From contig NZ_JAGGOK010000003.1 in NCBI RefSeq assembly GCF_018614615.1, forward strand, positions 62,001-126,000: DNA of 64,000 nt, written 5' to 3'. This document shows, in pieces, positions 1 through 64,000 of the stretch. The notes below the pieces were generated by a model. It did no database searches, was not told the DNA's origin, and saw only the letters and a list, made by a program, of their open reading frames with translations. The position numbers and the translations under genes were made by a program. Positions within the stretch are counted from its first letter, which is position 1. Each line of letters starts with the position of its first letter. Source of the stretch: Streptomyces sp. ISL-100 (GTDB lineage Bacteria > Actinomycetota > Actinomycetes > Streptomycetales > Streptomycetaceae).

Positions 1-69
1 CCCGCCCCCGCCTGAACGAACAGAGACAAACAGCTCGCCGGGGACGTCACGCCGACCAACGAACGGCAG

Positions 70-106
70 CAGCGTTCGAGGAACCCCTAGGGCTCCTCGA
101 ACGCTG
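70..106 (-). terminator. Terminator of the transfer operon
   Basis: Perfect 13-bp inverted repeat (arms 70-82 and 94-106) around an 11-nt centre, 33 bases beyond the stop of the last minus-strand gene (140). It likely ends the transfer operon. There is no clear T-run, as is common in Streptomyces. The remaining bases 1-69 show no gene. Confidence 0.6.
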
Positions 107-139
107 AAGGACAGGTATGGGCTCTTGCTGGAGGGCGTT

Positions 140-577
140 CTAGATTGCTGGGGATTCGGGCCCGTCGGGTTCACCCGGCCCTTCTGAAGCGGATACGCCC
201 CCGTACGTAGGCCGCCTGGTCTCCGCTCTTTCAGGCTGATCATCTTTCGCGCCCACTTCGGGGGTGACCTCACCAGGCTCCCGAGCGGCGACCTTCGTGA
301 ACACCTGCTCGGCGCGATCTAGGGTCAACCGCATCGTGCCGTAAGGCCCCACGGCGTACCCGGTCCGGTGCCCGTGCAGGTGCAGTTCCTCCACTGCCTG
401 AAGGCCGGCGTCGGCCTCCGGCACGTCGTCCGGTGGGACGAGGGCGTGCAGTTCCTCCGCCCACTCCCAACCGAGATCACGGAGCACGGTCCGTGCTTCC
501 TCCTGCTCCCATCCGCTTCGCGCCACCAGTCCGTGACGAGGGTCCGTCGAGAAGACCATGTTCGGGTCCGTCATCAT
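140..577 (-). CDS. Hypothetical protein, last gene of the transfer operon
   Basis: A 145-residue protein I do not recognise. It is acidic and hydrophilic with no membrane segment. The middle (residues about 20-90) alternates short acidic and aromatic stretches, and the C-terminal 40 residues are low-complexity (Pro, Glu, Gly). The start at 577 is chosen because its ATG overlaps the TGA of the upstream DUF4913 gene (ATGATG context; the second ATG at 574 is equally possible). This coupling places it in the same transcript as the coupling-protein genes, so a transfer accessory role is plausible but only inferred. Confidence 0.6.
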   Translation of the reverse strand: MMTDPNMVFSTDPRHGLVARSGWEQEEARTVLRDLGWEWAEELHALVPPDDVPEADAGLQAVEELHLHGHRTGYAVGPYGTMRLTLDRAEQVFTKVAAREPGEVTPEVGAKDDQPERAETRRPTYGGVSASEGPGEPDGPESPAI

Positions 578-1077
578 CCGGCCATCTCCTCGACTCGTCC
601 CGCAGATTCCGTCTCCTCGGTCTTGGCCGTGGGCCAGGCCGCGAGCTGGAAACGCGCCGGACGGTCGTCGTGCTTGCCGACGCGGCATTCGTCGCCTGCC
701 TTACCCAACGTCTTGTTCATTCGGGTGAGGAAGCGGTCGTACTGCTCGTGCCAGATCACGGACGAGCCCGCCTCCATATACGCGTCTCCCCTGGCGAAAG
801 CCAGGGCAGCGATCTCGTATGCCAGGCCCTCGTGCTTCGCCCAGCAGGGCGGGATCACGTCCTGTGGCTGCCAGGCGTACGTCCGGTTCAGCCAGCGGCA
901 CACGGAATCGAGCCACGCCGGCATCGGCTCGATCAACTCGGCGGACAGGGCGCCGAGGTCCCACGGGGCGGGACCGTCGGCGGCCACGGACTCCTCCGTA
1001 CTCCGCTCCGCGATGTACTCCAGGATCAGTGCGGGCGGCTCGGGGAAGGGCTCGAAACGGGTCAGGGTCTCGGTCAT
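574..1077 (-). CDS. DUF4913-domain protein of the conjugation operon
   Basis: A 167-residue soluble protein. Residues about 50-125 have the pattern I associate with DUF4913: a W-L-x-R-T-Y-A stretch, then P-P-C-W, an acidic helix and W-H-x-Q-Y. DUF4913 proteins typically sit beside VirD4-like coupling proteins in actinobacterial elements; their biochemical role is unknown. The ATG overlaps the stop of the coupling-protein gene (ATGA at 1074-1077), so the two are translationally coupled. The C-terminal 35 residues are variable and charged. The family assignment is from memory of the motif, not from a search. Confidence 0.7.
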   Translation of the reverse strand: MTETLTRFEPFPEPPALILEYIAERSTEESVAADGPAPWDLGALSAELIEPMPAWLDSVCRWLNRTYAWQPQDVIPPCWAKHEGLAYEIAALAFARGDAYMEAGSSVIWHEQYDRFLTRMNKTLGKAGDECRVGKHDDRPARFQLAAWPTAKTEETESAGRVEEMAG

Positions 1078-2522
1078 GCGGCAGCCGCTCCTTCACGTCC
1101 GGCCCACGCCGCCGCGTGGGCCGTGGCCTGGTTCTTCCTCTCGGTGGCCCGCCGGGTCCGCTCGGCTTCGTTGGCGGCTCGAAGGTCACGGACGTGACCC
1201 TCGATCTCGGACCAGGAATCCCAGGTCCACATGCCGTCGAGCCGGGTGACGATCGGCGGGAGGTTGTCCGCGAGGACCAGAGCGTGCCCGGCGGGCAGAC
1301 CCCTGATCTCGTCTCCTCGAAGGACGGGTTCGAGCGCCATGTGCGAGGCCGTCGAGTGGCCACCGCGGTCCCCACCGGACGTGGTCTTCGTCGTGCGCTC
1401 TCGCTCGACCTGACCGCACAGGTCGGACATGTCCTTCAGGAAGTCGGGGTCCTTGTCCCCGGGCAGGACGATGACGTTGTTGGTGAAGGCCGCCAGCTCC
1501 TTGGCGGTGTCCTCGCCGAAGCGAGCACGAGCCGACGCCCACGCCTGGAGGCCGTAGACGACCGTGATGCCACGACCCCGGCCGTCGGCGACGCGTTGGC
1601 GGAGGGAGGGGATAGGCGCGATGTTCGGCGCCTCGTCCAAGGCCGCGAGGAGAGCGGGGTCGAGCCGCCCGGCCGGGGACGCGAGAGCGTGCGCCTCCGC
1701 GAGATCCAGAAGGTCTTCGGCTATCGCGGTGGTCAGCGGAGCGACGCTGTTCACCTCGCTGTCCTTGCCGAGGAGGTAGAGGGTGCCCCCGGCGTCGAGG
1801 AACGCGCCGAAGTCCGTGGGGTTCTCTCCGTCTCCCTGGAGGGCGTTGATCACCGACTGGTGCATGAAGGGTTCGAGGGCCGCGTCGAGGGTCGAGGCGG
1901 TGTTGCCGACGGTGCGGCTGTCGCCGGTGGTGGCCGTGCGGAGCATGTCCGCCCAGCCGGGGCCAGCGCCCGGGTGGGCGTTGAGGATGCCGAGGGGGGC
2001 CGGGTCGGTCAGCTTGCGCGCCCACCGCAGCACCCAGTCGAGGGAGGCGCCGTCGAGGGCGGCGGCGTGGAAGAAAGCAGCGAGGATCTTGGAAGCCTGC
2101 CCCTTGTAGAAGGCGCTGCCCTCGCTGGATTGTGCCGCACCGTTGGGGGTGCGCGAGCCCGCGACGAACGCCTTCCCACGCATCATCGCCACCTCCGTGT
2201 CGGCTGCGCCGTTGATCGGCGTCCACCGGAACTTCGGCAGGCTCGGAGCGATGTTCTGCGGGTCGAAGACCGCGACGGGCCGGCCGTCCCGCTGCCGCGC
2301 GTCGAGGGTGAGTTCGACCAAGTCGGGCTTGGTCGAGGTGGCCAGGACCGGCCCGGCCCAGTTGCGGACGAGCGGGGCGAAGAACCTCATCGTCTTTCCG
2401 CTGCCCATCGGGCCGATGACCCGGCATGCCTTGTCGGCGCGGGACCAGAGATCGACGCCCTTCGGGCGCTGCGAGGTACCCAGCGAGTAGCCGAAATCGT
2501 GAGGATCGAGGGGGTGGGGCAT
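1074..2522 (-). CDS. VirD4/TraG-type coupling protein, ATPase part
   Basis: A 482-residue P-loop ATPase of the TraG/TraD/VirD4 family, which hands the relaxase-DNA complex to the transfer channel. Walker A is GPMGSGKT at residues about 37-44. A Walker B-like L-D-E-A-P-N lies near residue 300, followed by the family-typical region rich in R, Q and S and a G-Q-x-W-x-S-A-like sensor. The membrane anchor normally found at the N-terminus is absent; it is encoded by the separate gene at 2562-2825, in the same frame, with one TGA and 13 codons between. The ATG at 2522 has a GGAG about 7 bases upstream. The C-terminus is Ala/Arg-rich and coiled. Confidence 0.85.
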   Translation of the reverse strand: MPHPLDPHDFGYSLGTSQRPKGVDLWSRADKACRVIGPMGSGKTMRFFAPLVRNWAGPVLATSTKPDLVELTLDARQRDGRPVAVFDPQNIAPSLPKFRWTPINGAADTEVAMMRGKAFVAGSRTPNGAAQSSEGSAFYKGQASKILAAFFHAAALDGASLDWVLRWARKLTDPAPLGILNAHPGAGPGWADMLRTATTGDSRTVGNTASTLDAALEPFMHQSVINALQGDGENPTDFGAFLDAGGTLYLLGKDSEVNSVAPLTTAIAEDLLDLAEAHALASPAGRLDPALLAALDEAPNIAPIPSLRQRVADGRGRGITVVYGLQAWASARARFGEDTAKELAAFTNNVIVLPGDKDPDFLKDMSDLCGQVERERTTKTTSGGDRGGHSTASHMALEPVLRGDEIRGLPAGHALVLADNLPPIVTRLDGMWTWDSWSEIEGHVRDLRAANEAERTRRATERKNQATAHAAAWAGREGAAAA

Positions 2523-2561
2523 GACGTACTCCGGAGCGAGGTGGGCGACAAGGAGAGAGGG

Positions 2562-2825
2562 TCAGCGAGCGGCGGCGTGGTCCTTCGCGAAGCTCACCTC
2601 AGCTGCGCGGCGGGGGTGGCTGTCGTCGCTGGTGAGGGAGGGCCGGATCTCGGTGGCCTTCAAGACTGCTTTGGCCGACATCTGGCGCTTGAGTTGTCCC
2701 TTGCTCGCGAATCCGGCGTTGCGCCGTCCGCGGTTCAGCAAGAACCAGAGCGTCACCAGGGTTACCGCGCACACGGCCGTCACGGCGTACAGGGCAAGGG
2801 AAATGCCGCCGGGCATGATGTCCAT
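2562..2825 (-). CDS. N-terminal membrane anchor of the split coupling protein
   Basis: An 87-residue protein with one strong transmembrane helix (residues about 7-28), then a basic segment (R-R-N-A-G-F-A-S-K-G) and R-P-S-L. That layout matches the N-terminal anchor and linker of actinobacterial VirD4-like proteins. Its TGA is in the same frame as the ATPase gene that follows, with only 13 sense codons before the ATG at 2522. The start ATG at 2825 overlaps the upstream TAA (TAATG). Either a natural two-subunit coupling protein or a one-codon nonsense split is possible. The TGA is followed by C, a leaky context, so read-through is conceivable. Confidence 0.7.
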   Translation of the reverse strand: MDIMPGGISLALYAVTAVCAVTLVTLWFLLNRGRRNAGFASKGQLKRQMSAKAVLKATEIRPSLTSDDSHPRRAAEVSFAKDHAAAR

Positions 2826-3211
2826 TACTCGGCCCTCCGGGCGACGCGGGCCGCCAGGTAGCGCATTCGCCGGCCGCACAGCCGCGACATCGACGCGTCG
2901 GGACCGGCACAGCGCGGGGGCGCAGTGTGGAAAGCGCTGTGCAGGTCCTCGGCGGCTCGCCAGATGTGGGCGACGGCCGTACGTACGCGACCTCCAGCGG
3001 CGGAGTAGTCGCCGTGGTCCAGCACGAGGGCCAGTTCCTTCATGCGCCGGGCGAGGTCGAGCGCTTCGGCGTGCAACTGGTCGATGTCCTGTCGCACCGC
3101 GCGTTCATCGGCGGGAAGCGTGGTGTGGTCGGTGGTGACGGTCATGATGAGGGCTTGTTCCGAATCTGCGTGGAAGGGGTCGGCAGCGGAGAGGAGGCGG
3201 TGTCCGCTCAT
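2825..3211 (-). CDS. Hypothetical protein between VirB4 and coupling protein
   Basis: A 128-residue, helix-rich soluble protein that I do not recognise. Residues about 30-95 are amphipathic and heptad-like, and the C-terminus is Arg-rich with three Cys. The start at 3211 is chosen because ATGA overlaps the stop of the ATPase gene; an internal ATG at about 3145 is an alternative. Its conserved position between the VirB4-like ATPase and the coupling protein suggests a role in the transfer apparatus, which is inference only. Confidence 0.6.
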   Translation of the reverse strand: MSGHRLLSAADPFHADSEQALIMTVTTDHTTLPADERAVRQDIDQLHAEALDLARRMKELALVLDHGDYSAAGGRVRTAVAHIWRAAEDLHSAFHTAPPRCAGPDASMSRLCGRRMRYLAARVARRAE

Positions 3212-4644
3212 TCGGCGTCCGGGGAGGTGCTGGTCAGGTCAGTCATCGAGCCGGAGGAGAAGCACAGGTGCTGCTCGGCCTCCACCAAGAGGTGCTGGAC
3301 GCCGGGGTAGATCACCTCGCCGACCTTCCACAGTGCGATCCCGCGACGCAGGCGCATGATGTGCTCGGCAGTCCAGGACGGCAGACCCAGCCGGGCCACC
3401 GTCGCCTCCGCCTCCGCCTTCTTCTGGCTGTAGATCACGATGGTGTCGGCCATCTTCAACGCCGCTTGGGTCTCTGGGCTGTCGTCAATGTCGGACAGGT
3501 GATGGACGATGAAGATGCAGCTCAGCCCGTATCCCCGCGCGAATTTCAGGAACTTCTCAAGGAGCGATGCGAGTTGGGGGGTTCCGAGGATGTGCCAGGC
3601 TTCCTCGCAGACGAGGATGCGCTTGCGCTGCGTGTAGCGGCGGCAGCCGGAGCCGGGGTTCGGCCCCAGCTCCCAGGCCCCGGAGTTCGCGTCGACCACG
3701 ATGCGGTTGTGCTGCCCCGGCTCCGTCCCGCATTCGCACAGCGGGCGCAGCCAGACCTCTTCGAGGAAGACCGAGATCACGGCGACGAGGATGGTCATAG
3801 CGACGCCGCCGGACGGGACCTTGGTCAGGTCGAAAACGATCATGTCGGCGTCGAGATCCACGCCCAGGCTGGTCGGGCCGTCGAGCATGCCCGTCAGGTC
3901 GCCGGTCGAGTCCTGTTCGCTGCCGCACAGCCGGTCCAGGACGTAGGACGCCTCCAGGCCGTCACCGAGGAGTTCTTCCTGCGTACGCTTCTTGGCCGTC
4001 GCGTCGGACTCTTCCGGGGACCGCAGCGCGGCGGCGACATCGGCCAGGACCGGGGTGCGGCCGAGTTCTCCCGCCCGCTGGTGGGCCCTGCGGATCGCGA
4101 TCCGCAGGGCAGAGCCGGCGAACTCGTCCAGGGCCTTACCAAGCCCGAGTTCAACGATTGTGCGCACCAGCTCGACTTGCCGCTTGCCCGCGATGGCCGG
4201 GTCCATCGGGTTGATGCACGAGGCACCACGGCCGCCGCCGGGCGCGAACTTCACCGGGGCCTTGCCGGTCAGCGAGCGGCCGAGCGCGGCCCACTCGCCC
4301 TCCTCGCGCTCCTTCTGCTCCTTGGTGTCGAGGACGACGACCTGACGCCCGAGGCGGATCTGCCGGGCCGCATACGTCTTGGTCAGGGCCGACTTCCCCC
4401 GGCCGGTGTCCCCCATGACGATCATGTTGCCGCCGGGCAGGCCGTCACCGAACGCCGAGAACGGGCAGTAGATGAACGCCTTGCCCGAGTACAGCTCCCG
4501 GCCGATGATCGCGCCCGCCGTGCCGAGGGTCGGCGGGGCGATCGGCAGGTACAGGGCCTGGCTGGTGGTCGTCTCGGTGTAGAGGGGACGGCGCACCGTC
4601 TCGTGCATAGGCGACAGCGGGGCGAGGTCGAGGAGGTCTGTCAC
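3208..4644 (-). CDS. VirB4-like conjugation ATPase (C-terminal half of a split VirB4)
   Basis: A 478-residue ATP-binding protein. Walker A is GDTGRGKS at residues about 78-85. A Walker B/DEAW-type motif (C-E-E-A-W-H) lies near residue 355, followed by a stretch resembling the VirB4 arginine-finger region. VirB4 ATPases energise assembly and substrate movement through type IV secretion channels at the inner membrane face. The GTG at 4644 overlaps the TGA of the SCO6880-type gene (GTGA), and that gene supplies the N-terminal VirB4 region, so the VirB4 function is shared between two coupled genes. This arrangement is usual in actinobacterial T4SS-like elements. Confidence 0.85.
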   Translation of the reverse strand: MTDLLDLAPLSPMHETVRRPLYTETTTSQALYLPIAPPTLGTAGAIIGRELYSGKAFIYCPFSAFGDGLPGGNMIVMGDTGRGKSALTKTYAARQIRLGRQVVVLDTKEQKEREEGEWAALGRSLTGKAPVKFAPGGGRGASCINPMDPAIAGKRQVELVRTIVELGLGKALDEFAGSALRIAIRRAHQRAGELGRTPVLADVAAALRSPEESDATAKKRTQEELLGDGLEASYVLDRLCGSEQDSTGDLTGMLDGPTSLGVDLDADMIVFDLTKVPSGGVAMTILVAVISVFLEEVWLRPLCECGTEPGQHNRIVVDANSGAWELGPNPGSGCRRYTQRKRILVCEEAWHILGTPQLASLLEKFLKFARGYGLSCIFIVHHLSDIDDSPETQAALKMADTIVIYSQKKAEAEATVARLGLPSWTAEHIMRLRRGIALWKVGEVIYPGVQHLLVEAEQHLCFSSGSMTDLTSTSPDAE

Positions 4645-6167
4645 TTGATGCCTCCGGCGAGGGGCAGGGTCGTGGCGAAGGCGCGGGCGTGTTCGAGGTC
4701 GAGCCATTCGATCCGCAGGTGCGCGTTGCGGGCGCGGGAGGCGGTGGTGCGCTTGGTGCGCTCCAGCTCTTCGGCGCTACGCGAGGAGATGGTGATGTAG
4801 CCGACGACGGCGGAGCCGGCCGCGCCGGAGGAGGCCAGGGTCATGCCGCGTGAACCGGTAGCGCTGGCGGCGATCTGGTCGCGCGGGTCGATGTTCTTGC
4901 CGCGCTTACGGTCGCGGTCGATCTCGGCCTGGTTGTTCGTGTCCTCCGCGAGCATCCGTTCCACGGCCTTGTCGTTGGGTTCGAGCTGCTGCGTAATCGA
5001 GATGGTGCGGATGACGTCGGGCATCCCGATCAGCAGAGGCGAGAGGAAGTCGGGGCCGACGGGGGTCGTGGGCCATCCGACGACCGCGGCCGTGGCGTGG
5101 TACCAGCTATCCGTGGAGCCTGCCGCGCGGGTGGCAACGTGGGCGCCGTCGCGGACGTCGACATTGCGGGGGAAGGCGTGCGCCTGCCGGAGGTCGGTGT
5201 CCCAGATGGCGTGGTCAGGGTCGTAGGAGTTGCGGATGAACGCGGTCATCCGGCCTTCGTCCAGGGGCGCGATCACCGAGAGGTCGGCGTCCTCCGCGCG
5301 GGACCACAGCTCATCCAGGTACGCGGCCATGGCAGCGGCGATCCCTTCGTCACCGGTACCGCGGGCGGCGCCCTCGGCCGCCAGGTCGCGGGTGAACCGG
5401 GCGTGGATGGTGATGTAGTAGCGGTGTTCCTCGGCGCTGGTGGAGACGGCGTTGGCCAGTACGTCGTACGAGTCCTTCAGCCACTGCGGGGCGTCCGTCG
5501 TCGCGGCCGACTCGTCGCGCTGCGCGATGTAACGCTGATGGGCGTAGGGGTCCGACTTCATCTGCCGGGCCAGAACCTGGATGCGCTTCACCGGGTGTTC
5601 TTCGACGTTCCCGAAGGCGTCGAGGAGTTCGCCCCAGCGCTCCAGGGCGACGATCTGCTCGCCGACTTCCTTGCCGCCGAGGCCGGGCGAGGCGATCTCC
5701 AGAGTGGCTGTGACGCATCCGGCCTCCGGCTGGAGGACCACAACAGCCTGCTGCCCGCGGACCGTGACCGGGACCCACGTCATGCCAGTGACGCCTTCCG
5801 GCTCCACCAGGGCGGCATCCGGCGGGGTGCCGTTTCGGCGTACGCCGGCCTCAACAGCCGGGGACACCCACACGCCGCCCGTGCGGCGGAGTGCCTTGCG
5901 GTGGTAGCGGTTGATCCGCCACCAGCGGTAGAGCGTGCGCCGCTGGGACGTGCCCTTGGGCCGGTACGGGGCGTACACAATGACCAGGGCCAGCAGGATC
6001 GGCAGGACCAAGCACGCCGCGGCGATGGCCGTCACGCCGTTGAAGAGGTAACCGAACAGGATGCCGGTGACGGCGCCGCCACCGAGGACGACCTGTTCGC
6101 CGAGGTCGCGGCGGCCCACCAACCCGGTCGGGCGGTGCTTTCCGAACTGATACGTACGAGTCGACAT
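4641..6167 (-). CDS. SCO6880-family T4SS protein (PrgI/VirB4 N-terminal-like)
   Basis: A 508-residue protein with two hydrophobic helices at residues about 25-70 (PrgI/VirB3-like position), then a soluble domain of mixed alpha/beta character. It matches, from memory, the SCO6880 family that always precedes a VirB4-type ATPase in actinobacterial conjugation clusters. It probably anchors the ATPase to the channel. The ATG at 6167 lies 6 bases downstream of the VirB6-like stop, and its own stop overlaps the ATPase GTG. The run near residues 395-440 is rich in charged residues and may be a flexible loop. Confidence 0.8.
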   Translation of the reverse strand: MSTRTYQFGKHRPTGLVGRRDLGEQVVLGGGAVTGILFGYLFNGVTAIAAACLVLPILLALVIVYAPYRPKGTSQRRTLYRWWRINRYHRKALRRTGGVWVSPAVEAGVRRNGTPPDAALVEPEGVTGMTWVPVTVRGQQAVVVLQPEAGCVTATLEIASPGLGGKEVGEQIVALERWGELLDAFGNVEEHPVKRIQVLARQMKSDPYAHQRYIAQRDESAATTDAPQWLKDSYDVLANAVSTSAEEHRYYITIHARFTRDLAAEGAARGTGDEGIAAAMAAYLDELWSRAEDADLSVIAPLDEGRMTAFIRNSYDPDHAIWDTDLRQAHAFPRNVDVRDGAHVATRAAGSTDSWYHATAAVVGWPTTPVGPDFLSPLLIGMPDVIRTISITQQLEPNDKAVERMLAEDTNNQAEIDRDRKRGKNIDPRDQIAASATGSRGMTLASSGAAGSAVVGYITISSRSAEELERTKRTTASRARNAHLRIEWLDLEHARAFATTLPLAGGIK

Positions 6168-6173
6168 GGGGTG

Positions 6174-7814
6174 TCACTGATCCTTGCTGGGGTTCGGTCG
6201 TCCGGGTGCCTGGCCGCCCGAGGGCCGCGACGGCGGCGGGGGCGTGACGGAGGGCCCGGAGCCCGAGGTGGTTCCTGATGCGGAAGAGGGAGACGAGGGG
6301 GGCGTCTGGCCCGAGCTGCCCGTGCCGGTTGACGGCGAGGAGGGCGGCTGTGCCGTGCTCGGCGCCCCGCTGGCTCCGGGCGGGCGCCCGGCCGAGGCGT
6401 GGCCACCGGCCGAGGACCAGTCCGGAGAAGAGCTGACGACCGGGTCGGAGGTCGCTCCCTGGGGACGAGCAGCGGCCGGTGCCCCGGACGTACCGGCGGT
6501 GTCGTCGCCGCCCTGCTGGCCTTCGGGCTGTTCGGGCTTGCCGCCGCCTGCGGCGTCGGTGCCCTGCGCGCCCGGGGAGCTGGTGGCCTTGTTCTTCGCC
6601 ATGTCGACGCCGGCCTTGGCAACGGCGGCCCCGGCCGCGATCGGCCCGGCCACAGCGGTTCCACCGCCCATCTTGGCGCCAGCGGTCTTGGCGCCAGCGG
6701 TCTTGGAACCGCCGACCAAGCTGTCCTGGACACGCGCGCCCATCGCCCTGTTCGCGTGCTGGGCGGGGCCGTCGATTGCAGCGGCCGGGCCGGAGGACTG
6801 TGCACTCTTGCGGTCGTGGTGGAGGCTGGCCATCTCGTCGCCGAAGGCGGGCACCCACTTGTAGAGGGTGGCGGACGCGAAGACGGCGAGCAGGAGGATC
6901 AACGCGCCGACCAGGGTCTTGGAGACCGCGTCGGACATGCTCCCCGAGGTGTCGCTGAGGATCGCGCCGCCGAGGCCGAGCAGGGCGAACAAGATCGGTT
7001 TACTCAGGCCGATGGCAAAGATGGCGCCGAACCACTTCTTCGACTTGCCCCACAGGTCGCGGTCGACCAGCCCGGCGTTGACGATCGGCCCGAGCGCGAC
7101 GGCCACGTAGATGGCCGCGCTGCGGATCAGGAGCTCGATCCACATCAGCAGGGCGCCGCACATCATGATGAGGTTGACCACCAGCAGCTGTCCCACGCCC
7201 TCGGTGGGGTTGGCTGCCATGACCTTGAGGATGTTCTCCAGGAACGGCTTGAAGTTCGATGTCGCGTACGGCTCGAAGATGGCCGTGACTTCGTCAATGG
7301 CCTTCATCAGCAGTGCGATGGCGCCCGGCGTCATGGCGTTGACCACGAACTGAAGGAGCAGGAAGCCGATTGCCTCGGACACGGCGGTGGTCAGGGCAAC
7401 TCCGCGGACCGCCCGCTTGGCCACGGCGACCAGCCAAAGAGCCACGGTGAGCAGGCTGGAGGCCGCGAAAATGATCGCGTACTGCTTCAGGAAGCCGGGG
7501 CTCGTCAGGTCGATCTTCGTGGTGTTCTGGATCAGCTCCAGCATCTTGCGCAGGAACCAGATGTTCGCCTCGGTGAGCTTCTGCAACAAGAACCCCAGCG
7601 GGTCCTTGACGAAGTCCACGGCCGCCTTCGCCTCGCAGACCATCGGGATGTAGCAGAAGGGGTTGGCCACCGCCGAGGGCACGAACACGAACCCGATGAC
7701 CACGTTGATCATGGCCACCGCCTGAAGGCGGCGGCGCCAGCGGCCCGGGGCTCCCCGCTCGATGGTCAGCAGGCCGGGGGCGTCGTCACGCAGTCGCAGG
7801 CGCATTGCTGGCAC
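6174..7814 (-). CDS. VirB6/TrbL-like polytopic channel protein
   Basis: A 546-residue membrane protein. After a basic N-terminus there is a hydrophobic segment (about 33-50) ending in A-N-P-F-C, which looks like a signal or first TM helix. At least five more TM helices follow between residues about 110 and 330. The C-terminal 200 residues are a Pro/Ser/Gly/Ala-rich hydrophilic tail, probably cytoplasmic or wall-exposed. Topology and position match VirB6/TrbL, the core inner-membrane channel component. The start overlaps the end of the VirB8-like gene by 29 bases (7786-7814), a larger overlap than elsewhere in the operon, so a slightly later start is possible. Confidence 0.8.
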   Translation of the reverse strand: MPAMRLRLRDDAPGLLTIERGAPGRWRRRLQAVAMINVVIGFVFVPSAVANPFCYIPMVCEAKAAVDFVKDPLGFLLQKLTEANIWFLRKMLELIQNTTKIDLTSPGFLKQYAIIFAASSLLTVALWLVAVAKRAVRGVALTTAVSEAIGFLLLQFVVNAMTPGAIALLMKAIDEVTAIFEPYATSNFKPFLENILKVMAANPTEGVGQLLVVNLIMMCGALLMWIELLIRSAAIYVAVALGPIVNAGLVDRDLWGKSKKWFGAIFAIGLSKPILFALLGLGGAILSDTSGSMSDAVSKTLVGALILLLAVFASATLYKWVPAFGDEMASLHHDRKSAQSSGPAAAIDGPAQHANRAMGARVQDSLVGGSKTAGAKTAGAKMGGGTAVAGPIAAGAAVAKAGVDMAKNKATSSPGAQGTDAAGGGKPEQPEGQQGGDDTAGTSGAPAAARPQGATSDPVVSSSPDWSSAGGHASAGRPPGASGAPSTAQPPSSPSTGTGSSGQTPPSSPSSASGTTSGSGPSVTPPPPSRPSGGQAPGRPNPSKDQ

Positions 7815-9096
7815 CTCCCACGTCCGCGAAGCTGTCGGCCGGGTCCGCCTCCTGCATGGCCGGCGGCGACGGCACGAGCGGTTCGGACGGCGTGACGGCC
7901 GTCGTCTTCCAGGTGCCGTCCTCCCAGACCAGATCCACGGTCATGCGCAGGAAGGCCACCTGCGGGCGCTGCGTCTCGTCGTTCCCTGCGACGCCGCCCA
8001 CCGACGCGGTCCACAGCTCGATGCTCGCGGCCTGGTCGGAGTACGAGATCGAACGAGTGGCGAGCGCCGCGGTCCGCGTGATCAGTTCGCTGCCGTCAGC
8101 GGTCGTCCCGTCGGCGCCGACCCCACGGTTCTCCATGACCAGACGAGCCGTCGAGTCGGTGTCCGAGGTGACCGAGTGCAGCACGCTCGACGCGGCGGTG
8201 GCCGCCAGCATCCGGTGCCGCCAGTCCTCATCGGTGAAGAAGCGAGGGTCGCCGTAGAGCATGGTGGCGCTGACAGCGGCGGCACGCGCGCCGCGCTCGT
8301 CGCGCCCGTATGGGGCCGGGAATCCACTCCGGTCTTCGGTGCCGCTCAGCACGGGGTCTTCTGCAGCGGCCGGAACGTAGTCCGAGAAGTCGCCCGAAAC
8401 GTTGGACGCCTGCCGCACGTCGATCGGAGCGACCAATCCCGTCGAGGCCGAACTGTCCTTCAGCTTCCAGTCATTGGCCTCCCAGGTGAGCGTGACCGTC
8501 ACCGACTGGAAACCCGTCTTCGGCGTCGCGTGTCCGGCCGCGCTGCCGCGAACCGTCGTGGTCCACAGCCGCACCATCGCGTCGTGGGCGTCGAAGCCCA
8601 GGACGTGAGCCGAGAGGACACCGGTACGCGCGACGGTCTTCTTGGCGGAGACCTTGGAGGTGTCGCCCCGCAGGGAGCCGACCGCGTCCTCGGCCGCGTG
8701 GTCGGCCTTCTTCACCGCCGCTCCGGCCGTGCCCTTGGCCGCCATGACTGCCACCGCACGGTGCCGCGCGTCCTTGTCCGTGAGGAACCGAGAACTCCCG
8801 CTGACCGTCGTGAAGTTGGCTGCCGCTGCCTTGGCGCCGGATCGAGTGTGCGGGTAGCCGACGGGGACGCCGTGCAGCTCGCGCACGCCTTCGCCGCTCG
8901 TCTGCGGAGCCGATTGGGCCGGTGCTGACGCGGAGGGGGCCGTGGCCGGAGGGGTGCCCGTCGTCATGCTGACGACCACCCCGGCCGCGGTGACCACTGC
9001 CGCGCCGCCGACCGCGATGCCCCAGAACTTGGCCGACGGGCGGCGCGCTCCGTTGGCCTTCGAGGAGGAAACGTTCCTCCGGGATCGGAAAGGCAT
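7786..9096 (-). CDS. Conjugal transfer protein with two VirB8/TcpC-like domains
   Basis: A 436-residue bitopic membrane protein. It has a short basic cytoplasmic N-terminus, one TM helix (residues about 24-46), a Pro/Ala linker, then two extracellular domains of about 170 residues. The two domains begin with related stretches (G-Y-P-H-T-R-S-G-A-K near 80 and P-Y-G-R-D-E-R-G-A-R near 265), each followed by an aromatic-D-x-D-x-R-H-R element. This is the double NTF2-like arrangement known for TcpC of Gram-positive conjugation systems. The role is assembly and stabilisation of the channel at the membrane. Confidence 0.8.
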   Translation of the reverse strand: MPFRSRRNVSSSKANGARRPSAKFWGIAVGGAAVVTAAGVVVSMTTGTPPATAPSASAPAQSAPQTSGEGVRELHGVPVGYPHTRSGAKAAAANFTTVSGSSRFLTDKDARHRAVAVMAAKGTAGAAVKKADHAAEDAVGSLRGDTSKVSAKKTVARTGVLSAHVLGFDAHDAMVRLWTTTVRGSAAGHATPKTGFQSVTVTLTWEANDWKLKDSSASTGLVAPIDVRQASNVSGDFSDYVPAAAEDPVLSGTEDRSGFPAPYGRDERGARAAAVSATMLYGDPRFFTDEDWRHRMLAATAASSVLHSVTSDTDSTARLVMENRGVGADGTTADGSELITRTAALATRSISYSDQAASIELWTASVGGVAGNDETQRPQVAFLRMTVDLVWEDGTWKTTAVTPSEPLVPSPPAMQEADPADSFADVGGASNAPATA

Positions 9097-9099
9097 GGG

Positions 9100-9438
9100 T
9101 CACACACCCATGCCGTACGTGATGGCGAAGATGGTGCCGAAGGAGGCGACGAGGAAGACGCAGGTCAGGCCGCCGACCATCATGCCCTTGCCGCGCGAGC
9201 TGTCCATCGTGGAGTGGCCCTCACCGAACCAGCCCTTCGACTTTCCGACACCGGCGAGGAACGCGCCCGCCCCGACGACAAGGACGACGGCGGCGATGAC
9301 GCCGAGGATCACCTTCGCCGTGCCGCCGAGCTTGCCGAAGGGGCCCCAGTCGGGCTTCACGCCGGACACGACGTCGACTCCGGCGGCGAGGGTGGTGTGC
9401 AGGGAGGGATCGGCAGCGGCAGAAAGGAGGTTGTGCAT
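9100..9438 (-). CDS. Small two-TM membrane protein of the transfer operon (VirB2-like?)
   Basis: A 112-residue protein with a hydrophilic N-terminal 35 residues and two TM helices (about 42-64 and 87-108) joined by a short basic and Gly-rich loop. Size, topology and position between the wall hydrolase and the VirB8-like gene resemble VirB2/TrbC-type or PrgF-type subunits. No pilin-specific motif is visible, so the assignment is inference. It starts at ATG 9438 and ends 3 bases before the VirB8-like gene, in one transcription unit. Confidence 0.65.
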   Translation of the reverse strand: MHNLLSAAADPSLHTTLAAGVDVVSGVKPDWGPFGKLGGTAKVILGVIAAVVLVVGAGAFLAGVGKSKGWFGEGHSTMDSSRGKGMMVGGLTCVFLVASFGTIFAITYGMGV

Positions 9439-9488
9439 GGTTCAGCCCCTTGGTGCTGTGAGGGATGGTTTGGGATGTTTTGGCGTGA

Positions 9489-10466
9489 TTAGCCGACGTG
9501 CCGCATCGCGATGATCTGCGGTTTCCAGTAGCTGAGCGGCTTGATCCGCACCTGAGCCCCGGTGTGCGGGGCGTCGATTACCTGGCCGCCGCCGATGTAC
9601 ATGCCGACGTGCTCAGGTCCGGCGCTTCCGGGGACGCTGAACAGCAGGTCACCCGGGGCGAGCTGGGAGACGGCCTTGACGGCGGTCCCTGCGTGGACTT
9701 GGTCGTACGTGGTGCGCGGCAAGTTCACTCCCGCCGCTGACCAGGCCATCTTGGTGAGCGAGGAGCAGTCGCAGCCGCCCACGCCCTCGTACGGCATGAC
9801 GCAGCTGCCGCCCCACCGGTACCAGGTGCCCAGAGCTGTCTTCGCGGCGGTGATCGCGCGAGCAGCGCCCTTGCCGGCAGGTGCGTCGGGGCTGACGGCG
9901 TCGGCCCATTTCGAGGCCAGCGCACGGATGTTGCGCACGTAGTCGCGGGTCTCGGGGTACGGCGGGATGCCGCCGTACTTGATCACCGCGCCGCCGCCCG
10001 CGTTGTACGCGGCCAACATGTTGTCCGTCGAGTCGCCCGGCACCTTCTTGACCTCTTTGGCCAAGGTGCAGTCGTACGCGGCCTGCGCGGCGATGGCGTC
10101 GGCCGGGTTCCGGATGTCCTTGACCCCGTCGCCGTCGCCGTCCTTGCCGTGCTGAGCCCAGGTCCCCGGCATAAATTGAGCGATGCCGAGGGCGCCGACG
10201 GGCGACGTCGCGCCGGAGTTGAAGTTGCTTTCGGTGTAGAGCTGAGCCGCCAGCAGCGAGGCTGTGACCTGCGGGCACTCGCCCGCGTGCTTGTTGATCA
10301 GCTCGCGTACCCAGCCCGGTACGGGCGCGTCCGTCTTGATGCCGCCACCAGGGCCGGTTTCCTGCGCGGAGGCGCTGTCAGCCCCTCCGAACGTGGTCAG
10401 CATGGCGACACCGGTGATGAGCCCGGCCGTGACGAGTCCCAGGCCAGCTTGCGTGCCCTTGTTCAT
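9489..10466 (-). CDS. Secreted bifunctional lytic transglycosylase / NlpC-P60 peptidase (VirB1-like)
   Basis: A 325-residue exported peptidoglycan hydrolase. A signal peptide covers about residues 1-35. An SLT-type transglycosylase domain spans about 50-185 with catalytic Glu near 79 and G-A-L-G-I-A-Q-F-M-P at 91-100. An NlpC/P60 cysteine peptidase domain spans about 203-325, with D-C-S-S (Cys234), His286 and His301. The domain order is that of the CwlT/TcpG/VirB1-like enzymes that open the cell wall for Gram-positive conjugation. All key residues are present. It is the second gene of the transfer operon, behind a lipoprotein. Confidence 0.9.
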   Translation of the reverse strand: MNKGTQAGLGLVTAGLITGVAMLTTFGGADSASAQETGPGGGIKTDAPVPGWVRELINKHAGECPQVTASLLAAQLYTESNFNSGATSPVGALGIAQFMPGTWAQHGKDGDGDGVKDIRNPADAIAAQAAYDCTLAKEVKKVPGDSTDNMLAAYNAGGGAVIKYGGIPPYPETRDYVRNIRALASKWADAVSPDAPAGKGAARAITAAKTALGTWYRWGGSCVMPYEGVGGCDCSSLTKMAWSAAGVNLPRTTYDQVHAGTAVKAVSQLAPGDLLFSVPGSAGPEHVGMYIGGGQVIDAPHTGAQVRIKPLSYWKPQIIAMRHVG

Positions 10467-10476
10467 CGTGGCCCCG

Positions 10477-11082
10477 TCACGCCCAGGGCAAGGCGGTGAC
10501 GCGCCAGCCCTTGGCGGTGTGCTCCAGGCGGAGCGCGAGCTGTTCGCTACTGCTGCTCGCGTGGCCGGACTTCGGGGTGGTCGTGAGGGTGTAACTCACG
10601 CGGACGAGGGCGGAGGAGGCCGTTACGGCAGGTGCACCGTCGGGTACGACGGCTTCCGTGATCTTGGCCGTCTGCCGGGCCTTCTCGGCCCGCAGGGCGG
10701 CCCAGGCGGCATCCTGGCTCGGCCGCTTCTGGGCGAGCACGCCCGCGAGTTCTCCCGAGGCGAGTCGGGCGGCCCGAACGCCGGCATCCGCGTACGAGCT
10801 GTCGGCGCCGTCGCGGGCGTCGTGTTCCGCGTAAGCCGTAGCGAAGGCCCGCGCCGTCCGCTCAACGTCTGCCGGGAGCGCGGTAGATGCCGGGGAGGCG
10901 GTAGCGCTGCTGTGCGGCGGGGCCGTGTCGGGGATGCCCGCCGAGACGGAGTGCGGCTGCGCGGACGCGGTCGAGGCCGCGGAAGTGCCACTAGAGCTGG
11001 AGCAGCCGGTCGACAGGAGGGCCAGGGAACCAGCAACCCCTATTACGGCTGATATAGGTATGAAACGGGTGGATCGAGGCAT
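10477..11082 (-). CDS. Putative lipoprotein, first gene of the transfer operon
   Basis: A 201-residue protein with a signal sequence and lipobox (L-S-T-G-C, Cys near residue 26), predicting lipid anchoring on the outer membrane face. A Ser/Ala/Thr/Pro-rich linker runs to about residue 70. It is followed by a domain of about 125 residues with an NTF2-like look (helical start, then beta strands with aromatic and basic residues at the C-terminus). NTF2-like lipoproteins fit the extracytoplasmic part of the channel. The ATG at 11082 is chosen because it gives a proper signal peptide; the in-frame extension upstream is unlikely. Confidence 0.7.
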   Translation of the reverse strand: MPRSTRFIPISAVIGVAGSLALLSTGCSSSSGTSAASTASAQPHSVSAGIPDTAPPHSSATASPASTALPADVERTARAFATAYAEHDARDGADSSYADAGVRAARLASGELAGVLAQKRPSQDAAWAALRAEKARQTAKITEAVVPDGAPAVTASSALVRVSYTLTTTPKSGHASSSSEQLALRLEHTAKGWRVTALPWA

Positions 11083-11456
11083 GCGGGGACCACAACCTTG
11101 GTGCAAGAGATTTCGGAAGTGCGAGCGGCGCGGCCCTGCGGGGGCTGGGGCCACGCCGCTCCTTCGCAGGAGGGAGGGGGATTCCTCCTGCGGGCTTTAC
11201 CGGCGAATGCCGGAGAAATTGAGAAGCAGGCCGGAGCGTGTAGCTCTATCTGCCTGTCTCATATGTGAAAGAGTTCGATCGCGTTTTGCATCTGCGAGAG
11301 GGTTGAGCTGCGGGGTGCGTAACTCATATCAAGGTCATCAGTCCCTTGCGTGATTCGGGGGAGATCGCCAATGGATCTCTACGGCCGGGGAATGCCTTGT
11401 GGCGTTGGCCGTGCCTGAATCATTGCAGGGGTCCGCGGACAACTCGAATCACGGAA
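11083..11456. promoter_or_regulatory. Leader region of the transfer operon with hairpins
   Basis: 374 bases without a gene, upstream of the lipoprotein gene on the minus strand. A 9-bp inverted repeat (CGCAGGAGG at 11165-11173, CCTCCTGCG at 11184-11192) and a small CCGGC/GCCGG hairpin lie in what would be the 5' leader. The stretch 11240-11350 is less GC-rich than its surroundings and could hold the promoter, but I cannot fix -10 and -35 boxes. Confidence 0.4.
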
Positions 11457-11495
11457 AAAGCCGGAACTTAATTCCTGGAATTAAGTTCCGGCTTT
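11457..11495. terminator. Near-perfect 39-bp palindrome, bidirectional terminator
   Basis: Arms of 19 bases (11457-11475 and 11477-11495) are exact reverse complements around one base. The plus strand ends in TTT and the minus strand in TTT too. It sits just downstream (minus strand) of the gene ending at 11519 and upstream of the transfer operon leader, so it separates the replication operon from the transfer operon. Confidence 0.75.
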
Positions 11496-11518
11496 CGCGG
11501 CGGAGAGGGTTTGCGGCC

Positions 11519-12154
11519 CTATGAGGACGCGTGGTGCAGGTGCTCGATGGCCACGCCGAGCCACGGTGCGGCCGGGCCGGTGAGGAGCAGGGGCGCGCAC
11601 GTGCTGTACGAGAGCACGACGGCGGGCGGTTCAGCGGCGACTCCGGTCAGGAGGACGTGGTCGAACGGCATCCACTCACGAGCCCCCACCGGCAGGAGCC
11701 GTACCCCGGCCGACGTGAGCACCACTCGGGCGGCGGTGTGATCGCGCCACTGCGGACGGGCGGCGTCCTCCGCTTCCTGCCGCCGACGGGCGTCGAGACG
11801 ACCGTTGCTCACCCACCGCCGGCCGAAGGTCGGGTGGTCCTCGAAATACCCGCTCGCCGAGGTCGGGTAGTCGACCCCTGTCCCGTAGAAGCGGGCGGCG
11901 GAGCACGCCACGTCCGCGAAGGCGACCTCACCGGCCGCAAGGGCAAGACCGTCCGCCTGGACCGGCACAAGACTGCCCCCGCCCTGGAGGTGAACCGCGA
12001 GGGCGGGCGCTGCCTGTACGGCATCGGCGCGGGCGGCGTCCTCAGCCCGGTCGCGTCGGCGAGACCACATCGTCATTCCTTCCTGATCAAGCTGACCGGC
12101 CAGGGCCTGTACGGCGCGAGCCACACAGGCCCCGGGCCCGTCATGAGATGACAT
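11519..12154 (-). CDS. Hypothetical protein of the replication operon
   Basis: A 211-residue soluble protein that I do not recognise. The first 60 residues are helical and charged. Residues about 105-205 look like a small alpha/beta fold with several Trp, Pro and His. No membrane segment is evident. The start at 12154 is preferred because its ATG overlaps the TGA of the DUF2637 gene (TGATG), giving coupling; an ATG about 75 bases further in is possible. It is the last gene before the palindromic terminator. Confidence 0.6.
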   Translation of the reverse strand: MSSHDGPGACVARAVQALAGQLDQEGMTMWSRRRDRAEDAARADAVQAAPALAVHLQGGGSLVPVQADGLALAAGEVAFADVACSAARFYGTGVDYPTSASGYFEDHPTFGRRWVSNGRLDARRRQEAEDAARPQWRDHTAARVVLTSAGVRLLPVGAREWMPFDHVLLTGVAAEPPAVVLSYSTCAPLLLTGPAAPWLGVAIEHLHHASS

Positions 12155-13272
12155 CACCAGAGGGCGCTGGAGGCAGCGACGGGTGTCCTTGCCCCCTCGT
12201 CGTCCTCTTCCTTCAGCCGGGCCAGCAGCACACCAAGCCGGTCGTTGCTGATCGCCTGATGCTTGCGGACGGCGTCCCCTACAACCTCGCGACTGGTCCG
12301 TCCGGCTCGCTCGGTAGCCGCTCGCGCGATCGGCAGCAGCTCCGCCAACCAGTCGTCGTCCGCCTCCCGGTCTTGTGGGCATTCCGCGTCGTCCGGGACG
12401 GACGGTTTTTCTCCGTCCGTCCAGGTGCGGACCGCCGTGGGCGCGGAGGGTTCCGTGTCCTCCGGAAGTGCTGTGGTTGGCGTGTGGTCCGCAGGTCCGC
12501 CGTCCGGTCCGTCCGCGCTCTTGCCCTCCGCCTCTTCTCCGTCCGCTTCGGCGGACGGGTGGGCCGCGGTGTCCTCCGTACGTTCTTCTTCGTCGGGCTG
12601 GGGCTCGGCTTTCCGCAGGTCAACGGTTGCTGCGGCGGCGGCCTGCGGCGCGGACGGAGCGTTTGTCAACGGCAGTGGAGGCATCGGCGCCGGTGCTTCC
12701 AGCGGACGAGGACGCTGCTGGACTGCGACGCGTTCGAGCATCGGCGACGTCTCGCGGACCGGTCCGGGACCAGAGTCAGCCCCGTCCGGGACCGCCCGCT
12801 CAGCCGTCCGCGCCATCAGGATGTAGAGGTGGACCGATCCCGCCAGCGCGAGGGGCGCGAGCATCGACAGCACACCCACGACGCTGTCCGTGAGGTGCAG
12901 CGCGGACCGTCCGGCCTGCGGAGAATCGTTCAGCGTGATGGCGTGCAGAGCGTTCGCGCCGAGGCTCGCCCCGGTCGCCGCGAGGAACAAGAACCAGGCG
13001 TAGAGCCGCGCGCCGAACCGCTGGTGCCGAAGGAGCACGATCGCCCGCACGCCGTAGGCAATGAACCCGTCGATGAACACCGGGAACAGGTAGGACAAGG
13101 TCTCCCTGGCGTGGATCGCGAGGGCGATCTGACGCAGTGCGTCGTACGAGAAGGCGAAGCCGGCCGCGCCGAGCAGGATGATTGCACTGCGGTCCCAGGC
13201 CGTCATTCCGCGCAGGCTGTAGCCCTCCTGCCGTGCGGTTCCTGCCGCCGTGTCTATGTGCGTGTGTGACAT
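12154..13272 (-). CDS. DUF2637 membrane protein (Spd/plasmid-spread type)
   Basis: A 372-residue protein. The N-terminal 160 residues carry four TM helices (about 27-45, 55-75, 88-108, 128-150), matching DUF2637 proteins found on actinobacterial integrative elements and plasmids and often called spread or SpdB-like. The rest is a long acidic, Pro/Ala/Glu-rich cytoplasmic region. A short helical C-terminal domain (about 310-355) has a Lys/Arg-rich HTH-like look and may bind DNA or protein. The ATG overlaps the upstream stop (TGATG at 13270-13274). A role in intramycelial spread is known for plasmid Spd proteins and is inferred here. Confidence 0.75.
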   Translation of the reverse strand: MSHTHIDTAAGTARQEGYSLRGMTAWDRSAIILLGAAGFAFSYDALRQIALAIHARETLSYLFPVFIDGFIAYGVRAIVLLRHQRFGARLYAWFLFLAATGASLGANALHAITLNDSPQAGRSALHLTDSVVGVLSMLAPLALAGSVHLYILMARTAERAVPDGADSGPGPVRETSPMLERVAVQQRPRPLEAPAPMPPLPLTNAPSAPQAAAAATVDLRKAEPQPDEEERTEDTAAHPSAEADGEEAEGKSADGPDGGPADHTPTTALPEDTEPSAPTAVRTWTDGEKPSVPDDAECPQDREADDDWLAELLPIARAATERAGRTSREVVGDAVRKHQAISNDRLGVLLARLKEEDDEGARTPVAASSALW

Positions 13273-13691
13273 CAGTGGTTGCCCCCGTCGCGCGGGCTGA
13301 TGTCCTGCCAGGCCGGGGTCTGCGAGAGGAGCTGTCCGAGCTGTTCCAACGAGGTGACCTCGTGCACGTGCTGACTCGGGCAGCTCACGCACGACACCCG
13401 CAGCGAGATTCGTTCCGTGCCGCCCTGATCGGTGTAGTACAGCTCCAGGTGCTGACCCCCAGTCGTGTCAAGCGATGCGAAGGCTTGCAGGTGTTCCTCA
13501 AAGCTGAGGAGTCCCAGCACCTCCCAATCGAGCGTGACTGCCGCGTCCCCCAGGAGGGTGCGCGCGAACTTGGACGCTGCGGTGATCGACCGCGGACCCC
13601 AGGTGCGGAACGCGGCCTCCCGAGCGGTCTTGCGCCGCTCCTCTGCGGTGGTGAGGTGCTTGGCCGCAGCGAACATGATCGGGTGACTCAT
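13272..13691 (-). CDS. Hypothetical protein of the replication operon
   Basis: A 139-residue soluble protein with no family that I can name securely. It has an N-terminal helical half with many Ala and Arg, and a C-terminal half containing a C-V-S-C pair near residue 100, possibly metal-binding, next to an H-V-H. The ATG at 13691 shares a base with the upstream DUF4326 stop, so it is translationally coupled. Similar small proteins recur beside DUF2637 genes in Streptomyces elements. Confidence 0.6.
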   Translation of the reverse strand: MSHPIMFAAAKHLTTAEERRKTAREAAFRTWGPRSITAASKFARTLLGDAAVTLDWEVLGLLSFEEHLQAFASLDTTGGQHLELYYTDQGGTERISLRVSCVSCPSQHVHEVTSLEQLGQLLSQTPAWQDISPRDGGNH

Positions 13692-14041
13692 CAGGGGCCT
13701 TCCAGAAGATCGGTAGTGCGGGGTGCGGTGCCGTCGCCGGGCTCATTGGCGAGGCGGAGAAGAACGTCCGCGTGGCACGGAGCGTCAAGAGGGCATGTGC
13801 ACATCAGGTTGAGCCCGCGCAGCGCTCGGGCGAAGCGAGCGGCGTAGTGGCGTCCGACCGGGCCCCGGAGCGTGGCTGCGAAGAGGTCCACCGACTCCGC
13901 AGCGTCCATCGGGGGACCGAGCGGGGACCGAGCCCCGGCCGTGAACGGGTTCGCGTACCGGCTGCGCGGTCCGACGTATGCACAGGCTGTGGACAGTGCT
14001 GCGGCGTCGCGGGGCGCTCCGCGGAGGCGGACGGGCATCAT
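13691..14041 (-). CDS. DUF4326 domain protein
   Basis: A 116-residue protein matching DUF4326, a domain common in phages and mobile elements. The conserved features are Y-V-G-P-R-S-R-Y-A-N-P-F near residues 22-33 and a C-terminal C-T-C-P-L-x-x-P-C-H-A-D-V-L motif (residues about 82-94), whose three Cys and His may bind metal. Its biochemical function is unknown. The ATG overlaps the loader gene stop by four bases (14038-14041). Confidence 0.8.
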   Translation of the reverse strand: MMPVRLRGAPRDAAALSTACAYVGPRSRYANPFTAGARSPLGPPMDAAESVDLFAATLRGPVGRHYAARFARALRGLNLMCTCPLDAPCHADVLLRLANEPGDGTAPRTTDLLEGP

Positions 14042-14766
14042 GCCGCCCTCCCGCCACGGCGCCGGTCGGCGCCGATCATCGGCACGAGGGTCGTGACCAT
14101 CTCGGCCAGACGGCTCGCCACGCGGGCCCCGACGAAGTCGGTCAGGTCCGGCCCGTTCTCATCGCGGGCGGGCAGGTTGGACGTGATGATCGTCGGCAAG
14201 CAGTGGTTGTACCTGTAGTTGATCAGCCGGTACGTGACCTCTTCGGTCCATTCCGAGCCCTTCGCCGTACCGAGATCATCAAGGAACAGGTACTGAACCC
14301 GGCTGAGCCGTTGAAGCTCGTGTTCTGCGGCGCCCATGACCTGTGAAGGGCGCAGGTTGCCGTACATGTCCGCCGAGTTCACGGCGATCAGCTCGAACCG
14401 GTCCGGCCCGCCGGCCGCGATCCTCCGCAAGGCCCCGTATGCCTGGTGCGTCTTACCCGTCCCCGTGAGGCCGGTGAGGAGCAGAGCGCCAGCCCCGGCG
14501 TTGTCCTTGAGTGCCCGGTCGGCCCAGCCGATGACCTCCGGCAGCGTGGCTTCCGCGTCACGGAACCGGGGAGGGGTTGCCCTCTGCCAGCGGCTCAGGG
14601 CGTAGTCGGCGCGAGCCCGGCAGTGCCACTCGCGGTCTCCGGGGTTCTCTTCCGGTGCCTCGTCGGCGGGGTCGGCGTCCGGCACGGCCTGAAGTCCTTT
14701 CGCAGCGAGTATTCGTTCCATTGCGCGCATCGACCTGGCGCTGCCCGCGCGTTCCGGCTCGGCCAT
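14038..14766 (-). CDS. DnaC/IstB-type AAA+ helicase loader
   Basis: A 242-residue AAA+ ATPase. Walker A is G-L-T-G-T-G-K-T at residues about 99-106 and Walker B is Y-L-F-L-D-D-L-G at about 159-166. A sensor-1 region (T-I-I-T-S-N) and an arginine-rich C-terminus follow. DnaC-type loaders place the replicative helicase at an origin. Its position two bases after the initiator-like gene makes a replication module. The ATG at 14766 is chosen because an upstream extension would run back into the initiator gene. Confidence 0.85.
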   Translation of the reverse strand: MAEPERAGSARSMRAMERILAAKGLQAVPDADPADEAPEENPGDREWHCRARADYALSRWQRATPPRFRDAEATLPEVIGWADRALKDNAGAGALLLTGLTGTGKTHQAYGALRRIAAGGPDRFELIAVNSADMYGNLRPSQVMGAAEHELQRLSRVQYLFLDDLGTAKGSEWTEEVTYRLINYRYNHCLPTIITSNLPARDENGPDLTDFVGARVASRLAEMVTTLVPMIGADRRRGGRAA

Positions 14767-14768
14767 GA

Positions 14769-15632
14769 TCAAAATCCGTTCTGGTAAGCGCTGGGGGCAG
14801 CGGTGTTCTGAAAGGGAACCCAGCCTCCGGACTGCCGACGCAACGGCACGACATTCCCCTGGGAGGCTGCGGCGGGAGCGTGCGAGGGCAGATCCGCCCA
14901 GATGCGCAGCAGATAGCGGGCGGACTGTGGCGGGCGGTCGGCGTTCCATCGCCGCGCCACCATCTCGACCAGCCGTTCATTTCCCCAACGTGCTGCGAGA
15001 GCTGTTACCCGATCCCATTCCGATTCGGTCAGTCGCCAGCCAACGAGCATTCCAGCGCTTGTTATGGCTGTTACCAGGCCCTTGGCTCCGTCCGGAACCT
15101 TTACCGAGTCCTGCTGGACAGCGCTGTTCTCTCGGCGCGACCCCAGCAAGCTAGCTTGCTCTGTGGTGGTGGTAATACTCCCGTAGGGAGTATTACCACC
15201 ACGTACGCGCGAGGAAGAAACTTCCGAATCTACGTGCTGAAAGTTCCCACTTCCGACTTCCACGGCCGCGTTCTGGGAAGGAACTTCCTGGACCTTCTCT
15301 CCCACTTCTGACTCGTCAGGGCGGAGAGTAGGAAGTTCCTTCCCGGAACTGGCGCTTTCCTCAGCGGTCCCGCTGCACAGCAATATGGAGTAGGTGTTGG
15401 GGTTGGAAGCACCCCCTCCACGCTCGTGGCTGAGTTCCCCGAGCTTCGCCAGCTCTCCGAGGCATTTCGTTATCGAGCGCGGCGTAAGACGGGTAAGCGT
15501 GGATATCTCATCCAGAGTCAGCGTCGCCTTGCCGTCGTCGTCCGCCTTACGGGCCAGCGCCAGCATGACGAGGCGCGAGCCCCTGCACGACTTTGACCGT
15601 GACCAAATCAGTTCGGTCGCTATGTCACTCAT
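14769..15632 (-). CDS. Replication-initiator-like protein with winged helix
   Basis: A 287-residue protein. Residues about 15-75 form a winged-helix or MarR-like HTH resembling phage replisome organisers and RepA_N-type initiators. Residues about 95-165 are a low-complexity linker. Residues about 175-250 form a helical DnaD-like C-terminal domain with W-x-R-x-T-x-L-A-x-R-W-G. Followed by a DnaC-type loader, it most likely initiates replication of the element. The DNA encoding the linker holds a dense set of palindromes (15145-15343), the arrangement known for RepA_N plasmids whose origin lies inside rep. The start at 15632 shares a base with the upstream stop. Confidence 0.7.
   Translation of the reverse strand: MSDIATELIWSRSKSCRGSRLVMLALARKADDDGKATLTLDEISTLTRLTPRSITKCLGELAKLGELSHERGGGASNPNTYSILLCSGTAEESASSGKELPTLRPDESEVGEKVQEVPSQNAAVEVGSGNFQHVDSEVSSSRVRGGNTPYGSITTTTEQASLLGSRRENSAVQQDSVKVPDGAKGLVTAITSAGMLVGWRLTESEWDRVTALAARWGNERLVEMVARRWNADRPPQSARYLLRIWADLPSHAPAAASQGNVVPLRRQSGGWVPFQNTAAPSAYQNGF
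15145..15343. other. Candidate replication origin: palindrome cluster inside the initiator gene
   Basis: Five symmetric elements lie in 199 bases: a 16-bp palindrome (15145-15160, AGCAAGCT arms); a hairpin with 17-bp arms (15166-15182 and 15186-15202) around GTA that is unusually AT-containing; and three copies of GGAAG-N3-CTTCC at 15213-15225, 15276-15288 and 15331-15343. They fall in the unconserved linker of the initiator protein. Initiator binding and origin function are inferred. Confidence 0.55.
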
Positions 15633-15991
15633 CAGCGCTCACCGCTGCCTATGGCTATGCGACGGCTGAGGGAAAGTCCAAAAGACTGGTCATCCTCCGG
15701 GACGTAGCCGTTCTGATGCGGCTCCGGGGTGAGATAGAGCGTTTCGGTAGGGAGATAGAAATCGTGGGCGCGACGCCAGTCGGCGATCCTGCCGAAACCG
15801 CGCCTGACCATGCGCGCCACTTCCTCTTCGGTCCTGCGGTCGATGAGCATGCGGTAAAAATCCGATTCGAAGAGGTGGGTAACAGACCGGCGTACGGGAT
15901 ACACCCGTACGAGTACGGCCGTAGGTGCAATTTCTCGGATCTCGGCACTGGTAGCCGTGCGCTGAAATCCGGAGGGGCTGTTCTGAAGCAT
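15632..15991 (-). CDS. Hypothetical protein upstream of the initiator
   Basis: A 119-residue protein that I do not recognise. A central helical and basic stretch (residues about 50-80, with two R-R pairs) follows a beta-like N-terminal third, and the rest is mixed. It has no membrane segment and no Cys. Its end overlaps the initiator ATG by one base, so the two are coupled. It lies 62 bases downstream of the WhiB-like gene. A regulatory or replication accessory role is a guess from position. Confidence 0.55.
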   Translation of the reverse strand: MLQNSPSGFQRTATSAEIREIAPTAVLVRVYPVRRSVTHLFESDFYRMLIDRRTEEEVARMVRRGFGRIADWRRAHDFYLPTETLYLTPEPHQNGYVPEDDQSFGLSLSRRIAIGSGER

Positions 15992-16053
15992 GGGGAGAAC
16001 TCCCGTGAACGCAGGGTCCGCCGTGCGGAAGAATCGTTTCTTCGGGAGCGGAG

Positions 16054-16635
16054 TCAGGCGGCGACGACGCGGAGAGGGGGCGTGCCCTGCCCGGCCTGAG
16101 ACTTTCGGTAGCGACGGGCGAGTTTCAGCAGATACTCGTGCGTCACGCCAAGCCCGCGAGCGACGATGGCAGCGTCCAGTGAGGGATCAGTGGCGAAGCG
16201 CGCAATCACGGCATCCCGGGCGGGCTTGGTCAAGGCCGCGGTGCACCCTCTAAGCGCGCCTTCTACGGCTTTCTTGCTGTCCCGGTCTTTCCACGCACGC
16301 CGCAGCTCTGAACGCTCAGAAGCCAGGAGACCGCCCCGGATTCCGTACTCGTCGTCATCCTTGAGGGATTCCACCAGGCACCGGGCAGCGACGGCCAACG
16401 GGCATGACGCGCAGAGGTTGCGAGGACGGTTGAGGAAGATTCCCAACTTGGCTTTCACCGAGTCAGGGTCTTCCCGGGGACCGTCTGCGAGAGGGACGAA
16501 CATGTTGATGTCCTGGTTCGCGCACCGGGCAAATTCGGCCCAGTGCTTACCCGGAGCCTTCTTCGACTCCTCTATGAGGGGCAGCCAGTTTCCCTGGTGC
16601 GCAGCCTCGATGAGGCTGGATATGTCAGTGCTCAT
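16054..16635 (-). CDS. WhiB-like [4Fe-4S] regulator with unusual Cys spacing
   Basis: A 193-residue WhiB-like protein. Cys38, Cys75, Cys78 and Cys86 would hold the iron-sulfur cluster, and a G-I-R-G-G-L turn near residues 98-103 followed by S-E-R matches the WhiB signature. The spacing between the third and fourth Cys is seven residues, where canonical WhiB proteins have five. A C-terminal extension of about 70 residues contains an HTH-like stretch (about 150-180) with a basic tail, unlike the short basic tail of housekeeping WhiB proteins. WhiB-like genes are common on actinobacterial phages and elements; this one probably controls element genes. Confidence 0.75.
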   Translation of the reverse strand: MSTDISSLIEAAHQGNWLPLIEESKKAPGKHWAEFARCANQDINMFVPLADGPREDPDSVKAKLGIFLNRPRNLCASCPLAVAARCLVESLKDDDEYGIRGGLLASERSELRRAWKDRDSKKAVEGALRGCTAALTKPARDAVIARFATDPSLDAAIVARGLGVTHEYLLKLARRYRKSQAGQGTPPLRVVAA

Positions 16636-16692
16636 TTGTATCTCGCGATGTTCGCAGCGCCGCGGATTGTTGCAATCGGGCGCGAAAGGAGA

Positions 16693-17070
16693 TTAGGAAC
16701 GCTTACGAGAGCGCTTAGAAGGCTGAAGCACCATCAGTGCCGACTCGTCATCCCTCTGGGTCTTTGCAGCAGGGCTGACGAAGTGCATATCGGAAATCGC
16801 GTGGAGGTCGTCCTCCGCGAACTGAACGAACTTCCCGAACTTCCGGTGTGGGAGCGTCGATATGTGCTCGCGGAGCCACTTTTCCGGAATGTTCAGCCGC
16901 TCAGCGGCTTCGCTGTACCCGATGTGCAGACGCTTGTCGCGGGAGTCCGTAGCCTGACTGCCCAACAGGGCGTCCAAGCCGCCGGCCTGGGCCAGGAGGC
17001 CGACGACGGCCGCGAGTCCCTGCACGTCCACGGCCGGGCCCGCATGCACCGGTGCCACGGCCGCCGTCAC
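16693..17070 (-). CDS. Helix-turn-helix (HTH_17/excisionase-like) protein
   Basis: A 125-residue protein. Residues about 50-95 read as an HTH_17/excisionase domain: Y-S-E-A-A-E-R-L-N-I-P, then W-L-R-E-H-I and a basic and aromatic wing ending in F-A-E-D-D-L. The N-terminal 40 residues are Ala/Gly/Val-rich and variable, and the C-terminus is strongly basic (R-S-R-K-R). It could be the excisionase (recombination directionality factor) or a repressor of the element. The GTG start overlaps the upstream TGA (GTGA at 17067-17070). Confidence 0.65.
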   Translation of the reverse strand: MTAAVAPVHAGPAVDVQGLAAVVGLLAQAGGLDALLGSQATDSRDKRLHIGYSEAAERLNIPEKWLREHISTLPHRKFGKFVQFAEDDLHAISDMHFVSPAAKTQRDDESALMVLQPSKRSRKRS

Positions 17071-17381
17071 GCTTCCAGCCCGCGCAGTTCAGCGGTCCGC
17101 AGGTCGAAGGCATGCCCGCCGGAGGCCGCCCATCCGGCCTGGGGGAACGAGCGGATGATCCACCGGGCGATGGTGAGCGCCTTCGCCCGAGGGACACGAA
17201 GTGTCCGTCCACGGGCGTTCACGGCGGTCAGCCCGAGATGAGGCCACAGGGTCCGAGGCCCCTGAAGGCGCACCTGTACGACAGCGGCTTCCGGCAGCAT
17301 GGACGACAGTTGCGCTGCCAGCCGTTCGGCCGGGCCCGAAGGGATCTCCACCTTCGGGTTGCAGTCCGTAGTAGGGGACAT
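17067..17381 (-). CDS. Small hypothetical protein, first gene of the replication operon
   Basis: A 104-residue protein that I do not recognise. It is amphipathic with several Trp, and residues about 20-95 could be one small alpha/beta domain. The ATG at 17381 is chosen because a strong AGGAG lies about 7 bases upstream; reading further upstream would run into the operator region. It opens the minus-strand operon that faces the XRE regulator gene. Confidence 0.6.
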   Translation of the reverse strand: MSPTTDCNPKVEIPSGPAERLAAQLSSMLPEAAVVQVRLQGPRTLWPHLGLTAVNARGRTLRVPRAKALTIARWIIRSFPQAGWAASGGHAFDLRTAELRGLEA

Positions 17382-17726
17382 GCGACACTCCTTTATGTGG
17401 TACGCCGCTCCGTCGTGCCGTGCGAAAGGACACGGAGTGGCCGTGCGAGTGACCAGCGCCCTTGTCGGGGGCCGCGGATCACGAGCTGTCTGGCGTCCGA
17501 GAGGTGCGAACTCTCGGGCGCCGATGGCGTTTTGAGGGGAAGGACCGCGCCCGGTTGATGCGCGGTATCCCCTCTCCACCAAGTCGGACCACGATGGGAA
17601 CCGCAGGTGGGCGAAGGCTGAGAGGGGTGCGAACCCCCTCGTTTTTCGCTAAGATGAAGCTATCTTGGTTCGCATAAAAAGTCAACAGCCCGAGGTTTCC
17701 TCGGTTCACCACAAAAACGAGGTCCG
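17382..17726. promoter_or_regulatory. Divergent control region with repeated TGCGAAC operators
   Basis: 345 bases separate the minus-strand replication operon and the plus-strand regulator. Three sites share TGCGAAC. 17497-17517 has 7-bp arms (CCGAGAG/CTCTCGG) around GTGCGAA. 17622-17640 has GAGGGG/CCCCTC arms around TGCGAAC. 17667-17674 is the inverted copy GGTTCGCA. A further repeat CCGAGG-TTT-CCTCGG lies at 17690-17704, just before the regulator start. The AT-richer stretch 17641-17680 is the likely promoter area. The sites fit autoregulation by the adjacent XRE protein. Confidence 0.6.
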
Positions 17727-18593
17727 ATGCCAGCTCGCCGTTTCGACAGAGAACGTGTGCGCGCGGTACGTCGAGCCGCGGACGTGTCGCAGGCCGACGT
17801 GGCGTCCGCTCTTGGTGCTGCGGATTCGACCGTGGCGGGGTGGGAGTCGGGAGCGACGACACCCGATCAGGAGAAGTTGCCTGCTCTGGCCAGGGTGCTG
17901 AACCGGGATCTGGACGACCTGTTCCCGCGCGACGGCTTGCCCGATCTGATTGACCTGCGATGCGACGCCGGCCTCTACCGGTACGAGACGCGGACGGTCA
18001 TCGGTACCAAGAGCGACGGGCCGGTGGCTGGAGCCGAAGGGGGTGTCCGCCGTCTCAAGGACCGGTACGTCCCTCTCCTGGCGGCTGCATACGGGGTGAC
18101 CGAGGACGAGCTGAAGCGCGCCCAGGACCGGTCTTTCGGAGAGGCTGACGAGGAGACTGCCGAGGCCGAGAAGGTGCCGGAGACGCTGGCGGAGAAGATC
18201 ACTCTCTTGCTGGAACGCTCCTACCCGGGCCGAACCGCTCCGGGTGATCAGGAGATCGCGGACTCGGTGAACGCCTACGCGGGCTCCCAGGTCACCTCAG
18301 CCGAGGACATCGAGGCCCTGCGGACGGGCGGAGACGACGCACCGGTGCCCGTGGTCCTCGAAGGTCTGGCCAAGTTCTTCGACGTCTCGAAGCTGTACTT
18401 CGAGCCGAACGAGTCCGTCGCCCGCCAGGTCTACGAAGGGCTCCGCCTCATGTCGGCGGCCAAGCAGGGCAAGGTGGGCCGAGTTCGAGCCCGCGGAATG
18501 AACGCCGAGGGCCTGCCGGCCGATGTCCTCTCGATCCTGAACGACCTCGCCAGCGAGCTGGACAAGAAGGCTGGTCCAAGCACCAACAACTAG
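17727..18593 (+). CDS. XRE-family regulator with EspR-like C-terminal half
   Basis: A 288-residue regulator. The N-terminal Cro/C1-type HTH covers residues about 5-60 (A-D-V-S-Q-A-D-V-A-S-A-L and then W-E-S-G). A charged linker leads to a second domain (about 150-285). That domain resembles mycobacterial EspR: a helix around L-L-E-R-S-Y-P-G, an S-A-E-D-I-E-A-L-R-T-G recognition-like helix, then L-A-K-F-F-D-V and Y-F. Two DNA-binding units in one chain would suit the paired operators just upstream. The ATG has a GAGG about 7 bases before it. It is probably the master repressor of the element. Confidence 0.8.
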   Translation: MPARRFDRERVRAVRRAADVSQADVASALGAADSTVAGWESGATTPDQEKLPALARVLNRDLDDLFPRDGLPDLIDLRCDAGLYRYETRTVIGTKSDGPVAGAEGGVRRLKDRYVPLLAAAYGVTEDELKRAQDRSFGEADEETAEAEKVPETLAEKITLLLERSYPGRTAPGDQEIADSVNAYAGSQVTSAEDIEALRTGGDDAPVPVVLEGLAKFFDVSKLYFEPNESVARQVYEGLRLMSAAKQGKVGRVRARGMNAEGLPADVLSILNDLASELDKKAGPSTNN

Positions 18594-18612
18594 TGCCGCA
18601 TCAGGCGACGTT

Positions 18613-18641
18613 CGCCCTGGACTCTGGTGATCGTCAGGGCG
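18613..18641. terminator. Terminator between convergent genes
   Basis: CGCCCTG (18613-18619) and CAGGGCG (18635-18641) form a 7-bp stem followed by TTT on the plus strand, 20 bases past the XRE stop. It also overlaps the last codons of the facing gene. Confidence 0.45.
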
Positions 18642-19188
18642 TTTGGGTGAGCGGGGTCAACTGCACGCCGAGCTGATGTTCTGGCTCGGCGTGCGGGACA
18701 CCGTCCGCGCCGAGGAACAGGTAGAAGTACTGCGTCGTCAACGGCCTCGATGGCGAGGTCTCGCCCGCAGTGGAGCCGCTCAGGGCCCCAGCAGAGTAGA
18801 AGTGCGGCAGCCACTTGGGGCCCACGATCGCCTCCACCCAGGCCCGCGCCTCCCCCGGGTCAACTGCCTGGCGAGTGCCGAGCTGCTTGTGCCGCGCGGC
18901 GACCGACAGTGTCAGCACAGCCCCTTCCCGGCCAGGACGGTCCAGGAGTACGGCCTGGTCGATGATGTCCCCGACGATAGTGAGGACAGCATGCCGGTCG
19001 GTCACCGAGCGCACCGGTCCGAAGCGGTGCGGCACCGTCCTTCCCTCCGCCCGCAACTGCTCCAGCACGTCTTCGGGCAGGACAGAGGCCAGGCCGCTAT
19101 CAGCCGGCTCCGTAGAGAACAGGTTCCGGCGAAAGCGCCGCAGCTCATCCCCCTGCTTACGCAATACAGTACGAATATCCACAGACAT
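18634..19188 (-). CDS. Hypothetical protein in the cargo region
   Basis: A 184-residue soluble protein that I do not recognise. The N-terminal 30 residues are basic and helical, residues about 50-110 are beta/helix mixed with R-H-A-V-L-T-I-V-G-D, and the C-terminal 40 residues carry aromatic Y-F-Y-L-F-L and an acidic end. The ATG at 19188 is chosen because the upstream extension has no RBS and a Cys/Thr-rich start unlike a real N-terminus. It stands alone between the XRE gene and the amidohydrolase. Confidence 0.5.
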   Translation of the reverse strand: MSVDIRTVLRKQGDELRRFRRNLFSTEPADSGLASVLPEDVLEQLRAEGRTVPHRFGPVRSVTDRHAVLTIVGDIIDQAVLLDRPGREGAVLTLSVAARHKQLGTRQAVDPGEARAWVEAIVGPKWLPHFYSAGALSGSTAGETSPSRPLTTQYFYLFLGADGVPHAEPEHQLGVQLTPLTQTP

Positions 19189-19249
19189 GCCGTCTACGGT
19201 ACAAGCCGCCCTAGTATGCATCGAATCACCAACTGTTCCTGAAGCGGCA

Positions 19250-19298
19250 CTGGTGCCCTGTTCCCCGGACCCGCGAGGGTCAGGAAACGGGGCACCAG
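19250..19298 (-). terminator. Terminator of the amidohydrolase operon
   Basis: Long imperfect hairpin: outer arms CTGGTGCCC (19250-19258) and GGGCACCAG (19290-19298) with an inner GACCC/GGGTC stem. It lies directly after the amidohydrolase stop (19309) on the minus strand. Confidence 0.6.
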
Positions 19299-19308
19299 GG
19301 TGAGGCTC

Positions 19309-20496
19309 TTACTGTCCCGTGCTGTTCGGTTCGTGGCGCAGACCGGAGGCGAACACGGTTTGGACTCCGCTCAGTGCGGAGAGATCCGCGAGCGGGTCAC
19401 CGTCCACCAGGAGGAGATCCGCTCGGTAGCCGGGAGCGACCTTCCCCGTGATCCCGCCCAGGCCCAGGGCAGCAGCCGCTTGCGACGTCGCCATGTCGAT
19501 GATCGAGGCGTTCGACAGACCCAGGTGCGAGTAGAACGACAGGGCCTGAGCAAGCCCGTCGAAGCCAGCACGCTGCACGCCTGCATCTGTCCCCGCGATC
19601 AGGCGGACTCCGGCGTCGGCCATCTGCCGCACCAGGTCGAACATCGCGTTGGCGCGCTCCTCGCCGAAGAAGCGCGGGAGCATCTGCCAGTGCGGGCTTA
19701 CGGCCGGGCAGACGGTGATGTCCTTCGCGATGATCTGCTGAACCACGTCGGGCCGGAAGTCCAGGCCATCGCTCGACATCCAAGTGCAGTGCTCGATGGT
19801 GTCGACGCCGGCCTCTACGGCTGAGGCGATGCCGTCGGCACCGTGCGCGTGGGCCGCGACAGGCACGCCCGCTTTGTGGGCTTCCTCCACAAGGGCGGCC
19901 AGTTCCTCCGCCGTGAACTGCGACTGGTGGCTCCTGGGGCCGTCCTTCGTGAGACCGCCGCCGGTGACCATCGCCTTGATGACGCCTGCCCCGGCCGCGA
20001 GGTTGCGCCGTACGAGCTCGCGGATCTCGGTCTCGCCGGAGACTTCGCCGCCGAGGAAGTGGCAGTGCCCGCCCACGGTGGTGGCCGGGGTGCCTGCGGA
20101 GACGATCCTCGGTCCTGGTGTACGCCGATCGCTGATTTCCGCAGCCAGACGAAGCGCCAGTCCGCCGCGGTCGCCGAGATCGCGGACGGTGGTAACGCCA
20201 CTGCGCAGGAGCTGTTCGCTGCGCCGCCGCATGTCCTCGAACAGGGCTTCATCCGTCGAGCCCTGGAGGGTGGACACCGGGTCAGGCCCGCCATCGAAGG
20301 CCAGGTGAACGTGAGCGTCGATGAGCCCCGGCAGCACGGTTCCGCCGAACTCGAATCGAGGCACGTCGGCCCCGGCCCGCTCTTCGATCTCCTTGCGCGG
20401 CCCGACGGCAGAGATCGAGTCGCCCTCGATGAGAACGGCACCGTCTTCCAGGTAGGTCCCCGAGTCGACGAGCACTCGTCCACCGGTAATCAGCAT
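19309..20496 (-). CDS. Metal-dependent amidohydrolase (imidazolonepropionase/prolidase-like)
   Basis: A 395-residue amidohydrolase-superfamily enzyme. The metal site is visible: H-V-H at residues 62-64 after G-L-I-D-A, a Lys region near 155-160 (V-I-K-A-M-V), His in A-H-A-H-G, E-H-C-T and G-T-D-A-G near the end. The C-terminal A-P-G-Y-x-A-D-L-L-L-V-D-G-D-P-L is the classical composite-domain motif. It should hydrolyse a cyclic amide, imide or dipeptide; the substrate is unknown. The ATG at 20496 has a strong AAGGAG before it; a coupled ATG at 20523 overlaps the upstream gene and would add nine residues. It is co-transcribed with the MAB_1171c-like and ImmA-like genes. Confidence 0.85.
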   Translation of the reverse strand: MLITGGRVLVDSGTYLEDGAVLIEGDSISAVGPRKEIEERAGADVPRFEFGGTVLPGLIDAHVHLAFDGGPDPVSTLQGSTDEALFEDMRRRSEQLLRSGVTTVRDLGDRGGLALRLAAEISDRRTPGPRIVSAGTPATTVGGHCHFLGGEVSGETEIRELVRRNLAAGAGVIKAMVTGGGLTKDGPRSHQSQFTAEELAALVEEAHKAGVPVAAHAHGADGIASAVEAGVDTIEHCTWMSSDGLDFRPDVVQQIIAKDITVCPAVSPHWQMLPRFFGEERANAMFDLVRQMADAGVRLIAGTDAGVQRAGFDGLAQALSFYSHLGLSNASIIDMATSQAAAALGLGGITGKVAPGYRADLLLVDGDPLADLSALSGVQTVFASGLRHEPNSTGQ

Positions 20497-20519
20497 CGTG
20501 ACTCCTTGATCTTGCGAGG

Positions 20520-21635
20520 TCATGCGGCTGCGCGCAGTTCGTCGGATACCGCAATCAGTTGTTTCACATCCGACTCGCGGTCGCTCCCCAGCGCCATCGC
20601 AAGCGGGACGGCGCGGCGGGGCGCGGGGACCCCCTTCTCGATCCGAGCGGAGGCCCGGCGGAGCCGGGCGGCGAGCTCGGCGGAGTCGATGTTGAGGACT
20701 GTGCTGTCGTCACCCTCGTCCAGCAGGTACGGGCTGATGTCCACCAGGCCGTCGCGGCACTCCACGATGCGGCGGTGGTAGCGCCGGTGCACGCCACGGG
20801 CCCGCCATCGGTCCAGTGCAGCAGAGGATGCCGGCCTCAGCACGTTGTCCGGATACGCCTCCGCCAACAACTCCCACAGAGGCGAGAGGCGACGGTGATC
20901 ACGCCGGTGTTGAAGCCAGAGTCGTAGGGAGGAGATTCGCGCTCGGGCTCCGGAGTAGGTGACACCCGCGGCGAACAGCAGGATTGATGCGACCAAGAGG
21001 AAGGCCACGGCCGCCATAAGGAGATGTGGCACGTCCACGTCTGCTGAGCGAACGGCGACGATGACGGCTCGAATCGCGCACGCTACGGCCATCGCTCCCA
21101 GACCGACGGCGGTCATCCAGAGCCCGGTGGAGTGTGGGCGTCGGGACATGCGGGCGTATCGGCGAGTCCACCGAAACGCCATGCCGAGGGCATACATGAG
21201 GTAGAGGCCAGCGCCGCCGTAGAAGAAGGCGATCTGGGGAATCGTCATGTCGGCTGTGCTGAAGCTGCCGGCGAAGACCTCGTGCGGCACCGACAGCGCA
21301 GCCACGGTGATCGCGACTGCGACGACCCCGACGAGCACGGCTTCCCTGCGTGCCCGCCGACGCCCCGCTTCTTCGTCAGCGGCGGAGTAGAGGTAGAAGC
21401 ACATGAGGAAGTAGACCGTCAGGAGCAACAGGACGTTCTGGATCAGCTTCGCCGTCCCGTGGCCGGCGACGGTGTCGACTCCGGACGCGCCGCCGGGCAT
21501 CGCTACGGGGTACGAGAGCGCAGCGCAGAGCAGGCAGAGGGTGACCGAGCGAAGAGATGCGTCATGCGGGCTTCGCTTCCACTGGTAGAGCTTCCAGACC
21601 AGTGCGGCCAGGAGCCCCAGGAGCAGGAGTTCCAC
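20520..21635 (-). CDS. MAB_1171c-like polytopic membrane protein
   Basis: A 371-residue protein with about seven TM helices in residues 1-225. They are followed by a cytoplasmic helical domain (about 235-371) with L-W-x-L-L-A-E-A-Y-P and a Y-H-R-R-I-V-E-C-R-D-G-L segment. This is the pattern of the actinobacterial proteins annotated as MAB_1171c family putative transporters, which often neighbour ImmA/IrrE-type peptidases and XRE regulators. No transport motif is visible, and it may be a sensor. The GTG start lies three bases after the ImmA-like stop, and its stop area overlaps the amidohydrolase start region. Confidence 0.7.
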   Translation of the reverse strand: MELLLLGLLAALVWKLYQWKRSPHDASLRSVTLCLLCAALSYPVAMPGGASGVDTVAGHGTAKLIQNVLLLLTVYFLMCFYLYSAADEEAGRRRARREAVLVGVVAVAITVAALSVPHEVFAGSFSTADMTIPQIAFFYGGAGLYLMYALGMAFRWTRRYARMSRRPHSTGLWMTAVGLGAMAVACAIRAVIVAVRSADVDVPHLLMAAVAFLLVASILLFAAGVTYSGARARISSLRLWLQHRRDHRRLSPLWELLAEAYPDNVLRPASSAALDRWRARGVHRRYHRRIVECRDGLVDISPYLLDEGDDSTVLNIDSAELAARLRRASARIEKGVPAPRRAVPLAMALGSDRESDVKQLIAVSDELRAAA

Positions 21636-21638
21636 GAG

Positions 21639-22322
21639 TTACAGCCATCCTCGCCGGTCGCCAAGAGCCGCCTCGACCCGGCGCAGGGCGGGATCATCAG
21701 CCGGAGGAGTGGAGTTTGCGAGCAGGGCCGCCCACTCCAGGATGATCGTCGCCACGAGTTCGACGGAGCACTCCTCGCCGTCGTCGTACGAGCAACGCTG
21801 GGCGACACGCTTGACCGCCTCGGTCCCGAAGACCGGCAGCAGGGTGGCCCACCCCTCCACGTCGACGGCCGCCGCGTCTTCATCAGGGGCGGTATCGGGC
21901 GTGTCTGTCTCCACCCCGCGGGCGGAGTCCTCGGCTGCCTTCTCGTTCTCCGCCACGAGGATGTGCCCGACCTCGTGCAGGATGATCCCGTCCTGGTGCA
22001 GGTCGGTCGTCTCCTGCTGGTACAAGATCACGTCGTAGGTGTCGTACTCCGCCCACATGCCCGAGGGGCCGGGCTTGGGCAGCGGAGCTGCGCGCAGAAA
22101 CAGAGGGCGCCCGCGCCGTCGGCTCAGCTTCTCGCAGAGGTCGTGAACGTCGAGCGGGGGAGTGACCCCGAGATCTTGCAGCTCACGCCGAATCAGCCGG
22201 TGCAGATCCTTCTCCACCGTTCGGGCCGCGGCTGTACGCCAGCGCCCAAGGCGTCGGCGGGCTCCTCCTTGAGCGGGAACCTTGGGCTCCGCCGCGTCTC
22301 GACCACTCTTATCCGACCACAC
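21639..22322 (-). CDS. ImmA/IrrE-type metallopeptidase
   Basis: A 227-residue protein with the zinc-peptidase motif H-E-V-G-H at residues about 116-120, preceded by a helical N-terminal region (L-x-x-L-G-V-x-P-P-L-D-V-H-D-L) typical of ImmA/IrrE/DUF955. In ICEBs1 and phage 105, ImmA cleaves the XRE-type repressor and starts excision. Here the partner could be the XRE/EspR-like regulator at 17727. The GTG at 22322 is chosen because GGAGGG lies 8 bases upstream; the open frame continues upstream but without typical coding sense. An acidic stretch (about 130-155) follows the motif. Confidence 0.8.
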   Translation of the reverse strand: MWSDKSGRDAAEPKVPAQGGARRRLGRWRTAAARTVEKDLHRLIRRELQDLGVTPPLDVHDLCEKLSRRRGRPLFLRAAPLPKPGPSGMWAEYDTYDVILYQQETTDLHQDGIILHEVGHILVAENEKAAEDSARGVETDTPDTAPDEDAAAVDVEGWATLLPVFGTEAVKRVAQRCSYDDGEECSVELVATIILEWAALLANSTPPADDPALRRVEAALGDRRGWL

Positions 22323-22889
22323 TGAGTAATCCCTCCAACCGGCTGTGATGGCTCCCCGAGCCGGGCGACACCGCGCCCATGACGATGACGTCCGGTTCCC
22401 GGCGCCGGAAACGACCGCAGTCGGCTGCACCCGCGCCCCACTAAACCCCCTCGCAGGGGGAGGGATGTTAGACATCCAGGGCTCGCCATCTGCTCGGATG
22501 TCACGTCCGCGAACGCACCCTGACACCCGAGCGGGGCTGCCCCGTGGAGCTCCCGGGAACCTCTTTGGACAGTACGTGACGCTTCAGACAAGACATGGCC
22601 TAAAAAGCATGATCGATTCGTGTAGGCGGCAGGTAACTTCGGCCAGTCAAAGCGTCCTAAATCAACCTTGTTGAAACGCGTACGGGGCTTTGAACTGCGG
22701 CTTTACGGTCTGGCGTGAACGGATCAATTTTCGCGAGTCGATGGGTGACTCCGTTATCAACCTGAGACTTTAGGTAGGGCCAGCACTCTCGCAAACGCCC
22801 GCGAAGTGGACAAAATGGCTGATCGGAAGGGGTGTGGTGGCGGTCACTCTGGGGCAGTTCGGGCAACTGCGGCGTTTACGCTTTCAGCC
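22323..22889. promoter_or_regulatory. Divergent intergenic region, AT-richer part at right
   Basis: 567 bases between the ImmA-like operon and the PPOX gene, with no convincing gene. The part 22590-22800 is clearly less GC-rich than the surroundings. Just before the PPOX start a TAnnnT hexamer (TACGCT, 22877-22882) sits 7 bases from the ATG, fitting a leaderless promoter. I see no other strong signal. Confidence 0.35.
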
Positions 22890-23327
22890 ATGTCGAACGC
22901 GATATCCGCCCAGTCGGACAGCTACCTGGAGTTCTGGAACGAGTACCACCTGTGCACATTGACCACGCTGCGGCCCAATGGGCGACCGCATGTTGTGCCG
23001 GTCGGTGTGACGGTGGATGCCACCGCTGGCGTGGCCCGAGTTATCACCCGCAAATCGAGTCGTAAAGTGGCCAACATTCTCGCGAGCGGGGGCGAAGCCC
23101 GCGTAGCCGTGTGCCAGGTCGACGGCGGCCGGTGGGCCACGCTCGAAGGGGTCGCGGAGGTGTGCACCGACGAGACTGTGGTCGAAGACGCGGTTGCCCG
23201 TTACGGAAAGCGATACGGCCGTACGCCGGCCCCGGACCCCGAGCGGGTGGTCATCCTGATCTCGGTCGAACGGGCACTGGGTCAGACCTTGGGCGCCCGA
23301 CCTCAGACAGGCCAAGCCGCTGCGTAG
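22890..23327 (+). CDS. PPOX-class FMN/F420-dependent oxidoreductase-like protein
   Basis: A 145-residue split-barrel flavin-fold protein. The N-terminal H-L-C-T-L-T-T-L-R-P-N-G-R-P-H-V-V-P-V is the signature of pyridoxamine-phosphate-oxidase-like proteins, and later W-A-T-L-E-G-V-A-E-V matches the second barrel half. The actinobacterial relatives (TIGR03618-type) use F420 or FMN, and the true substrate cannot be told. The ATG at 22890 is chosen by alignment with the family N-terminus. No Shine-Dalgarno is present, but a TACGCT hexamer 7 bases upstream suggests a leaderless transcript. Confidence 0.75.
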   Translation: MSNAISAQSDSYLEFWNEYHLCTLTTLRPNGRPHVVPVGVTVDATAGVARVITRKSSRKVANILASGGEARVAVCQVDGGRWATLEGVAEVCTDETVVEDAVARYGKRYGRTPAPDPERVVILISVERALGQTLGARPQTGQAAA

Positions 23328-23430
23328 CGTTAAGCGACCCACGACATAGGCATATGCAGACCCTGAGCGTTACTCAGCCCTGAGTTTTCCTCAGGGGTGG
23401 CCGCCCGAAGTGGCTCTACGTTTGCGGGTC

Positions 23431-25254
23431 ATGACAACAAGTCACGAACAGACGGAACCCGGCGCGGCACCCTTACCGCCCGCGAAGCCACACCCCGCGT
23501 TGAGCGCGGCTCTGCCCGACGGCACTATCCACAGCATCGTCGCGCGCCTGGCCGCCCACCTGAAGGAGCAGGACGGAGGGCCAGCTTCGCCGCCAGCGCT
23601 GGCCCTCGGCATCTTCGAGAGGGTCGGATCGAACTGGCTGTCCGACTCGTTGCGCGGGGCGATGCCGCAGCACAACGAGCCTTTTCGCCAACAGCTCGGC
23701 CGCGAACACCCGCTGTCGCCTGGAAACCGCGTACCGCCAAGCCTTCAGGGAACCGGACTCACTGGCTTGGGCTGGCACCATCTCCTCGGCGCGCTCAGCG
23801 ACCTGCACGGGGAACCACGGCACTTGGTCAAGGAGACGAACCTCTTCTTCGCCACGGACACCGTCTTGGGGATGCTGCCTGATTCGCCGGCCGTCATCCT
23901 CACCCGGGCACCCATCGGAATCGCTTCCTCATTCGCCCGAGGTCGGCTCTGGGACCGATGGCGCTACGGCGACCGCTACGCCCAGGTTGCCGCGACGGCC
24001 CGCGCCCCGAGGTGGCGTACGGTCTTCGCCCCGCTCCTTCCGCAGGACGACCCCGATCCGGCCACCGCTTTGGGGCGGCTGATCGTCGTGAACTCCCTGC
24101 TGCTCGCCCGCGCCCTCTTCGACGGAGCCGAGCCGTCCCGCCGCCCTCGCCTGGTCATCCCGTACGAACAGCACGTCAGCGATCCTGTACGCACAGAAGC
24201 GGGTCTCACCCAGTTCCTCGGTATCGAAATGCCGGAACCGGCCGGTGAGTCGCCTAACGCTGCTGACGCCACAGCTGCGACGGACACCACCTTCGCCACC
24301 ATCGGACGCAAGGAGACCTTAGTCGCCGAGTTGGTCCCCGGTGTGGTGGACCTCGTCAGCACTGCGGTAGAGAAGACCGTCGCCCAGGCCCGCCAACAGC
24401 TCGACCCCGAAGTGACCGAGATCGTCACCCAGTGGCTAGCTGGTGACGATCAGTACGAGGTGCACGAACCCGTGCTCCGGCCCAGCCACCGCGTCCGCAC
24501 CCAACTTGCTCCCCAGCGGACGGCCAAGCCGGCTTACAGGCCGGTAGGGCGAGCCCAGTGGCGCAATCTGCTGGTCACCAACGCGGAAATGGCCGAGCTG
24601 CTGACCATGCTGCACGCGGGCGGTGCGGTGAACTCCCGGCTCGGCACCAATCTCCTGGTCTGCCCGATGCCCCACGAACGTGGTGGACGCCTCCACTACG
24701 ACCCGGTCGATCGGCGCTGGCGGGTCAGCCGCGGATACGAGTCCCATCCTGCGTACTGGGTCACCTGGATCGGGGCGGCCGTCGCGGCAGCATGGTTCGG
24801 AGCGCGGTTGCCCAGCCGGGCCGAAGCCTTGGACGCCACGAAGGGCGCGCGGGCGTACAACAGCGGCTATGCCGTGGGCGACAGCTGTCCTGTGATGGAA
24901 CCCGGCCTTGGCGACCGGGAGATTCACCACCTGATCGGCAACGTTCAGATCTGGTGTGGCGATGGCCCTGCGCTGCCTGAAGCCCAGCCCTTGCAGCGGT
25001 ACTTGTTCGGCGCGGCCTGGAACACTCCGAGCACCGAAGATGCGGTGTCAGCCGTCCGCTCGCGCTACCTGCTGGGCTCCTCACGAGGCGTTGGGGTTCG
25101 CTTGGTGCGCGACCCCCAAACCACCGATGCCGCCCGGCTCGGAGCTTGGGAGCTGGCGCACCTGCTCAATCAGTGGGTCGACGCCGTCAACGAGTCCGCC
25201 CGGACCACGCCAGGCGGACTCGACCGGCTGCTGATCAGTTCGCTGGGCCTATAG
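23431..25254 (+). CDS. Sulfotransferase-like domain fused to a SUMF1/FGE-like domain
   Basis: A 607-residue two-domain protein. Residues about 55-265 look like a PAPS sulfotransferase: a phosphosulfate-loop-like E-R-V-G-S-N-W-L (63-70), and I-L-T-R-A-P-I-G-I-A-S-S-F at about 156-168 matching the 3'-phosphate-binding RdP..S motif. A helical linker (about 290-345) leads to residues 375-562, which resemble the formylglycine-generating enzyme fold: Y-W-V-T-W-I-G-A-A, R-L-P-S-R-A-E-A, G-N-V-Q-I-W-C and G-V-R-L-V-R-D. The active-site Cys pair of true FGE is missing; only Cys411, 486 and 509 occur in this half. The ATG at 23431 is preferred over 23410, with TACGTT 8 bases upstream. Function is unknown. 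Confidence 0.65.
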   Translation: MTTSHEQTEPGAAPLPPAKPHPALSAALPDGTIHSIVARLAAHLKEQDGGPASPPALALGIFERVGSNWLSDSLRGAMPQHNEPFRQQLGREHPLSPGNRVPPSLQGTGLTGLGWHHLLGALSDLHGEPRHLVKETNLFFATDTVLGMLPDSPAVILTRAPIGIASSFARGRLWDRWRYGDRYAQVAATARAPRWRTVFAPLLPQDDPDPATALGRLIVVNSLLLARALFDGAEPSRRPRLVIPYEQHVSDPVRTEAGLTQFLGIEMPEPAGESPNAADATAATDTTFATIGRKETLVAELVPGVVDLVSTAVEKTVAQARQQLDPEVTEIVTQWLAGDDQYEVHEPVLRPSHRVRTQLAPQRTAKPAYRPVGRAQWRNLLVTNAEMAELLTMLHAGGAVNSRLGTNLLVCPMPHERGGRLHYDPVDRRWRVSRGYESHPAYWVTWIGAAVAAAWFGARLPSRAEALDATKGARAYNSGYAVGDSCPVMEPGLGDREIHHLIGNVQIWCGDGPALPEAQPLQRYLFGAAWNTPSTEDAVSAVRSRYLLGSSRGVGVRLVRDPQTTDAARLGAWELAHLLNQWVDAVNESARTTPGGLDRLLISSLGL

Positions 25255-25677
25255 GCCGATCGCGGACTTCGGCCCCATGTACGAACCCGCGCCCGGGAAC
25301 CCGTCCCGGCAGAGCTTCACGAACACGTCACTGAAGCCTCGGTCGGGCAGGTCGTCCAGCGCCACGAACTCGACGCCTCGGATCGGCCGCGTGTCCGCAC
25401 CCTCCTTGACTGCTCCGATCTCCCCGCCCACGATGCGGGCCTCGAAGGTGATGTGAACGACGTGAGCACTCGTGTTGTCGCACAGATACAGCAACCGGCC
25501 CACTTCAACCTCGGCGCCGGTTTCCTCCCGCATCTCTCTGATCAGCGCCTCTTCCAGAGCCTCGCCGTCCTCGACCTTGCCGCCGGGCAGGGACCAAGTC
25601 CTGGGGCCGTCGGTGTCCTGGTTGAGCACCAAGATCTTGTCGTCCTCAATGGCGATGCCCGTCACACGTGTATGCAT
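25249..25677 (-). CDS. NUDIX hydrolase
   Basis: A 142-residue NUDIX enzyme. The full box is present around residues 32-54: G-G-K-V-E-D-G-E then R-E-M-R-E-E-T-G, giving the Gx5Ex7REUxEExGU pattern, preceded by W-S-L-P. It would hydrolyse a nucleoside diphosphate linked to another group; the substrate is unknown. It converges with the fusion gene, the two stops sharing CTATAG (25249-25254), and diverges from the nucleotidyltransferase gene. A TAGCGT hexamer lies 6 bases before the ATG on its strand, compatible with leaderless transcription. Confidence 0.9.
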   Translation of the reverse strand: MHTRVTGIAIEDDKILVLNQDTDGPRTWSLPGGKVEDGEALEEALIREMREETGAEVEVGRLLYLCDNTSAHVVHITFEARIVGGEIGAVKEGADTRPIRGVEFVALDDLPDRGFSDVFVKLCRDGFPGAGSYMGPKSAIGL

Positions 25678-25721
25678 CTGCCGACGCTATCGCTCGGCGG
25701 ACCGGCCCGAAGGGGACACCG

Positions 25722-26561
25722 ATGAATCGGCCGTCAACCTCCGTCGTGCCACCTGTGGTGATCGCCGCTGGTGGATTGGGCACCCGCGTAGGCAGTTGGT
25801 CACCGTACCTGCCCAAGGAGCTCCGGCCTGTCTGCGGCCGGCCGGGCCTCGCGCACATCGTGGACGAGGCCGCCGCCATCGGGAGCGATCGCGCCGTAGT
25901 AGTCCACCACCCGTACTACACGCCGCTGATCGACTGGACCCGCCAGGTCCTTGCTCCAGGGGCTTTGGCCCGCTATCAGAGCCTCACGAACCAGCTTCCG
26001 GTGCAGCCCCGAGCCGCCGACCATCTGCAAGTCGACTTCATCGCCCAACACGGCCGATACGCCGATGTCACGTCCGTGTTGAACGGTTCCGAACACATGC
26101 GCACGGGGGAGTTCTACGTGGTCTTTGCTGACAACGTCGACCCGACCCATACAGCGCTGTCCGCCCTCGTCACAGCGACTCCGTCGGCCATTCCGGCGGT
26201 TCTGGCGGCACCGTTCGACGCCAGCGCGGCAAGCAGCCACGGAGTGATCGTCTGTACTGGCGAGGGGCCGGTGCAGAGGATGGTGGGGCTGGTCGAGAAA
26301 CCCGACCGAGACGAGACGATCCGCCTGGAGGCGGAGTGCGGCATCGCCAACCTCCGACTCCTTCAAGGCCGGATGAGAGTGACGCCGAGGCTGCTGCGCT
26401 ACCTGGCGGTAGTCGCTCAGAGCACGAGCAGCGAGCCGAAGCTTTCGTTGGCCTTGGCCTCGTACGCGAGATCGCATCGCGTTGATGTGGTAACCAATAC
26501 GAAGCCCTTGACGGATCTCGGCGTACCGAGTCCGACGAGAGAACTGGTGCCGGGCAACTGA
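25722..26561 (+). CDS. GalU-like sugar-1-phosphate nucleotidyltransferase
   Basis: A 279-residue nucleotidyltransferase-fold protein. The N-terminus has A-A-G-G-L-G-T-R-V followed by L-P-K-E-L-R-P-V, the nucleotide-binding signature of glucose-1-phosphate uridylyl- and thymidylyltransferases. F-A-D-N-V-D-P near residue 140 is the metal site, and V-E-K-P lies near 205. It would make an NDP-sugar or related metabolite. A clear AAGGGGA precedes the ATG at 25722. Only 44 bases separate it from the divergent NUDIX gene, suggesting joint control. It is the last gene before the attachment site, a classic cargo position. Confidence 0.85.
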   Translation: MNRPSTSVVPPVVIAAGGLGTRVGSWSPYLPKELRPVCGRPGLAHIVDEAAAIGSDRAVVVHHPYYTPLIDWTRQVLAPGALARYQSLTNQLPVQPRAADHLQVDFIAQHGRYADVTSVLNGSEHMRTGEFYVVFADNVDPTHTALSALVTATPSAIPAVLAAPFDASAASSHGVIVCTGEGPVQRMVGLVEKPDRDETIRLEAECGIANLRLLQGRMRVTPRLLRYLAVVAQSTSSEPKLSLALASYARSHRVDVVTNTKPLTDLGVPSPTRELVPGN

Positions 26562-26820
26562 CCACAGAGGTGGGCAGGGACCGGTGCTGACGCCAACGAG
26601 GCCGCTCGTGGGCCACCGTCACCGCTTTGCTGGCGCAAGGGGTGTGGGTCGGAACGCGTATCGGCAGTCTGGCAAGGCGGGAAGGGGTTTGATCGAGGTC
26701 GGAGATTTCCTTCAGCAACGTGTGTCGGTCCCGTGTTGACGCGTCAACACGGGAGCCGGATCGAGGCAGATAGAGCAGGATGCAGGAGGATGGAAACAGG
26801 GCCTAATGTCCCGGTTCTCC
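26562..26820. other. Gene-free right end of the element with a 26-bp perfect palindrome
   Basis: No convincing gene. A perfect palindrome lies at 26729-26754 (TCCCGTGTTGACG and its exact reverse complement), about 100 bases left of the tRNA remnant. It may be a terminator for the nucleotidyltransferase gene or an arm site for integrase or excisionase. Confidence 0.5.
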
Positions 26821-26853
26821 GGCGTTTCCGCAGGTCAGAGCGATAACGATTTT

Positions 26854-26877
26854 GGGTTCGAATCTCCTAGGCTCCAC
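26854..26877 (+). other. attR-type site: 3' end of a tRNA gene
   Basis: The bases include GGTTCGAATC and AGGCTCCAC, the T-arm and acceptor end of a tRNA, most like Streptomyces tRNA-Ala(TGC) from memory, with one T-stem base changed. No 5' half exists upstream, so this is a duplicated 3' end left by site-specific integration. The intact tRNA and the integrase gene should lie left of the window. Two copies of a 17-bp direct repeat (26824-26840 and 26900-26916) flank it. Confidence 0.75.
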
Positions 26878-26884
26878 AACGCAC

Positions 26885-26927
26885 ATGTCCCTCTGACCTG
26901 TTTCCGCAGGTCAGAGGGACATTTTTT
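26885..26927 (+). terminator. Strong intrinsic terminator right of the tRNA remnant
   Basis: Perfect 15-bp stem (26885-26899 and 26908-26922) with an 8-nt loop and six T. It is probably the original terminator of the host tRNA gene. It also faces the end of the response-regulator gene (26931), so it may act from both sides. Confidence 0.85.
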
Positions 26928-26930
26928 GGT

Positions 26931-27590
26931 TCACAGCGCGGCGTCGCGGGCGAGCAGCGCCGCCTGTACGCGGTTCTCGCAGCCCAGCTTCGCGAGGATC
27001 CGGCTCACGTACGTCTTGACCGTGGCCTCGCTCATGTGGAGCCGCTTGCCCGCGTCCGCGTTCGACAGGCCCTCGCCGAGCAGCGCGAGGACGTCCCGCT
27101 CCCGCGCGCTCAGCGCCGTGACCAGCTGCCGCGCCCGCTCGGCGCGGGCCGGCGCCCGCCCCGAGGCGAGCTGTTCCACGACGTGCCGGGTCGCCCCCGG
27201 CGACAGGTAGGCGTCCCCGGCCGCGGCGGCCCGTACCGCACGGATCAGCTCGGCCGGTGCGGAGTCCTTCAGCAGGAAGCCCGCGCCGCCGCTCTCCAGG
27301 GCGCGCAGGACGCTCTCCCGTTCGCCGAACGTCGTCAGTACGATCACGCGCGCCCCGGGCACCGCCCTGCCCAGTTCCGCGAGGGCGGTGAGCCCGTCCA
27401 TCACCGGCATCTGAAGGTCGAGCAGCACCACGTCCGGCGCGTGGACGCGCGCCAGCTCGACGGCCTCGCGGCCGTTCGCCGCCTCCGCCACGACCTCGAT
27501 GGCCCGGTCCGAGGTGAGGATCATCCGGATGCCCGCCCGGATGAGGGGCTCGTCATCGGCGATCACGACCCTGACGTGCGCAACCGTCAT
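26931..27590 (-). CDS. NarL/LuxR-family response regulator
   Basis: A 219-residue response regulator. The receiver domain has the acidic pair D-D-E near residues 12-14 and the phospho-acceptor Asp58 in V-L-L-D-L-Q-M-P. A LuxR-type HTH spans about residues 150-212 (L-S-A-R-E-R-D-V-L ... S-E-A-T-V-K-T-Y-V-S-R-I). The ATG at 27590 is chosen because of a GGGGGG run 5 bases upstream; another ATG at 27617 abuts the kinase stop. Together with the kinase gene it forms a two-component operon. The signal is unknown. Confidence 0.9.
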   Translation of the reverse strand: MTVAHVRVVIADDEPLIRAGIRMILTSDRAIEVVAEAANGREAVELARVHAPDVVLLDLQMPVMDGLTALAELGRAVPGARVIVLTTFGERESVLRALESGGAGFLLKDSAPAELIRAVRAAAAGDAYLSPGATRHVVEQLASGRAPARAERARQLVTALSARERDVLALLGEGLSNADAGKRLHMSEATVKTYVSRILAKLGCENRVQAALLARDAAL

Positions 27591-27617
27591 GCTTGTCCCC
27601 CCACAGTTGCCGCGCAT

Positions 27618-29363
27618 CTACTGCTCGACGTCGTACGACTTCTTCTCGATGAGCTTGCCGTCCCTGAAGCAGAAGCGGAACACCGGCTCCTGCGTCAGGC
27701 TGTCGCCGTACTCCGAGGAGGCGAGGACCAGGCAGTCGGACCCCTCCGGCTGCGCGGGCCCGCTGTCCTCAAGGCCGGACGTCATGAAGGAATCACCGTC
27801 CGGCAGGCGGTCGCGGACCTCGCTCTCCGCTGTGCCGACCTTCACCGCCTCGTACACGCTCGGCTCGATCATGCCTTTGTCCATCGATCCCACGAGGAAA
27901 AACAGCCCGAAGCCGCCCACGATCACCAGCAGCACCGCTGCCACCACCGCGATCCCGCAGCCCAGTACGACCCCGCTTGCCCTGCCCCCGCGCCCACCGC
28001 TCATCGCCAGCTCCCTCTGCACAACGGTCCAGTCCACGACCGGACCACCGTCGCCGACCGGGACCCAGGGAGACTGCTGCCGGAAGTCGTCCTCCACATC
28101 GACCAAAGGCGCTGCGGAAGGCGCTGCGCCGGTGGCCGGCGGGAGGCCGTCGGCGCCGTACGGCAGGACGCCCGCGACCCGGAACCCACCGCCGTCCGTA
28201 CGCCCGGCGTGGACCATGCCGCCCACCAGCCGGGCCCGCTCGCGCAGGCCGGTCAGGCCCTGCCCGCCGCTGACGACGTCACCGGGGTCCGCCGGGGCGG
28301 GGCCGTTCGCGATCTCGACGATCAGCGAGTCCGGTTCGTACCGCAGCTCGACGGTGATCGCGGCGCCCGGCGCGTGCTTGTACGCGTTGGTCAGCGCCTC
28401 CTGCACGATCCTGTACGCCGCGTGATCGGCGGCCGCGGCCAGTGGCCGCCGCCCGCCCGTACACCGCAGCTCCACCGCGTTGCCGGCCGCCCGCGCCGCC
28501 TCCACCAGGCCCTCGATGCCCGCGGCGCCGCGCGCCGCCGGGTGTGGATCCTCACCGGGCGGAGCAACGGTGGCGGTGGCCGCGTCGTCCCGCTCCACCC
28601 CGTCCCGCAGGATGCCGACGACCTCGCGCAGTTCGTGCATCGCGGCCACCGAAGCGTTCCGCAGTACGCCAACGCCCTCGCGCTGACGGTCGGTCAGCGC
28701 CGGGTCGACCTCCAGGGCGCCCGTGTGAACGGAGATCAGCGCCAGCTGGTGGCCCAGGCTGTCGTGCATGTCCTGGGCGATCCGCTGCCGTTCGCGCAGC
28801 CGCGCCTGGCCTGCCACCATGGCGCGCTCGCGCAGCAGTTGGGCGTTGTGGGTCTGCAGGGCGTGCAGCAGGGTGCGGCGCTGGGTCCAGTAGCGGCTGG
28901 CAAGTCCCGGTACGACGGTGGTCGCCAGGAAGTAGAGGGTGCTGAACAGGATCAGTGCCAGCGGGGAGTACCGCGGCCACTCGGCGGCGACCCCGATGCT
29001 GACGGACAGGGCGTACGACGTGGTGAACGCCGCCAGCGCCCGCCCGGCCCCGGGGATCCGGCGCCCCGCCGACCACCCCGACACCATCAGCAGCGGCCCG
29101 AAGCCGGCCAGCACGCCCGCCGCGCCGCCCGAGATCACCAGCACACTCGCGGGCAGCCGGCGGCGCAGCAGCGACAGCACGGCGACGGCGAGCGCGGTGG
29201 CGAACTGCACCAGTCCGGTGCTGCCCATCAGCTGCTGGGCCCCGGCCGCCAGCAGCGCCAGGACCGCGGCGAGTACGGCCTCGCCCGCGATCCGGCGCCC
29301 GGACCAGGGATCGGGGCCCGCCAGCCACTGCCGTCCGGCCCTGATCTTCGATGGCATGTCCAC
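27618..29363 (-). CDS. NarL-type sensor histidine kinase with extra C-terminal membrane domain
   Basis: A 581-residue kinase. About four to five TM helices fill residues 25-155. A HisKA_3 dimerisation domain carries His200 (R-I-A-Q-D-M-H-D-S-L-G-H), and a HATPase_c domain follows with N-A-Y-K-H near 325 and G-x-G-L-x-G-L-x-E-R-A. After the kinase core comes a further region of about 180 residues: linker, one TM helix (about 450-475) and an extracytoplasmic tail with G-T-A-E-S-E-V-R-D-R-L that resembles a BamE/SmpA-like unit, with two Cys. A C-terminal sensor after the catalytic domain is unusual and could be the ligand-sensing part. Confidence 0.88.
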   Translation of the reverse strand: MDMPSKIRAGRQWLAGPDPWSGRRIAGEAVLAAVLALLAAGAQQLMGSTGLVQFATALAVAVLSLLRRRLPASVLVISGGAAGVLAGFGPLLMVSGWSAGRRIPGAGRALAAFTTSYALSVSIGVAAEWPRYSPLALILFSTLYFLATTVVPGLASRYWTQRRTLLHALQTHNAQLLRERAMVAGQARLRERQRIAQDMHDSLGHQLALISVHTGALEVDPALTDRQREGVGVLRNASVAAMHELREVVGILRDGVERDDAATATVAPPGEDPHPAARGAAGIEGLVEAARAAGNAVELRCTGGRRPLAAAADHAAYRIVQEALTNAYKHAPGAAITVELRYEPDSLIVEIANGPAPADPGDVVSGGQGLTGLRERARLVGGMVHAGRTDGGGFRVAGVLPYGADGLPPATGAAPSAAPLVDVEDDFRQQSPWVPVGDGGPVVDWTVVQRELAMSGGRGGRASGVVLGCGIAVVAAVLLVIVGGFGLFFLVGSMDKGMIEPSVYEAVKVGTAESEVRDRLPDGDSFMTSGLEDSGPAQPEGSDCLVLASSEYGDSLTQEPVFRFCFRDGKLIEKKSYDVEQ

Positions 29364-29454
29364 GGCCGCACTCTAAGCAGATCCCTGCGGCGGGTACGGC
29401 CCACTTTCGTCGCTCCGGGCCGCTACGAAAGAGAACAGGCGGCGACAAGAAAAC

Positions 29455-29488
29455 GGGTGCCTGGAGACCCGGAGGTCTCCAGGCACCC
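29455..29488 (-). terminator. Terminator of the DUF5324 gene
   Basis: Perfect 15-bp stem (29455-29469 and 29474-29488) with a 4-base loop, 33 bases past the DUF5324 stop on the minus strand and upstream of the kinase gene. Confidence 0.8.
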
Positions 29489-29520
29489 GTGGGTACCTGT
29501 CAGCAATCGTCGTCGGACTG

Positions 29521-30231
29521 TCAGTCGTTCTTCCGGTCGCGCTCCGCCGCCTCGGCTTCGGCCTCGGCCTGCTTCGCCTGGACGTCCGGGTCGAGCACCG
29601 CCTGACCGCTGCCGTCGACCGAGGTCAGCGGCGCACGGTCGGAGACCTCGGTGGCGGCAGGGGGCTCGACCAGCCAGTCCGGGTTGGCCTGCTTGTCCCA
29701 CCACTTCCACGCCGCGAAGGCGCCGCCCGCCAGCACGCCGACGAGCGCGACGCCCTTGGCCAGCCGGCCGGCCTTGGCCCGCCGCTCGTGCTTCCTGGCG
29801 AGCTTGCGGATGTCCTTCGCCGTGATCTGTCCGCGCAGGGCGGCCACGGCGGCCGCACTGCGCGCGGCTGCCGCCTCGCGCACGGGCTGAGCGGCCGCCA
29901 TCGCGTGCTCTACGCGCGGAACGGTGTAGTCGGCCGCCTGCCGGGCCGCGTGCCGGGTGCGTACAGCAGCCCGGTGTGCGGCCACGTCCACCTTCGGCGG
30001 TACGTGCGAACGGGCTTGCTCTATGCGCGGCGCCACATGCGCCCCGTACTGGACACGAGCCTGGCGCTTGGCCTGCGACACCTTCGGCGCGAGCCGTACG
30101 CGGGCGTCGTGCGCATATTGCGTGGCCTGTTCCTTGGCCGTACCGGCGTAGGGCGCCACCACTTCCGCGGCGTGCAGCACGCTTTCCTTCGCCGATTCGG
30201 ATGCGGCGCGCACGCTGTCGATGCGGGTCAC
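29521..30231 (-). CDS. DUF5324 family protein
   Basis: A 236-residue protein conserved in Streptomyces. A long Ala/Arg/His-rich helical N-terminal region (about 1-150) has repeated Y-A-x-x-A and P-R/K-V elements, resembling apolipoprotein-like amphipathic repeats. One TM helix lies at about 160-178, followed by an acidic, Ala/Glu-rich C-terminus. This fits DUF5324. Function is unknown; the repeats suggest membrane- or DNA-associated helices. The GTG at 30231 is chosen because of GGAGGAGG 5 bases upstream. It is divergent from the cyclophilin gene. Confidence 0.8.
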
Positions 30232-30474
30232 TGGATCCTCCTCCTTGGTGGCGGTTCGGTTTATCGCCTGTCCACCCATTTCGAAATCATGCCCGCCGAA
30301 GGCCATCACGGCACGTGCGAGCGGGCATCCGGGTCATGGGCGGCGACTCGGGGCAAACTCTGCGCACGACAGTGCCACGGTTCGCCGCCCCGCGTGCCGG
30401 TTCGGCGGCTACTCGTCCCAAACCCTCCGTGCGAGGATCGGGACACGTCAGTGAACACTCAAGGAAGGCAGCAC

Positions 30475-31002
30475 GTGGCCGAGCAGCTTTACGCCACCCT
30501 GAAGACCAGCCGGGGCGACATTCAGATCCGGCTTCTGCCGAACCACGCGCCGAAGACGGTCAAGAACTTCGTCGAACTGGCACAGGGTGCTCGGGAGTGG
30601 ACGAACCCGGAAACGGGGCACAAGACCACGGACCGGCTGTACGACGGCACTGTCTTCCACCGTGTGATCCGCGACTTCATGATCCAGGGCGGCGACCCGC
30701 TGGGGAACGGCACCGGCGGCCCCGGCTACGAGTTCAAGGACGAGTTCCACCCCGACCTCGCCTTCGACCGGCCCTACCTGCTGGCGATGGCGAACGCCGG
30801 CCCGGCCACGAACGGCTCGCAGTTCTTCATCACCGTGTCGCCGACGATGTGGCTGACGGGCAAGCACACCATCTTCGGCGAGGTCACCGACCCCGCGAGC
30901 CAGAAGGTCGTGGACGCCATCGCGGGTACGCAGACCAATCCGCGCACCGCCCGTCCGGTCACCGACGTGGTCATCGAGTCGGTCGTCGTCGAGAGCCGCT
31001 GA
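30475..31002 (+). CDS. ppiA: Cyclophilin-type peptidyl-prolyl cis-trans isomerase
   Basis: A 175-residue single-domain cyclophilin, cytoplasmic because no signal peptide is seen. Conserved elements are present: F-H-R-V-I[10 protein letters not shown] near residues 60-75 (catalytic Arg and Phe), [15 protein letters not shown], and [11 protein letters not shown]. It catalyses proline isomerisation during protein folding. The GTG at 30475 has AAGGAAGG upstream; a GTG at 30451 is an alternative. A hairpin follows the stop. Confidence 0.92.
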
Positions 31003-31033
31003 AGAGGCCCCGGCCGTCCGCCGGGAACCAAAC

Positions 31034-31066
31034 CGCCCCGTCCATCCGTACTGGATAGGCGGGGCG
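31034..31066 (+). terminator. Hairpin after the cyclophilin gene
   Basis: CGCCCC arms (31034-31039 and 31061-31066) extended inward by further pairs, 31 bases past the ppiA stop. Confidence 0.5.
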
Positions 31067-31128
31067 TTGCACTGAGCAGCACAGCTGTACCGCCAAGAGG
31101 CACACCTAGGGACACTGGGGAAGGACCG

Positions 31129-31977
31129 ATGGATCACTGCTACCGGCACCCGGGCCGTGAGACGGCCATCCGCTGCACGCGCTGCGAGCGCCCGATCTGC
31201 CCCGAGTGCATGATCAGCGCGTCGGTGGGCTTCCAGTGCCCCGAATGTGTCCGCGAAGGCTCCGGTACGGGCCGCGCCCCGGCCCCGAACCAGCCGCGCA
31301 CGCTCGCGGGGGGCACGATCGCCGCCGACCCCCGGCTGGTCACCAAGATCCTGCTGGTCATCAACGTGGCGCTGTTCATCGCCGTGCAGGCCCGCGAAGG
31401 GCTCGTCCTTGATCTCGCGCTGGTCGGCGCGTGGCGGCCCAACCCGTACGTGCCCGTCGAAGGCGTCGCGATCGGAGAGTACTACCGGCTCTTCACCTCG
31501 ATGTTCCTGCACCAGGAGGTCTGGCACATCACGTTCAACATGCTGAGCCTGTGGTGGCTCGGAGGCCCACTGGAGGCGGCGCTCGGCCGGGCCCGCTTCC
31601 TCGCGCTCTACCTGATCTCCGGCCTGGCCGGCAGCGCGCTCACGTACCTCATCGCCGATCCCTCACAGGCCTCGCTCGGCGCCTCCGGCGCCGTCTTCGG
31701 GCTTCTCGGCGCGACCGCCGTCCTGGTGCGCCGCATGAACTACGACATGAAGCCCGTCCTGATCGTCCTCGCGCTGAACCTGATCATTACGTTCACCTTC
31801 ACCGGCATCATCGCCTGGCAGGCGCACGTCGGCGGTCTCGTCGCCGGCACCGTCGTCGCGGCCGCCATGGTGCACGCCCCGCGCGAGCACCGGACGCTGG
31901 TGCAGTACGGCACCTGCGGGCTGGTGCTGCTCGTAACCGCCGGCCTTGTCGTGGCGAGAACCGCAATGCTCACCTGA
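31129..31977 (+). CDS. Rhomboid-family intramembrane serine protease with N-terminal zinc-finger
   Basis: A 282-residue protein. The N-terminal 45 residues have a B-box-like C/H pattern (H-C-x2-H, C-x2-C, C-x2-C, C-x2-C) that should bind zinc. Six TM helices follow. The rhomboid catalytic residues are visible: Ser186 in G-A-S-G-A-V-F-G and His233 in A-H-V-G-G. It cleaves substrates within the membrane; substrates are unknown. The zinc-finger plus rhomboid architecture is common in actinobacteria next to crgA. Confidence 0.9.
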   Translation: MDHCYRHPGRETAIRCTRCERPICPECMISASVGFQCPECVREGSGTGRAPAPNQPRTLAGGTIAADPRLVTKILLVINVALFIAVQAREGLVLDLALVGAWRPNPYVPVEGVAIGEYYRLFTSMFLHQEVWHITFNMLSLWWLGGPLEAALGRARFLALYLISGLAGSALTYLIADPSQASLGASGAVFGLLGATAVLVRRMNYDMKPVLIVLALNLIITFTFTGIIAWQAHVGGLVAGTVVAAAMVHAPREHRTLVQYGTCGLVLLVTAGLVVARTAMLT

Positions 31978-32007
31978 GCGCCCGTGTCGTCGGTTGCGCG
32001 TTTCCAG

Positions 32008-32218
32008 TTGTCCACAGCGGGCGGCGAACCTTGTGCATTCAGACGGGAGAGATGGGAACGGCTGTGCCCCTTCTCCCTGGTCTGGGTTTTTCCCAAGTAG
32101 GACAAGGGGCACGCCGTACGTCTCGGAAGGCTCAGGCAGTCACACCGGCGTCAACACCCTGTGAGTTATCCACAGATCGTCTGACCTTTCCCCACCGTGT
32201 GGACAACGCTGTGGATAA
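32008..32218. promoter_or_regulatory. Cluster of four DnaA-box-like sequences
   Basis: TTGTCCACA (32008-32016), TTATCCACA (32166-32174), and on the other strand TGTGGACAA (32198-32206) and TGTGGATAA (32210-32218). These match the Streptomyces DnaA box or differ by one base. They lie in the 300-base gap between the rhomboid gene and crgA. A hairpin (GTGCCCCTT 32064-32072, AAGGGGCAC 32104-32112) in the same gap probably terminates the rhomboid transcript. Confidence 0.6.
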
Positions 32219-32277
32219 CCTCTGGTCAAGGCTTGCGCCGCCCAGGCGGGACAGGGCCTACTTGGCCCCTGCTCTGC

Positions 32278-32538
32278 CTACTTCCACTGGGTGGAGACGC
32301 CGAAGCCCGCTGCGATGAAGCCGAAGCCGACGACGATGTTCCAGTTGTCGAAGCTCTGGATCGGCAGATCGCCCTCGGTCACGTAGAAGACGACGATCCA
32401 GGCGAGCCCGATGAGGAAGAGCGCCAACATCACCGGAGCCACCCAGCTGCGGTTCGTCAGCTTGATGCTCGTCGCCTGCTTCGAAGGCGCCGGCGGCGGC
32501 GTGAAGTCTGACTTCTTGCGGATACGTGACTTCGGCAC
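32278..32538 (-). CDS. crgA: Cell division inhibitor/coordinator CrgA
   Basis: An 86-residue protein of standard CrgA length. A basic N-terminus beginning M-P-K-S-R-I-R-K is followed by two TM helices (about 32-52 and 67-84) ending in Q-W-K. CrgA coordinates cell growth and septation in Streptomyces, influences FtsZ ring turnover and interacts with division proteins in mycobacteria. It is transcribed alone on the minus strand, divergent from the DUF881 gene, with DnaA-box-like sites beyond its stop. Confidence 0.95.
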
Positions 32539-32680
32539 GAGGGACTCTCCTGTCGATGCGCTGCGTTACCGCGCAGGGAACTGTGGCTGGTGCCCGGTGC
32601 GGGAGCGAAGGGGAACACTGCCCTCCCCCGGGCGTCCGTTAGCGTAGTGCTTCCGAGGCGTCGAAGGAGATAAGGGTACG

Positions 32681-33448
32681 TTGAGCAATTCTGCCGACTC
32701 TCCCACGGAACCTGCCCGGCGCCCCGCCCTGCGGCCGGTCAGATTGCTGACGGCGGGAGTTTTCGCGCTGGCCGGGCTCATCTTCGTCACCAGCTTCAAT
32801 ACTGCCAAGGGCACCAATATCCGTACGGATGCCTCGCTGTTGAAGCTCTCCGACCTTATTGATCAGCGCAGCCACAAGAACAAGGAACTGGACGAGTCGA
32901 CGGCGTCCGTACGCGAAGACGTCGACGCGCTCGCGCGGCGCGGCGACAGCAGTACGCAGGCCGAGGACGCGAAGCTGAAGGCGCTGGAGGCGGCCGCCGG
33001 CACCAAGAAGCTCGCCGGCCCCGGTCTCACCGTCACCCTCGACGACGCCCCGCCGAACGCCACGGCCAACCCCGGCTACCCCGAGCCGCAGCCCAACGAC
33101 CTGGTCATCCACCAGCAGGACCTCCAGGCGGTCGTCAACGCCCTCTGGCAGGGCGGCGCCAAGGGCATCAGGGTCATGGACCAGCGCCTGATCTCCACCA
33201 GCGCGGTGCGCTGCGTCGGCAACACCCTGATCCTCCAGGGCCGCGTCTACTCGCCGCCGTACAAAGTGACGGCGATCGGTGATCAGGAGGAGCTGCAGCG
33301 CGCGCTGACGGCCTCCACGGCGCTCCAGAACTACCAGCTGTACGTGAAGGCGTACGGCCTCGGATGGAAAGTCGACGAACACGAGGCGATGACTCTTCCC
33401 GGCTACTCGGGCACAGTGGATCTCCACTACGCGAAGCCTGTGAAGTAG
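32681..33448 (+). CDS. DUF881 family membrane protein
   Basis: A 255-residue protein with one N-terminal TM helix (about 22-42), a coiled-coil region (about 60-115) and an extracellular alpha/beta domain (about 120-250). The domain contains G-L-T-V-T-L-D-D, N-D-L-V-I-H-Q-Q-D-L-Q and a ring of conserved small residues, the hallmark of DUF881 (YlxW/YlxX-like) proteins. These are found near division genes throughout actinobacteria. The start appears to be TTG at 32681 with AGGAG upstream, which is unusual but fits the family N-terminus. It is probably co-transcribed with the sortase genes. Confidence 0.88.
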   Translation: MSNSADSPTEPARRPALRPVRLLTAGVFALAGLIFVTSFNTAKGTNIRTDASLLKLSDLIDQRSHKNKELDESTASVREDVDALARRGDSSTQAEDAKLKALEAAAGTKKLAGPGLTVTLDDAPPNATANPGYPEPQPNDLVIHQQDLQAVVNALWQGGAKGIRVMDQRLISTSAVRCVGNTLILQGRVYSPPYKVTAIGDQEELQRALTASTALQNYQLYVKAYGLGWKVDEHEAMTLPGYSGTVDLHYAKPVK

Positions 33449-33468
33449 CCCCTGGGGGAGGCGTACCG

Positions 33469-34164
33469 ATGCCGGTGCGACTGATCGTGCGGACCTTCAG
33501 CGAACTGTGCATCACCGTCGGCACTTTGATCGTGCTCTTCGTCGTGTACGTGATGTTCTGGACCGGGATCAAGGCCGCCGGCGCGAGCGACGGGCAGATC
33601 GAAACGCTCCAGGACACGTGGGCGCAGAGCCCGCTTCCGGGCCCCACCTCGACTCCGGCCGCCGAGCCTGCCCCGCCCGCCCACGAGGCGTACGAGCCGG
33701 GCCGCCCCTTCGCCGTGATGTACGTGCCGCGCCTCGGCAAGGACTGGGACTGGCCGGTCCTTGAGGGCACGCGGACAAAGACCCTGCGGAAGGGCCTCGG
33801 GCACTACGAGGGGACCGCGCGGCTCGGCGAGACGGGAAACTTCTCCGTCGCCGGTCACCGCCGTACGTACGGTGATCCCTTCAGGGATTTTCCGAAGCTG
33901 CGGCCCGGTGACGCGGTGGTGCTGACGGACGGGGCGACCTGGTTCACGTACCGCATCGACAGCAGGCCGCACCGGACGGTACCGAGCGACGTCGGTGTGA
34001 TCGACGACGTTCCCCGGAAGGCTGGTTTCGACGGTCCCGGGCGCTATCTGACGCTCACCACGTGCGAGCCGGAGTGGGGCAGCAGCCACCGGCTGATCGT
34101 GTGGGCGCACCTCGACGCGACGCAGCCCGTGGAGGACGGCAAGCCGCGCGCTTTGAGCGGCTGA
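33469..34164 (+). CDS. Class E sortase (first of three)
   Basis: A 231-residue sortase with one N-terminal TM helix (about 12-32) and an extracellular catalytic domain. The triad is seen as His130 (V-A-G-H-R), Cys199 (T-L-T-T-C) and Arg208. Class E sortases attach LAXTG-type proteins, such as long chaplins, to Streptomyces peptidoglycan. The ATG has GGGGAGG 7 bases before it. It is separated from the DUF881 gene by 20 bases. Confidence 0.9.
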   Translation: MPVRLIVRTFSELCITVGTLIVLFVVYVMFWTGIKAAGASDGQIETLQDTWAQSPLPGPTSTPAAEPAPPAHEAYEPGRPFAVMYVPRLGKDWDWPVLEGTRTKTLRKGLGHYEGTARLGETGNFSVAGHRRTYGDPFRDFPKLRPGDAVVLTDGATWFTYRIDSRPHRTVPSDVGVIDDVPRKAGFDGPGRYLTLTTCEPEWGSSHRLIVWAHLDATQPVEDGKPRALSG

Positions 34165-34222
34165 CCCACGAGCGCTCGCCGTCGCCCTTTACTCTGGGTT
34201 TCGACCGAACGGAAGGGACAGC

Positions 34223-34393
34223 ATGTACGGCTGGATCTGGCGGCATCTGCCGGGCAACGTATGGGTGCGGGCGATGATCTCGCTCGTACTGATCCTGGCG
34301 GTCGTCTACGCACTGTTCCAGTACGTCTTCCCGTGGGCGGAGCCGCTGCTTCCGTTCAACGATGTGACGGTCGCCGGGGAGGAGGGCCAGTGA
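34223..34393 (+). CDS. Small one-TM membrane protein
   Basis: A 56-residue open frame from ATG 34223 to TGA 34393, with a G-G-A-A-G-G-like RBS just upstream. It encodes M-Y-G-W-I-W-R-H-L-P-G at the start, one TM helix (about 20-38), then F-P-W-A-E-P-L-L-P-F and a short acidic end. Its stop overlaps the GTG of the amidotransferase gene (GTGA), strong evidence that it is translated. From memory, similar small proteins sit at this locus in other Streptomyces. Function is unknown. Confidence 0.75.
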   Translation: MYGWIWRHLPGNVWVRAMISLVLILAVVYALFQYVFPWAEPLLPFNDVTVAGEEGQ

Positions 34394-35028
34394 GCGCGCG
34401 GATCCTGGTCGTCGACAACTACGACAGCTTCGTCTTCAACCTGGTCCAGTACCTCTACCAGCTCGGGGCCGAGTGCGAGGTGCTGCGCAACGACGAGGTG
34501 GAGCTGAGCCACGCGCAGGACGGCTTCGACGGCGTACTGCTCTCGCCGGGCCCGGGCGCCCCCGAACAGGCGGGCGTGTGCGTCGACATGGTGCGGCACT
34601 GCGCCGCGACGGGTGTGCCGGTCTTCGGTGTCTGCCTGGGTATGCAGTCGATGGCGGTGGCGTACGGCGGTGTGGTGGGCCGGGCCCCCGAGTTGCTGCA
34701 CGGCAAGACGTCCCCCGTGACGCACACGGGCGTCGGCGTTTTCGCCGGGCTGCCGTCGCCCTTCACGGCGACGCGCTACCACTCGCTGGCCGCCGAGCCG
34801 GAGGCGTTGCCCGCCGAGCTGGAGGTCACGGCGCGGACGGCCGACGGGATCATCATGGGGCTGCGTCACCGGGATCTGCCGGTCGAGGGTGTGCAGTTCC
34901 ACCCCGAGTCGGTGCTGACCGAACACGGGCATCTGATGCTGGCCAACTGGCTGGCGCGGTGCGGCGATCCGGGAGCGGTGGAGCGATCGGCCGGGCTCGC
35001 GCCGGTGGTGGGCAAGGCCGCCGCGTGA
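34390..35028 (+). CDS. pabA: Aminodeoxychorismate/anthranilate synthase glutaminase subunit
   Basis: A 212-residue class I glutamine amidotransferase. The order of motifs is complete: D-N-Y-D-S-F-V-F-N at the start, L-S-P-G-P-G-A-P, nucleophile Cys in G-V-C-L-G-M-Q, and His-Glu in G-V-Q-F-H-P-E-S. It supplies ammonia to chorismate-using enzymes of folate or tryptophan synthesis; from sequence PabA and TrpG cannot be separated. M. tuberculosis has a trpG-annotated homologue at the same place beside crgA and pknB. It overlaps the small membrane protein gene upstream and the sortase gene downstream (GTGA both times). Confidence 0.9.
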   Translation: MSARILVVDNYDSFVFNLVQYLYQLGAECEVLRNDEVELSHAQDGFDGVLLSPGPGAPEQAGVCVDMVRHCAATGVPVFGVCLGMQSMAVAYGGVVGRAPELLHGKTSPVTHTGVGVFAGLPSPFTATRYHSLAAEPEALPAELEVTARTADGIIMGLRHRDLPVEGVQFHPESVLTEHGHLMLANWLARCGDPGAVERSAGLAPVVGKAAA

Positions 35029-36395
35029 CGGCGCTCCGCCCCGAACACGACGCCGGCCGGGAAGCCCCGTACGGGCAGGGTGCGTACGGGGCGGCAGGCG
35101 CGTTCGAGGCGGCGGTGGAGCAGCTCGCGGATCCGCTGAACGATCCGCTGCCGGGGCAGGAGCGGCCGGCATCGGCCGCGGACCCGGTCCCTGGTCCTGG
35201 CACTGGCACTGCCCCGGGCCCCGGCCCCGGCCCTGACTCGGGAGCCACTTCGCCGTGGTTCCGGTCGGGGACTGTGCCGCAGGCCGCGCGGCAGCCGGAT
35301 CCGGCGTACGGGCAGCCGCAGTACCTCCACCAGCAGTACGCCCCGTACTCCGAGCCCGTACAAGAGCCCGTACAGGCCGTCCAAGAGCCCCAGCAGCCCC
35401 TCCAGCAGCCTCAGGGTCAGTGCGACTCCCCAGGGCACCCCGAGGGCTTGTACGGCGGCCAGCGGCCCGTAGCGGCCCCCGAGCCGGTGTTCGACGACGA
35501 GACCGTGGCCCTGCGGACGGACGACACGCGGCGCATGGCCGATGCCGATGCCGAGCCGGGACCGGTCACGCGGCCCGTTCCGGTCACCGGTGGCCGCGCG
35601 GAGCGCCGCAGAGCCGCCAAGGCCAAGGGGCAGGGAACCCGCGGCAAGGTCACTGAGCCCGAGAGAAGCGCCGCCGAGGCGCCGCGCACCCGCCTTGAGG
35701 CCAGGCGCGCCGCCCGCGCCGCCAAGGACAGCCCGGCCGTCGTCGCCAGCCGTTTCTTCGGGGAAATGTTCATCACGCTCGGCGTGCTGATGCTGCTGTT
35801 CGTCACGTACCAGCTGTGGTGGACCAATGTCCGTTCCGGTTGGTTCGCGGGCAACGAGACGGAGAAGATCCAGGACGGCTGGGACAAGGGGCGCAAGCCC
35901 GGGGCGTTCGAGCCCGGGCAGGGGTTCGCCATCATGCACATCCCCAAGCTGGACGTCGTCGTCCCGATCGCCGAGGGCATCAACAAGGCGCGGGTCCTCG
36001 ACAACGGCATGGTGGGCCACTACGCGGAGGGCAAGCTCAAGACGGCGATGCCGTCGGACAAGCAGGGCAACTTCGCGGTCGCGGGGCACCGCAACACCCA
36101 CGGCGAACCGTTCCGGTACATCAACCAGCTCAAACCGGGCGACCCGATCGTCGTCGAAACGCAGGACACGTACTACACCTACGAGATGGCGAGCATCCTG
36201 CCGCAGACCCCGCCGTCGAACGTGGGCGTGATCGCGCCGGTGCCGCCGGGCTCCGGGTTCACCAGGCCCGGCAGGTACATCACGCTGACGACCTGCACGC
36301 CGGAGTTCACGAGTACGTACCGAATGATCGTGTGGGGCAAGATGGTCGACGAACGGCCGCGCAGTAAGGGGCAACCCGACGCGCTCGTCGGCTGA
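35025..36395 (+). CDS. Class E sortase with long cytoplasmic extension (second of three)
   Basis: A 456-residue protein. Residues 1-240 are a disordered Pro/Gln/Gly/Glu-rich cytoplasmic region, ending in a basic stretch. One TM helix (about 245-266) precedes the sortase domain, with His355 (V-A-G-H-R-N-T-H-G), Cys424 (T-L-T-T-C) and Arg433. Standard sortases are about half this length, so the N-terminal extension is notable and could bind cytoplasmic partners or DNA. The GTG overlaps the pabA stop, so it is translated from the same message. Confidence 0.88.
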   Translation: MTALRPEHDAGREAPYGQGAYGAAGAFEAAVEQLADPLNDPLPGQERPASAADPVPGPGTGTAPGPGPGPDSGATSPWFRSGTVPQAARQPDPAYGQPQYLHQQYAPYSEPVQEPVQAVQEPQQPLQQPQGQCDSPGHPEGLYGGQRPVAAPEPVFDDETVALRTDDTRRMADADAEPGPVTRPVPVTGGRAERRRAAKAKGQGTRGKVTEPERSAAEAPRTRLEARRAARAAKDSPAVVASRFFGEMFITLGVLMLLFVTYQLWWTNVRSGWFAGNETEKIQDGWDKGRKPGAFEPGQGFAIMHIPKLDVVVPIAEGINKARVLDNGMVGHYAEGKLKTAMPSDKQGNFAVAGHRNTHGEPFRYINQLKPGDPIVVETQDTYYTYEMASILPQTPPSNVGVIAPVPPGSGFTRPGRYITLTTCTPEFTSTYRMIVWGKMVDERPRSKGQPDALVG

Positions 36396-36447
36396 GACCG
36401 AGCCGGCCGGACGCGATGTACAGAGACTCAGGACGGGGACGGGTGCG

Positions 36448-37191
36448 GTGGCAGCCAGGACGACCGAGCAGGACGAGCAGAGCGGCACGCCCGTGCCCGC
36501 GTCGGCACCGGCGGTGGGGCGGCGCAGGCGCGGACGTATCGCGGGCGCGGTCAGCGTCTTCGGAGAGCTGCTGATCACGGCGGGCCTGATCCTCGGCCTC
36601 TTCGTCGTCTACTCGCTGTGGTGGACGAACGTGCTGGCCGACCGCGACGCGGACAAGCAGGGCAACGAGGTGCGTGACCGGTGGGCGGGTGGCCCCGGTG
36701 CCCTCGACACGAAGGACGGCATCGGCTTCCTGCACGTACCCGCGATGAAGAACGGCGAGGTCCTGGTCAGGAAGGGCACCGACGCCAAGGGCCTCAACCG
36801 CGGTGTCGCCGGTTACTACACGGACCCGGTCAAGTCGGCGCTGCCGTCGGCCAAGGAGGGCAACTTCTCACTGGCGGCGCACCGGGACGGGCACGGTGCG
36901 AAGTTCCACAACATCGACAAGCTGAAGGACGGGGACGCGGTCGTCTTCGAGACGAAGGACACCTGGTACGTCTACAAGGTGTACGCGAAGCTCCCCGAGA
37001 CCTCGAAGTACAACGTGGACGTACTGAAGCCGGTCCCGAAGGAGTCGGGCAAGAAGAAGCCCGGCCGCTACATCACGCTGACGACGTGCACGCCGGTCTA
37101 CACGTCGAAGTACCGGTACATCGTGTGGGGCGAGCTGGAGCGTACGGAAAAGGTCGACAGAGACCGCACGCCCCCGGCGGAGCTGCGCTAG
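36448..37191 (+). CDS. Class E sortase (third of three)
   Basis: A 247-residue sortase. A short basic cytoplasmic N-terminus (about 1-28) is followed by a TM helix (about 30-53) and the catalytic domain with His145 (A-A-H-R-D-G-H-G), Cys214 (T-L-T-T-C) and Arg223. The start is GTG at 36448. It lies 52 bases after the long sortase gene, whose catalytic domain it resembles, consistent with tandem duplication. It is followed by a strong terminator. Confidence 0.9.
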   Translation: MAARTTEQDEQSGTPVPASAPAVGRRRRGRIAGAVSVFGELLITAGLILGLFVVYSLWWTNVLADRDADKQGNEVRDRWAGGPGALDTKDGIGFLHVPAMKNGEVLVRKGTDAKGLNRGVAGYYTDPVKSALPSAKEGNFSLAAHRDGHGAKFHNIDKLKDGDAVVFETKDTWYVYKVYAKLPETSKYNVDVLKPVPKESGKKKPGRYITLTTCTPVYTSKYRYIVWGELERTEKVDRDRTPPAELR

Positions 37192-37206
37192 CGTGACACA
37201 TGAGCT

Positions 37207-37250
37207 GGGCCCGAAGCCGCAACTACGATTTGCGACTTCGGGCCCTTTTT
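37207..37250. terminator. Terminator between convergent genes
   Basis: GGGCCCGAAG (37207-37216) and CTTCGGGCCC (37236-37245) followed by five T. It ends the sortase transcript and can also serve the facing restriction-endonuclease gene. Confidence 0.85.
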
Positions 37251-37267
37251 GCTGACTGCTCTGGCTG

Positions 37268-38296
37268 CTAGCGCAGAACTTCCAGGGTCGCGCCCGCGCT
37301 CCAGGTCTCCAGCAGCCCCCTGTGTACGGCGGTGACGCCGGCCTGGGCGGCGATGGCGAGGGACTCGGGTGAGAACGGGCAGGTCGCGGCGTACACGGCC
37401 ACGTCCGCCTGGTGCAGGGTCTTGGTGCCGACGAACTTCTGCATCTCTCCGCTCCACACGGAGCGGTACGGAGCCCAGTGCTTGCACTGCACGACGAACC
37501 GGCGCCCGTCGGCCGTACGACCGCTGATGTCCGCCCCGCGGTCGCCGCTTCCGCCGTGGATCTCGACGTCGGTGCAGCCGTCGCGGCGGAGCAGCTGGGC
37601 CACGTGCTCCTCGAACTCCCGCCAGTTCATGCCGTCGATGGAGGCCATCACCCCGGCGAGGCCGCGCTGCCCCTGGACCCGCTCCAGCCTTACCAGCCGT
37701 ACGTCGTGCTGGACGAGCTTCCGCTCGATGCGCTGCACGTCGTCGCGGAGGGAGATGAGCTCTTTGCGCTGCTCGCCCGAGCATTCGATGAGGGCGTTGA
37801 ACATGGGGACGACGGACTTGCCGAGGATGTGGGTGATGCGTCGGTCGATGCGGTCGTCGAGGGGCTCGGGGGCTGTGGGGACAAAGTTATCCACAGGCTG
37901 CGTGCGGGCGATGTATTCGGCGTCGAGGAGGTACGTACGCACCTGACGTGCGGTTTCGCTGTCGCGGAGGAGCATGGCGACATTGAGAACAGCCCGGCGG
38001 GGGAACGGCGCGAGAGCTTTGGATCGTGACTGGATCCCACAGGCCCCCTTAAAGAGGGTCAGTCGTGAGCCGGTCAGAACGTGGTAGCCGCTGTCGCCCA
38101 GTTCCTCTCGGTGGTCCTCCACCACAGACTCGAGTGTTTTCACCGTTACCGCGAAGTAGGCAGCGACCATCGCTGTGGTGACGTGCATGCCGTCCGGCAG
38201 TAGGGAGAGTGCTTTGACTTTGTCGAGAGCTTCGGTCCGGCTGGCCACGGTTGCGCGCAGTGCCTTCGACTCCAGAAGAACGGTTTCGTTGAGCAT
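37268..38296 (-). CDS. Mrr-type restriction endonuclease with antirepressor-like N-terminus
   Basis: A 342-residue protein. Residues about 30-130 resemble phage antirepressor or regulatory domains: H-V-T-T-A-M-V-A-A-Y-F, then F-P-R-R-A-V-L-N-V-A-M-L-L-R-D-S-E and R-T-Y-L-L-D. A coiled linker (about 165-215) leads to a C-terminal PD-(D/E)xK nuclease of the Mrr_cat type (about 230-342), with F-E, G-D-R-G-A-D-I and V-V-Q-C-K-H-W supplying Glu/Asp and Q-x-K. It probably cleaves modified or foreign DNA. The ATG at 38296 has an AGG-containing RBS. An 11-bp inverted repeat sits just upstream. Confidence 0.8.
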   Translation of the reverse strand: MLNETVLLESKALRATVASRTEALDKVKALSLLPDGMHVTTAMVAAYFAVTVKTLESVVEDHREELGDSGYHVLTGSRLTLFKGACGIQSRSKALAPFPRRAVLNVAMLLRDSETARQVRTYLLDAEYIARTQPVDNFVPTAPEPLDDRIDRRITHILGKSVVPMFNALIECSGEQRKELISLRDDVQRIERKLVQHDVRLVRLERVQGQRGLAGVMASIDGMNWREFEEHVAQLLRRDGCTDVEIHGGSGDRGADISGRTADGRRFVVQCKHWAPYRSVWSGEMQKFVGTKTLHQADVAVYAATCPFSPESLAIAAQAGVTAVHRGLLETWSAGATLEVLR

Positions 38297-38323
38297 GTTC
38301 CTGCCCCTTTTCTCGCTGTCCTG

Positions 38324-38348
38324 ACTGAGTTGCTTGCAGCAACTCAGT
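38324..38348. promoter_or_regulatory. Operator-like inverted repeat before the endonuclease gene
   Basis: ACTGAGTTGCT (38324-38334) and its exact reverse complement (38338-38348) around TGC, 28 bases upstream of the endonuclease ATG. An AT-rich TATATA stretch at about 38371-38376 would be the -10 region for the minus strand. The layout fits autoregulation by the HTH-like N-terminal domain. Confidence 0.55.
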
Positions 38349-38438
38349 GGTGACCTGCTCAACGAGTCTGTATATATGAAGACACACACGGTTTTCGCAG
38401 CTATGTACGGTGCTGCGCTGCGCGCCCGGGGCAAGCAA

Positions 38439-38476
38439 GAAGGGCCGTGGACTTCTTTCGAAGTCCACGGCCCTTC
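38439..38476 (-). terminator. Terminator of the pknB operon
   Basis: Perfect 17-bp stem (38439-38455 and 38460-38476) with loop TTTC, 20 bases past the pknB stop on the minus strand. Confidence 0.85.
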
Positions 38477-38495
38477 CGCGTGCTGCACCCGGGGG

Positions 38496-40529
38496 CTAGT
38501 CGCCGTCCCCGCCGTTGCGGCCGAAGCCGCCGCCGAAGAGGCCGCCGGCGTCGTTGCCGCCGTTGTTGCCCCCGTTGTCGCCTCCGCCGTCACCGCCGCC
38601 GCCGGCCACGGTGGTCAGGTTGACCGCGGTGCCCTTGGGGGCCTGCTGGCCGACAGCGGGCTGGGCGAGGACGACGATGGCCTCGTCGTCCTGCGGCTCG
38701 GTGATCGTGCCGACGGTCAGGCCGGCGTCCTCGATCGCCTTGCGGGCGTCCTTGACCTTCTGGCCGGTCACGGGCGGCACCGCGACCTGTTCCTGGGCGG
38801 CGGCCTTCGCGACGGTCAGGGTGATGGTGCCGCCCTTGTCGGTCTGGCTGTTGCCCACGGGGTCCTGCTTGATGACCGTGTTCGGGGGCTGGGCCGATTC
38901 CTCGTCGACGCGGGTGACCTGGAAGCCGAGGTCCGTGAGCTGCTTCTGGGCCGCTTCGAAGGTCTGGCCGACGACCGGCGGGACATCGGCCTTGGTGGAT
39001 TTGGCGATGGAGATGGTGACCGTCTCGCCCTTCTCCGCCTTTGTGCCGCCCTCCGGGTCCTGGTCGACGACCGTGCCGGGTTCCTTCTCCGACTCGACCT
39101 GCTTGGTGTCGACGTCGAAGCCCTTGTCTTCGAGGTTCTTGGTGGCCCGGTCCCTTGTCTGGTCCATGACGTCGGGGACTTCGATCTTCGGAGCGCCCGT
39201 GGAGACCACGACGGTGATGGTGTCGCCCACCTTGACCTCCTGGCCGCTGTCCGGGGACTGGCTGCAGATCTTGCCCTTCGGCTGCCCCTCGCACTCCTTG
39301 CGCTCTCCGACCTGGACCGTGAGGTCGGCGTTTGTGCCGAGACCCTTCGCCTTGGCGAGTGTCTCGCCGACCAGGAGCGGCACTGTGCGGGTGCCCTTGT
39401 CGCTTTCGCCGCCGAAGAGTGACTTGCCGATCAGGATCGCGCCGACGAGGACGAGGATGCCCGCGAGGACGAGCAAGATCGTCGAGGTGTTGCTCTTCTT
39501 CTGCTGCCTGCGGCGGTCCGGGCGGTCGTCGTAGCCGTAGCCGCCGTTGTCCGGGTTGACCGGCGGGAGCATCGACGTCGGGGCGCCGCCCGCGTCGGCC
39601 GGGCGCATTGCCGTGGTGGGCTGGTCGTCGCCGTGGCCGCCGTAGCCGCCGTAGCCGACCGCGCCGAGCGCGGAGGTGGCCGCGACGGGCTGGCCGTCGA
39701 GGCAGGCCTCGATGTCGGCGCGCATCTCGTCGGCGGACTGGTAGCGGTAGTCGGGGTCCTTGGTCAGCGCCTTCAGGACAATGGCGTCCATTTCGGGCGT
39801 GATCTCGGGGTCGAAGTTCGACGGGGGCTGCGGTTCTTCCCGTACGTGCTGGTAGGCGACCGCGACCGGGGAGTCCCCGATGAAGGGCGGCCGTACGGTC
39901 AGCAGCTCGTAGAGCAGGCAGCCGGTGGAGTAGAGGTCGGAGCGGGCGTCGACCTGCTCGCCCTTGGCCTGCTCCGGGGAGAGGTACTGGGCGGTGCCGA
40001 TGACCGCGGCGGTCTGCGTCATGGTCATGCCGGAGTCGCCCATGGCGCGGGCGATGCCGAAGTCCATGACCTTGACCTGGCCGGTGCGCGTCAGCATGAC
40101 GTTCGCCGGCTTGATGTCGCGGTGGACGATCTGGGCGCGGTGCGAGTACTCGAGCGCCTGGAGGATGCCTACGGTCATTTCCAGGGTGCGCTCGGGCAGC
40201 AGCTTGCGGCCCGAGTGCAGAAGCTCACGCAGGGTCGACCCGTCGACGTACTCCATCACGATGTACGGGATGGAGACGTTGTCGACGTAGTCCTCGCCGG
40301 TGTCGTAGACCGCGACGATCGCCGGGTGGTTCAGCGAGGCCGCGGACTGGGCCTCGCGGCGGAACCGGGCCTGGAAGGACGGGTCGCGGGCGAGATCCAC
40401 CCGCAGCGTCTTCACGGCGACGGTGCGGCCGAGCCGGGTGTCGTGCGCGATGTAGACCTCGGCCATGCCACCACGGCCGAGCACCGAGCCCAGCTCGTAC
40501 CGGCCGCCGAGGCGACGCGGCTCTTCCAT
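38496..40529 (-). CDS. pknB: PASTA-domain Ser/Thr protein kinase PknB
   Basis: A 677-residue transmembrane kinase. The kinase domain (about 11-275) has a Gly-rich loop at 17-26, Lys40, catalytic Asp138 (H-R-D-I-K-P-A-N) and D-F-G at 156-158. A Gly/Pro/Asp-rich juxtamembrane segment precedes the TM helix (about 343-363). Four extracellular PASTA repeats follow, each opening with a V-P-x-(L/V)-(V/M/T)-G/D-type start. A Gly/Asn-rich tail follows. It senses muropeptides or lipid II and phosphorylates growth and division proteins. It is last in the fha-pstP-rodA-pbpA-pknB order. Confidence 0.95.
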   Translation of the reverse strand: MEEPRRLGGRYELGSVLGRGGMAEVYIAHDTRLGRTVAVKTLRVDLARDPSFQARFRREAQSAASLNHPAIVAVYDTGEDYVDNVSIPYIVMEYVDGSTLRELLHSGRKLLPERTLEMTVGILQALEYSHRAQIVHRDIKPANVMLTRTGQVKVMDFGIARAMGDSGMTMTQTAAVIGTAQYLSPEQAKGEQVDARSDLYSTGCLLYELLTVRPPFIGDSPVAVAYQHVREEPQPPSNFDPEITPEMDAIVLKALTKDPDYRYQSADEMRADIEACLDGQPVAATSALGAVGYGGYGGHGDDQPTTAMRPADAGGAPTSMLPPVNPDNGGYGYDDRPDRRRQQKKSNTSTILLVLAGILVLVGAILIGKSLFGGESDKGTRTVPLLVGETLAKAKGLGTNADLTVQVGERKECEGQPKGKICSQSPDSGQEVKVGDTITVVVSTGAPKIEVPDVMDQTRDRATKNLEDKGFDVDTKQVESEKEPGTVVDQDPEGGTKAEKGETVTISIAKSTKADVPPVVGQTFEAAQKQLTDLGFQVTRVDEESAQPPNTVIKQDPVGNSQTDKGGTITLTVAKAAAQEQVAVPPVTGQKVKDARKAIEDAGLTVGTITEPQDDEAIVVLAQPAVGQQAPKGTAVNLTTVAGGGGDGGGDNGGNNGGNDAGGLFGGGFGRNGGDGD

Positions 40530-40697
40530 AGCTAATCCAGCCCTCTCCGTCTGTCCCGACCGCACCTGTGTGTGGTCCGGCGGTGTGCTGTCCGCGCATA
40601 CGGTACCGGGCGGGCCGTATCCGATCCTCCCGTGACTGTCAGCTGATACCCGACCGGTATCGCGACGTGGGCGTACGCGGCCTTCGGGTGACCGGCG

Positions 40698-42158
40698 TCA
40701 CTTCTCCCTGTCGAGCACAGCCTGCATCACGTCCTTCGCGATGGGAGCCGCGAGGCCGCCGCCGGAGATGTCCTCACGGTTCGCGTTGTCGTCCTCGACG
40801 ACGACGGCGACCGCGACGGGTGAGCCCTTGTCGGTCTTGGCGTACGAGATGAACCAGGCGTACGGCTTCTCACTGTTGTCGACGCCGTGCTGAGCGGTGC
40901 CGGTCTTGCCGCCGACGGTGGCGCCCTGGATCTGGGCCCTGGTGCCGGTGCCCTCCTTGACGACCGTCTCCATCATTTCCTGGAGCTTCTGAGCGTTCTC
41001 GGGAGAGAGCGGCTGGCTCATCTCCTCGGGGCTCGTCTTCTCCAGGAGGTCCAGGTTGGGGTCGGTGAGCCGGTCGATCATGTACGGCTTCATCAGCCGG
41101 CCGTCATTGGCGATGGCGGCGGTCACCATGGCCATCTGCAGGGGGGTGGCGGCGGTGTTGAACTGGCCGATGGAGGACAGTGCGGTCCCGGCCTTGTCCA
41201 TGTCCTTGGAGAACACGCTCGCGTTGGCGCGCACCGGGACGAACTGTTCCTCGTTGAAGCCGAACTTCTCCGCGGTCTCCAGCATCTTTTCGTTGCCGAG
41301 GTCGGCGCCGATCTTGCCGAAGACGGTGTTGCAGGACCACTGGAGGGCGACGCGCAGAGTGGCGTTCTCGCAGGGGTGGTTGCCGTCGTTCACCAGGTTC
41401 TTGGTGGACAGCGGCAGCCTCCACGGCAGCGGCGACTTGGTCTTCTCGTCGATGTTGTCGTACAGGCCGTGTTCCAGGGCCGCTGCGGCCGTGACCGCCT
41501 TGAACGTGGAGCCCGGCGGGTAGGTCTGGCGCAGCGCGCGGTTGAGCGAGGGGTCGTCGGGGTTGAGCTTCTTGTCGATCTTCTCCCACGCCTTGCCGTC
41601 GCCCATGCCGGCGATGGTCGACGGGTCGTACGACGGCGCGCTGGCCAGCGCGAGGATCTTGCCGGTGCGCGGGTCGAGAGCGGCGACGGCGCCCTTCTTG
41701 CCCTTGAGGCCGTTGTACGCGGCGCGCTGGGCGTCACCGTTGAGGGTGGTGAGGACGTTGCCGCCCTGCCTCTTGTCGCCGGTGAACATGGAGAGCGTCC
41801 GGTCGAAGAACAGCCGGTCGTCGGTGCCGGTGAGGACGTCGTCCTCGATGCTCTCGAGCTGGGTGGCGCCGTAGACCTGGGAGGCGAAGCCGGTGACGGG
41901 GGCCCACATGGCGCCGTCCTTGTAGGTCCGCTTGTACTTGAGGTCGCCGTTCTTGGCCTCGACGGACCCGGTGATCGCCTTGCCGTCCACGACGATGTCG
42001 CCGCGCTTGTGGGCGTAGCGGTCGATCAGGACGCGGCGGTTCTTGGTGTCCTTGGTGAGCTCGTCGGCCTTGACGTACTGGATCCAGTTGACGCGTACGA
42101 GCAGGGCGAGGACGAGCAGGCCGCAGAAGATCGCGACCCGGCGCAGGGGCTTGTTCAC
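40698..42158 (-). CDS. pbpA: Class B penicillin-binding protein PbpA
   Basis: A 486-residue transpeptidase with one N-terminal TM helix (about 8-26). Active-site motifs are intact: S217-T-F-K220, S275-C-N277 and K418-T-G420. It cross-links peptidoglycan together with the neighbouring SEDS protein. The ATG overlaps the rodA stop by four bases, so the pair is made together. The length is typical for actinobacterial PbpA. Confidence 0.95.
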   Translation of the reverse strand: MNKPLRRVAIFCGLLVLALLVRVNWIQYVKADELTKDTKNRRVLIDRYAHKRGDIVVDGKAITGSVEAKNGDLKYKRTYKDGAMWAPVTGFASQVYGATQLESIEDDVLTGTDDRLFFDRTLSMFTGDKRQGGNVLTTLNGDAQRAAYNGLKGKKGAVAALDPRTGKILALASAPSYDPSTIAGMGDGKAWEKIDKKLNPDDPSLNRALRQTYPPGSTFKAVTAAAALEHGLYDNIDEKTKSPLPWRLPLSTKNLVNDGNHPCENATLRVALQWSCNTVFGKIGADLGNEKMLETAEKFGFNEEQFVPVRANASVFSKDMDKAGTALSSIGQFNTAATPLQMAMVTAAIANDGRLMKPYMIDRLTDPNLDLLEKTSPEEMSQPLSPENAQKLQEMMETVVKEGTGTRAQIQGATVGGKTGTAQHGVDNSEKPYAWFISYAKTDKGSPVAVAVVVEDDNANREDISGGGLAAPIAKDVMQAVLDREK

Positions 42159-43570
42159 GGGCGGACCACCTGGGTCATCTCGGCGTCGGAGGTAGGTGCG
42201 GGGGCGGGTGCGGGCCTGCGTGCGGTGTCACTGATGCGCAGCAGGATGGCGATGAGCGCCCAGTTCGCGATGACGGAGGAACCGCCCTGTGCGAGGAACG
42301 GCATGGTCATGCCGGTCAGCGGGATGACGCCGGTGACGCCGCCGGCGACGACGAAGACCTGGAGGGCGAAGGCGCCGGAGAGGCCGATGGCGAGGAGCTT
42401 GCCGAAGGGGTCGCGGGCGGCGAGGGCGGTGCGTACGCCGCGCTCGATGAGCAGGCCGTACAGCAGGATGATCGCCATGAGGCCGGTGAGGCCCATTTCC
42501 TCGCCGACGGTGGCGAGGATGTAGTCGCTCTTGGGGGCGATGCCGCCGATGAGCTTGGAGTAGCCCTGGCCGAGTCCGGAGCCGAAGAGGCCGCCGGAGC
42601 CGAAGGCGTATACGGACTGGGCGGTCTCGGTGACGAGGCCGCACTCGCCGGCGGCGTTGCAGACCGTCGCGAGGGGGTTGAGCCAGTTGTCGACGCGGGT
42701 CTGTACGTGGCTGGCGAAGGAGGCGACGCCGACGGCGCCGGCGGCGCTGAGGGTGAGGCCGAAGACGACCCAGCTGGTGCGTTCGGTGGCGACGTACAGC
42801 ATGATCACGAAGAGGCCGAAGAAGAGCAGCGAGGTGCCCAGGTCGGTTTCGAAGATCAGGATCATCAGGCTGAGGGCCCAGATGGCGAGGATCGGTCCGA
42901 GGTCGCGGCCGCGGGGCAGGTACATGCCCATGAAGCGGCGGCTGGCGAGGGCGAGTGCGTCGCGTTTCACCATGAGGTAGCCGGCGAAGAAGATCGCGAT
43001 GATGATTTTCGCGAATTCGCCTGGCTGGAGTGATCCGAGGCCGGGGATGGTGATCCAGATCTTCGCGCCGTTCACGCCGGGGAAGAACATCGGCAGGATC
43101 AGCAGCACGAGGGCCACGACCATCGAGATGTACGTGTAGCGCTGGAGTACGCGGTGGTCCTTGAGGAACAGCAGGACGCACAGGAACAGCGCGACGCCGA
43201 CCGCCGACCACATCATCTGCTTGGGCGCCATCGCGCCGCCCAGCGCCGGCGTGGTGATGGACGGCTCCAGGTCGAGCCGCCAGATCAGGACCAGCCCGAG
43301 CCCGTTGAGGAGGGTGGCCAGTGGCAGCATCAGCGGGTCGGCGTACGGCGCGAATTTGCGCACCATCAGGTGCGCGACGCCCGCGAGGAGGCTGAGCCCG
43401 ATGCCGTAGCCGAGCATGCCCGCGGGCAGGCTGCCGTCCTTGGCGAGGCCGACGTTGGCGTACGCGAAGACCGGGATGATGACGGCGAACGCGAGCATGG
43501 CGAGCTCGGTGTTGCGCCGGCTCGGCGCTTCGATCGCGCCGATGGTGGTCGTGTTGGTGACAACGCTCAT
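42155..43570 (-). CDS. rodA: SEDS-family glycan polymerase (FtsW/RodA)
   Basis: A 471-residue protein with about ten to twelve TM helices. Conserved SEDS features include an L-x-E-x-D-L-G-T-S region, here in F-E-T-D-L-G-T-S, and A-x-G-G-L-x-G-x-G-L near residue 335, followed by P-K-S-D-Y-I. It polymerises glycan strands with PbpA. The ATG at 43570 is chosen because the family begins here; the reading frame runs far upstream inside the phosphatase gene but is not coding. FtsW and RodA cannot be separated by sequence alone; context with pbpA favours RodA. Confidence 0.9.
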   Translation of the reverse strand: MSVVTNTTTIGAIEAPSRRNTELAMLAFAVIIPVFAYANVGLAKDGSLPAGMLGYGIGLSLLAGVAHLMVRKFAPYADPLMLPLATLLNGLGLVLIWRLDLEPSITTPALGGAMAPKQMMWSAVGVALFLCVLLFLKDHRVLQRYTYISMVVALVLLILPMFFPGVNGAKIWITIPGLGSLQPGEFAKIIIAIFFAGYLMVKRDALALASRRFMGMYLPRGRDLGPILAIWALSLMILIFETDLGTSLLFFGLFVIMLYVATERTSWVVFGLTLSAAGAVGVASFASHVQTRVDNWLNPLATVCNAAGECGLVTETAQSVYAFGSGGLFGSGLGQGYSKLIGGIAPKSDYILATVGEEMGLTGLMAIILLYGLLIERGVRTALAARDPFGKLLAIGLSGAFALQVFVVAGGVTGVIPLTGMTMPFLAQGGSSVIANWALIAILLRISDTARRPAPAPAPTSDAEMTQVVRP

Positions 43571-43592
43571 GGTGGTAAGGCCCCCTACGGCT

Positions 43593-45110
43593 TTACGGCT
43601 TACCGCACTGCGAGACGAGCTTCTGCTCTTCCTCGGAGAGGCTGGGGCCAGGAGTGGGTGAAGCTGTAGCCGTCGGCAGTTTCTGGGTCTTGGCGGTCTG
43701 GGTCGTGGCGCCGGAGCCGGTCGTGCCGCCCGCCTCGCCCTCGCCCGTACTCGCTGCTTTCTCGCGGTTTTCGCGCTCTGCCTTGCGGCGCTCCTCGTCC
43801 TTCTTGCACGCGGAGGCTTGGGTGCCGAGTTCGGCGACCTTCTCGCGTGCGTCGGCGAGGCTGCCCTCGGTGATGGTCGCCTCGACCTGCTTGCGCTGGT
43901 AGGGCGGGAGGTACTTGAGTTCGATCTCGGGGTGGTCCTTCTCGATTTCCGAGAGGGAGACCCAGGCGAGGTCCTGGCTGATGCCCCGGTAGAGCGCGAC
44001 GTGCTCGTCGTTGGCGCCGACGTAGTACTGGGTCTGGGTCCAGCGGTAGCCGCCGTACAGACCGCCGCCCACGACGGCGAGGGCGAGCACCAGGTAGAGC
44101 GATCTTTTGAGCCACCTGCGGCCGGCGCGCGGCTTGACGAAGTCCTCGTCGCTGTACGCACCGAAGGCGCCGTCGGGGGCCGCTCCGTAACCGCCGTTGT
44201 CACCGCTGCCGGGAGGACCGAAAGCCCCTCCCGGTGCAGACTGCGGGGGAACGGGCCGGCCGAGGCCGGCCGCGCGGCCCGCGGGGGTCTGCATCGCGCC
44301 GCCGTCGTTGGCCTGGAGCTGGTTCTCGGCGACCGCGCCGACGACGACCGGGGTGTCGTTGAGCTGCCCGGCCAGGGTGTCGTTGCCGTCGACGTCGAGG
44401 ACGTCCGCGACGATGCAGGTGATGTTGTCGGGTCCGCCGCCGCGCAGGGCGAGCTGGATGAGCTCCTGCACGGTCTCCTGCGGGCCGTGGTAGCTGGCGA
44501 GCGTCTCTTCCATCGTCTGGTGGGAGACGACGCCGGACAGGCCGTCGGAGCAGATCAGGTAGCGGTCGCCGGCCCGGACCTCACGGATGGAGAGGTCGGG
44601 TTCGACGTGGTCGCCGCTGCCCAGCGCGCGCATCAGCAGGGAGCGCTGCGGGTGGGTGGTGGCTTCTTCCTCGGTGATGCGGCCCTCGTCGACGAGGCGC
44701 TGCACCCAGGTGTGGTCCTGCGTGATCTGCGTGAGTACGCCGTCACGGAGCAGGTACGCCCGTGAGTCGCCGACGTGCACGAGACCGAGGCGTTGACCGG
44801 TCCACAGGAGGGCGGTGAGCGTGGTGCCCATGCCCTCCAGCTGGGGGTCTTCCTCGACCATCATGCGCAGCTGGTCGTTGGCACGCTGCACGGCAGTGCC
44901 GAGCGAGGTGAGGATGTCCGAGCCGGGTACGTCGTCGTCGAGCGTGACCAGGGTCGAAATGACCTCGGAGCTCGCCACTTCGCCCGCGGCCTGTCCCCCC
45001 ATGCCGTCGGCGATGGCGAGAAGGCGTGGGCCGGCGTAACCGGAGTCCTCGTTGCCTTCCCGGATCATGCCTTTGTGCGATCCGGCGGCGAAGCGCAGTG
45101 ACAGACTCAT
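43593..45110 (-). CDS. pstP: PP2C-type Ser/Thr phosphatase
   Basis: A 505-residue transmembrane phosphatase. The PP2C domain (about 5-240) shows the metal-binding motifs: R-E-G-N-E-D near 20, A-D-G-M-G-G near 36, G-D-S-R and G-G-P-D-N-I near 225. A linker, one TM helix (about 305-325) and an extracellular region with a coiled, Glu/Lys-rich part and Thr/Pro-rich end follow. It reverses PknB phosphorylation. The ATG at 45110 is chosen because of GAGG 5 bases upstream; ATG 45140 is an alternative. Confidence 0.92.
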   Translation of the reverse strand: MSLSLRFAAGSHKGMIREGNEDSGYAGPRLLAIADGMGGQAAGEVASSEVISTLVTLDDDVPGSDILTSLGTAVQRANDQLRMMVEEDPQLEGMGTTLTALLWTGQRLGLVHVGDSRAYLLRDGVLTQITQDHTWVQRLVDEGRITEEEATTHPQRSLLMRALGSGDHVEPDLSIREVRAGDRYLICSDGLSGVVSHQTMEETLASYHGPQETVQELIQLALRGGGPDNITCIVADVLDVDGNDTLAGQLNDTPVVVGAVAENQLQANDGGAMQTPAGRAAGLGRPVPPQSAPGGAFGPPGSGDNGGYGAAPDGAFGAYSDEDFVKPRAGRRWLKRSLYLVLALAVVGGGLYGGYRWTQTQYYVGANDEHVALYRGISQDLAWVSLSEIEKDHPEIELKYLPPYQRKQVEATITEGSLADAREKVAELGTQASACKKDEERRKAERENREKAASTGEGEAGGTTGSGATTQTAKTQKLPTATASPTPGPSLSEEEQKLVSQCGKP

Positions 45111-45238
45111 GCGCACCTCGCCCGTCGGCTCCGGGTACATCCGCACGGTGCCCACCCTCCGGTCGGGAGCCATCGGGGATCCGCTGTCGGGACCGCCGCG
45201 GCTCGCTCGCTCCGCTCGCGCTCAATCATGACGTGGCA

Positions 45239-45748
45239 CTACTTCCGCAGCTCGATGACGGTCTTGCCGATGCGGATCGGCGCGCCCAGCGGAATGGGGG
45301 TCGGGGTGGTGAGTCGGGTCCGGTCGAGATACGTGCCGTTGGTGGACCCGAGATCCTCGACGATCCACTGGCCGTCACGGTCCGGGTAGATCCTGGCATG
45401 ACGGCTGGACGCGTAGTCGTCGTCCAGCACGATCGTCGAATCGTGCGCCCGCCCCAGCGTGACGGTCTGCCCCTGGAGGGCCACCGTCGTGCCGGTGAGT
45501 GTGCCTTCGGACACCACCAGCTTTGTGGGGGCGCCGCGGCGCTGGCGCTGCTGCGGCGGTGCCGCAGCCTGTTGCTGGCGTCCGGCCTGCTGCGGTCTGG
45601 CGTCGGCGGACGCGGTGCGGCGTGAGCCGCGCTGCGTTACCCGCGTACCGAACAGATCGCTGCGGATGACCTGGACGGCCACAATCACAAACAGCCACAG
45701 AACGGCCAGGAAACCTAGCCGCATGACCGTCAGGGTCAGCTCTGACAT
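45239..45748 (-). CDS. fhaB: FHA-domain protein FhaB (FipA)
   Basis: A 169-residue protein with an N-terminal TM helix (about 8-27), a Gln/Arg/Ala-rich linker and a C-terminal FHA domain (about 80-165). The FHA domain shows G-R-A-H-D-S-T, S-S-R-H-A-R and S-T-N-G-T, the residues that bind phosphothreonine. It docks phosphorylated partners of PknB at the membrane and links them to the division machinery. It is 10 bases after fhaA in the same operon. Confidence 0.92.
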   Translation of the reverse strand: MSELTLTVMRLGFLAVLWLFVIVAVQVIRSDLFGTRVTQRGSRRTASADARPQQAGRQQQAAAPPQQRQRRGAPTKLVVSEGTLTGTTVALQGQTVTLGRAHDSTIVLDDDYASSRHARIYPDRDGQWIVEDLGSTNGTYLDRTRLTTPTPIPLGAPIRIGKTVIELRK

Positions 45749-45758
45749 TGCCCCCGCT

Positions 45759-46634
45759 TCACCCTTCGGCTTGCCGATAAACGATGGTCGTGCTGCCCAC
45801 GACGATCCGCGAGCCGTCGCGGAGCGTAGCGCGGGTGGTGTGCTGTCCGTCTACCACGATCCCGTTGGTAGACCCGAGATCCTGGATCGTCGGGGGCGTT
45901 CCGGTCCGGATCTCACAGTGCCGGCGCGATACGCCGGGGTCGTCGATCCGCACGTCTGCTTCGGTGCTGCGGCCCAGCACCAGCGTCGGGCGGGACATCT
46001 GATGGCGTGTGCCATTGATCTCGATCCAGCGCCGCGTCTGTGCGCCGGGCATGGGGCCGGCGCCCGCGGCGGCCGGTCTGCGGTCTGCGGACGCGGCTGC
46101 CGGTCCTGCGGGCCTCGCGCCGGGTGGCGGGACCGCGGGCATGGGGGGCGCTCCGGGGGCGGCCGACGGCGGGTAGCCGTAGCCGCCGCCGCGGGGTGCG
46201 GCGGGTGCGGGGGTGTGCCGGCCGGGGGCCGGGCTCTGTGGCGGGGCGGCCTGCGACGTACTCGAAGCGAGGGTGCGGCTGCGTACGCGGTAGAGACCGG
46301 TGTCGAGGTCTTCGGCCTTCTCCAGGTGGACCTTGATGGGGCCCATGAAGGTGTAGCGCTGCTGCTTGGCGTAGTCGCGGACCAGGCCGGAGAGCTCGTC
46401 GCCGAGCTGGCCGGAGTACGGGCTGAGGCGCTCGTAGTCCGGGGTGGAGAGCTCGACGATGAAGTCGTTGGGGACGACGGTCCGCTCGCGGTTCCAGATC
46501 GTGGCGTTGTTGTCGCACTCGCGTTGGAGGGCGCCGGCGATCTCGACGGGCTGGACCTCGGACTTGAAGACCTTGGCGAAGGTGCCGTTGACCAGACCTT
46601 CGAGTCGCTGCTCGAAACGCTTCAGGACTCCCAT
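45759..46634 (-). CDS. fhaA: FHA-domain protein FhaA with DUF3662
   Basis: A 291-residue protein. The N-terminal DUF3662 domain (about 1-120) starts M-G-V-L-K-R-F-E-Q-R-L-E, and a Pro/Ala/Gly-rich linker (about 125-200) follows. The C-terminal FHA domain has G-R-S-T-E-A-D, S-R-R-H-C and S-T-N-G. FhaA binds phosphorylated MviN and other partners to restrain peptidoglycan synthesis in mycobacteria. It is the first gene of the operon fhaA-fhaB-pstP-rodA-pbpA-pknB. Confidence 0.93.
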   Translation of the reverse strand: MGVLKRFEQRLEGLVNGTFAKVFKSEVQPVEIAGALQRECDNNATIWNRERTVVPNDFIVELSTPDYERLSPYSGQLGDELSGLVRDYAKQQRYTFMGPIKVHLEKAEDLDTGLYRVRSRTLASSTSQAAPPQSPAPGRHTPAPAAPRGGGYGYPPSAAPGAPPMPAVPPPGARPAGPAAASADRRPAAAGAGPMPGAQTRRWIEINGTRHQMSRPTLVLGRSTEADVRIDDPGVSRRHCEIRTGTPPTIQDLGSTNGIVVDGQHTTRATLRDGSRIVVGSTTIVYRQAEG

Positions 46635-47048
46635 GGGGCACCTCCTCCGTCGTTGTCGTCCTGGTACTGCTTACTGATCGTATCCACGCGTCGGGAAATC
46701 GGCTGGTTCCCCTTGTCTGCACAGTGGATGAGTGTCACCTCTCACAGGGATCGTAGAGGTGGCCTGCTGACAGTGTCCCGCACTCGGTGGGCACTCTGGA
46801 GGAGTGGGTCACGGGCGGCGGCGTTCCCTTGATCGTTCTCTTGCTCGTTCCCTTCGTCCTGCCCACGTCATTGCCCACGTCGCTCCCCGCCCCGTTGCCA
46901 CCTCGATGCCGCGTCGTTCCCCACCTGGTTCCCTTCCTCGGGTCCCCCCGAACAACGGGTGTGAATCCACCCTGGCCACCGTGCTAATCTTCTGCATGTC
47001 GTCAGGCGCTCGCACAAACCAGTGAGAGATTCGAACGGCACCACTCAT
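46635..47048. promoter_or_regulatory. Promoter region between fhaA and tRNA-Leu
   Basis: 414 bases without a gene. It holds the promoter of the minus-strand fhaA operon and that of the plus-strand tRNA gene. The stretch 46820-46930 has several short imperfect repeats of CGTTCCC. I cannot fix promoter boxes. Confidence 0.5.
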
Positions 47049-47131
47049 GCGCGAGTGGCGGAACGGCAGACGCGCTGGCTTCAGGTGCCAGTGTCCTTAG
47101 GGACGTGGGGGTTCAAATCCCCCCTCGCGCA
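47049..47131 (+). tRNA. tRNA-Leu (anticodon CAG)
   Basis: An 83-base cloverleaf: acceptor GCGCGAG paired with CTCGCGC, anticodon loop with CAG between CTGGC and GCCAG, the long variable arm typical of leucine tRNAs, and T-arm GGGGGTTCAAATCCCCC. The CCA end is not encoded. Confidence 0.97.
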
Positions 47132-47219
47132 CTTAGTTTGACCCATGATCCGGGCCTCATCGTTTACGCGATGGGGTCCGTTTCTGTTTTGGGTTCTGTT
47201 CGGGGTGGGGGATCTCGGG

Positions 47220-48281
47220 GTGAGCCGCAGGAAGGCCGCCGGTGTCGTGGCCGTGGTGTTCACGGTGCTCGCCGGTGCGCAGCAGGTGCTGCTGGTGGCG
47301 GGGTTCGGGGGATGGCTGCCGGGGTGGCAGCCGTGGCCGTATCTGCTCGTCGCGGCGCCCGCGTGGCTGATATCGCGGCCGCTGTGGGGGGAGCGAATAC
47401 CCCGGCCCTGGCGGCGGGCTGTGGAAGCGTTGCGGCGGGTGCCTTCCTGGGCGTACGCCGTGGGGGTGTTGGCGCTGGCCGCCGGGGTGTGGGCGGGGCT
47501 GCAGGATTTCGAGCCGTACCTCGGTCATGAGGAAGCGGTGTACGCGAACAAGGCGCGCTCCTGGGCGGACGGGACGCCGGACGCCGGCTGGGGCGTCTAC
47601 CGGCCGGTGGGGCTTCCGGCGCTGGGGGCGCTCGCTCTGTGGCTGTACGGCGATGGTGGTGCGGGTGGCGGTGCTGGTGGGAGTGTGGGCGGCGGTGTGG
47701 GGGCGCTGCGTGCGGTGGGGCTCGTGCTGGTGCTGGGGACGCTGACGGTGACGTACCTCGTGGCGGCCGCCTGGACTTCGCGGCGGCGTGCGGTGGTGGT
47801 CGTGCTGGTGCTGCTGAGCGGGCTGGGGTTCTTGCGCCGGGTGCCGGAGTACCTCAATGACATCGGGGCGACGGGGCTTGTGCTGGTCGTTGTCTTCCTG
47901 CTGGTGCGTGCGCAGGTCGTGGCCGGGGCCATGCCGGGGCCGACGCGGCTGGCCTCGTCGACGGTGCCGGTCGCGCGGGAGATCGGGGCGGCGGCGCAGG
48001 GGCGGCCGTGTCTGGTGGTGACGGGGTACGAGCCGGAGTTCGGCTGGTACTCCGGGTGCGACGCGGTGACGTACGCGCAGTACCGGGAGATGCGGCTCCG
48101 AGTGCCTGAGGGGACGCTGGTGAGCCTGGTCGTCTTCGAGCGGGGGCGGCTGCAGCCGGATGCGGCGGGGCTGGAGCGGCTGGCGCGGTTGGCGCGGGTG
48201 GACTCTGGGCGGGATTCCGACGTACGCACGATCGGGACGGACGGGCCCGTGGGGACGGCGATGGTCGTCACAATGCGGTAG
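47220..48281 (+). CDS. Glycosyltransferase-like (GT39-type) membrane protein, possibly internally deleted
   Basis: A 353-residue Trp- and Val-rich protein with about six TM helices. The first periplasmic loop (E-P-Y-L-G-H-E-E-A-V-Y-A near 100, then W-G-V-Y-R-P-V-G-L-P) resembles the catalytic loop of Dol-P-Man-type glycosyltransferases. Only about 120 residues remain after the TM block, ending with a domain containing Y-E-P-E-F-G-W-Y-S-G-C. Full relatives are, from memory, 500-600 residues long, so several TM helices seem missing between residues about 230 and 245. The GTG at 47220 is a guess; an ATG at 47145 directly after the tRNA is possible. Confidence 0.55.
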   Translation: MSRRKAAGVVAVVFTVLAGAQQVLLVAGFGGWLPGWQPWPYLLVAAPAWLISRPLWGERIPRPWRRAVEALRRVPSWAYAVGVLALAAGVWAGLQDFEPYLGHEEAVYANKARSWADGTPDAGWGVYRPVGLPALGALALWLYGDGGAGGGAGGSVGGGVGALRAVGLVLVLGTLTVTYLVAAAWTSRRRAVVVVLVLLSGLGFLRRVPEYLNDIGATGLVLVVVFLLVRAQVVAGAMPGPTRLASSTVPVAREIGAAAQGRPCLVVTGYEPEFGWYSGCDAVTYAQYREMRLRVPEGTLVSLVVFERGRLQPDAAGLERLARLARVDSGRDSDVRTIGTDGPVGTAMVVTMR

Positions 48282-48416
48282 GTCATCGGTCCTCCTCGGT
48301 TGGTTGTCCACAGGGTGAGACGGGTGTCGGAGGGCGGCGGTACGGTCGTGAGCAGTTGATGTTGGCGGCTGCGGCCGGCAGCCGGTGCTGTGCGAGGGCG
48401 GGGAAGGCGGCGCACC

Positions 48417-49841
48417 ATGGCCGAGGACGAGACGGTGCTGTCCCGGGGGCGTATTCCGGAGGTGCCCGGTTTCGCGCGCTGTACGGCGCAGGGATCGCCC
48501 AGCGCGTCTCCCAAGGACGAGGGCAAGGCGTTGCGGTCGCGGGTGCCCAGGGCCTCGCACGATTCGCTCGTGCTCTCGGTGCGGCGGCCCGACGCGGTGC
48601 GGGCGGTCGAGGAGTCCAGCCGCGGCCGGGTGCCGGAGCTGACCCCGATACGGGTCGGGCGTATGGCCGCCTCCCCCTTCGCCTTCCTGCGGGGCGCGGC
48701 CGGACTGATGGCGCACGACCTGGTGGGTACGCCCGTCACGGGGCTGGGCGCACAGATATGCGGTGACGCGCATGCGGCGAACTTCGGCCTGTACGGCGAT
48801 GCGCGCGGCCGACTGGTCATCGACCTGAACGACTTCGACGAGACCGTCGTCGGCCCGTGGGAGTGGGACGTCAAGCGGCTCGCGGCGTCACTGGTGCTGG
48901 CGGGGCGCCAGACGGGGGCCGACGAGGACATCTGCCGGCAGGCGGCTTTCGACGCGGTCGGGGCGTACCGGCGGACGATGCGGCTGCTGGCCAGGATGCC
49001 GGTGCTGGACGCGTGGAACGCGATCGCCGACGAGGAGCTCGTCTCGCACACGGACGCGCGGGACCTGCTCGGCACGCTGGAGCGGGTCGCGGAGAAGGCC
49101 CGTAACAACACCAGCGCCCGCTTCGCCGCCAGGGCGACGGCCGAGGGGCCCGGCGGGACACGGCGCTTCGTGGACGCACTGCCGGTGCTGCGGCGGGTGA
49201 CGGACGTGGAGGCGGCCGCGGTCGCTTCGGCGCTGGGCGGGTATCTCAAGACGCTTCCCGAGGACCGGCTGCCGCTGCTCGCGCGGTACGCGATCCACGA
49301 TGTGGCGTTCCGGGTGGTCGGCACCGGCAGCGTCGGGACGCGGTCGTATGTGGTGCTGCTGCTCGACCACCGGGGCGAGCCGCTGGTGCTCCAGGTGAAG
49401 GAGGCGCGCGCCTCGGCGCTGGCGCCCTACCTGCCTCTCGCCGGCTTCGAGGCGCCGGTGGCCGGGCACGAGGGGCGACGGGTGGTGCTCGGGCAGAAGC
49501 GGATGCAGGTGGTCAGCGACAACCTGCTGGGCTGGGCCGAGGTGGAAGGGCGGCCGTTCCAGGTACGGCAGTTCAGGAACCGCAAGGGCAGCGTGGATCC
49601 GGCGGCGCTCGAACCCGGCCAGCTGGACGACTACGGGCGGATGACCGGGGCGCTGCTGGCACGGGCCCACGCGCACAGCGTCGACCCCCGGCTGGTCGCC
49701 GGGTACTGCGGGAAGAACGAGGAGTTCGACGAGGCGGTGGCGCGTTTCGCGGTGGCGTACGCGGACCGTACGGAAGCGGATCACGCCGATCTGGTGGCGG
49801 CGGTCAAGGACGGGCGAATAGCCGCCGAGGCAGGGGTATGA
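48417..49841 (+). CDS. DUF2252 family protein
   Basis: A 474-residue soluble protein. The DUF2252 signature is visible: C-G-D-A-H-A-A-N-F-G near residue 120, then D-L-N-D-F-D-E-T with W-E-W-D-V-K-R-L-A, and later R-Q-F-R-N-R-K. These resemble aminoglycoside-kinase-like folds (H-G-D-x-x-x-x-N, D-x-D), so a phosphotransferase activity is possible but unproven. The ATG at 48417 is chosen by typical family length; it has only a weak upstream RBS. Confidence 0.88.
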   Translation: MAEDETVLSRGRIPEVPGFARCTAQGSPSASPKDEGKALRSRVPRASHDSLVLSVRRPDAVRAVEESSRGRVPELTPIRVGRMAASPFAFLRGAAGLMAHDLVGTPVTGLGAQICGDAHAANFGLYGDARGRLVIDLNDFDETVVGPWEWDVKRLAASLVLAGRQTGADEDICRQAAFDAVGAYRRTMRLLARMPVLDAWNAIADEELVSHTDARDLLGTLERVAEKARNNTSARFAARATAEGPGGTRRFVDALPVLRRVTDVEAAAVASALGGYLKTLPEDRLPLLARYAIHDVAFRVVGTGSVGTRSYVVLLLDHRGEPLVLQVKEARASALAPYLPLAGFEAPVAGHEGRRVVLGQKRMQVVSDNLLGWAEVEGRPFQVRQFRNRKGSVDPAALEPGQLDDYGRMTGALLARAHAHSVDPRLVAGYCGKNEEFDEAVARFAVAYADRTEADHADLVAAVKDGRIAAEAGV

Positions 49842-49875
49842 GCACGGGTGGCCCCGCCGCCCGTACGCTGGGCGG

Positions 49876-50775
49876 GTGACTCAGGAAGCTCACGGGGAGC
49901 CGACGACCCGGAACGATGACGCGCAGGACCCGCACGCGGCCGGGCATGACGCCGGGCGCGAGGCCGGACGTGAGGCTGGCGAGCCGCAGACCGCCGAGGC
50001 TCCGGAGCGGCCCGAGGCCAGGCTGGAGCGGGCCGTGCGCGCCGCCGAGCAGGCACTGATCGAGTTCGAGATCGCGGTGGAGACCTTCCGGGTCGAGGTG
50101 GAGAACTTCTCCCGGCTCCATCACCAGAAGCTCGGACCGATGTACGCGCGCCTGGACGAACTGGACGCCCAGATCGCGGAGGCCACGGCCGCCCGTACCG
50201 GCGATCCGGAAGACATCCGCAAGGCGGACGAGGCGCGGGCCGTCGTCATGCCGATGCCCGGCGTCGAGGAGCTGTTTCACGACTGGATGGACTCGGACGG
50301 CCTTTCGCCCGAGGCGTCGGCGATGCTCACCGAGCAGACCGTGCAGCCGCCGAAGCGGGTCAGGCCGACCGAGGAGGCGCGCAAGCTCTACCGGGAGCTG
50401 GCCCGTAAGGCGCACCCGGACCTGGCGCAGGACGATGCGGAGCGGGGCCGCAGGGACGAGTTTATTACGCGGGTCAATGCCGCGTACGGGCGCGGTGATG
50501 TGGACCAGCTGCGCGCGCTCGCGCAGGAGTGGGCCGCGGGGCCGGTGCCCGAGGAGCAGCAGCCCGAGCGTGACGAGCTGTACGCCCGGCTGGAGTGGCT
50601 CTCGCGGCGCAAGGAACTGCTGTCGGTGATCGCCCAGGAGCTGGAGGACAGCGCCATCGGGTCGATGCTGCGGATGGCACCCGAGGACCCGGACCGGCTG
50701 CTGGAGGAGATCGCCGAGCAACTGCTCGCGCGGGTCTCCGAGCGCGAGGCGGATCTGGCGAAACTGGTGCAGTAG
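49876..50775 (+). CDS. J-domain-like protein with coiled-coil N-terminus
   Basis: A 299-residue protein. Residues about 1-45 are acidic and disordered, and residues about 50-110 form a coiled coil. A J-domain-like segment (about 168-220) has Y-R-E-L-A-R-K-A-H-P-D-L with the H-P-D tripeptide that stimulates DnaK ATPase, then N-A-A-Y. A further helical part follows. No G/F or zinc region is present, so it is not a canonical DnaJ. The start is GTG at 49876. A DnaK partner role is inferred. Confidence 0.8.
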   Translation: MTQEAHGEPTTRNDDAQDPHAAGHDAGREAGREAGEPQTAEAPERPEARLERAVRAAEQALIEFEIAVETFRVEVENFSRLHHQKLGPMYARLDELDAQIAEATAARTGDPEDIRKADEARAVVMPMPGVEELFHDWMDSDGLSPEASAMLTEQTVQPPKRVRPTEEARKLYRELARKAHPDLAQDDAERGRRDEFITRVNAAYGRGDVDQLRALAQEWAAGPVPEEQQPERDELYARLEWLSRRKELLSVIAQELEDSAIGSMLRMAPEDPDRLLEEIAEQLLARVSEREADLAKLVQ

Positions 50776-50815
50776 GTTGCCGGACACTGTGTACGTACGA
50801 AAGAAGGCATGACCC

Positions 50816-51160
50816 ATGAATTTCGCCCCGCTTCCCTCGGTCGATGCCGCGGCGGTGCCGGCCGACGGCCTCGTGATGGACGTACGGGAGGACAACGAGT
50901 GGGCAGCCGGTCACGTCGAGGGCGCGCTGCACATTCCGATGAGCGACTTCGTGAGCCGCTTCGGTGAGCTCACCGAAGCGGTGGAGGACGGTCGGCGGGT
51001 GCACGTGATGTGCCGGGTCGGTGGCCGGTCCGCGCAGGTCACGCAGTACCTGGTGCAGCAGGGTGTGGACGCGGTGAACGTCGACGGCGGGATGCTCGCC
51101 TGGGACGGCGCCGGACGCCCGATGGTCACCGACGGCGGAAGCCCGGCCTTCGTTCTCTGA
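50816..51160 (+). CDS. Rhodanese-like sulfurtransferase
   Basis: A 114-residue single rhodanese domain. M-D-V-R-E lies near residue 21, H-V-E-G-A-L-H-I-P at 33-41, and the active-site Cys66 in C-R-V-G-G-R-S. It transfers sulfur from a persulfide; the partner is unknown. It follows the J-domain gene by 40 bases and converges on the acyl-CoA dehydrogenase gene, with 2 bases between the stops. Confidence 0.92.
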   Translation: MNFAPLPSVDAAAVPADGLVMDVREDNEWAAGHVEGALHIPMSDFVSRFGELTEAVEDGRRVHVMCRVGGRSAQVTQYLVQQGVDAVNVDGGMLAWDGAGRPMVTDGGSPAFVL

Positions 51161-51162
51161 TC

Positions 51163-52296
51163 TCAGCTGAGGGTGTGGGCGGCCAGGAGGTCGCCCAGTG
51201 CCTCTTCGTGCGCGGCGGCCGGGCCGAGTGAGAGCTCGATCTGCTTGGCCCACGCGTGGTAGCGGTGCAGGGGATAGTCGGTGTCCGCGCCGAAACCGCC
51301 GTGCAGATGCTGCGCGGTCTGCACGACGCGGCGTACACCGTCGGACGCCCAGATCTTGGCCACCGCCACATCGCCCGTCACGGGCAGGGCGCCGTGCGAT
51401 CCCGTGGACAGCCGCCAGGCGGCCTGCCAGAGGGTGACTTCCATGGCGCGTAGGTCGATGTAGCGGTCGGCTGCCTGGACGGCCACGGCCTGGAAGGTGG
51501 CGACGGGGAAGCCGAACTGCTCGCGTTTGCCGGTGTATTCGCTCGTCATGGCCAGTACGCGCTCGCCGAGCCCCAGCGCGAGCGCGCAGGTTCCGGTGGT
51601 GAGGAGATCGCGCAGCCACTCCCAGGCGCCCTCGGCGTCGATCACCTGTGGCGCGGTGATCCGTACGGAACCGAGGCGGACCTCGGCGAAGCGTTCGCCG
51701 CTGGTGGAGACCTGCTCGGCGAGCGTGACGCCCGGGTGGTCACGGGGGACCAGGGCGAGCACGGCGCGGCCCGCGCCGGTGTGCGCGGGCACGGCGATAC
51801 GGTCCGCGCTCTGCGCCCAGGGCACGCCCGTCTGGACCCCGTCGAGCAGCCAGTGCTCGCCGTCCCGCTGTGCGGTGACGGCGAGCTCGGCCGGGTCGTG
51901 GCCGGTGCGGCCGTTGGCACCGGCCGTCAGCACCAGTTCGCCGCGGCCGACGCGGGGAAGGACCTCGGCGGCCAACTCGGTGCTGCCGTAGGCCTGTACG
52001 GTCATCGCGACCGCACTGGTCTCCAGCAGCGGTACGCGGGCGAGCACCTTCGCGGACTCGCGCAGCACGAGGCAGAGCGCGATGGGGTCGAGGCTCGCAC
52101 CACCGTATTCGGCGGCCAGGACCAGGCTCAGCAGATCGGAATCGGCGAGCCCGGCCCACAGCGGCCGGTCGAAGTCCTCGGCCACCGCGCCCGGGGTGAG
52201 TGCCGGGCTCGGGACCTGGTCGGGCGTGACGCCCGAGAAGACCGCCTTCGCGGCCTCGACGGCCGCCTGCTGCTCCTCGGTGAAGGTGAAGTCCAC
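51163..52296 (-). CDS. Acyl-CoA dehydrogenase
   Basis: A 377-residue flavoprotein of the acyl-CoA dehydrogenase family: D-F-T-F-T-E-E-Q at the start, a beta domain in the middle, and R-E-Q-F-G-x-P-V-A-x-F-Q-A near residue 255, where the FAD-binding region lies. The usual catalytic Glu position near the end reads H-G-G-x-G, with no clear Glu, so the exact class is open. The GTG at 52296 is chosen because of the family N-terminus. It lies 99 bases downstream of paaE on the same strand and may act on phenylacetate or fatty acid intermediates. Confidence 0.85.
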   Translation of the reverse strand: MDFTFTEEQQAAVEAAKAVFSGVTPDQVPSPALTPGAVAEDFDRPLWAGLADSDLLSLVLAAEYGGASLDPIALCLVLRESAKVLARVPLLETSAVAMTVQAYGSTELAAEVLPRVGRGELVLTAGANGRTGHDPAELAVTAQRDGEHWLLDGVQTGVPWAQSADRIAVPAHTGAGRAVLALVPRDHPGVTLAEQVSTSGERFAEVRLGSVRITAPQVIDAEGAWEWLRDLLTTGTCALALGLGERVLAMTSEYTGKREQFGFPVATFQAVAVQAADRYIDLRAMEVTLWQAAWRLSTGSHGALPVTGDVAVAKIWASDGVRRVVQTAQHLHGGFGADTDYPLHRYHAWAKQIELSLGPAAAHEEALGDLLAAHTLS

Positions 52297-52395
52297 GTCC
52301 CTTGCCCTCCCGTGCCCCGGTACCGCATTCACCTGACGGGTCGTCAAGATAGAACAGGTTCTAGATGAAGGGAAGGTGCGGGAACGGGCTTGGCG

Positions 52396-53454
52396 TCAGC
52401 GGTCGAAGTTCAACTCCACTTCCGGCGTCGCCGGGTGCGACTGGCAGGCCAGGACGTAGCCGGCTTCCGTCTCTTCCGGCTCCAGCGCGTAGTTGCGGTC
52501 CATCCGCACCTCACCGGAGACCAGGAAGGCCCGGCACGTCCCGCAGACGCCGCCCTTGCAGGCGTACGGCGCGTCCGCACGGCTGCGCAGCACCGTCTCC
52601 AGCAGCGATTCGCCGTCCTGTACCGGCCACTTGCCCGACCGGCCGTCGAGCGTGGCGGTGAGGGTGCTGCTCGTGGGCGCCGTTGCCGCACCGCTGGTGA
52701 CCGTTCCCGTCCCGTCGTCGACGTGGAAGATCTCCTCGTGGATGCGGTTTCTGCCCACCCCGAGAGCGCGCAGCGCCCGCTCGGCGCCCTGGACGAGACC
52801 GAAGGGCCCGCACAGGAACCAGCCGTCCACTTCCGCCACCGGCAGCAGCGCCGGCAGCAGCTCGGTCAGCCGCTCCTCGTCGAGGCGGCCCGACGGCAGC
52901 CCCGCCTGCTGCTCTTCCCGGGAGAGTGCGGTGACCAGCTGAAAACGGTCCGGATAGCGGTCCTTCAGGTCGGCGACCTCCTCCAGGAACATCGTCGAAG
53001 CCGCCGTGCGGTCGCTGCGGACCAGGCAGAAACTGGAGTCGGGCTCGCGCGCCAGCACCGTCGCCGCCATCGAGAGCACCGGCGTGATGCCGCTGCCGCC
53101 CACGATCGCCGCGAATCGACCCGGGCGCGGCTCCAGGATGAAGCGGCCGGTTGGAGCCATGGCCTCGACCGTGTCGCCGACGTTCAGTTCCTTGAGGGCG
53201 TACGTCGAGAAATCGCCGCCGTCGACCAGCCGGATGCCGACCCGCAGCACCGGCTCCAGTGGCGCTTCGGTGGCCGGGGCGCAGATCGAGTACGTACGGC
53301 GGATCTCCTCGCCTGCCACGACGCGGCGCAGCGCGATGTGCTGGCCGGGTGTGTGGCGAAAGGTCTCTTGAAGCTCGGGCGGCACGTCGAGGGTGACGGC
53401 CACGGAGTCGTCGGTGAGCCGCTCGACCTCGCGGACCCGGAGCGGATGGAACAT
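52396..53454 (-). CDS. paaE: Phenylacetyl-CoA epoxidase reductase subunit
   Basis: A 352-residue reductase. An FAD-binding domain (about 1-105, with R-T-Y-S-I-C-A) is followed by an NAD(P) domain (G-G-S-G-I-T-P-V near 135) and a plant-type [2Fe-2S] ferredoxin domain. The ferredoxin domain has C-K-G-G-V-C-G-T-C and a fourth Cys in V-L-A-C-Q. It passes electrons from NADPH to the PaaA di-iron centre. Its ATG directly abuts the paaD stop. Confidence 0.95.
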   Translation of the reverse strand: MFHPLRVREVERLTDDSVAVTLDVPPELQETFRHTPGQHIALRRVVAGEEIRRTYSICAPATEAPLEPVLRVGIRLVDGGDFSTYALKELNVGDTVEAMAPTGRFILEPRPGRFAAIVGGSGITPVLSMAATVLAREPDSSFCLVRSDRTAASTMFLEEVADLKDRYPDRFQLVTALSREEQQAGLPSGRLDEERLTELLPALLPVAEVDGWFLCGPFGLVQGAERALRALGVGRNRIHEEIFHVDDGTGTVTSGAATAPTSSTLTATLDGRSGKWPVQDGESLLETVLRSRADAPYACKGGVCGTCRAFLVSGEVRMDRNYALEPEETEAGYVLACQSHPATPEVELNFDR

Positions 53455-53952
53455 CTACAACTCCTTGAAGTGGTCGAACGGTTCGCGGCAGGAAACGCAG
53501 CGGCGCAGCGCCTTGCACGCGGTGGAGGAGAACCGGCTGAGCAGCTCCGTGTCCGTGGAGCCGCAGTGCGGGCAGCGCACCGACAGCGTGAGCGGCACGG
53601 GCCCGCCGTCGGCGGGCTGCGGGCGCGGCGGCGCTATGCCGAACTCGGCGAGCTTGCGGCGGCCCTCCGCGCTGATGTCGTCCGTCGACCACGCGGGGGA
53701 CAGGACCGTGCGGACCGAGACCTCCGGTATGCCGTGGTCGTGCAGCACACGCTCGATGTCCGAGGACATCGCCTCGATCGCCGGGCAGCCGGTGTACGTC
53801 GGTGTCAGCTCGACCTCGACCTTGCCGGGCCCGTGGACGTGGACGGCGCGCAGGACGCCGAGCTCCTCCAGGGTGAGCACCGGCAGTTCCGGGTCGGGGA
53901 CCGAGCCGGCGACCTTGCGCAGCTCGGCCTCCAGGAGCGTCTCGGTCACCAT
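53455..53952 (-). CDS. paaD: PaaD iron-sulfur assembly-type protein of the epoxidase
   Basis: A 165-residue DUF59/MIP18-type protein with V-P-D-P-E-L-P-V near residue 18 and T-P-T-Y-T-G-C-P near 50. A C-terminal zinc-ribbon-like part contains C-P-H-C-G-S and C-V-S-C. PaaD is needed for maturation of the phenylacetyl-CoA epoxidase. Its ATG lies inside the paaC stop region (seven-base overlap), so the two are coupled. Confidence 0.93.
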   Translation of the reverse strand: MVTETLLEAELRKVAGSVPDPELPVLTLEELGVLRAVHVHGPGKVEVELTPTYTGCPAIEAMSSDIERVLHDHGIPEVSVRTVLSPAWSTDDISAEGRRKLAEFGIAPPRPQPADGGPVPLTLSVRCPHCGSTDTELLSRFSSTACKALRRCVSCREPFDHFKEL

Positions 53953-54662
53953 GTCGCCCCCGGGTGGCTGCGGTGCAGGTGCTGCATCTCGGCGATCATC
54001 CGCCCGAACGGTTCGGTGTGCAGCCCCTGGCGGCCGGCGCCCGCAGCCCAGGCTCCGCACTGCGGCCCCTCGGGCACGGTCAGTGTCGCTCGCTCCAGCA
54101 CGGCGCCGACCGACTCCCGCCAGCCGGCTTCCAGCTTCTGCCAGTCGACGTCGACGCCCTCGACGGGCTGGAACATTTCACCGGTGAACCGCCACAGTGC
54201 GTCGCAGCCCCGCTGCATCCGCCCGTGGCTCTCCTCCGTGCCGTCGCCCAGGCGCAGCGTCCAGTGTTCGGCGTGGTCCTGGTGGTAGGCCACCTCCTTG
54301 ACCGCCTTGGCCGCCAGCGGCGCGAACTCTCCGTCCCCGGCTGCCAGTTGCCCGTACAGCAGCCGCTGGTAGGTGGAGAAGCAGAGCTGGCGGGCGATGG
54401 TCTGCGCGAAGTCGCCGTTCGGCTGCTCGACCAGCTGGAGATTGCGGAAGGCACGCTCTTCGCGGAGGTACGCCAGCTCGTCCTCGTCACCGACGAGCGA
54501 GAGCAGGATCCGCGCCTGCCCCAGCAGGTCCAGCGCGATGTTCGCGAGGGCCACTTCCTCTTCGAGCACGGGCGCATGTCCCGCCCACTCCCCCAGCCGG
54601 TGCGAAAGCACCAGCGCGTCGTCGCCCAGGGCGAGGGCCGCGGTCACAGGTACTTGGTTCAC
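53946..54662 (-). CDS. paaC: Phenylacetyl-CoA epoxidase structural subunit
   Basis: A 238-residue helical ferritin-like protein that pairs with PaaA. It has E-E-E-V-A-L-A-N-I-A-L-D-L-L-G-Q and A-Y-H-Q-D-H-A-E-H-W, typical of PaaC, which keeps the fold but lacks the full di-iron site. The GTG at 54662 overlaps the paaB TGA. The length is typical. Confidence 0.93.
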   Translation of the reverse strand: MNQVPVTAALALGDDALVLSHRLGEWAGHAPVLEEEVALANIALDLLGQARILLSLVGDEDELAYLREERAFRNLQLVEQPNGDFAQTIARQLCFSTYQRLLYGQLAAGDGEFAPLAAKAVKEVAYHQDHAEHWTLRLGDGTEESHGRMQRGCDALWRFTGEMFQPVEGVDVDWQKLEAGWRESVGAVLERATLTVPEGPQCGAWAAGAGRQGLHTEPFGRMIAEMQHLHRSHPGATW

Positions 54663-54946
54663 AGATGCCGCACGCCTTCCGGGATCTCGTAGAACGTCGG
54701 GTGCCGGTACGGCTTGTCGGCGGCCGGCTCGAAGAACGGGTCCTTCTCGTCGGGCGAGGACGCGGTGATCGCCGACGACGGCACCACCCACAGCGAGACG
54801 CCCTCGGACCTGCGGGTGTAGAGGTCGCGGGCATTGCGCAGGGCCATCTCCGCGTCCGGCGCGTGCAGGCTGCCGGCGTGAGTGTGGGACAGTCCGCGGC
54901 GCGAGCGCACGAACACCTCCCACAACGGCCAGTCGGAGTTCGTCAT
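54659..54946 (-). CDS. paaB: Phenylacetyl-CoA epoxidase subunit PaaB
   Basis: A 95-residue protein that starts [14 protein letters not shown] and continues [12 protein letters not shown], the PaaB signature. It bridges PaaAC heterodimers. Both ends overlap neighbours: the ATG overlaps the paaA stop (54943-54946) and the TGA overlaps the paaC GTG. Confidence 0.95.
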
Positions 54947-55932
54947 GCTGCTGCCTTCCCATGCTTCGCGGCGTACGCACTTGCCGCTTCCCGGACCCAG
55001 GCGCCCTCTTCGTGCGCCGTGCGCCGCTGCGTGATCCGCTGCTCGTTGCAGGGACCGTTGCCCTTCAGTACGTCCCAGAACTCGTCCCAGTCGATCGGCC
55101 CGAAGTCGTACTGGCCGCGCTCCTCGTTCCACCGCAGGTCCGGATCGGGCAGCGTGAGCCCGAGGGCCTCGGCCTGCGGAACGGCGATGTCGACGAAACG
55201 CTGGCGCAGCTCGTCGTTGGAGTGCCGCTTGATCTTCCACGCCATGGACTGCGCCGAATGGGCGGACTCGTCGTCCGGCGGGCCGAACATCATCAGCGAC
55301 GGCCACCACCAGCGGTCCACCGCGTCCTGCGCCATCGCGTGCTGCTCCGGCGTCCCCTTGCTGAGGTGCAGCAGCAGCTCGTACCCCTGCCGCTGGTGGA
55401 AGGACTCCTCCTTGCAGATCCGGACCATCGCGCGGGCGTACGGGCCGTAGGAGCAGCGGCACAGCGGCACCTGGTTGGTGATCGCTGCGCCGTCCACGAG
55501 CCAGCCGATGGCGCCGACGTCGGCCCAGGTCAGGGTGGGGTAGTTGAAGATCGAGGAGTACTTCTGGCGGCCGGAGTGGAGCTTGTCGAGCAGCTCTTCG
55601 CGGCCGGTGCCCAGGGTCTCGGCGGCGCTGTAGAGGTAGAGCCCGTGCCCCGCCTCGTCCTGCACCTTGGCCATCAGGATCGCCTTGCGGCGCAGGGAGG
55701 GCGCGCGGGTGATCCAGTTCGCCTCCGGCTGCATGCCGATGATTTCCGAGTGGGCGTGCTGCGCCATCTGGCGGACCAGCGAGGCCCGGTAGGCGTCGGG
55801 CATCCAGTCCCGCGGCTCGATGCGCTCGTCCGCCGCGACCGCGGTGTTGAACGCCGCTTCGTACGCGGCCGCCTGCTCCGCCTGTCCGGTCTGCGCATCA
55901 GCCGTCGTACGGTGCGCAGCTGCTGTAGCCAT
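54943..55932 (-). CDS. paaA: Phenylacetyl-CoA epoxidase catalytic subunit
   Basis: A 329-residue ferritin-like oxygenase subunit. Carboxylate and His ligands are seen in H-A-H-S-E-I, in D-E-A-G-H-G near residue 95 and in K-E-E-S-F-H-Q-R. It epoxidises phenylacetyl-CoA using O2 and electrons from PaaE. It is the first gene of paaABCDE. A TetR-type operator (55980-55997) lies about 50 bases upstream of the ATG. Confidence 0.95.
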
Positions 55933-55979
55933 CCGAGCCCCCTGCCGTCCCTGCCGCTTCTTGCCGAGCGGCCAACCGA

Positions 55980-55997
55980 CCGACCGATCGTTCGGTT
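55980..55997. promoter_or_regulatory. TetR-type operator before paaA
   Basis: Eighteen bases identical (reverse orientation) to the site at 60677-60694 and containing ACCGA-N4-TCGGT. It sits in the paaA upstream region and probably binds the TetR regulator encoded at 62255. Confidence 0.65.
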
Positions 55998-56080
55998 CGA
56001 TGACTTCAATGGTGAGTCGGCGGCCCGTAGGGTGTCAACCCTGTGGATAACTGAGGTTGACCGACGGTGATCGGGGCGGG

Positions 56081-56923
56081 ATGGATTCGTACGACGACAG
56101 GGGCGTGACCGCCGGGCGGGCGGCGGGTTGCGTCCCGGGCGCCACGGACGCCCCGGGCGCCCCCGAGGTGCCGGAAGCCCCGGACGCCGCGGAGTCTGGG
56201 GATTCCGTAAGGTCCTCGGACGCCACCGGCGCCCCCGAAGACCCTCCAGGCCCTGGCATACCGAGCGGCGGTATCGCGGCGCTCTCTCTCCCGTACCAGG
56301 CCGTGGCAGCCCTCGCGCTCGCCGTCGTCGGCGTCATCGCGTGTGTGCACCTCGGGATGGTTTTCCTTCACGTCGCACCGTCCAACACCCTCACCAAGCA
56401 GAACGGTGAGGCCATAGACGACTGGATCTACCCCGAATTCGAGCAGAACTGGAAGCTCTTCGCTCCCAATCCGCTCCAGCAGAACATTTCCGTACAGGTG
56501 CGGGCGCAGGTCCGTACGGCCGACGGGCAGTGGAAGACCAGCGACTGGATCGACCTCTCCGCCCAGGACGGCGAAGCGATCCGCGGCAATCTGCTGCCGA
56601 GCCACACCGTCCAGAACGCGCTGCGGCGCGCCTGGGACTTCTACACCGCCTCGCACGACAACGCGAACAAGCCGAACGGTATGCGCGGCGCCCTCTCAGA
56701 GCGCTACGTCCGCCGCACCGTCATGCTGCGCCTCGCCGACCAGGACCTGGGCGGCAAGGTCGAGCGGATACAGGTCAGGTCCGAGACGATGTGGGTGAAG
56801 GCGCCGGCGTGGAGCAACGAGAAGACGAACGGCCGGCCGGCCCATCGAGTGCTTCCGTGGTGGCCGGTGACCGAGGCGGATCTTCCGGAAGGCGCCCGGC
56901 GCGCATCGGAGGCGGCCCGGTGA
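56081..56923 (+). CDS. DUF5819 family membrane protein
   Basis: A 280-residue protein. A Pro/Ala/Gly-rich cytoplasmic N-terminus (about 1-65) leads to one TM helix (about 75-97). An extracellular domain follows with F-E-Q-N-W-K-L-F-A-P-N-P, the conserved core of DUF5819, and later M-L-R-L-A-D. The family usually precedes an HTTM-domain gene, as here, where the stop overlaps the next GTG. The start at ATG 56081 is uncertain; a TTG at 56057 is possible. Confidence 0.82.
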   Translation: MDSYDDRGVTAGRAAGCVPGATDAPGAPEVPEAPDAAESGDSVRSSDATGAPEDPPGPGIPSGGIAALSLPYQAVAALALAVVGVIACVHLGMVFLHVAPSNTLTKQNGEAIDDWIYPEFEQNWKLFAPNPLQQNISVQVRAQVRTADGQWKTSDWIDLSAQDGEAIRGNLLPSHTVQNALRRAWDFYTASHDNANKPNGMRGALSERYVRRTVMLRLADQDLGGKVERIQVRSETMWVKAPAWSNEKTNGRPAHRVLPWWPVTEADLPEGARRASEAAR

Positions 56924-58116
56924 GCTCGTCGTCCGTCCGTACTCCTGACCGCGCCCCCGCGGGTACACCGGGCCGTGTCCCGCTCCGCGCCCCCGGCCGC
57001 GCTCCGGCCCGTAAGCTCGCGCGCGCCGCTCAGCGCGTCACCTCCACCGCCCTCGGGCCGTACCAGAGCGCCGTCGTCCGGATCGGGTTCTCGCTGACCT
57101 GGCTGCTCTTCCTCCTCTGGGAGTACCCGCACCGCCGTGAGCTGTACGGGCCGGACGGGCCGTGGAACTGGGACATGGCCCAGCAGCTGATAGCGAACAA
57201 TCACGCCTTCACCGCGCTGATGTGGTCGGAGAGCTCGCTCTGGTTCGAGATCGTCTACGGGCTCGCGGTCGTGTCGGCGGCGCTGCTGATGCTGGGCTGG
57301 CGGACCCGGACCATGTCCGTCCTCTTCATGATCGGCGTGCTGTCGCTGCAGAACCGCAGCATCTTCATGGGCGACGGCGGCGACAACGTCATCCACCTGA
57401 TGGCGATCTACCTGGTGTTCACGCGGTGCGGGCAGGTGTGGTCGCTGGACGCGCGGCGCGACCCCTCTCGCGGCGACCAGGTGGGGCCGGCCCTGTGGGG
57501 TGCGCTCGGTGCCTGTCTTGTCGCGCTTACGTTCTCGGGCGAGCTCAGCGGCGGCTGGCTGCTGATCTTCTGGGGCTTGCTGGTCGTGCACGGTCTGTGG
57601 TGGGCGGCCGGCCGGTACGCGCCCGGGCAGCCGCGCATCCTGCTGGACGTCATCGCCAACCTCGCGCACAACGCCGGCCTCTTCGTGATCATGGCTGAGG
57701 TCTGTCTCGTCTACGCGACTGCCGGCTGGTACAAGATCCAGGGCTCGCGCTGGCAGGACGGCACCGCGCTCTACTACCCGCTGCACCTGGACTACTTCTC
57801 GCCCTGGCCCGTGCTTTCCGGGCTGCTTGCCTCCAGCGGCGTGATCGTGATGCTGCTGACGTACGGGACGGTGGCTGTTCAGGTCGCGTTCCCCTTCACG
57901 CTCTTCAACCGGCAGGTCAAGAACGTCCTGCTCGCCGTCATGATCACTGAGCACGCGGCGATCGCTGTGCTGCTCGGGCTGCCCTTCTTCTCGCTCGCGA
58001 TGATCGCCGCCGACGCGGTCTTCCTGCCGACCGGCTTCCTGCGGCGTATCGGCCGGTGGGGGGCGCGGCTCGACGTATCGGGCCTGGTCGGACGCCCCCG
58101 TAGGCTGAAGTCATGA
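56920..58116 (+). CDS. HTTM-domain (vitamin K carboxylase-like) membrane protein
   Basis: A 398-residue protein with about nine TM helices. A basic Pro/Arg/Ala-rich N-terminus of about 45 residues is followed by R-I-G-F-S-L-T-W-L and then W-N-W-D. A G-D-G-G-D-N-V-I-H-L stretch and Y-K-I-Q-G-S-R-W-Q-D-G-T-A are the hallmarks of HTTM proteins, which resemble the gamma-glutamyl carboxylase membrane domain. Bacterial function is unknown. The GTG overlaps the DUF5819 TGA, so the two proteins probably work together. Confidence 0.87.
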   Translation: MSSSSVRTPDRAPAGTPGRVPLRAPGRAPARKLARAAQRVTSTALGPYQSAVVRIGFSLTWLLFLLWEYPHRRELYGPDGPWNWDMAQQLIANNHAFTALMWSESSLWFEIVYGLAVVSAALLMLGWRTRTMSVLFMIGVLSLQNRSIFMGDGGDNVIHLMAIYLVFTRCGQVWSLDARRDPSRGDQVGPALWGALGACLVALTFSGELSGGWLLIFWGLLVVHGLWWAAGRYAPGQPRILLDVIANLAHNAGLFVIMAEVCLVYATAGWYKIQGSRWQDGTALYYPLHLDYFSPWPVLSGLLASSGVIVMLLTYGTVAVQVAFPFTLFNRQVKNVLLAVMITEHAAIAVLLGLPFFSLAMIAADAVFLPTGFLRRIGRWGARLDVSGLVGRPRRLKS

Positions 58117-58904
58117 CTGAGGACGTGGCCGGGGACAGCGCCGAGGACGTGGCCGACGCTGTGATGCGGCAGTGGCGTGAGGCAGCCCCGAACACCGTTC
58201 TGCTCGACGGGTTCCATGCCCTGAAGCACGGGCTGCGCTTCGGTGCGGACGTGCGAATGACGGTTACCAGCGACCGGCAGGCCGCGGTGGCGCTTGCGCG
58301 AGAGCTGGCCGATGACGTGTCGGACGTGATCGCCCAGTCCGTCGTCGAAATTCCGGCACACGCCTTGCGTGAGCTGGTCCCCAGGGTTCACACCACGGGG
58401 ATAGCCGCACTGGCCGTCCGGCGCGATGCCCGGGCGAACGCGGAGACGCTGTCCCGGCTGCCTCGGATGTCCCCGATCGTCGTGCTCGACAACCCTCGTA
58501 ATCTCGGCAACGTCGGAGCGGTGGTGCGCCTGGCTGCCGGATTCGGTGCCACGGGCGTGGTCACGACCGGCGACATGGACCCCTGGCACCCAAACGTGGT
58601 GCGTGCCGGAGCGGGGCTGCACTACGCCACAGCCGTCGAGCACAGGGGCCTCGACGAATTGCCGCCCGGCCCGCTGTACGTACTGGACCCGGAGGGCGAG
58701 GACATCAGGTCCGTCAAGGTCCCCGACGACGCGCTCGTAGCGTTCGGCTCCGAGCGGCACGGGATCTCACCCGAGCTGCGGAGCAGGGCGACCAAGCTGG
58801 TGTCCCTCCCCATGAGGCCGCAGGTGTCCAGCTACAACCTCGCCACCAGCGTCGCCATGACGCTGTTCCACTGGGGAGGACCGCCCGCCACCACCCCTGC
58901 CTGA
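58113..58904 (+). CDS. SpoU/TrmH-family RNA methyltransferase
   Basis: A 263-residue methyltransferase. The C-terminal SPOUT domain has motif 1 (N-P-R-N-L-G-N-V-G-A-V-V-R), motif 2 (G-S-E-R-H-G-I-S) and motif 3 (P-M-R-P-Q-V-S-S-Y-N-L-A-T-S-V-A), which form the knotted SAM site. The N-terminal 100 residues are a substrate-binding extension. It 2'-O-methylates a ribose in tRNA or rRNA; the exact target is not clear. Its ATG overlaps the HTTM stop. Confidence 0.92.
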   Translation: MTEDVAGDSAEDVADAVMRQWREAAPNTVLLDGFHALKHGLRFGADVRMTVTSDRQAAVALARELADDVSDVIAQSVVEIPAHALRELVPRVHTTGIAALAVRRDARANAETLSRLPRMSPIVVLDNPRNLGNVGAVVRLAAGFGATGVVTTGDMDPWHPNVVRAGAGLHYATAVEHRGLDELPPGPLYVLDPEGEDIRSVKVPDDALVAFGSERHGISPELRSRATKLVSLPMRPQVSSYNLATSVAMTLFHWGGPPATTPA

Positions 58905-58918
58905 AGGTGGGGCGGGCG
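58882..58918. terminator. Terminator between methyltransferase gene and paaN
   Basis: CGCCCGCC (58882-58889) and GGCGGGCG (58911-58918) with an inner CACC/GGTG pairing form a hairpin across the end of the plus-strand methyltransferase gene, facing the paaN stop. Confidence 0.5.
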
Positions 58919-58931
58919 ATCAGCTGACCGA

Positions 58932-60623
58932 CTATGCCTGCCTGCGGACCTCCACCACCCGGAAGCGGTTGGCGACGAACGCCGCGTCGCACAGGGCGGA
59001 GTTGGCCGCCGGGTTGCCGCCCGAGCCGTGGAAGTCGGAGAACGCCGCGGTCTGGTTGACGTACACCCCGCCCGTCAGGTTCAGCGAAAGCTGCGCGGAC
59101 TCCTCCAGGCAGACGTCCTCGATGGCGGCCTCTGTGATCTGCGAGGTCGTGTACGCGCCGACCGTCATCGCGCCCTTCTCGCGGATCGTGCGGCGCAGCA
59201 GTTCCAGGCCGTCCTCCGTGGAGTCGACGGCGACGGCGAAGGAGACCGGGCCGAAGCACTCGGACATGTACGCCGCTTCCGCGTCCGGCTTGGCGCCGTC
59301 GAGCTTGACCATGACCGGCGTACGGACCACCGCATCCGGGAAGTCCGGGTTGGTGATCTCCCGTGAGGGGAGCGCCACTTCGCCCAGTCCCGCGGCCGCT
59401 TCGAGGCGGGCCTTGACGTCGGGGTTGACCAGTGCGCCCAGCAGCGCGTTCGCGCGGGCGTCGTCGCCGAGCAGTCCGGCGACCGAGGCCGCGAGGTCGG
59501 AGACGACCTCGTCGTAGGACTTGGCACCGGCGTCCGTCATGATCCCGTCCCTGGGGATCAGGAGGTTCTGCGGAGTGGTGCACATCTGGCCGCTGTAGAG
59601 GGACAGCGAGAACGCCAGGTTGGACAGCATTCCCTTGTAGTCGTCGGTGGAGTCGATCACCACCGTGTTGACGCCGGCCTTCTCGGTGTAGACCTGCGCC
59701 TGGCGGGCGTTGGTCTCCAGCCAGTCACCGAACGAGGTGGACCCCGTGTAGTCGATGATCCGGATCTCCGGGCGGGTCGCGAGCGTCTTGGCGATGCCCT
59801 CGCCGGGGCGCTCGGCCGCCAGTGCCACCAGGTTCGGGTCGAAGCCGGCCTCGGTGAGGACCTCGCGGGCGACCTTGACCGTCAGGGCCAGCGGCAGGAC
59901 CGCGCGGGGGTGCGGCTTGACCAGGACCGGGTTGCCGGTGGCCAGGGAGGCGAAGAGGCCCGGGTAGCCGTTCCACGTCGGGAAGGTGTTGCAGCCGATG
60001 AGCAGCGCGATGCCGCGCGGGACGGCGGTGAAGGACTTGCTCAGGTTGAGCGGGTCGCGCTTGCCCTGCGGCTTGGACCAGTCGGCCGCCTCGGGGGTAC
60101 GGACCTGCTCGCCGTACGCGTAGGCCACGGCCTCCAGGCCGCGGTCCTGGGCGTGCGGGCCGCCGGCCTGGAACGCCATCATGAAGGCCTGGCCGCTGGT
60201 GTGCATGACCGCATGCGCGAATTCGTGCGTACGGGCGCTGATGCGCGACAGGATTTCGAGGCAGACCAGGGCGCGGGTCTCCGGTCCGGCGTCCCGCCAG
60301 GCGCCCATGCCCGCTCGCATCGCCGGCAGGAGTACGTCGAGGTCGGCGTGCGGGTACTCGACGCCCAGCTCCGGGCCGTACGGCGACACCTCGGCGCCCG
60401 TCCAGCCGTCGGTGCCGGGCTGGTCGAGTTCGAAGCGGGTGCCGTGCAGGGCCTGGAAGGCCGCGAGGCCTTCGGCGGCGCTCAGGCTGCCGTTCTCGCC
60501 GTACGCCTTGGGGTGCTCGGGGTGCGGGGACCAGTACGCCCGCGTGCGGATCACCTCGAGCGCCTGGGCGAGCGTGGCCCGGTGCTTCTGGGACAGCTGG
60601 GAAGTGGTGAGTTCGGCGGCCAC
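58932..60623 (-). CDS. paaN: PaaN ring-opening aldehyde dehydrogenase
   Basis: A 563-residue aldehyde dehydrogenase-like protein of the phenylacetate pathway. P-T-W-N-G-Y-P-G and the NAD-fold D-Y-T-G-S-T-S-F-G-D-W-L-E are seen. The nucleophile Cys lies in S-G-Q-M-C-T-T-P-Q-N. The C-terminal MaoC-type hydratase domain of E. coli PaaZ is absent, so only oxidation of the ring-opened aldehyde is expected. The GTG at 60623 is chosen by family start. An operator lies about 55 bases upstream. Confidence 0.92.
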   Translation of the reverse strand: MAAELTTSQLSQKHRATLAQALEVIRTRAYWSPHPEHPKAYGENGSLSAAEGLAAFQALHGTRFELDQPGTDGWTGAEVSPYGPELGVEYPHADLDVLLPAMRAGMGAWRDAGPETRALVCLEILSRISARTHEFAHAVMHTSGQAFMMAFQAGGPHAQDRGLEAVAYAYGEQVRTPEAADWSKPQGKRDPLNLSKSFTAVPRGIALLIGCNTFPTWNGYPGLFASLATGNPVLVKPHPRAVLPLALTVKVAREVLTEAGFDPNLVALAAERPGEGIAKTLATRPEIRIIDYTGSTSFGDWLETNARQAQVYTEKAGVNTVVIDSTDDYKGMLSNLAFSLSLYSGQMCTTPQNLLIPRDGIMTDAGAKSYDEVVSDLAASVAGLLGDDARANALLGALVNPDVKARLEAAAGLGEVALPSREITNPDFPDAVVRTPVMVKLDGAKPDAEAAYMSECFGPVSFAVAVDSTEDGLELLRRTIREKGAMTVGAYTTSQITEAAIEDVCLEESAQLSLNLTGGVYVNQTAAFSDFHGSGGNPAANSALCDAAFVANRFRVVEVRRQA

Positions 60624-60676
60624 GGCGGACCAACTCCTCGTCGAGCTGGGCAGGGACAGGCGGACACGGATACAGT

Positions 60677-60694
60677 AACCGAACGATCGGTCGG
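60677..60694. promoter_or_regulatory. TetR-type operator between paaN and the dehydrogenase gene
   Basis: Eighteen bases that are the exact reverse complement of the site at 55980-55997, with ACCGA-N4-TCGGT at 60678-60691. It lies between the divergent paaN and 3-hydroxyacyl-CoA dehydrogenase genes and can control both. Confidence 0.65.
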
Positions 60695-60746
60695 GACAAG
60701 AGGGCCCGGTAAAACCTGTGGATAACTCATACGGGAGGATCGGGTC

Positions 60747-62258
60747 ATGACAGCTATCGATCGAGCCCGCAGCGTCGCCGTCGTAGGCACCGGCACCATG
60801 GGTCAGGGCATCGCCCAGGTCGCTCTTCTCGCCGGCCACCCGGTGCGTCTTTACGACGCCGTCCCGGGGCGCGCCCAGGAGGCCGCGGAGGCCGTCGGCG
60901 CGCGCCTGGACCGGCTCGTCGAGAAGGGCCGGCTCGAACGGACGGAAGCGGACAGTGCCCGCGCCCGGCTGCACGCGGCAAGCGATCTCTCCGAGCTCGC
61001 CGACGCCTCACTCGTCGTCGAGGCGATTGTCGAGAAGCTTTCGGTCAAGCAGGAGCTGTTCACCGCCCTCGAAGCGATCGTTTCCGAGGACTGCCTGCTT
61101 GCCACCAACACGTCCTCCCTCTCCGTCACGGCCATCGCGGGTCCCCTGAAGAACCCCGGCCGCTTTGTGGGGCTGCATTTCTTCAATCCCGCGCCCCTGC
61201 TGCCCCTGGTCGAGGTCGTCAGCGGCTTCGCGACCGACGAAGCGTGCGCCACGCGCGCGTGGGCGACTGCGGCCGCCTGGGGCAAGACCCCGGTGCGCTG
61301 CGCGGACACCCCCGGTTTCATCGTGAACCGCATCGCCCGCCCCTTCTATGCCGAGGCTTTCGCGGTGTACGAGGAGCGGGGCGCGGACCCGGCCACCATC
61401 GACGCCGTACTGCGCGAGTCGGGCGGCTTCAGGATGGGCCCCTTCGAGCTGACCGACCTGATCGGACAGGACGTCAACGAAGCGGTCAGCCGGTCCGTCT
61501 GGGAGTCGTTCTTCCAGAGCCCCAAGTTCGTTCCCTCGCTCGCCCAGCGCCGCCTCGTCGAGTCGGGCCGGCTCGGCCGCAAGTCGGGCCACGGATGGTT
61601 TCCGTACGGAGGCGACGGTGCGGCGAAGCCCGCTCCCCGCACCGCCGGTCCCGAGGACGCCCCCGAAGCCGTCACCGTCGTGGGGGACCTCGGCCACGCC
61701 GACGTGCTCGTCGCGATGATGGAGGAGGCGGGCATCGCCGTGGAGCGGGCGGAGGCGGGCGGCCCGTACATCGAGCTGCCGGGCGAAGGCCAGCTCGTAC
61801 CGGCCGACGGCCGGACCTCCGTGGAGTACGCGGACGTCGTCTATTTCGACCTTGCCCTCGACTACCGGGGCGCGACCCGTATCGCGCTCTCCGCCTCCGA
61901 GGACACGTCCGCGCGGGCGCTCGCCGAAGCCACCGGGCTCTTCCAGAAGCTCGGCAAGGACGTCAGTGTCATCGGCGACGTCCCCGGCATGATCGTCGCC
62001 CGTACGGTCGCCATGCTCATCGACCTGGCCGCCGACGCCGTCGCGCGGGGCGTCGCCTCGCCGCAGGACATCGACACAGCGATGCGCCTGGGCGTGAACT
62101 ACCCCCTCGGGCCGGTCGAATGGAGCAGCGCGCTCGGCCAGGACTGGGCGTACGACCTGCTGGAGAACCTGCACGAGTGCTGCCCGACGGGGCGCTACGC
62201 CCCGTCCTTGGCGCTTTACCGGCAGGCGTTCGCCGCCAAGGAAGAGGGCGCCTCATGA
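60747..62258 (+). CDS. paaH: 3-Hydroxyacyl-CoA dehydrogenase of the phenylacetate pathway
   Basis: A 503-residue enzyme. The N-terminal Rossmann domain has G-T-G-T-M-G-Q-G-I-A near residue 12, and the catalytic region shows T-N-T-S-S-L-S-V and G-L-H-F-F-N-P-A-P. Two C-terminal 3HCDH helical domains follow, each with G-F-I-V-N-R or G-M-I-V-A-R. The double-domain form matches PaaH, which oxidises 3-hydroxyadipyl-CoA. Its stop overlaps the TetR gene start. A GGGAGGA lies just upstream. Confidence 0.92.
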   Translation: MTAIDRARSVAVVGTGTMGQGIAQVALLAGHPVRLYDAVPGRAQEAAEAVGARLDRLVEKGRLERTEADSARARLHAASDLSELADASLVVEAIVEKLSVKQELFTALEAIVSEDCLLATNTSSLSVTAIAGPLKNPGRFVGLHFFNPAPLLPLVEVVSGFATDEACATRAWATAAAWGKTPVRCADTPGFIVNRIARPFYAEAFAVYEERGADPATIDAVLRESGGFRMGPFELTDLIGQDVNEAVSRSVWESFFQSPKFVPSLAQRRLVESGRLGRKSGHGWFPYGGDGAAKPAPRTAGPEDAPEAVTVVGDLGHADVLVAMMEEAGIAVERAEAGGPYIELPGEGQLVPADGRTSVEYADVVYFDLALDYRGATRIALSASEDTSARALAEATGLFQKLGKDVSVIGDVPGMIVARTVAMLIDLAADAVARGVASPQDIDTAMRLGVNYPLGPVEWSSALGQDWAYDLLENLHECCPTGRYAPSLALYRQAFAAKEEGAS

Positions 62259-62857
62259 CCACAGCCAAGCGCGACACGTACACCCCCGAGACCCTTCTGA
62301 CGGTGGCTGTCCGGGTCTTCAACGAGCGTGGCTACGACGGCACGTCCATGGAGCACCTGTCCAAGGCCGCCGGCATCTCGAAGTCCTCGATCTACCACCA
62401 CGTGGCGGGCAAGGAGGAGCTGCTGCGCCGCGCCGTCAGCCGGGCCCTCGACGGGCTCTTCGGGATCCTCGACGAGCCGGGCGCGGTGCGCGGGCGGGCG
62501 ATCGAGCGGGTGGAGTACGTCACCCGGCGCACCGTGGAGGTGCTGATGGCCGAGCTGCCGTACGTCACGCTGCTCCTTCGCGTACGCGGCAATACGAAGG
62601 CCGAGCGCTGGGCGCTGGAGCGGCGCCGCGAGTTCGACCAGCGGGTGGCCGATCTGATGAAGGCGGCGGCCGCCGACGGTGATCTGCGCACCGACGTGGA
62701 CATACGTATGGCGACGCGACTGCTCTTCGGAATGATCAACTCGCTGGTGGAGTGGTACCGGCCCCAGGCGGCCGAGGGCCATGGCGGCGTGGACGGGGAG
62801 CAGCTCGCCGAGACCGTGGTGCGGCTGGCGTTCGACGGGCTGCGGACCACCCACTGA
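62255..62857 (+). CDS. TetR-family regulator (PaaR candidate)
   Basis: A 200-residue TetR regulator. The N-terminal HTH reads T-S-M-E-H-L-S-K-A-A-G-I-S-K-S-S-I-Y-H-H-V (residues about 31-51), a textbook TetR recognition unit, and the rest is helical and ligand-binding. It is translated with the upstream dehydrogenase gene (ATGA overlap). The three ACCGA-N4-TCGGT sites nearby are the likely targets, and phenylacetyl-CoA or an acyl-CoA is the likely effector. Both points are inferred. Confidence 0.85.
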   Translation: MTTAKRDTYTPETLLTVAVRVFNERGYDGTSMEHLSKAAGISKSSIYHHVAGKEELLRRAVSRALDGLFGILDEPGAVRGRAIERVEYVTRRTVEVLMAELPYVTLLLRVRGNTKAERWALERRREFDQRVADLMKAAAADGDLRTDVDIRMATRLLFGMINSLVEWYRPQAAEGHGGVDGEQLAETVVRLAFDGLRTTH

Positions 62858-62863
62858 GGTTGC

Positions 62864-63403
62864 TCACAGCTCCGGGGGTGACGGGGGTGACTGCAGCGGC
62901 TGGGGCGGCTGTGGGGAGGCCGACGAGTCGAGATCCGTCTCCTCGAAGACCAGCAGGGTGCGCGTGCTGAGCACTTCCGGTATCGACTGGATCTTCGTCA
63001 GTACGAGCTCGCGCAGCGCCCTGTTGTCCGCCGTGTGCACGAGCAGCAGTACGTCGAAATCGCCGCTGACCAGCGCGATGTGCGCGGCGCCCGGCAGTTC
63101 CTGAAGCCGTTCGCGGACCGTGCGCCAGGAGTTCTGCACGATCTTGAGCGTGATGTACGCCGATGCTCCCTGCCCCGCGCGTTCGTGGTCCACGCGTGCG
63201 CTGAAGCCGCGGATGACGCCGTCGTCGATGAGGCGGTTGATGCGTGCGTAGGCGTTGGCGCGCGAGACGTGCACGCGCTCGGCCACGGACCGTATCGACG
63301 CGCGGCCGTCCCTCTGGAGCATTCGGAGGATGTCACGGTCGATGGCGTCCAGCGGGCGTGCGGGAGGGCCTGCTCCCGCGTCGGCCATTTGTTCAGCTGC
63401 CAT
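62864..63403 (-). CDS. bkdR: Lrp/AsnC-family regulator (BkdR-like)
   Basis: A 179-residue Lrp-type protein. The HTH covers about 20-65 (L-D-A-I-D-R-D-I-L-R-M-L-Q-R-D-G-R-A-S), and the ligand-binding RAM domain covers about 75-150 (S-G-D-F-D-V-L-L-L-V). A Pro/Ser/Gln-rich tail ends the protein. It is divergent from the E1-alpha gene, the position of the bkd regulator in S. coelicolor from memory. The ATG at 63403 has GGGGG upstream. A GGCACA/TGTGCC repeat in the shared region may be its site. Confidence 0.85.
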   Translation of the reverse strand: MAAEQMADAGAGPPARPLDAIDRDILRMLQRDGRASIRSVAERVHVSRANAYARINRLIDDGVIRGFSARVDHERAGQGASAYITLKIVQNSWRTVRERLQELPGAAHIALVSGDFDVLLLVHTADNRALRELVLTKIQSIPEVLSTRTLLVFEETDLDSSASPQPPQPLQSPPSPPEL

Positions 63404-63504
63404 GTCCCCCCGCCTCCCTCTCATGGACGACCTGCCTCTATCCCAGGCTGTGGAGAACCGTTTGTCCACAGGCTGGAGGCGCCTGTAGCCAAATTGCGTC
63501 CACG

Positions 63505-63545
63505 ACCGAACAATCGGTAGGTGAGGCACACCACATTGCTGTGCC
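63505..63545. promoter_or_regulatory. Operator region between bkdR and the E1-alpha gene
   Basis: ACCGAACAATCGGT (63505-63518) matches the paa operators in 14 of 16 bases over the wider core. Next to it GGCACA (63525-63530) and TGTGCC (63540-63545) form an inverted repeat that could bind the Lrp-type regulator. Confidence 0.55.
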
Positions 63546-63576
63546 CTCTCACCGCTCCCACGAGGAGGTGCACGCG

Positions 63577-64000
63577 ATGAAGAAAAGCACGATGACGGTC
63601 CAGCCCGCCCAGCCGGTCCAGGACCTGCCCGGTGCTGCCGCCTACAGGCCCACCCCTCCCCCGGCCTGGAGGCCCCGCACGGACCCCGCACCGCTGCTGC
63701 CCGACAGCGAGCCGTACCGCGTGCTCGGCACCGACGCCGCGGACCGGCTCGACGCCGGGCTGATGCGGCGGCTGTACGCGGAGCTGGTACGCGGCCGCAG
63801 GTACAACGCGCAGGCGACCGCCCTCACCAAGCAGGGCCGCCTCGCCGTCTACCCCTCCAGCACCGGGCAGGAGGCCTGCGAGGTCGCGGCCGCGCTCGTC
63901 CTGGAGGACCGGGACTGGCTCTTCCCGAGCTACCGGGACACGCTGGCCGCCGTGGCGCGCGGGCTGGACCCCGTACAGGCGCTGACGCTGCTGCGGGGCG
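63577..64000 (+). CDS. bkdA: Branched-chain 2-oxoacid dehydrogenase E1 alpha subunit (partial)
   Basis: The first 141 codons of an E1-alpha gene, cut by the window end. A Pro/Ala/Thr-rich N-terminus is followed by R-L-Y-x-E-L-V-R-G-R-R-Y-N, then G-R-L-A-V-Y-P-S-S-T-G-Q-E-A and L-F-P-S-Y-R-D-T, which match thiamine diphosphate-dependent E1-alpha proteins. It starts branched-chain amino acid oxidation and supplies fatty acid and polyketide primers. The ATG has GAGGAGG 7 bases upstream. Pyruvate dehydrogenase E1-alpha is the alternative; the Lrp gene beside it favours Bkd. Confidence 0.88.
   Translation, partial: MKKSTMTVQPAQPVQDLPGAAAYRPTPPPAWRPRTDPAPLLPDSEPYRVLGTDAADRLDAGLMRRLYAELVRGRRYNAQATALTKQGRLAVYPSSTGQEACEVAAALVLEDRDWLFPSYRDTLAAVARGLDPVQALTLLRG

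Follow-up and report, generated by a model that had tools for sequence, protein, structure and literature searches.

The window analyzed here (the whole stretch of DNA, 64 kb in length) contains a gene that codes for a 607-aa fusion protein, designated ST-SUMF1, in which a sulfotransferase-fold domain is followed by a SUMF1-type domain. It is accompanied by two genes absent from the earlier note on this DNA, as was their antisense layout: a Nudix hydrolase gene on the opposite strand and a GalU-like nucleotidyltransferase gene on the same strand as the fusion gene. The features of this three-gene module are listed below.

23431..25254, + strand: ST-SUMF1 fusion protein, 607 aa, uninterrupted open frame
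23521..24453, + strand: sulfotransferase-fold domain, residues ~31-341 (AlphaFold2 model, VIA, PF13469 in 8 of 12 members, conservation)
24526..25110, + strand: SUMF1-superfamily domain without the FGE cysteine pair, residues ~366-560 (PF03781 in 12 of 12 members, hhalign, VIA)
25249..25677, − strand: Nudix hydrolase, 142 aa, located between two + strand genes (PF00293, E 6.9e-18)
25684..25689, − strand: −10-like element TAGCGT, 6 nt before the Nudix start codon, predicted promoter of the leaderless type
25722..26561, + strand: GalU-like sugar-1-phosphate nucleotidyltransferase, 279 aa (NTP_transf_3, 4.3e-7; galU, 9.6e-11)
26885..26922, + strand: T-tailed terminator-like hairpin with a 17-bp stem, after the nucleotidyltransferase gene (the one site found in 22500-27000)

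The two halves of the fusion protein

The reading frame of ST-SUMF1 contains no internal stop codon and carries every motif given in the earlier note: E63-R-V-G-S-N-W-L70, R159-A-P...S166-S167-F168, R459-L-P-S-R-A-E465, G503-N-V-Q-I-W-C509 and G555-V-R-L-V-R560. Across an alignment of 12 family members, the window protein included (mean identity 57%), these motifs vary little or not at all. Recurrence as one frame in independent genomes excludes an assembly artefact, and both domains are under purifying selection (five pairs each; dN/dS of 0.17-0.28 in the sulfotransferase domain and 0.16-0.31 in the SUMF1 domain). In the pairs tested, the frames of all three module genes gave dN/dS values of 0.11-0.35.

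The two Pfam matches of the window protein each lie in the expected half and below the curated cut-off: Sulfotransfer_3 (PF13469) at residues 124-268 (21.9 bits vs. a cut-off of 27) and FGE-sulfatase (PF03781) at residues 432-485 (21.5 bits vs. 23.3). At E<=0.01, the former family was matched by 8 of the 12 aligned members (best E 6.5e-7) and the latter by all 12 (best E 5.7e-7). ST-SUMF1 had no match in NCBIfam, PADLOC or PHROGs. A PDB sequence search with the single protein gave 0 matches, and the profile of the alignment retrieved 16 sequences with E values of 0.0045-0.42, all across the SUMF1 half. The two halves together are covered by no single model of Pfam, NCBIfam or PADLOC; the earlier note could likewise name no described family containing this fusion. 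Each part of the module is of a known kind; the fusion and its partner genes are without description in the literature searched, a set with most subscription journals outside its scope, and the word "fusion" is absent from the portion of PMC4659905 that was covered.

Structural models and Pfam, together with profile comparisons for the SUMF1 half, bore out the proposed combination of a sulfotransferase fold with a SUMF1-type domain devoid of the FGE cysteine pair. According to its AlphaFold2 model, the N-terminal half has the fold of a PAPS sulfotransferase. The model, generated from the 12-row alignment, had a pLDDT of 60.5 overall, with 14 of the 31 ten-residue blocks of residues 31-340 at pLDDT >=80. 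It matched sulfotransferases in both Foldseek and VIA, these proteins forming the top Foldseek rows and all 50 of the VIA matches listed. The best VIA match was the CurM sulfotransferase (4gbm; Z 13.6, rmsd 3.9, 216 aligned), followed by the olefin-synthase sulfotransferase (4gox; Z 13.0) and then human TPST1.

Within this half, K134, R159 and S167 are invariant in the 12 rows, and R64, G66, S67, N68 and E83 are nearly so. PAPS sulfotransferases obey a spacing rule for the Arg and Ser of the 3′-phosphate site, and a pair of this type is present (R159/S167, 8 residues apart). The 5′ phosphosulfate loop (residues 64-67, RVGS), usually of the SGTT type, reads RVGSN, and is thus degenerate yet nearly invariant in the 12 rows; the model is weak across residues 61-90, which include both this loop and E83 (block pLDDT 63-68). 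As judged by eye in a comparison of seven loci, the order of landmarks is shared with two Streptomyces Sulfotransfer_3 proteins (L054 and L055). The profile comparison of the sulfotransferase half with these proteins placed them in the right register at a non-significant level (probability 0.8%, E 0.07). A supply of PAPS in the host is plausible, because two matches to the APS_kinase family in its genome exceed the cut-off.

The C-terminal half was compared by hhalign with three SUMF1-type domains from its own genome, one comparison giving a probability of 97 (E 1.2e-10); its best PDB profile matches were SUMF2, FGE and EgtB, of which SUMF2 was co-linear to the C-terminus. A separate AlphaFold2 model of this half was poor (pLDDT 55, pTM 0.60; best Foldseek E 0.2). 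When this low-confidence model was compared by VIA, 29 of the 34 matches listed were FGE, SUMF2, EgtB or OvsA (Z 5.7-6.9), and the remaining five were CalU17 (Z 7.1, the top match), PorK/PorN, CarF, ToxD and Endo180 (Z 2.5). Of these, CalU17, PorK/PorN, CarF and ToxD are presumably also SUMF1-like. From sequence and model, we read the C-terminal half as a Cys-less domain of the SUMF1 superfamily.

The translation confirmed that no Cys occurs beyond residue 509; the C-terminal catalytic Cys pair is therefore missing, which rules out an FGE. Identification as an EgtB was likewise ruled out, because the N-terminal DinB iron-binding domain is absent from all 12 members (Pfam, E<=0.01). Five residues of the SUMF1 half, H422, H439, H499, H500 and C509, are invariant in the 12 rows. 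Another unusual SUMF1 architecture, consisting of an HTH-like N-terminus (by eye) and a SUMF1 domain, is encoded elsewhere in the same genome (L035, 1123-2049).

A three-gene module with an antisense gene

The ST-SUMF1 (+), Nudix (−) and nucleotidyltransferase (+) genes occurred together in 13 of 16 genome loci; several of the loci are closely related and hence do not count as independent cases. Of these 13, L006 runs into a contig end, L014 is missing the N-terminal part and L015 carries a frameshift; the other three loci (L005, L013 and L016) contain pieces of the sulfotransferase half alone. The 16 loci belong to the soil actinomycetes Streptomyces, Kitasatospora, Hamadaea, Paractinoplanes, Winogradskya, Nocardiopsis, Nonomuraea and Fodinicola. 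The layout recurs across four actinomycete orders: as listed, Streptomyces represents the Kitasatosporales, Nocardiopsis the Streptosporangiales and Fodinicola the Mycobacteriales, and Hamadaea and its kin are taken here to be Micromonosporales.

Within the genus, ST-SUMF1 was detected in 10 of 392 genomes (4 full-length copies and 6 fragments), and the nucleotidyltransferase profile matched 6 of 199. Four of these six (G000, G019, G148 and G150) contain a full ST-SUMF1, G025 a C-terminal remnant of it, and G146 a nucleotidyltransferase fragment beside a Nudix remnant. A phylum-wide search with the ST-SUMF1 alignment gave 1 match in 396 at E<=1e-15, which was the genome of the window itself. 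In L027, a piece of the sulfotransferase half directly adjoins the tail of the nucleotidyltransferase gene; this remnant looks like a deletion scar.

The stop codons of the ST-SUMF1 and Nudix genes of the window both lie inside the palindrome GGCCTATAGGCC, and the 3′ ends of the two genes overlap by 6 bp. Such an overlap was found in 13 of 14 loci, and was exactly 6 bp in 9 of them; a gap of 44 bp within the module is present in 8 of the 14. Outside the module, the flanks differ between most loci, whereas the three genes, their overlapping ends and the promoter-like element are fixed. None of the 14 loci contained a terminator-like site between the ST-SUMF1 stop codon and the nucleotidyltransferase gene, which is a weak test, because the scan also found none within 500 bases after the latter gene in 12 of 14 loci. 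In the window, the single terminator-like site of region 22500-27000 compares with a mean of 2.6 in shuffled sequences, i.e. the count is not above chance.

The Nudix hydrolase is the most conserved protein of the module (72% mean identity, 11 rows). Its Nudix box, GX5EX7REUXEEXGU, is intact, its profile matched PDB entry 3id9 over nearly the full length (E 3.3e-47), and it was the only module protein with matches in PHROGs. A known anti-phage system was rejected: PADLOC returned one match among the three module proteins, that of the Nudix hydrolase to the candidate PDC-S07 (E 3.4e-15; residues 5-89, a common fold), and none for the other two.

In actinomycetes, a −10 element placed just before the start codon (TANNNT-N6-RTG) marks a leaderless mRNA. 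This pattern was present at a Nudix start codon in all 18 loci examined; spacers of 4-9 were allowed from ~35 bases upstream to 50 downstream, and all 18 matches had a spacer of 6. Thirteen were situated at the previously used Nudix start, and those of L007-L009 and L014 at a start codon in the same frame, 11 or 7 codons into the longest Nudix frame; in L015, for which the reference point is arbitrary, the match falls at the BLAST start. Both strands of the whole 64 kb window together contain four matches to the pattern, that of the Nudix gene included.

The nucleotidyltransferase shows 54% mean identity (13 rows), and its GGLGTR, PKE, EKP and Asp motifs of the GalU type are invariant in these rows. 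GalU-type enzymes were the best matches in the PDB profile search (E 2.5e-17). The start was set at the ATG that follows the ribosome-binding-site-like sequence AAGGGG in the window, in accordance with the RefSeq start of the L020 homologue (a longer frame begins at 25668). TANNNT was absent from the 45 bases before this gene in 11 of the 13 loci with a sound start (L011, with the ATG at 12085, was left out of this count); in the other two, the nucleotidyltransferase gene may have its own promoter, since TANNNT lies 34 nt before the start.

A hidden ORF antisense to the Nudix gene was also rejected: in none of 13 loci were stop codons fewer than in synonymous shuffles at P<0.05 (lowest value 0.09). 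Synonymous divergence (dS) was lowest in the Nudix gene among four regions in 45 of 54 pairs (median ratio 0.73; of 78 pairs, 24 were saturated and excluded), which is at most a hint, because the pairs are non-independent and codon bias could explain it. In two Nonomuraea loci (L012:9986-13054 and L014:9941-12286), the ST-SUMF1 and nucleotidyltransferase genes form one continuous frame, with the whole Nudix gene nested antisense to it. We do not claim a fused protein, because the linker is without protein-level constraint (dN/dS of 2.4 in its frame vs. 0.30 in the Nudix frame, an estimate biased by the overlap).

The earlier claim that the fusion gene is cargo of a conjugative element was upheld as far as conjugation genes nearby and relatives on plasmids are concerned; the ends of an element were not found, and cargo status is therefore likely rather than proven. 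A Pfam scan of six proteins encoded at 1-10.5 kb gave matches for three: TraG/TrwB, an AAA ATPase with a weak TraG match, and an SLT + NlpC/P60 protein. The two proteins scanned at 31-35 kb were a rhomboid protease and a glutamine amidotransferase, as in an ordinary chromosome. Relatives of ST-SUMF1, covering 94-95% of the protein, are present on Streptomyces plasmids of 1.6 Mb and 134 kb, and a third plasmid (127 kb) carries a remnant of the sulfotransferase half. A phage origin was rejected, with no match in phage or viral-contig collections. The gene is single-copy in its own genome, apart from a possible remnant immediately upstream of the window (L018; G000:C78:59742-59906, − strand) that weakly matches residues 1-58 of the fusion protein (47%, E 1.9e-4).

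Several other elements were noted in these regions. Positions 17397-17526 (+ strand) of the window match the Rfam family of the Streptomyces sRNA Scr6925 (50.7 bits vs. a cut-off of 50). A putative transporter of the MAB_1171c family is encoded at 20520-21635 (− strand; NCBIfam, 349 bits), preceded by a gene for a protein of 295 aa that lacked any Pfam match at E<=1 (21639-22526, − strand); in L001, L002 and L005, too, the transporter gene is found upstream of the module or of what remains of it. Downstream of the module in L020 (13110-16557) and L004 (13082-16562) lies a second module, composed of genes for a hypothetical protein, a B12-radical SAM protein, thymidylate kinase and a Nudix protein. 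Its radical SAM protein is encoded on 15 plasmid records, 12 of them from Streptomyces, and the three Streptomyces plasmids whose flanks were viewed carry it without ST-SUMF1.

Possible function of the module

Starting from the folds, the conservation, the fixed layout with overlapping ends and the conserved −10-like element, we infer activity, substrate and transcription. The new kind of sulfur-group transfer or signalling enzyme suggested in the earlier note is likewise hypothetical. We tentatively propose, at somewhat less than even confidence, that the module is a mobile cassette for the PAPS-dependent sulfation of a nucleotide-activated small molecule, organized as a noncontiguous operon and opposed by antisense-encoded Nudix hydrolysis. 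The horizontally moved cassette would activate and sulfate its small molecule in the cytosol in the following way: (i) the GalU-like enzyme, judging from its family and retained motifs, would join a sugar-1-phosphate-like metabolite to an NTP, (ii) ST-SUMF1 would transfer sulfate from PAPS to the activated compound or a product of it, its N-terminal domain holding PAPS via RVGS and R159/S167, with E83 as the likely base, and its Cys-less SUMF1 domain holding the acceptor rather than making formylglycine, and (iii) the Nudix hydrolase would cleave the nucleotide-linked intermediate. One transcript may start with the ST-SUMF1 gene, cross the antisense Nudix gene and continue into the nucleotidyltransferase gene; with the Nudix gene served by its own leaderless promoter, the transcripts for synthesis and hydrolysis would therefore oppose each other.

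The strongest competitor of this proposal, which we hold to be rather unlikely, assigns the three genes the usual tailoring roles in a small natural-product or glycoconjugate pathway; in this view, the sulfotransferase would act on the finished product, and the antisense order would be frozen history devoid of regulatory meaning. Gene order can indeed persist when a module moves as a block, the lack of terminator-like sites is a weak test, and in two loci the neighbour is a distinct module for nucleotide metabolism (radical SAM, tmk, Nudix), which travels without the ST-SUMF1 module in other Streptomyces plasmids. What speaks against mere history is that genes, overlapping ends and promoter-like element stay fixed next to flanks that mostly differ.

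A conflict or anti-phage module, in which the nucleotidyltransferase and ST-SUMF1 would make a nucleotide effector or modify a component of the invader, and the Nudix hydrolase would serve as the antidote, seems improbable. The module is patchy, mobile and often decayed, it lies in a window with conjugation genes, and its Nudix hydrolase matches the candidate PDC-S07; set against this, that match is confined to part of a common fold, the other two genes are blank in PADLOC, Pfam assigned neither a toxin nor a sensor domain to any of the three proteins, and the phage and viral-contig collections contained nothing similar. It is very improbable that the SUMF1 domain is the catalyst, as an EgtB/OvoA-like iron enzyme forming a C-S bond, with the sulfotransferase fold only presenting a sulfo- or phospho-nucleotide substrate: the five invariant His and Cys residues and the structure matches to EgtB and OvsA would fit, but the DinB iron domain is absent (Pfam) and residue conservation at the sulfotransferase site points to its being in use.

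Returning to the sulfation cassette, a bolder version of it, which we consider unlikely, would make the module a genetic toggle, in which the antisense leaderless hydrolase gene is interleaved with the synthesis genes for a sulfated nucleotide-activated metabolite, transcription decides between synthesis and breakdown, and the SUMF1 domain supplies the acceptor site.

The unnamed sulfotransferase-fold/SUMF1 fusion gains a setting that bears on function, namely a nucleotidyltransferase and a Nudix hydrolase. The module can also serve as a compact, mobile model for testing whether selection maintains antisense interleaving of genes, with the element found in 18 of 18 loci while the flanks turn over. 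If the pathway reading were true, a new class of sulfated nucleotide-linked metabolites would become directly searchable.

Comparison with known systems

With the sulfotransferases of CurM and the olefin synthase (4gbm and 4gox; PF13469), ST-SUMF1 shares the fold, the Arg and Ser spacing of the 3′-phosphate site and, by eye, a Glu where those enzymes have the catalytic base. It differs from them in its RVGSN loop, the fused C-terminal SUMF1 domain and the low sequence score. SUMF2 and EgtB/OvsA are members of the SUMF1 superfamily that lack the FGE Cys pair; their landmarks HPxxxVTW, RLP, GN(V/L)xxWC and GVRLV are all found in ST-SUMF1, co-linear with SUMF2 to the C-terminus. In contrast to these proteins, ST-SUMF1 contains the family-specific blocks MPHERGGRLH and GAAWNTP, and its N-terminal partner domain is a sulfotransferase and not, as in EgtB, DinB. 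With FGE, the C-terminal half shares the fold family, whereas the catalytic Cys pair is missing and the conserved neighbours are Nudix and nucleotidyltransferase genes instead of a sulfatase gene.

Streptomyces pathways with sulfotransferase proteins include the nucleocidin/ascamycin sulfamate clusters (PMC10946740, PMC4257720). According to the portions of these sources covered, NucO of the nucleocidin pathway is likewise a weak Sulfotransfer_3 match with a model closest to CurM; unlike the module described here, the clusters as presented there contain no SUMF1 fusion and no Nudix or nucleotidyltransferase module.

Noncontiguous operons with this kind of layout were absent from the literature matches listed. 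The general arrangement, an opposite-strand gene between same-strand genes, resembles that of the noncontiguous operon menE-menC-MW1733-ytkD-MW1731 of S. aureus, in which, as far as the covered part of PMC7154746 goes, a gene of the opposite strand lies within the operon, with mutual interference. Compared with what that part of the source describes, two features set the module apart: its layout spans four orders, and its antisense gene is predicted to encode a hydrolase acting on the type of product made by a neighbouring gene.
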